NCBI GenBank assembly: GCA_029063275.1
Contig: JAIDOO010000027.1
Coordinates: forward strand, 1 to 6,177
Direction of reading: 5' to 3'
DNA from: Clostridia bacterium
GTDB taxonomy: Bacteria; Bacillota; Clostridia; Christensenellales; Borkfalkiaceae
DNA length: 6,177 nt
A program made the position numbers and the translations under genes. Of the stretch, positions 1 through 6,177 are shown piece by piece. How positions within the stretch are numbered: the stretch's first letter is position 1; the number at the start of each line of letters is the position of its first letter. A model generated the notes under the pieces. It was not told where the DNA came from and did no database searches. It saw only the letters and a program-made list of their open reading frames with translations.

Positions 1-1613
1 TCCTTCTTCCACTTATCGCAGTGTTCCCTTAAACAGTTCATTACTCTGAGCGCGAACTCGGTGCCCTCGGGAGTCGTGTGCGATACGCCCTTGACAAGCT
101 TCGTCAGCTCGTAAAGACCTATGTATCCGAGCGAAATGGTGGAATAGCCGTCAAGCAGATATTTGTCTATCTTTTCGCCGCTTTCCAGTCTTGCAATCGC
201 GCCGTACTGCCAGTGCACGGGAGATACGTCGCTGGTTACGCCCATAAGTGCGTTGTGGCGGCACATCAAGGCCTCGAAGCAGAGCTGCAATCTCTCTTCC
301 AGAATTTCCCAGAACTTGTTTTCGTCGCCCTGCGCTATAATTCCGCACTGGGGAAGATTTATCGAAACAACGCCCTGATTAAACCTGCCCTCGAATTTGT
401 AGTTTCCGTTTTCGTCCTTCCAGGGGGACAGGAACGAACGGCAGCCCATGGGAGAAAATACGTTGCCCTCATAATTTTCGCGCATCTTTTTCGCGGAAAT
501 ATAGTCGGGGTAAAGACGCTTTGACGAGCACTTAACCGCAAGACGGGTAAGGTAATCGTACTTTCCGCCCTTTAAGCAGTTGTTTTCGTCCAAAACGTAA
601 ATAAGCTTGGGGAACGCGGGCGTAACGTACACGCCCTTTTCGTTTTTGATGCCCTCGTAACGCTGTTTCAATATCTCTTCGATTATCATAGCGTTTTCTT
701 CGATATATTCGTCGTTTTCGTCAAGATACAAAAACAGGGTAACGAAGGGCGACTGACCGTTGGTGGTCATCAAAGTGTTAATCTGATACTGTATCGTCTG
801 AACGCCCGCTTTAAGCGCCTCTTTCAGGCGCATTTCCACAAAGCGCCCCTTCGTTGCGTCGTCAAGAGTATCGCCGAAAGTCAGATTACACTGTTCGATA
901 TATTTTTCCTTGGAACGGCGCAGATATTTTCCGAGGTGCGCCACGTTTACCGATTGTCCGCCGTACTGCGAGGACGCGACCGACGCGATAATCTGCGTTG
1001 TTACCGTGCAGGCGGTCTGGAAAGACTTGGGGCTTTCAATCATTTTGCCGTTCATAACGGTGCCGTTATCGAGCATGTCTTTAATATTAATAAGACAGCA
1101 GTTGAAAATGGGCTGAATGAAATAGTCGGCGTCGTGGAAATGGATTGCCCCGTCTTTGTGCGCCTTTGAAATATGCTCGGGCAAAAGCAGACGGTTGGTC
1201 AGATCCTTTGAAACTTCGCCCGCGATTAAATCGCGCTGGGTCGAAGCAGTGCGCGCGTTTTTGTTGGAGTTCTCCTCCATGACGTCCTTATTGTCGTTTT
1301 TAATGAGCGAAAGTATGCTGTCGTCCGTGGTGTTGGCTTTACGGACGAGCGCGCGCTCGTAACGATAAAGAATGTAAGCCTTCATAAGCGGATACTTACG
1401 AAGCTCCATCAGGTGTTCTTCCACAAGGTCCTGAATCTGCTCTACGAGAAAGCGTGATCTGTGGCGTGAAGCAATATCGTCCACGATTTCGGCAATCTGC
1501 TCCTCGGTAACCCTGTCCTCAAAGTCAACCGCCTCGTTAGCCTTGCTTATGGCAACGAGTATCTTGTTTTTGTCGAATTCGGCTGTCGAGCCGTCGCGTT
1601 TTATTACTTTCAT
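1..1613 (-). CDS. nrdD: Anaerobic (class III) ribonucleoside-triphosphate reductase, 5' part; runs off the left edge
   Basis: Class III RNR reduces ribonucleoside triphosphates to deoxyribonucleotides in the cytoplasm without oxygen, using a glycyl radical installed by the activase NrdG. Reading leftward from the ATG at 1613 gives an unbroken frame of about 537 codons to the window edge. Residues 1 to about 95 (MKVIKRDGSTAEFDKNKI...) form an ATP-cone allosteric domain. The catalytic domain follows, with FNCCLI (C172/C173), QYGGQS at 216-221 and SPMGCRSF (C391). By position these cysteines match the two active-site cysteines of the family, one of which carries the thiyl radical. The family is usually about 700 residues, so the C-terminal zinc site and glycyl-radical loop lie outside the window, as would any nrdG. 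The start is supported by GGAGGAG at 1620-1626, six bases upstream. Control is probably by NrdR (boxes at 1664-1678 and 1695-1710). The identity is confident. Confidence 0.96.
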   Translation of the reverse strand, partial: MKVIKRDGSTAEFDKNKILVAISKANEAVDFEDRVTEEQIAEIVDDIASRHRSRFLVEQIQDLVEEHLMELRKYPLMKAYILYRYERALVRKANTTDDSILSLIKNDNKDVMEENSNKNARTASTQRDLIAGEVSKDLTNRLLLPEHISKAHKDGAIHFHDADYFIQPIFNCCLINIKDMLDNGTVMNGKMIESPKSFQTACTVTTQIIASVASSQYGGQSVNVAHLGKYLRRSKEKYIEQCNLTFGDTLDDATKGRFVEMRLKEALKAGVQTIQYQINTLMTTNGQSPFVTLFLYLDENDEYIEENAMIIEEILKQRYEGIKNEKGVYVTPAFPKLIYVLDENNCLKGGKYDYLTRLAVKCSSKRLYPDYISAKKMRENYEGNVFSPMGCRSFLSPWKDENGNYKFEGRFNQGVVSINLPQCGIIAQGDENKFWEILEERLQLCFEALMCRHNALMGVTSDVSPVHWQYGAIARLESGEKIDKYLLDGYSTISLGYIGLYELTKLVKGVSHTTPEGTEFALRVMNCLREHCDKWKK

Positions 1614-1657
1614 TCTGTTCTCCTCCGACATCATCCGTAAAAATCGGTTCGTTTTTG

Positions 1658-1686
1658 ATAATACCACATATTTTGTGGTTTGTCAA
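1658..1686 (-). promoter_or_regulatory. nrdD promoter P1 (sigma-A type, extended -10)
   Basis: On the minus strand there is a perfect TTGACA -35 (1681-1686), a 17-bp spacer, and a TATTAT -10 (1658-1663) preceded by TGG, giving an extended -10. Transcription would begin near 1651, leaving a leader of about 38 nt before the nrdD ATG. The spacer is filled almost entirely by the proximal NrdR box, so NrdR binding should directly occlude RNA polymerase. Confidence 0.85.
1664..1678. promoter_or_regulatory. NrdR box, proximal (inside promoter spacer)
   Basis: The sequence ccacatattttgtgg is an imperfect palindrome resembling the NrdR consensus (acaCwAtATaTwGtgt). It is one base shorter than the usual 16 bp. 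NrdR is the ATP/dATP-sensing repressor of ribonucleotide reductase operons and usually binds paired boxes about three helical turns apart. The centre of this box is about 31.5 bp from that of the distal box, which fits cooperative binding. Confidence 0.85.
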
Positions 1687-1694
1687 TACCGCCA

Positions 1695-1710
1695 CCACAA
1701 TATATTGTGG
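1695..1710. promoter_or_regulatory. NrdR box, distal (upstream of -35)
   Basis: The sequence ccacaatatattgtgg is a perfect 16-bp palindrome and a close match to the NrdR box consensus. It lies eight bases upstream of the nrdD -35 hexamer. Together with the box at 1664-1678 it forms the paired operator typical of NrdR-controlled nrd genes. Confidence 0.9.
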
Positions 1711-1742
1711 TTTTGAGCCGGTTTCCGGCGGCAGTGAAGTCA

Positions 1743-1781
1743 AGTATAGACTATACCGCAGGCGTTTGTCAAGACCTGCGG
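1743..1781 (-). promoter_or_regulatory. Possible second nrdD promoter P2 embedded in inverted repeats
   Basis: On the minus strand TTGACA (1767-1772) is followed after 18 bp by TATACT (1743-1748), which would start transcription near 1736, upstream of both NrdR boxes. Two symmetric elements overlap it. The arms ccgcagg (1756-1762) and cctgcgg (1775-1781) flank the -35, and the 13-bp palindrome gtatagactatac (1744-1756) overlaps the -10. Such symmetry around core hexamers suggests an operator, but the binding factor is unknown. Neither strand has a U-tract directly after the 7-bp stem, so it is not a convincing intrinsic terminator. Confidence 0.45.
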
Positions 1782-1817
1782 CAAAAATATTTTTATGAAA
1801 ATTTTAAAAGCCGTTTT

Positions 1818-1845
1818 TTGAGAATTTTATGTAAAATATTCTCAA
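1818..1845. repeat. Inverted repeat downstream of the HNH gene
   Basis: Perfect 8-bp arms ttgagaat (1818-1825) and attctcaa (1838-1845) surround a 12-base A/T-rich centre. It lies just beyond the stop codon of the minus-strand HNH gene, where a terminator would be expected. On the minus strand, however, the hairpin is followed by an A-run rather than a T-run, so a canonical intrinsic terminator is doubtful. It could be an mRNA 3'-end stabiliser or a protein-binding site. Confidence 0.35.
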
Positions 1846-1855
1846 TCTAACATTT

Positions 1856-2293
1856 TTACCTTGTAAACTTTTCAAGATAGCGCAAATCCAATTTCCATTC
1901 TCTTACGGCATTCCTGCGGCGGTGCGCTTCGTTCGCCTCGCCCAGCGCTTTGCGGTACTCCGAATAAGTACAGCCGTTCACCTTCATAAAATGCCCGCAA
2001 GCCCGCTCTTCACCGCCCAAAAGGGTAGTTCTGCCGATATGGATAACCTCATGGCAGGCTTTGCAGATAGCCACCACGTCCGAAAGGCGCTGAACCTCGC
2101 CCTCCTCGTCGTACTCCCACCTCTCGTGCGCTTCGAGCCGTTTAGACGGCGCTCCGCAAATCATACATTTGCCGTCGGCGCGCGCGTATGCCTCTTTGCG
2201 GACGACGTCCCATTGCGCGGGGGATAAAATACTTCTTAAGTTACTGTACCAACAGCTGTCGGGGACAAGCTCGAAATTAAGTTTATGCTCCAT
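1856..2293 (-). CDS. Small HNH endonuclease-family protein
   Basis: A 145-residue cytoplasmic protein with an HNH/zinc-finger nuclease-type core. The order is C43-x2-C46 (KCMICG), then LEAHERWEY with H56, then ICKACHEVIHIG with C77-x2-C80, H81 and H85. The two CxxC pairs would hold a structural zinc, and the histidines would form the beta-beta-alpha-metal site. The N-terminus (LNFELVPDSCWYSNLRSIL) resembles what I recall of small stand-alone bacterial HNH proteins of similar length. The biological substrate of this group is not known to me; DNA cleavage is inferred from the fold. The ATG at 2293 is the only plausible start: no alternative start codon precedes the conserved N-terminal segment. 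No good ribosome binding site precedes it, because the promoter -10 ends only six bases upstream. It sits between nrdD (same strand) and a divergent sigma-factor operon, with its own promoter. Confidence 0.88.
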   Translation of the reverse strand: MEHKLNFELVPDSCWYSNLRSILSPAQWDVVRKEAYARADGKCMICGAPSKRLEAHERWEYDEEGEVQRLSDVVAICKACHEVIHIGRTTLLGGEERACGHFMKVNGCTYSEYRKALGEANEAHRRRNAVREWKLDLRYLEKFTR

Positions 2294-2299
2294 ACCGCC

Positions 2300-2328
2300 A
2301 TTATAATACCTTTTTTAAAAATTATCAA
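2300..2328 (-). promoter_or_regulatory. Promoter of the HNH gene; predicts a leaderless mRNA
   Basis: On the minus strand TTGATA (2323-2328), a 17-bp spacer and a consensus TATAAT (2300-2305) form a strong sigma-A-type promoter. Counting the usual -7 to +1 spacing from the end of the -10 puts the transcription start at 2293, the A of the HNH ATG. The transcript would therefore have no 5' untranslated region and no Shine-Dalgarno sequence. Confidence 0.75.
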
Positions 2329-2339
2329 GCGGCGCGCTT
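2327..2339. repeat. Small palindrome between divergent promoters
   Basis: The arms aagcg (2327-2331) and cgctt (2335-2339) with a three-base centre lie at the edge of the HNH -35 and 22 bp before the sigma-operon -35. It could be an operator shared by the divergent units, but five-base arms can arise by chance. Confidence 0.2.
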
Positions 2340-2361
2340 TATGCAGATTCAGCAACGATTC

Positions 2362-2390
2362 TTGATTATTCACCGAATTTGTGCTAAAAT
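2362..2390 (+). promoter_or_regulatory. Promoter of the ECF sigma / RsgI-like operon
   Basis: TTGATT (2362-2367), a 17-bp spacer and TAAAAT (2385-2390) preceded by TGC (extended -10) form a good housekeeping-type promoter. Transcription would start near 2397, giving a leader of about 123 nt before the TTG start. I could not find a convincing ECF-type promoter (GAAC-like -35 with CGTC-like -10) here, so classic autoregulation by the encoded sigma factor is not visible. Confidence 0.65.
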
Positions 2391-2419
2391 TTTCATAAAG
2401 AATTTTATTTACTATGCAA

Positions 2420-2459
2420 TAAATACGGCGTTTGCCGTGTTTAATAACCGGAATGTTAT
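2420..2459 (+). promoter_or_regulatory. Two consecutive hairpins in the sigma-operon leader
   Basis: The predicted leader RNA can form a hairpin from 2420-2429 pairing with 2434-2443, with core acggc/gccgt, loop gttt and one G-U pair. Directly after it comes a short one, ataac (2444-2448) with gttat (2455-2459). Neither ends in a U-tract, so they are not terminators. They may be simple leader structure or regulatory; I recognise no known riboswitch class. Confidence 0.3.
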
Positions 2460-2463
2460 AAAT

Positions 2464-2523
2464 ATGAGATCAGACGGAAGAAACGATAACCCTAACTACA
2501 TATCCCGTGAGGTGTTAAATTGA
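2464..2523 (+). CDS. Possible 19-codon upstream ORF overlapping the sigma start
   Basis: An ATG at 2464 opens a 19-codon frame (MRSDGRNDNPNYISREVLN). Its TGA (2521-2523) overlaps the TTG start of the sigma gene at 2520-2522. Such an arrangement can couple translation of the two frames. The sequence before the ATG (ccggaatg) is only a weak ribosome binding site, and the peptide has no recognisable features, so it may be chance. The frame continues open upstream to 2341, but that part overlaps the operon promoter and is unlikely to be translated. Confidence 0.2.
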   Translation: MRSDGRNDNPNYISREVLN

Positions 2524-3047
2524 AAAAACGGGAAATAGATGCTATGCTCAGACGCATAGCAAAAGGCGACAACAACGCTTTTGAAAAACTGTATATCGAA
2601 ACTAAACAAGGGGTGTATGCTTTTCTATACTCTTACTTTAACAATCAAACCGACTGCGAAGACGCAATGCAGACGGTTTATTTGAAAATCAAAACAAGCA
2701 TCTCGCAATATACGTTCGGAACAAACGGCTTGGCGTGGATTTTGCAGATAGCAAAAAACACTGCGTTAAACGAAATCCGCGCAAACATAAATTATCAAAA
2801 GTTGAAAAGTGCGGAAAGCCGTGCAGAATCGGTTTCTTTTGAAAACGTCGTTTTGAAGGATTCGCTGATGTCGACTATGAAGCGTGTTTTGGACGAAGAA
2901 GAACAGCGAATAATCATACTACACGTTATATGGTCGTACAAACATAAAGAAATTGCTGAAATACTGAATTGCCCTATCGGCACCGTAACGTCAAAATACA
3001 AACGGGCAATAGATAAAATGCAAAAAACGTTAAAGGAGGTACGGTAA
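2520..3047 (+). CDS. ECF-type RNA polymerase sigma factor
   Basis: This 175-residue protein has the two-domain layout and length of extracytoplasmic-function sigma-70 factors, which direct RNA polymerase to a small regulon when released from a membrane anti-sigma factor. Region 2 spans about residues 8-88, with the DCEDAMQTVYLKI segment at 45-57 matching the usual ED-x-x-Q-x-x-F/Y-L core. Region 4 spans about 115-170, with a helix-turn-helix around HKEIAEILNCPIGTVTSKYKRA (142-163, dashed by the turn at NCPIG). The start is TTG at 2520, chosen because GAGGTG (2509-2514) is correctly placed and an in-frame stop (2508-2510) rules out any earlier start. Its stop overlaps the ATG of the next gene by one base (TAATG), so the two are translationally coupled, as expected for a sigma/anti-sigma pair. 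No SigI-type C-terminal domain is evident. The ECF subgroup cannot be assigned by eye. Confidence 0.92.
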   Translation: MKKREIDAMLRRIAKGDNNAFEKLYIETKQGVYAFLYSYFNNQTDCEDAMQTVYLKIKTSISQYTFGTNGLAWILQIAKNTALNEIRANINYQKLKSAESRAESVSFENVVLKDSLMSTMKRVLDEEEQRIIILHVIWSYKHKEIAEILNCPIGTVTSKYKRAIDKMQKTLKEVR

Positions 3048-4426
3048 TGAAATCTTGGAAAAAACAGTTAAAAGACGAATTTAACGCGGCTGTTCCCGCA
3101 CTCAAAGACGAAGTTATGAGCGCCCCCATTATAACGGCAAGGGAAGACGCGTCGGATATTCGTAACGGCAACGTTCTTATAAAGCGAAAAATCGGTATAT
3201 GGACTTCCTGCGTTGCGGCGGCAACACTTATTATCGTAATTGCTTTCCTGGGAATATTCGGAGTATTCAGTCCGAAAAACTTCATAGACAGATTTGTATT
3301 CACTCTCGAAATCAATCCCGCCGTATCTTTTGTAACCGACAAAAACGGAAACGTAAAAAATGTTAACGCACTTAACAAAGACGCCGACATTATTTTGTCC
3401 GACGAAAGCACGTTAGAAAAATTTAAAAATAAGCCTATATCCGAAGCGGTTGTAGTTTTTACCGACTGCGCCGCAAGATTGGGTTATCTCGATTTAACTT
3501 TGACGCAAAATGCCGTGCGGCTTTCAAGCAGTTCGGACACGGATAAAAATTTGATGAACGCAACTTCCGACAGTTTACGAAGCTATTTTAAGACAAACGG
3601 AATTTATGCGGCTGTGGTCGAAGATATAATATCGGTACAAGATTTAAGCGAACGCATAGGAATATCCGGCGCAAATACGCTGTCAGAACTGACGGACAAA
3701 ATCGAAAGTCTTTCCGTACGTTACGCCGAACGCAATATCGGCAATGCAACCGAAGAACAACTGAAAAGCCTTTACGAAACTTATGTGGTCGCAACGCAAT
3801 TATTTGATTTTGTACAGGGCGAACTGCTTGATAACGTAAACACTATAATACGCAATGCGCAAATGCTTTCGCAAATGGGAATATGCAGTTACAATATAAT
3901 GATGCATAAGGATAATCCCTTTAATCCCATTCCTGCCGATTATTGGACAATAAAGAAATATCCCAACGCACAATACGGCGCCGAATTTGCAGTGCTTATG
4001 AATGAAATGGAAGATTTGCTTGCCGAATATGAAAGCGCGTTCGGCGTGTCTATCGGAAGTTTAAACGATTTGACTGCGGCAGCCGACGCATACTCGTCCC
4101 TTTCGGGTATTGATTTTGAGATTTTGTTTAAAACGCTTACGGCAAACGATTTTCTTGCGTCTGCCGAAAACTATGTGGGTATGCTTAAAAATATCGGAAG
4201 CGACGTTGCTACACTTGAAGTATTGTTGAACGCCCCTGAAACTTCGGAAGAATACGCAGAGCAACTAAAAACAGCGCTCGGTACAATGTTCGATTACAGA
4301 TCGGAACGCTATCTCTATATTTACGAAGATCAAAGAGAACAAATTTCTCAGACCGATTACGATACTTTTATAAATAAAATCGTGGAAGATTACGGTTCTC
4401 TCGAAAATTTTTGGAATAAAAAATAA
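3047..4426 (+). CDS. Membrane RsgI-like putative anti-sigma factor / envelope sensor
   Basis: This 459-residue single-pass protein starts one base inside the sigma gene stop, with a strong AAGGAGGT (3033-3040). Residues 1-50 are cytoplasmic, charged and partly helical. Residues about 51-74 (IWTSCVAAATLIIVIAFLGIFGVF) are the transmembrane segment. The outside part begins with FVFTLEINPAVSFVTDKNGNV (split at NP, N90-P91). This matches the pattern of the extracytoplasmic middle domain of RsgI anti-sigma factors, where the Asn-Pro bond is autocleaved. The remaining ~330 residues look mostly helical and have no carbohydrate-binding module I recognise. The cytoplasmic part has no His or Cys, so no zinc anti-sigma (ZAS) motif, and does not look like the RsgI N-terminal domain. 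Sigma inhibition is therefore inferred from gene order and topology. Its closest relative in the window is the downstream lipoprotein, with which it shares the INPA motif and a LGYLD/YGYLD segment. Confidence 0.8.
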   Translation: MKSWKKQLKDEFNAAVPALKDEVMSAPIITAREDASDIRNGNVLIKRKIGIWTSCVAAATLIIVIAFLGIFGVFSPKNFIDRFVFTLEINPAVSFVTDKNGNVKNVNALNKDADIILSDESTLEKFKNKPISEAVVVFTDCAARLGYLDLTLTQNAVRLSSSSDTDKNLMNATSDSLRSYFKTNGIYAAVVEDIISVQDLSERIGISGANTLSELTDKIESLSVRYAERNIGNATEEQLKSLYETYVVATQLFDFVQGELLDNVNTIIRNAQMLSQMGICSYNIMMHKDNPFNPIPADYWTIKKYPNAQYGAEFAVLMNEMEDLLAEYESAFGVSIGSLNDLTAAADAYSSLSGIDFEILFKTLTANDFLASAENYVGMLKNIGSDVATLEVLLNAPETSEEYAEQLKTALGTMFDYRSERYLYIYEDQREQISQTDYDTFINKIVEDYGSLENFWNKK

Positions 4427-4444
4427 AAATTTTATATTTGTTGC

Positions 4445-4499
4445 AATAAAAACCTTCGTCCATGTGTTTAATGGTTAAAAGAAAACGGAGGTTTTTATT
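4445..4499 (+). terminator. Hairpin with U-tract that also contains the next gene's ribosome binding site
   Basis: Bases 4445-4459 (AATAAAAACCTTCGT) can pair with 4485-4499 (ACGGAGGTTTTTATT) to form a 15-bp stem with one G-U pair. The 25-base loop includes a further small CCAT/ATGG helix (4460-4463 with 4471-4474). The GC-rich upper stem followed by TTTTTATTTT looks like an intrinsic terminator for the upstream gene. The same 3' arm contains GGAGG (4487-4491), the Shine-Dalgarno sequence of the lipoprotein gene at 4502. In read-through RNA the ribosome binding site would thus be hidden. No strong promoter is visible in this 75-bp gap; TTGCAA (4441-4446) with TTTAAT (4467-4472) has a poor 20-bp spacing. 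Confidence 0.6.
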
Positions 4500-4501
4500 T
4501 T

Positions 4502-6007
4502 ATGAAGAAAAAATTTGCAGCTATTGCCTTGTCTGCAATGCTGGCGGGTTCTATGTGCGCCCTTACGGCTTGCGATTTCGGCGGAACAGACAAAGCAGAA
4601 AAACAGGCTTATGTAAGCCTTGACATAAACCCCGCTATCGAACTCATTGTCGATAAGGACAACAACGTAGTCAGCGTTCGCGGAGAGAACGAGGACGGAC
4701 AGGTTCTTCTCTACGAAGAAACGGGAATTAAGGGCGAAAAAATCGACGCCGCCATTAACAAAATTACCGACTTGGCTGTTCGGTACGGCTATCTCGACGA
4801 AGATAATAAAGTTGTCGATACGCTCGTAACGTCGGGCGACAATGCTTTCGCTTCCGAAATTTTAAGCAAAGTCAATACTTCGGTTACGGCTACCGCCGCT
4901 AACTTGGGACTAACCGTTACCACCGACGGCGAGGGCGCATATTCACTTCTTCGTAAAATGGACGAAGTTAAAAAGCAGTTCCCCAACAATAAAGCCGTTC
5001 AGAATATGTCGGTATCCAAATTCAAGCTTGCGCTTTCCGTATCGGAAACGGGCGAAATAACTCTTGACGCGGCTGTTGCGCTCGACGATTCAAAACTTAT
5101 TGAAATGCTCAAAGAAGTAAGCCCGCAAATAGAAGAATTTGCAACCGCAACTTTTGTTGAAGCAAAAACAAAAGCCCTTGCCGTTTACGAACAGGCAACC
5201 GAACTTGCCGGCTATGCGGTTTATACGCAGTATTATCTCGAAAAAATGCTTTCACACCCCTTGACGGCTTATTACGGCGGCGTATATCAGATGTATGCTT
5301 CGGCGGCAAAAGGATTTGACGTTATCTGCGACGTTGCCTCCCTTGCGGCAAACGTAAGCAACTATCCCCTTAACGAAGCGCAGATAAACGCAGTTGTTAC
5401 CGCTCTCGGTATGGAATCTGCGGACGCACTTAAAAATTCCAAAGGCGAAATCACGGTTGACAGCATAGAGGCTTATGCGGATAAACTGTTTAAGAATACG
5501 CCTGCGTCCGAAACATTGGAACAGACAAAAGGGGCTTTAACAAAAGCCCTTGCACAAGCGGAATCGGTTATCAAAGAGAAAGTAAACGAAATGACCGCAG
5601 AATACAAACCGCAAATCGAAACGGCACTTGCAAGCGCGCGTCAGGTAACCGCTACGGTAGAGAGCCTAATTCCTGAAGGAATTAAGAACGCTTTTAATAC
5701 CGTAACTTCCGACCTGAAAGATATTTTAAATGAAATTGACGGTATTATTGCAGGCGAAAAATTAGATCTCAACGTATTGAGAGATAAAGCAAACCGCCTT
5801 GACGAAAAGGCAACGGAATATCTTAATAAGATTAAAGCCGACATGTCGGAAGAAGAATTTGCCGAGGTCGAGGCAAGAAAAGCGGCGGCTATTGCCAAAA
5901 TGTCCGCGCAGAAACAAGCGCTTGACAAAGCGTTGGACGATGCGGCAACGGCGGCAAAAGATTATCTTTCCCAATTGAAAGAAGCCCGTAAAAACGCCGT
6001 TAAGTAA
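4502..6007 (+). CDS. Secreted lipoprotein with RsgI-like INP domain and long helical C-terminus
   Basis: This 501-residue protein begins with a lipoprotein signal peptide: MKKK, a hydrophobic core, and lipobox L21-T-A-C24, so C24 would be lipidated and the protein tethered to the outer face of the membrane. Twelve residues later comes AYVSLDINPAIELIVDKDNNV (split at NP, N43-P44), the same RsgI-middle-domain-like motif as in the upstream membrane protein. YGYLDEDNKVVDTLV follows. Residues about 190-330 are helical and Tyr/Ala-rich. About 330-501 is a Lys/Glu/Ala-rich, probably coiled-coil region (QTKGALTKALAQAESVIKEK and onward) ending in KEARKNAVK. There is no cytoplasmic part, so it cannot inhibit a sigma factor directly. 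It may be a regulon product, a co-sensor, or a ligand of the membrane protein. GGAGG (4487-4491) lies ten bases before the ATG but inside a stem. It is followed by its own terminator. Enzymatic function: none recognised. Confidence 0.85.
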   Translation: MKKKFAAIALSAMLAGSMCALTACDFGGTDKAEKQAYVSLDINPAIELIVDKDNNVVSVRGENEDGQVLLYEETGIKGEKIDAAINKITDLAVRYGYLDEDNKVVDTLVTSGDNAFASEILSKVNTSVTATAANLGLTVTTDGEGAYSLLRKMDEVKKQFPNNKAVQNMSVSKFKLALSVSETGEITLDAAVALDDSKLIEMLKEVSPQIEEFATATFVEAKTKALAVYEQATELAGYAVYTQYYLEKMLSHPLTAYYGGVYQMYASAAKGFDVICDVASLAANVSNYPLNEAQINAVVTALGMESADALKNSKGEITVDSIEAYADKLFKNTPASETLEQTKGALTKALAQAESVIKEKVNEMTAEYKPQIETALASARQVTATVESLIPEGIKNAFNTVTSDLKDILNEIDGIIAGEKLDLNVLRDKANRLDEKATEYLNKIKADMSEEEFAEVEARKAAAIAKMSAQKQALDKALDDAATAAKDYLSQLKEARKNAVK

Positions 6008-6018
6008 CAACTGACAGC

Positions 6019-6058
6019 AAAAAGCTCTCGGATACATATCCCAGAGCTTTTTTTATTT
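6019..6058 (+). terminator. Intrinsic terminator of the lipoprotein gene / operon
   Basis: Twelve bases after the TAA, aaaaagctct (6019-6028) pairs with agagctttt and following T (6043-6052). Inside this, after a C/C mismatch, ggat (6030-6033) pairs with atcc (6038-6041) around the loop acat. A run of seven T then ATTTT follows. The flanking A-run on the 5' side means it could also terminate leftward transcription. Confidence 0.9.
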
Positions 6059-6177
6059 TAAAGTGCCGTTTTATAAAATCCGGGATTTTAATTCCCTATG
6101 ATTATACACATCTAACGCAGCCGACGACTTAATAGCGGTAGATCTCGGAGGTCGCAGAATAAATAAAAAAAAAACAG
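6059..6177. other. Right-edge intergenic stretch with no recognisable gene
   Basis: This stretch holds no supported gene. It contains the 15-bp palindrome aaaatccgggatttt (6075-6089), a possible but weak -10 (TATGAT, 6097-6102) without a good -35, and a GGAGGT-like ribosome binding site near 6149-6154 followed by an A-rich run to the window end with no start codon at normal spacing. It may be the leader of a gene beyond the edge. I looked for tmRNA-like or riboswitch-like sequence and found nothing I could support. Confidence 0.4.

Follow-up and report, generated by a model that had tools for sequence, protein, structure and literature searches.

Self-cleavage of the SEAL domain is a known switch in RsgI signaling. 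According to PMC10202637, site-1 cleavage in SigI-RsgI is constitutive and the pieces stay together until a wall defect, and a table in that paper places sigma-V/RsiV and sigma-W/RsiW among the ECF pairs under intramembrane proteolysis. The Clostridium thermocellum RsgI model, as outlined in PMC12203970, comprises autocleavage, RseP, and ClpXP. Here we analyze a stretch of 6,177 nucleotides (the window) from a Clostridia bacterium, probably a gut bacterium (genome G000; 1.61 Mb, 95% complete, 393 contigs). At positions 2520 to 6007 an ECF sigma gene is followed by the genes of a protein predicted to span the membrane once and of a predicted lipoprotein. Newly seen here is a single promoter-like signature with only two exact copies in the genome, one before the sigma gene and one before the lipoprotein gene. 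The features of the locus are as follows.

2416 to 2445, forward strand: signature GCAATAAA-N15-GTTTAAT before the sigma gene, one of two exact genome matches
2520 to 3047, forward strand: ECF sigma factor, 175 aa, TTG start, with region 2 at aa 26-88 and region 4 at aa 122-167
3047 to 4426, forward strand: predicted membrane anti-sigma factor, 459 aa, the anti-sigma role being putative
3314 to 3319, forward strand: predicted N90/P91 autocleavage site, motif LEINPA, its proline aligned with the RsgI2 chain starts
4443 to 4472, forward strand: signature copy GCAATAAA-N15-GTTTAAT before the lipoprotein gene, the other exact genome match
4502 to 6007, forward strand: predicted SEAL lipoprotein, 501 aa
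4628 to 4633, forward strand: predicted N43/P44 autocleavage site, motif LDINPA, its proline aligned with the RsgI2 chain starts

All three ORFs lie exactly where the preliminary description had placed them, and base 3047 is common to the sigma stop codon and the start of the membrane-protein ORF (1-base overlap). That description had also taken the sigma factor for a classic ECF protein rather than a SigI, and the profile scores agree. Pfam Sigma70_r2 (E 1.9e-9) and Sigma70_r4_2 (E 6.8e-10) both match above cut-off, NCBIfam sigma70-ECF scores 72.4 bits against a cut-off of 42.9, and the combination of sigma-70 regions 2 and 4 in a short protein of 175 aa is that of the ECF group (group IV). 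No SigI model is found among the best 25 of 91 NCBIfam matches (the 25th at 52.7 bits), and region 4 stands where SigI has its C-terminal SigI domain; comparison SigI proteins from loci L146, L144, L122, and L077 score 152-180 bits with TIGR02895. The proposed joining of an RsgI-type sensor to ECF control thus stands as far as a SEAL domain beside an ECF gene is concerned, but the pairing is not peculiar to this system, being also present in Clostridium, Anaerobium, and a Fusobacteria MAG.

The membrane protein consists of a cytoplasmic segment (aa 1-49, the putative sigma-binding part, in which P17 and P27 are conserved in the alignments), one transmembrane helix (aa 50-70), a SEAL domain (aa 83-203), and a helical ectodomain extending to residue 459. 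Pfam RsgI_M (PF23750), the SEAL family, matches aa 86-203 above cut-off (E 9.1e-13), beyond the single helix as in RsgI. In the AlphaFold2 model (pLDDT 86.6), which reproduces helix 50-70, strands 83-88 and 92-97 flank the NP turn, and the best Foldseek matches are RsgI SEAL domains. P91 aligns with residue 1, a proline, of the solved RsgI2 chains 8heq_B and 8hdj_B, and RsgI9 chain 8u9o_B is likewise aligned from its residue 1. The NP pair is kept in 49/49 rows of alignment A6 (the window plus 48 of the 120 matches listed) and is missing at the site in 3 of 26 membrane proteins in alignment A2. Two marks of RsgI are absent: Pfam finds no RsgI_N match at E<=10, and the neighboring sigma gene is ECF instead of sigI. 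Control RsgI proteins from SigI loci carry RsgI_N in three of three cases (E 1e-5 to 2e-3, one above the Pfam cut-off). We predict from these features that the membrane protein is an ECF anti-sigma factor with a self-cutting SEAL domain.

The lipoprotein is assigned from sequence features, namely a signal peptide and an LTAC lipobox with C24 at bases 4571-4573; a SEAL domain (aa 36-141; PF23750, E 1.9e-20, above cut-off) and a helical ectodomain (aa 146-501) follow. Its AlphaFold2 model (pLDDT 86.7) again finds RsgI SEAL as the best Foldseek matches, and P44 aligns with proline 1 of RsgI2 chains 8hdj_B and 8heq_B. C24, N43, and P44 are invariant in all 26 lipoproteins taken from genomes, window included, and in 55/55 aligned database sequences (the window plus 54 of the 120 matches listed).

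At E<=0.001, these two proteins are the only RsgI_M matches in the 1.61 Mb genome. Both carry an INP motif near the anchor, as had been noted earlier, and in both the models and the alignment to solved structures place NP in the first hairpin of a SEAL fold; the Foldseek E-values are modest (2e-3 and 2e-4) at a probability of 1.00. The suggestion that these regions correspond to the RsgI middle domain is upheld by profile and structure searches alike. The lipoprotein had further been described as a second copy of the sensor domain, which is true of the SEAL domains, homologous by hhalign (98.6%), but not of the helical ectodomains, which are unrelated (1.8%); the whole-length alignment extends past SEAL, and no weight is given to that part. 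Function could not be read from the fold, as among the 50 Foldseek matches listed only RsgI SEAL structures have high probability, with nothing that covers the helical ectodomains. The apolipoprotein structures matched by the lipoprotein look like generic helix matches. Nor was function taken from neighboring genes: no flanking family occurs in at least three loci (154 ORFs of >=110 aa from 23 loci, BLASTP E 1e-8), and the window has little flank.

Compared with the described systems, the locus resembles Bacillus subtilis SigI-RsgI in having SEAL next to a single transmembrane helix, an NP motif, and a site-2 protease of the RseP/RasP type, encoded here by an RseP-type gene of the genome (G000:C345; PF02163 205.7 bits, 370 aa, HExxH). 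The B. subtilis RsgI structure 8t9n is the best Foldseek match of both SEAL proteins. It differs in its ECF partner with region 4, in giving no RsgI_N match, and in the added SEAL lipoprotein with its own promoter-like site. C. thermocellum SigI/RsgI shares the periplasmic autocleavage domain, with RsgI2 chains starting at the aligned proline, whereas its ectodomains sense carbohydrates and its partners are SigI; the window has a helical ectodomain without a known relative, an ECF partner, and the lipoprotein. Sigma-V/RsiV and sigma-W/RsiW likewise join an ECF gene to an adjoining membrane anti-sigma gene, with likely site-2 release, but use a separate site-1 protease in place of the predicted SEAL self-cleavage, and the regulon here appears to comprise two promoters.

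An exact search of the 1.61 Mb genome finds the signature GCAAYAAA-N15-GTTTAAT twice and the reversed-pattern control not at all. Every signature pattern was derived from these loci, which makes the genome searches a test of how unique the signature is and how often it recurs rather than an independent discovery of it. A second SEAL gene lies directly downstream in 35 of 93 sigma-SEAL pairs, so that the predicted order of sigma, SEAL membrane protein, and second SEAL protein does recur in relatives, and these 35 trio loci hold 46 signature matches on both strands where 0.4 are expected. Among 43 relatives (34 with SEAL matches, nine without) there are 54 exact matches against five for the reversed control; by our tally, 46 of the 54 precede a sigma or lipoprotein gene of the SEAL system and eight lie elsewhere. 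The exact site is lacking in 8/34 SEAL-bearing relatives, three of which (G137, G142, G227) hold trios with variant sites, and, among 26 main-kind trios, before sigma in five and before the lipoprotein gene in one. In G088, G256, G273, and G289 the lipoprotein and sigma genes are not linked, yet each has the site, G273 and G289 using the GTTTATT variant at both genes. A changed code, TTGCRATAAAA-N13-TATTWAT, stands before both genes, twice each in G161, G200, and G214. The two-block matcher favors A/T-rich pairs in L057, L058, L064, and L067, where exact patterns were relied on. A hairpin over the lipoprotein ribosome site (CCTTCGT/ACGGAGG) is absent from the close relative L074 and was taken as chance.

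Four of the 35 trios (L122, L144, L146, L149) have the same layout of sigma, SEAL membrane protein, and second SEAL protein with SigI; unlike in the window, each of the three sigma factors scanned (L146, L144, L122) is a true SigI. In G235 and G243, two of the four, matching SigI-like sites precede sigI as well as the gene for the second SEAL protein; in G082 and G086 only the latter gene has one. A PepSY domain is present in both trio lipoproteins that were scanned (L144, L122), and in L146 the second protein lacks NP and lipobox alike. The arrangement of one promoter-like site before each gene is thus repeated under another ECF promoter code and, for some of the loci, under true SigI. The layout with SigI also tempers the earlier impression of an undescribed three-part system; no such described system is found among the literature matches listed, a set outside which fall Brogan 2023, Chen 2023, Takayesu 2024, and the 2021 ECF reclassification.

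We favor, at a probability of roughly 0.57, the reading that the three genes may form a dedicated circuit in which the sigma factor drives only its own promoter and that of the SEAL lipoprotein. Because only two exact signature copies exist, before the sigma and lipoprotein genes, we predict that the sigma factor senses cell-surface trouble and mainly restocks one lipoprotein. Counting against the dedicated circuit are the relatives and trios in which an exact site is missing, the extra sites of G122 and G144, the sigma/anti pairs of G213 and G237 that lack a SEAL lipoprotein, the membrane proteins without NP, the lone lipoproteins of a shorter type, and the lipoprotein loci with neither sigma neighbor nor exact site. 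A possible, if doubtful, alternative is that the regulon is wider and includes degenerate sites, with the lipoprotein as no more than its best-conserved target, as in an ordinary envelope-stress regulon. An exact pattern overlooks weak sites, the variants GTTGAAT, GTTTAAC, and GTTTATT stand in some trios, exact sites away from SEAL genes occur in G122 and G144, and further extra exact sites in G136, G180, G187, and G205. Moreover, in G213 (94% complete) and G237 (84%) a sigma/anti pair and the signature occur without a second RsgI_M match, so there is no SEAL lipoprotein to restock there and another target would be needed. Against this, allowing up to two mismatches adds nine matches in G000 versus five in the control, and in 15 of the 43 relatives the exact sites number just two, each of them at the system. 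The three off-system sites inspected, of eight, lie inside an ORF on the opposite strand (G187), between ORFs reading the opposite way (G205), and over an ORF end, 63 bases before the next ORF (G004, with no RsgI_M match). In lone-lipoprotein genomes, off-system matches fall inside an ORF (G055) and 24 bases before an unrelated ORF (G182); a match by itself can therefore occupy a promoter-like position.

Other alternatives concern what the lipoprotein does. It is unlikely to be a feedback modulator, made on activation and ending the response when its SEAL domain or ectodomain competes for load or ligand or caps the SEAL stump of the membrane protein; the signature before its gene, the homology of the two SEAL domains, and the frequent adjacency of the genes (35/93 pairs) fit such a role, but the helical ectodomains are not homologous, G213 and G237 do without the lipoprotein, and 13 fetched genomes have a lone RsgI_M match, at a gene with no sigma neighbor and without a SEAL anti-sigma factor. 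Twelve of these 13 have a lipobox (that of locus L165 judged by eye), and six, at 378-404 aa, belong to a shorter type than the window lipoprotein; 15 of 47 named lipoprotein loci have neither a sigma neighbor nor an exact site. Since the lipobox regex fired on 20 sigma-adjacent proteins, in those checked on a cysteine inside the transmembrane helix, and missed some real lipoproteins, lipoproteins were counted by whether or not they adjoin a sigma gene. Improbable, too, is a co-sensor role in which signaling would require binding to the membrane protein: neighboring genes and a common domain would suit it, yet the lipoprotein gene carries a promoter-like site of its own, is unlinked in four relatives, and each partner is also found without the other. 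Unrelated ectodomains speak against a co-sensor for the same ligand, and an origin of one by duplication is disfavored by the same hhalign values. Of the two roles first proposed, target or co-sensor, the common signature thus makes the former likely and the unrelated ectodomains disfavor the latter. As the ectodomains share only SEAL and lone SEAL lipoproteins exist in relatives, the lipoprotein looks like a product rather than a co-sensor. Mere coincidence of domain and gene order among ordinary envelope genes, with which unrelated ectodomains would agree, is scarcely credible, contradicted by the recurring order and by 46 signature matches where 0.4 are expected.

In the dedicated circuit, the ECF factor would be held at the membrane by the predicted SEAL anti-sigma factor. 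By analogy with published RsgI work, each SEAL domain would cut at N/P with the halves staying together non-covalently, and once the membrane-protein ectodomain is pulled off or unfolded, RseP would cut the stump and free the ECF factor. Once free, the sigma factor would use GCAAYAAA-N15-GTTTAAT to transcribe the sigma operon as well as the lipoprotein gene, as we infer from the two sites. Most speculatively, the lipoprotein would be the pathway product, a surface protein attached to the lipid anchor through a breakable joint of the same type, so that one kind of break point might sense loss and the restocked protein might break in the same way. Such a mechanical fuse, in which sensor and product share a force-separable self-cut SEAL joint, the former on a transmembrane anchor tied to the ECF factor and the latter on a lipid anchor, and the sigma factor remakes only itself and, after such joints fail, the lipoprotein, is an idea we regard as rather doubtful.

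The lipoprotein has no transmembrane stump to process, yet N and P are kept in every aligned row; should its SEAL domain cut, the cell must gain something from the detachment as such. With a single evident target apart from its own gene, the sigma factor would make an unusually clean circuit of two promoters and three genes. The partial recurrence of this layout with SigI hints that second SEAL proteins may be an overlooked part of SEAL signaling.

The preliminary description placed a sigma factor, a membrane protein and a lipoprotein in a row, and this layout is present at positions 2520-6007 of the window, with Pfam supporting the sigma factor and an RsgI_M domain in each of the other two:

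2520-3047: ECF sigma factor gene (Sigma70_r2 and r4_2)
3047-4426: membrane protein gene (RsgI_M), its first base being the last base of the sigma stop codon
4502-6007: lipoprotein gene (RsgI_M)

RsgI_M, which we take to be the SEAL domain (a name that reportedly stands in the title of Brogan 2023), is the sole domain above the cut-off in both proteins. A genome-wide profile search of G000, the genome carrying the window (1.61 Mb, 393 contigs, 95% complete), found no RsgI_M match besides these two at E <= 0.001. Elsewhere, the window holds the following:

3-1667, minus strand: ORF, presumably an anaerobic ribonucleotide reductase
1664-1711: two NrdR-box-like palindromes upstream of that ORF, ACCACATATTTTGTGGT (by eye) and CCACAATATATTGTGG (2 mismatches to the NrdR-box consensus)
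1856-2293, minus strand: ORF of 145 aa whose HNH match is weak and falls short of the cut-off (E 0.074)

The INP regions had been likened to the RsgI middle domain, and in profile and structure searches both proteins match solved RsgI SEAL domains. The lipoprotein profile A5 (55 sequences, the window's and 54 of 120 listed matches) finds RsgI2 (8hdj/8heq) and Bacillus subtilis RsgI (8t9n) at E 1e-6 to 4e-5, while the membrane-protein profile A6 (49 sequences, the window's and 48 of 120 listed matches) finds RsgI2 and RsgI9 (8u9o) at E 4e-4 to 1e-3. As seen from the printed profile alignments, the RsgI2 chains begin at a proline aligned to P44 of the lipoprotein and P91 of the membrane protein. 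In the AlphaFold2 models of both (pLDDT 86.7 for the lipoprotein and 86.6 for the membrane protein), NP forms the turn joining strands 1 and 2. Among the 50 Foldseek matches listed, those of high probability are RsgI SEAL structures only (probability 1.00; E 2e-3 for the lipoprotein, 2e-4 for the membrane protein). Compared between the two proteins, the SEAL domains show homology (98.6%) and the helical ectodomains do not (1.8%). Three of 26 membrane proteins, all from genus g43 (L068:6221-7594, L073:2313-3677 and L174:911-2278), have lost NP and gained ~25 residues at that turn; the lipoproteins of these loci keep DINP. These membrane proteins have perhaps switched from self-cleavage to a protease-cut loop.

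RsgI_M is present in 99 of the 300 genomes searched. The 119 regions retrieved around SEAL matches of relatives, weaker matches being left out, make 120 loci with the window included. With our own iterated profiles these yield 93 pairs of a sigma gene and a SEAL gene, 35 of which are followed immediately by a second SEAL gene, so that the proposed neighbourhood recurs in relatives. Sorted by hand, the 35 trios comprise 26 of the window's kind, three with a second ECF code (L083, L088, L091), two others (L089, L115) and four with SigI (L122, L144, L146, L149). When the 93 sigma factors are placed in a tree, 26 of the 29 signature-bearing ones (see below) fall within a clade of 33 (support 0.886). 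Of 171 loci encoding a relative of the lipoprotein, 80 were retained, and the closest of these are mostly from uncultured Clostridia and Christensenellaceae metagenome-assembled genomes (MAGs), for many of which the source was deer, goat or sheep gut. Within the genus, seven genomes, G000 included, are listed with RsgI_M and many others without; this patchiness implies frequent loss or relocation of the system. One 994-aa protein (L169:3667-6651) matches SEAL twice (at aa 103-191 and at aa 240-310) and adjoins an ECF-like sigma factor. The pairing of an ECF sigma factor with a SEAL membrane protein is in itself not rare, since Clostridium sp., Anaerobium acetethylicum, C. beijerinckii and a Fusobacteria MAG have it as well (L269, L272, L285, L295); RsgI_N was found in none of the three such membrane proteins scanned (L269, L285, L295).

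Reading of the upstream regions revealed a promoter-like signature, GCAAYAAA-N15-GTTTAAT, common to the sigma gene (2416-2445) and the lipoprotein gene (4443-4472). Its -10 side fits the G-T motif given for ECF promoters in PMC10575876, and a run of A-A-C/T on its -35 side resembles the AAC triad cited in PMC6056542. Of the 35 trios, 21 have the exact signature upstream of the sigma gene and 25 upstream of the second SEAL gene; 20 have it at both, all of them among the 26 of the window's kind. It occurs in 5 of 58 pairs lacking a second SEAL gene. Trio loci hold 46 matches versus 0.4 expected from shuffles (746,682 bases, both strands). The 47 aligned sites were gathered by the pattern itself, and their fixed bases and 15-base spacer are thus preset.

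The exact signature has two matches in G000, each of them within the window (control 0); allowing <=2 mismatches adds 9 sites versus 5 in the control. Across 43 relatives (34 with SEAL matches and nine of the same genus without), 54 exact sites were found, 46 at SEAL-system genes and 8 elsewhere (control 5, own tally), and 15 relatives have exactly two, both at the SEAL system. Three of the 8 off-system sites were inspected: one lies inside an opposite-strand ORF, another between ORFs reading the opposite way, and the third (G004, no RsgI_M match) overlaps an ORF end 63 bases before the next ORF. Eight of the 34 SEAL-bearing relatives have no exact site (G137, G142, G148, G174, G227, G273, G289, G297).

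Among 47 named lipoprotein-type loci (L223-L268 and L281), several contigs are identical to ones in the unnamed set, and the two sets are not independent. The order sigma, SEAL, SEAL holds in 24; in 22 of these the exact signature falls in the start region of the lipoprotein ORF or at most about 100 bases ahead of it, in L225 it lies some 750 bases upstream, and L233 has no exact signature. Eight show lipoprotein and signature with no sigma gene in view, mostly at contig edges, and 15 have neither sigma gene in view nor exact signature, one of these (L265) being the G273 locus discussed next.

The signature also accompanies genes that are apart. In G088 the sigma/anti-sigma pair (C3) and the lipoprotein gene (C13) lie well inside different contigs with the signature at both; G256 has a distance of 12.5 kb between them. 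G273 and G289 carry them on different contigs with both sites reading GTTTATT, a form matched only at those two sites in each genome (controls 3, 12 genomes). G095 is split at contig ends and so is silent on linkage. A second code, TTGCRATAAAA-N13-TATTWAT (<=1 mismatch), has two sites in each of G161, G200 and G214, one at the sigma gene and one at the lipoprotein gene, and a single site in each of G122, G174 and G175 (control 1); it is absent from G000 and G278. In SigI loci, a SigI-like site, ACCCY-N19-CGYANTCTAT, is shared by sigI and the second SEAL gene of G235 (two perfect sites) and G243 (one perfect, one with 1 mismatch); of the two genes, only the second SEAL gene has it in G082 and G086, and only sigI in G066; further 1-mismatch matches occur in G235, G086, G066 and G000 (control matches 6 in all). 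The G235 case is weaker because its second SEAL-like protein (L146:4229-4960) lacks NP and a lipobox, despite the perfect site before its gene. Two lipoproteins beside SigI-RsgI (L144:6224-7264, L122:4886-6070) have a PepSY domain after SEAL.

Thirteen retrieved genomes have a single RsgI_M match, at a gene without sigma neighbour (G055, G072, G093, G099, G139, G143, G146, G160, G182, G192, G208, G247, G297). Twelve of these proteins have a lipobox (L123, L140, L150, L156, L157, L160, L162, L164, L165 by eye, L166, L168, L171), the start being unclear in L167, which indicates that SEAL lipoproteins can stand alone. The signature was found at the lone lipoprotein gene in none of seven genomes searched (six and G297), L164 (G139) having a degenerate look-alike. 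Sigma-A-like hexamers are seen by eye at five of the six, TTGACA-N17-TATAAT being perfect at L162 and L168. The six encode a shorter kind (378-404 aa); L140 of G297, at 533 aa, is near the size of the window's lipoprotein.

We favor, at a probability of roughly 0.57, a dedicated circuit in which the ECF factor drives its own operon and the SEAL lipoprotein gene. That the lipoprotein is instead a co-sensor appears improbable. In a reversal of the lone lipoproteins, G213 and G237 keep the sigma/anti-sigma pair, with one exact signature each at the sigma gene, and have no second RsgI_M match (loci L173 and L105). Neither the co-sensor view nor that of a sole product accounts for these two genomes. 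Together with the 15 named loci without a site, the shorter kind of six lone lipoproteins and the weakness of G235, they speak for a wider regulon of the ECF factor, which is possible if doubtful; the same observations slightly lower our confidence in the dedicated circuit, in a co-sensor and in the mechanical reading below.

RsgI undergoes self- or constitutive cleavage, its pieces remaining together until RseP/RasP and cytoplasmic proteolysis act, according to PMC12203970 and PMC10202637. An RseP-type protease with HExxH is encoded in G000, and the same release route would operate here with the ECF factor as client. Among the papers listed in literature searches, outside which the main SEAL and ECF-classification papers fall, none was seen to describe a SEAL lipoprotein as a sigma target. 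In the dedicated circuit, the same SEAL joint would serve as a mechanical fuse in both sensor and product, with the sigma factor devoted to restocking the lipoprotein, a view that we put forward tentatively and consider rather unlikely as it stands.
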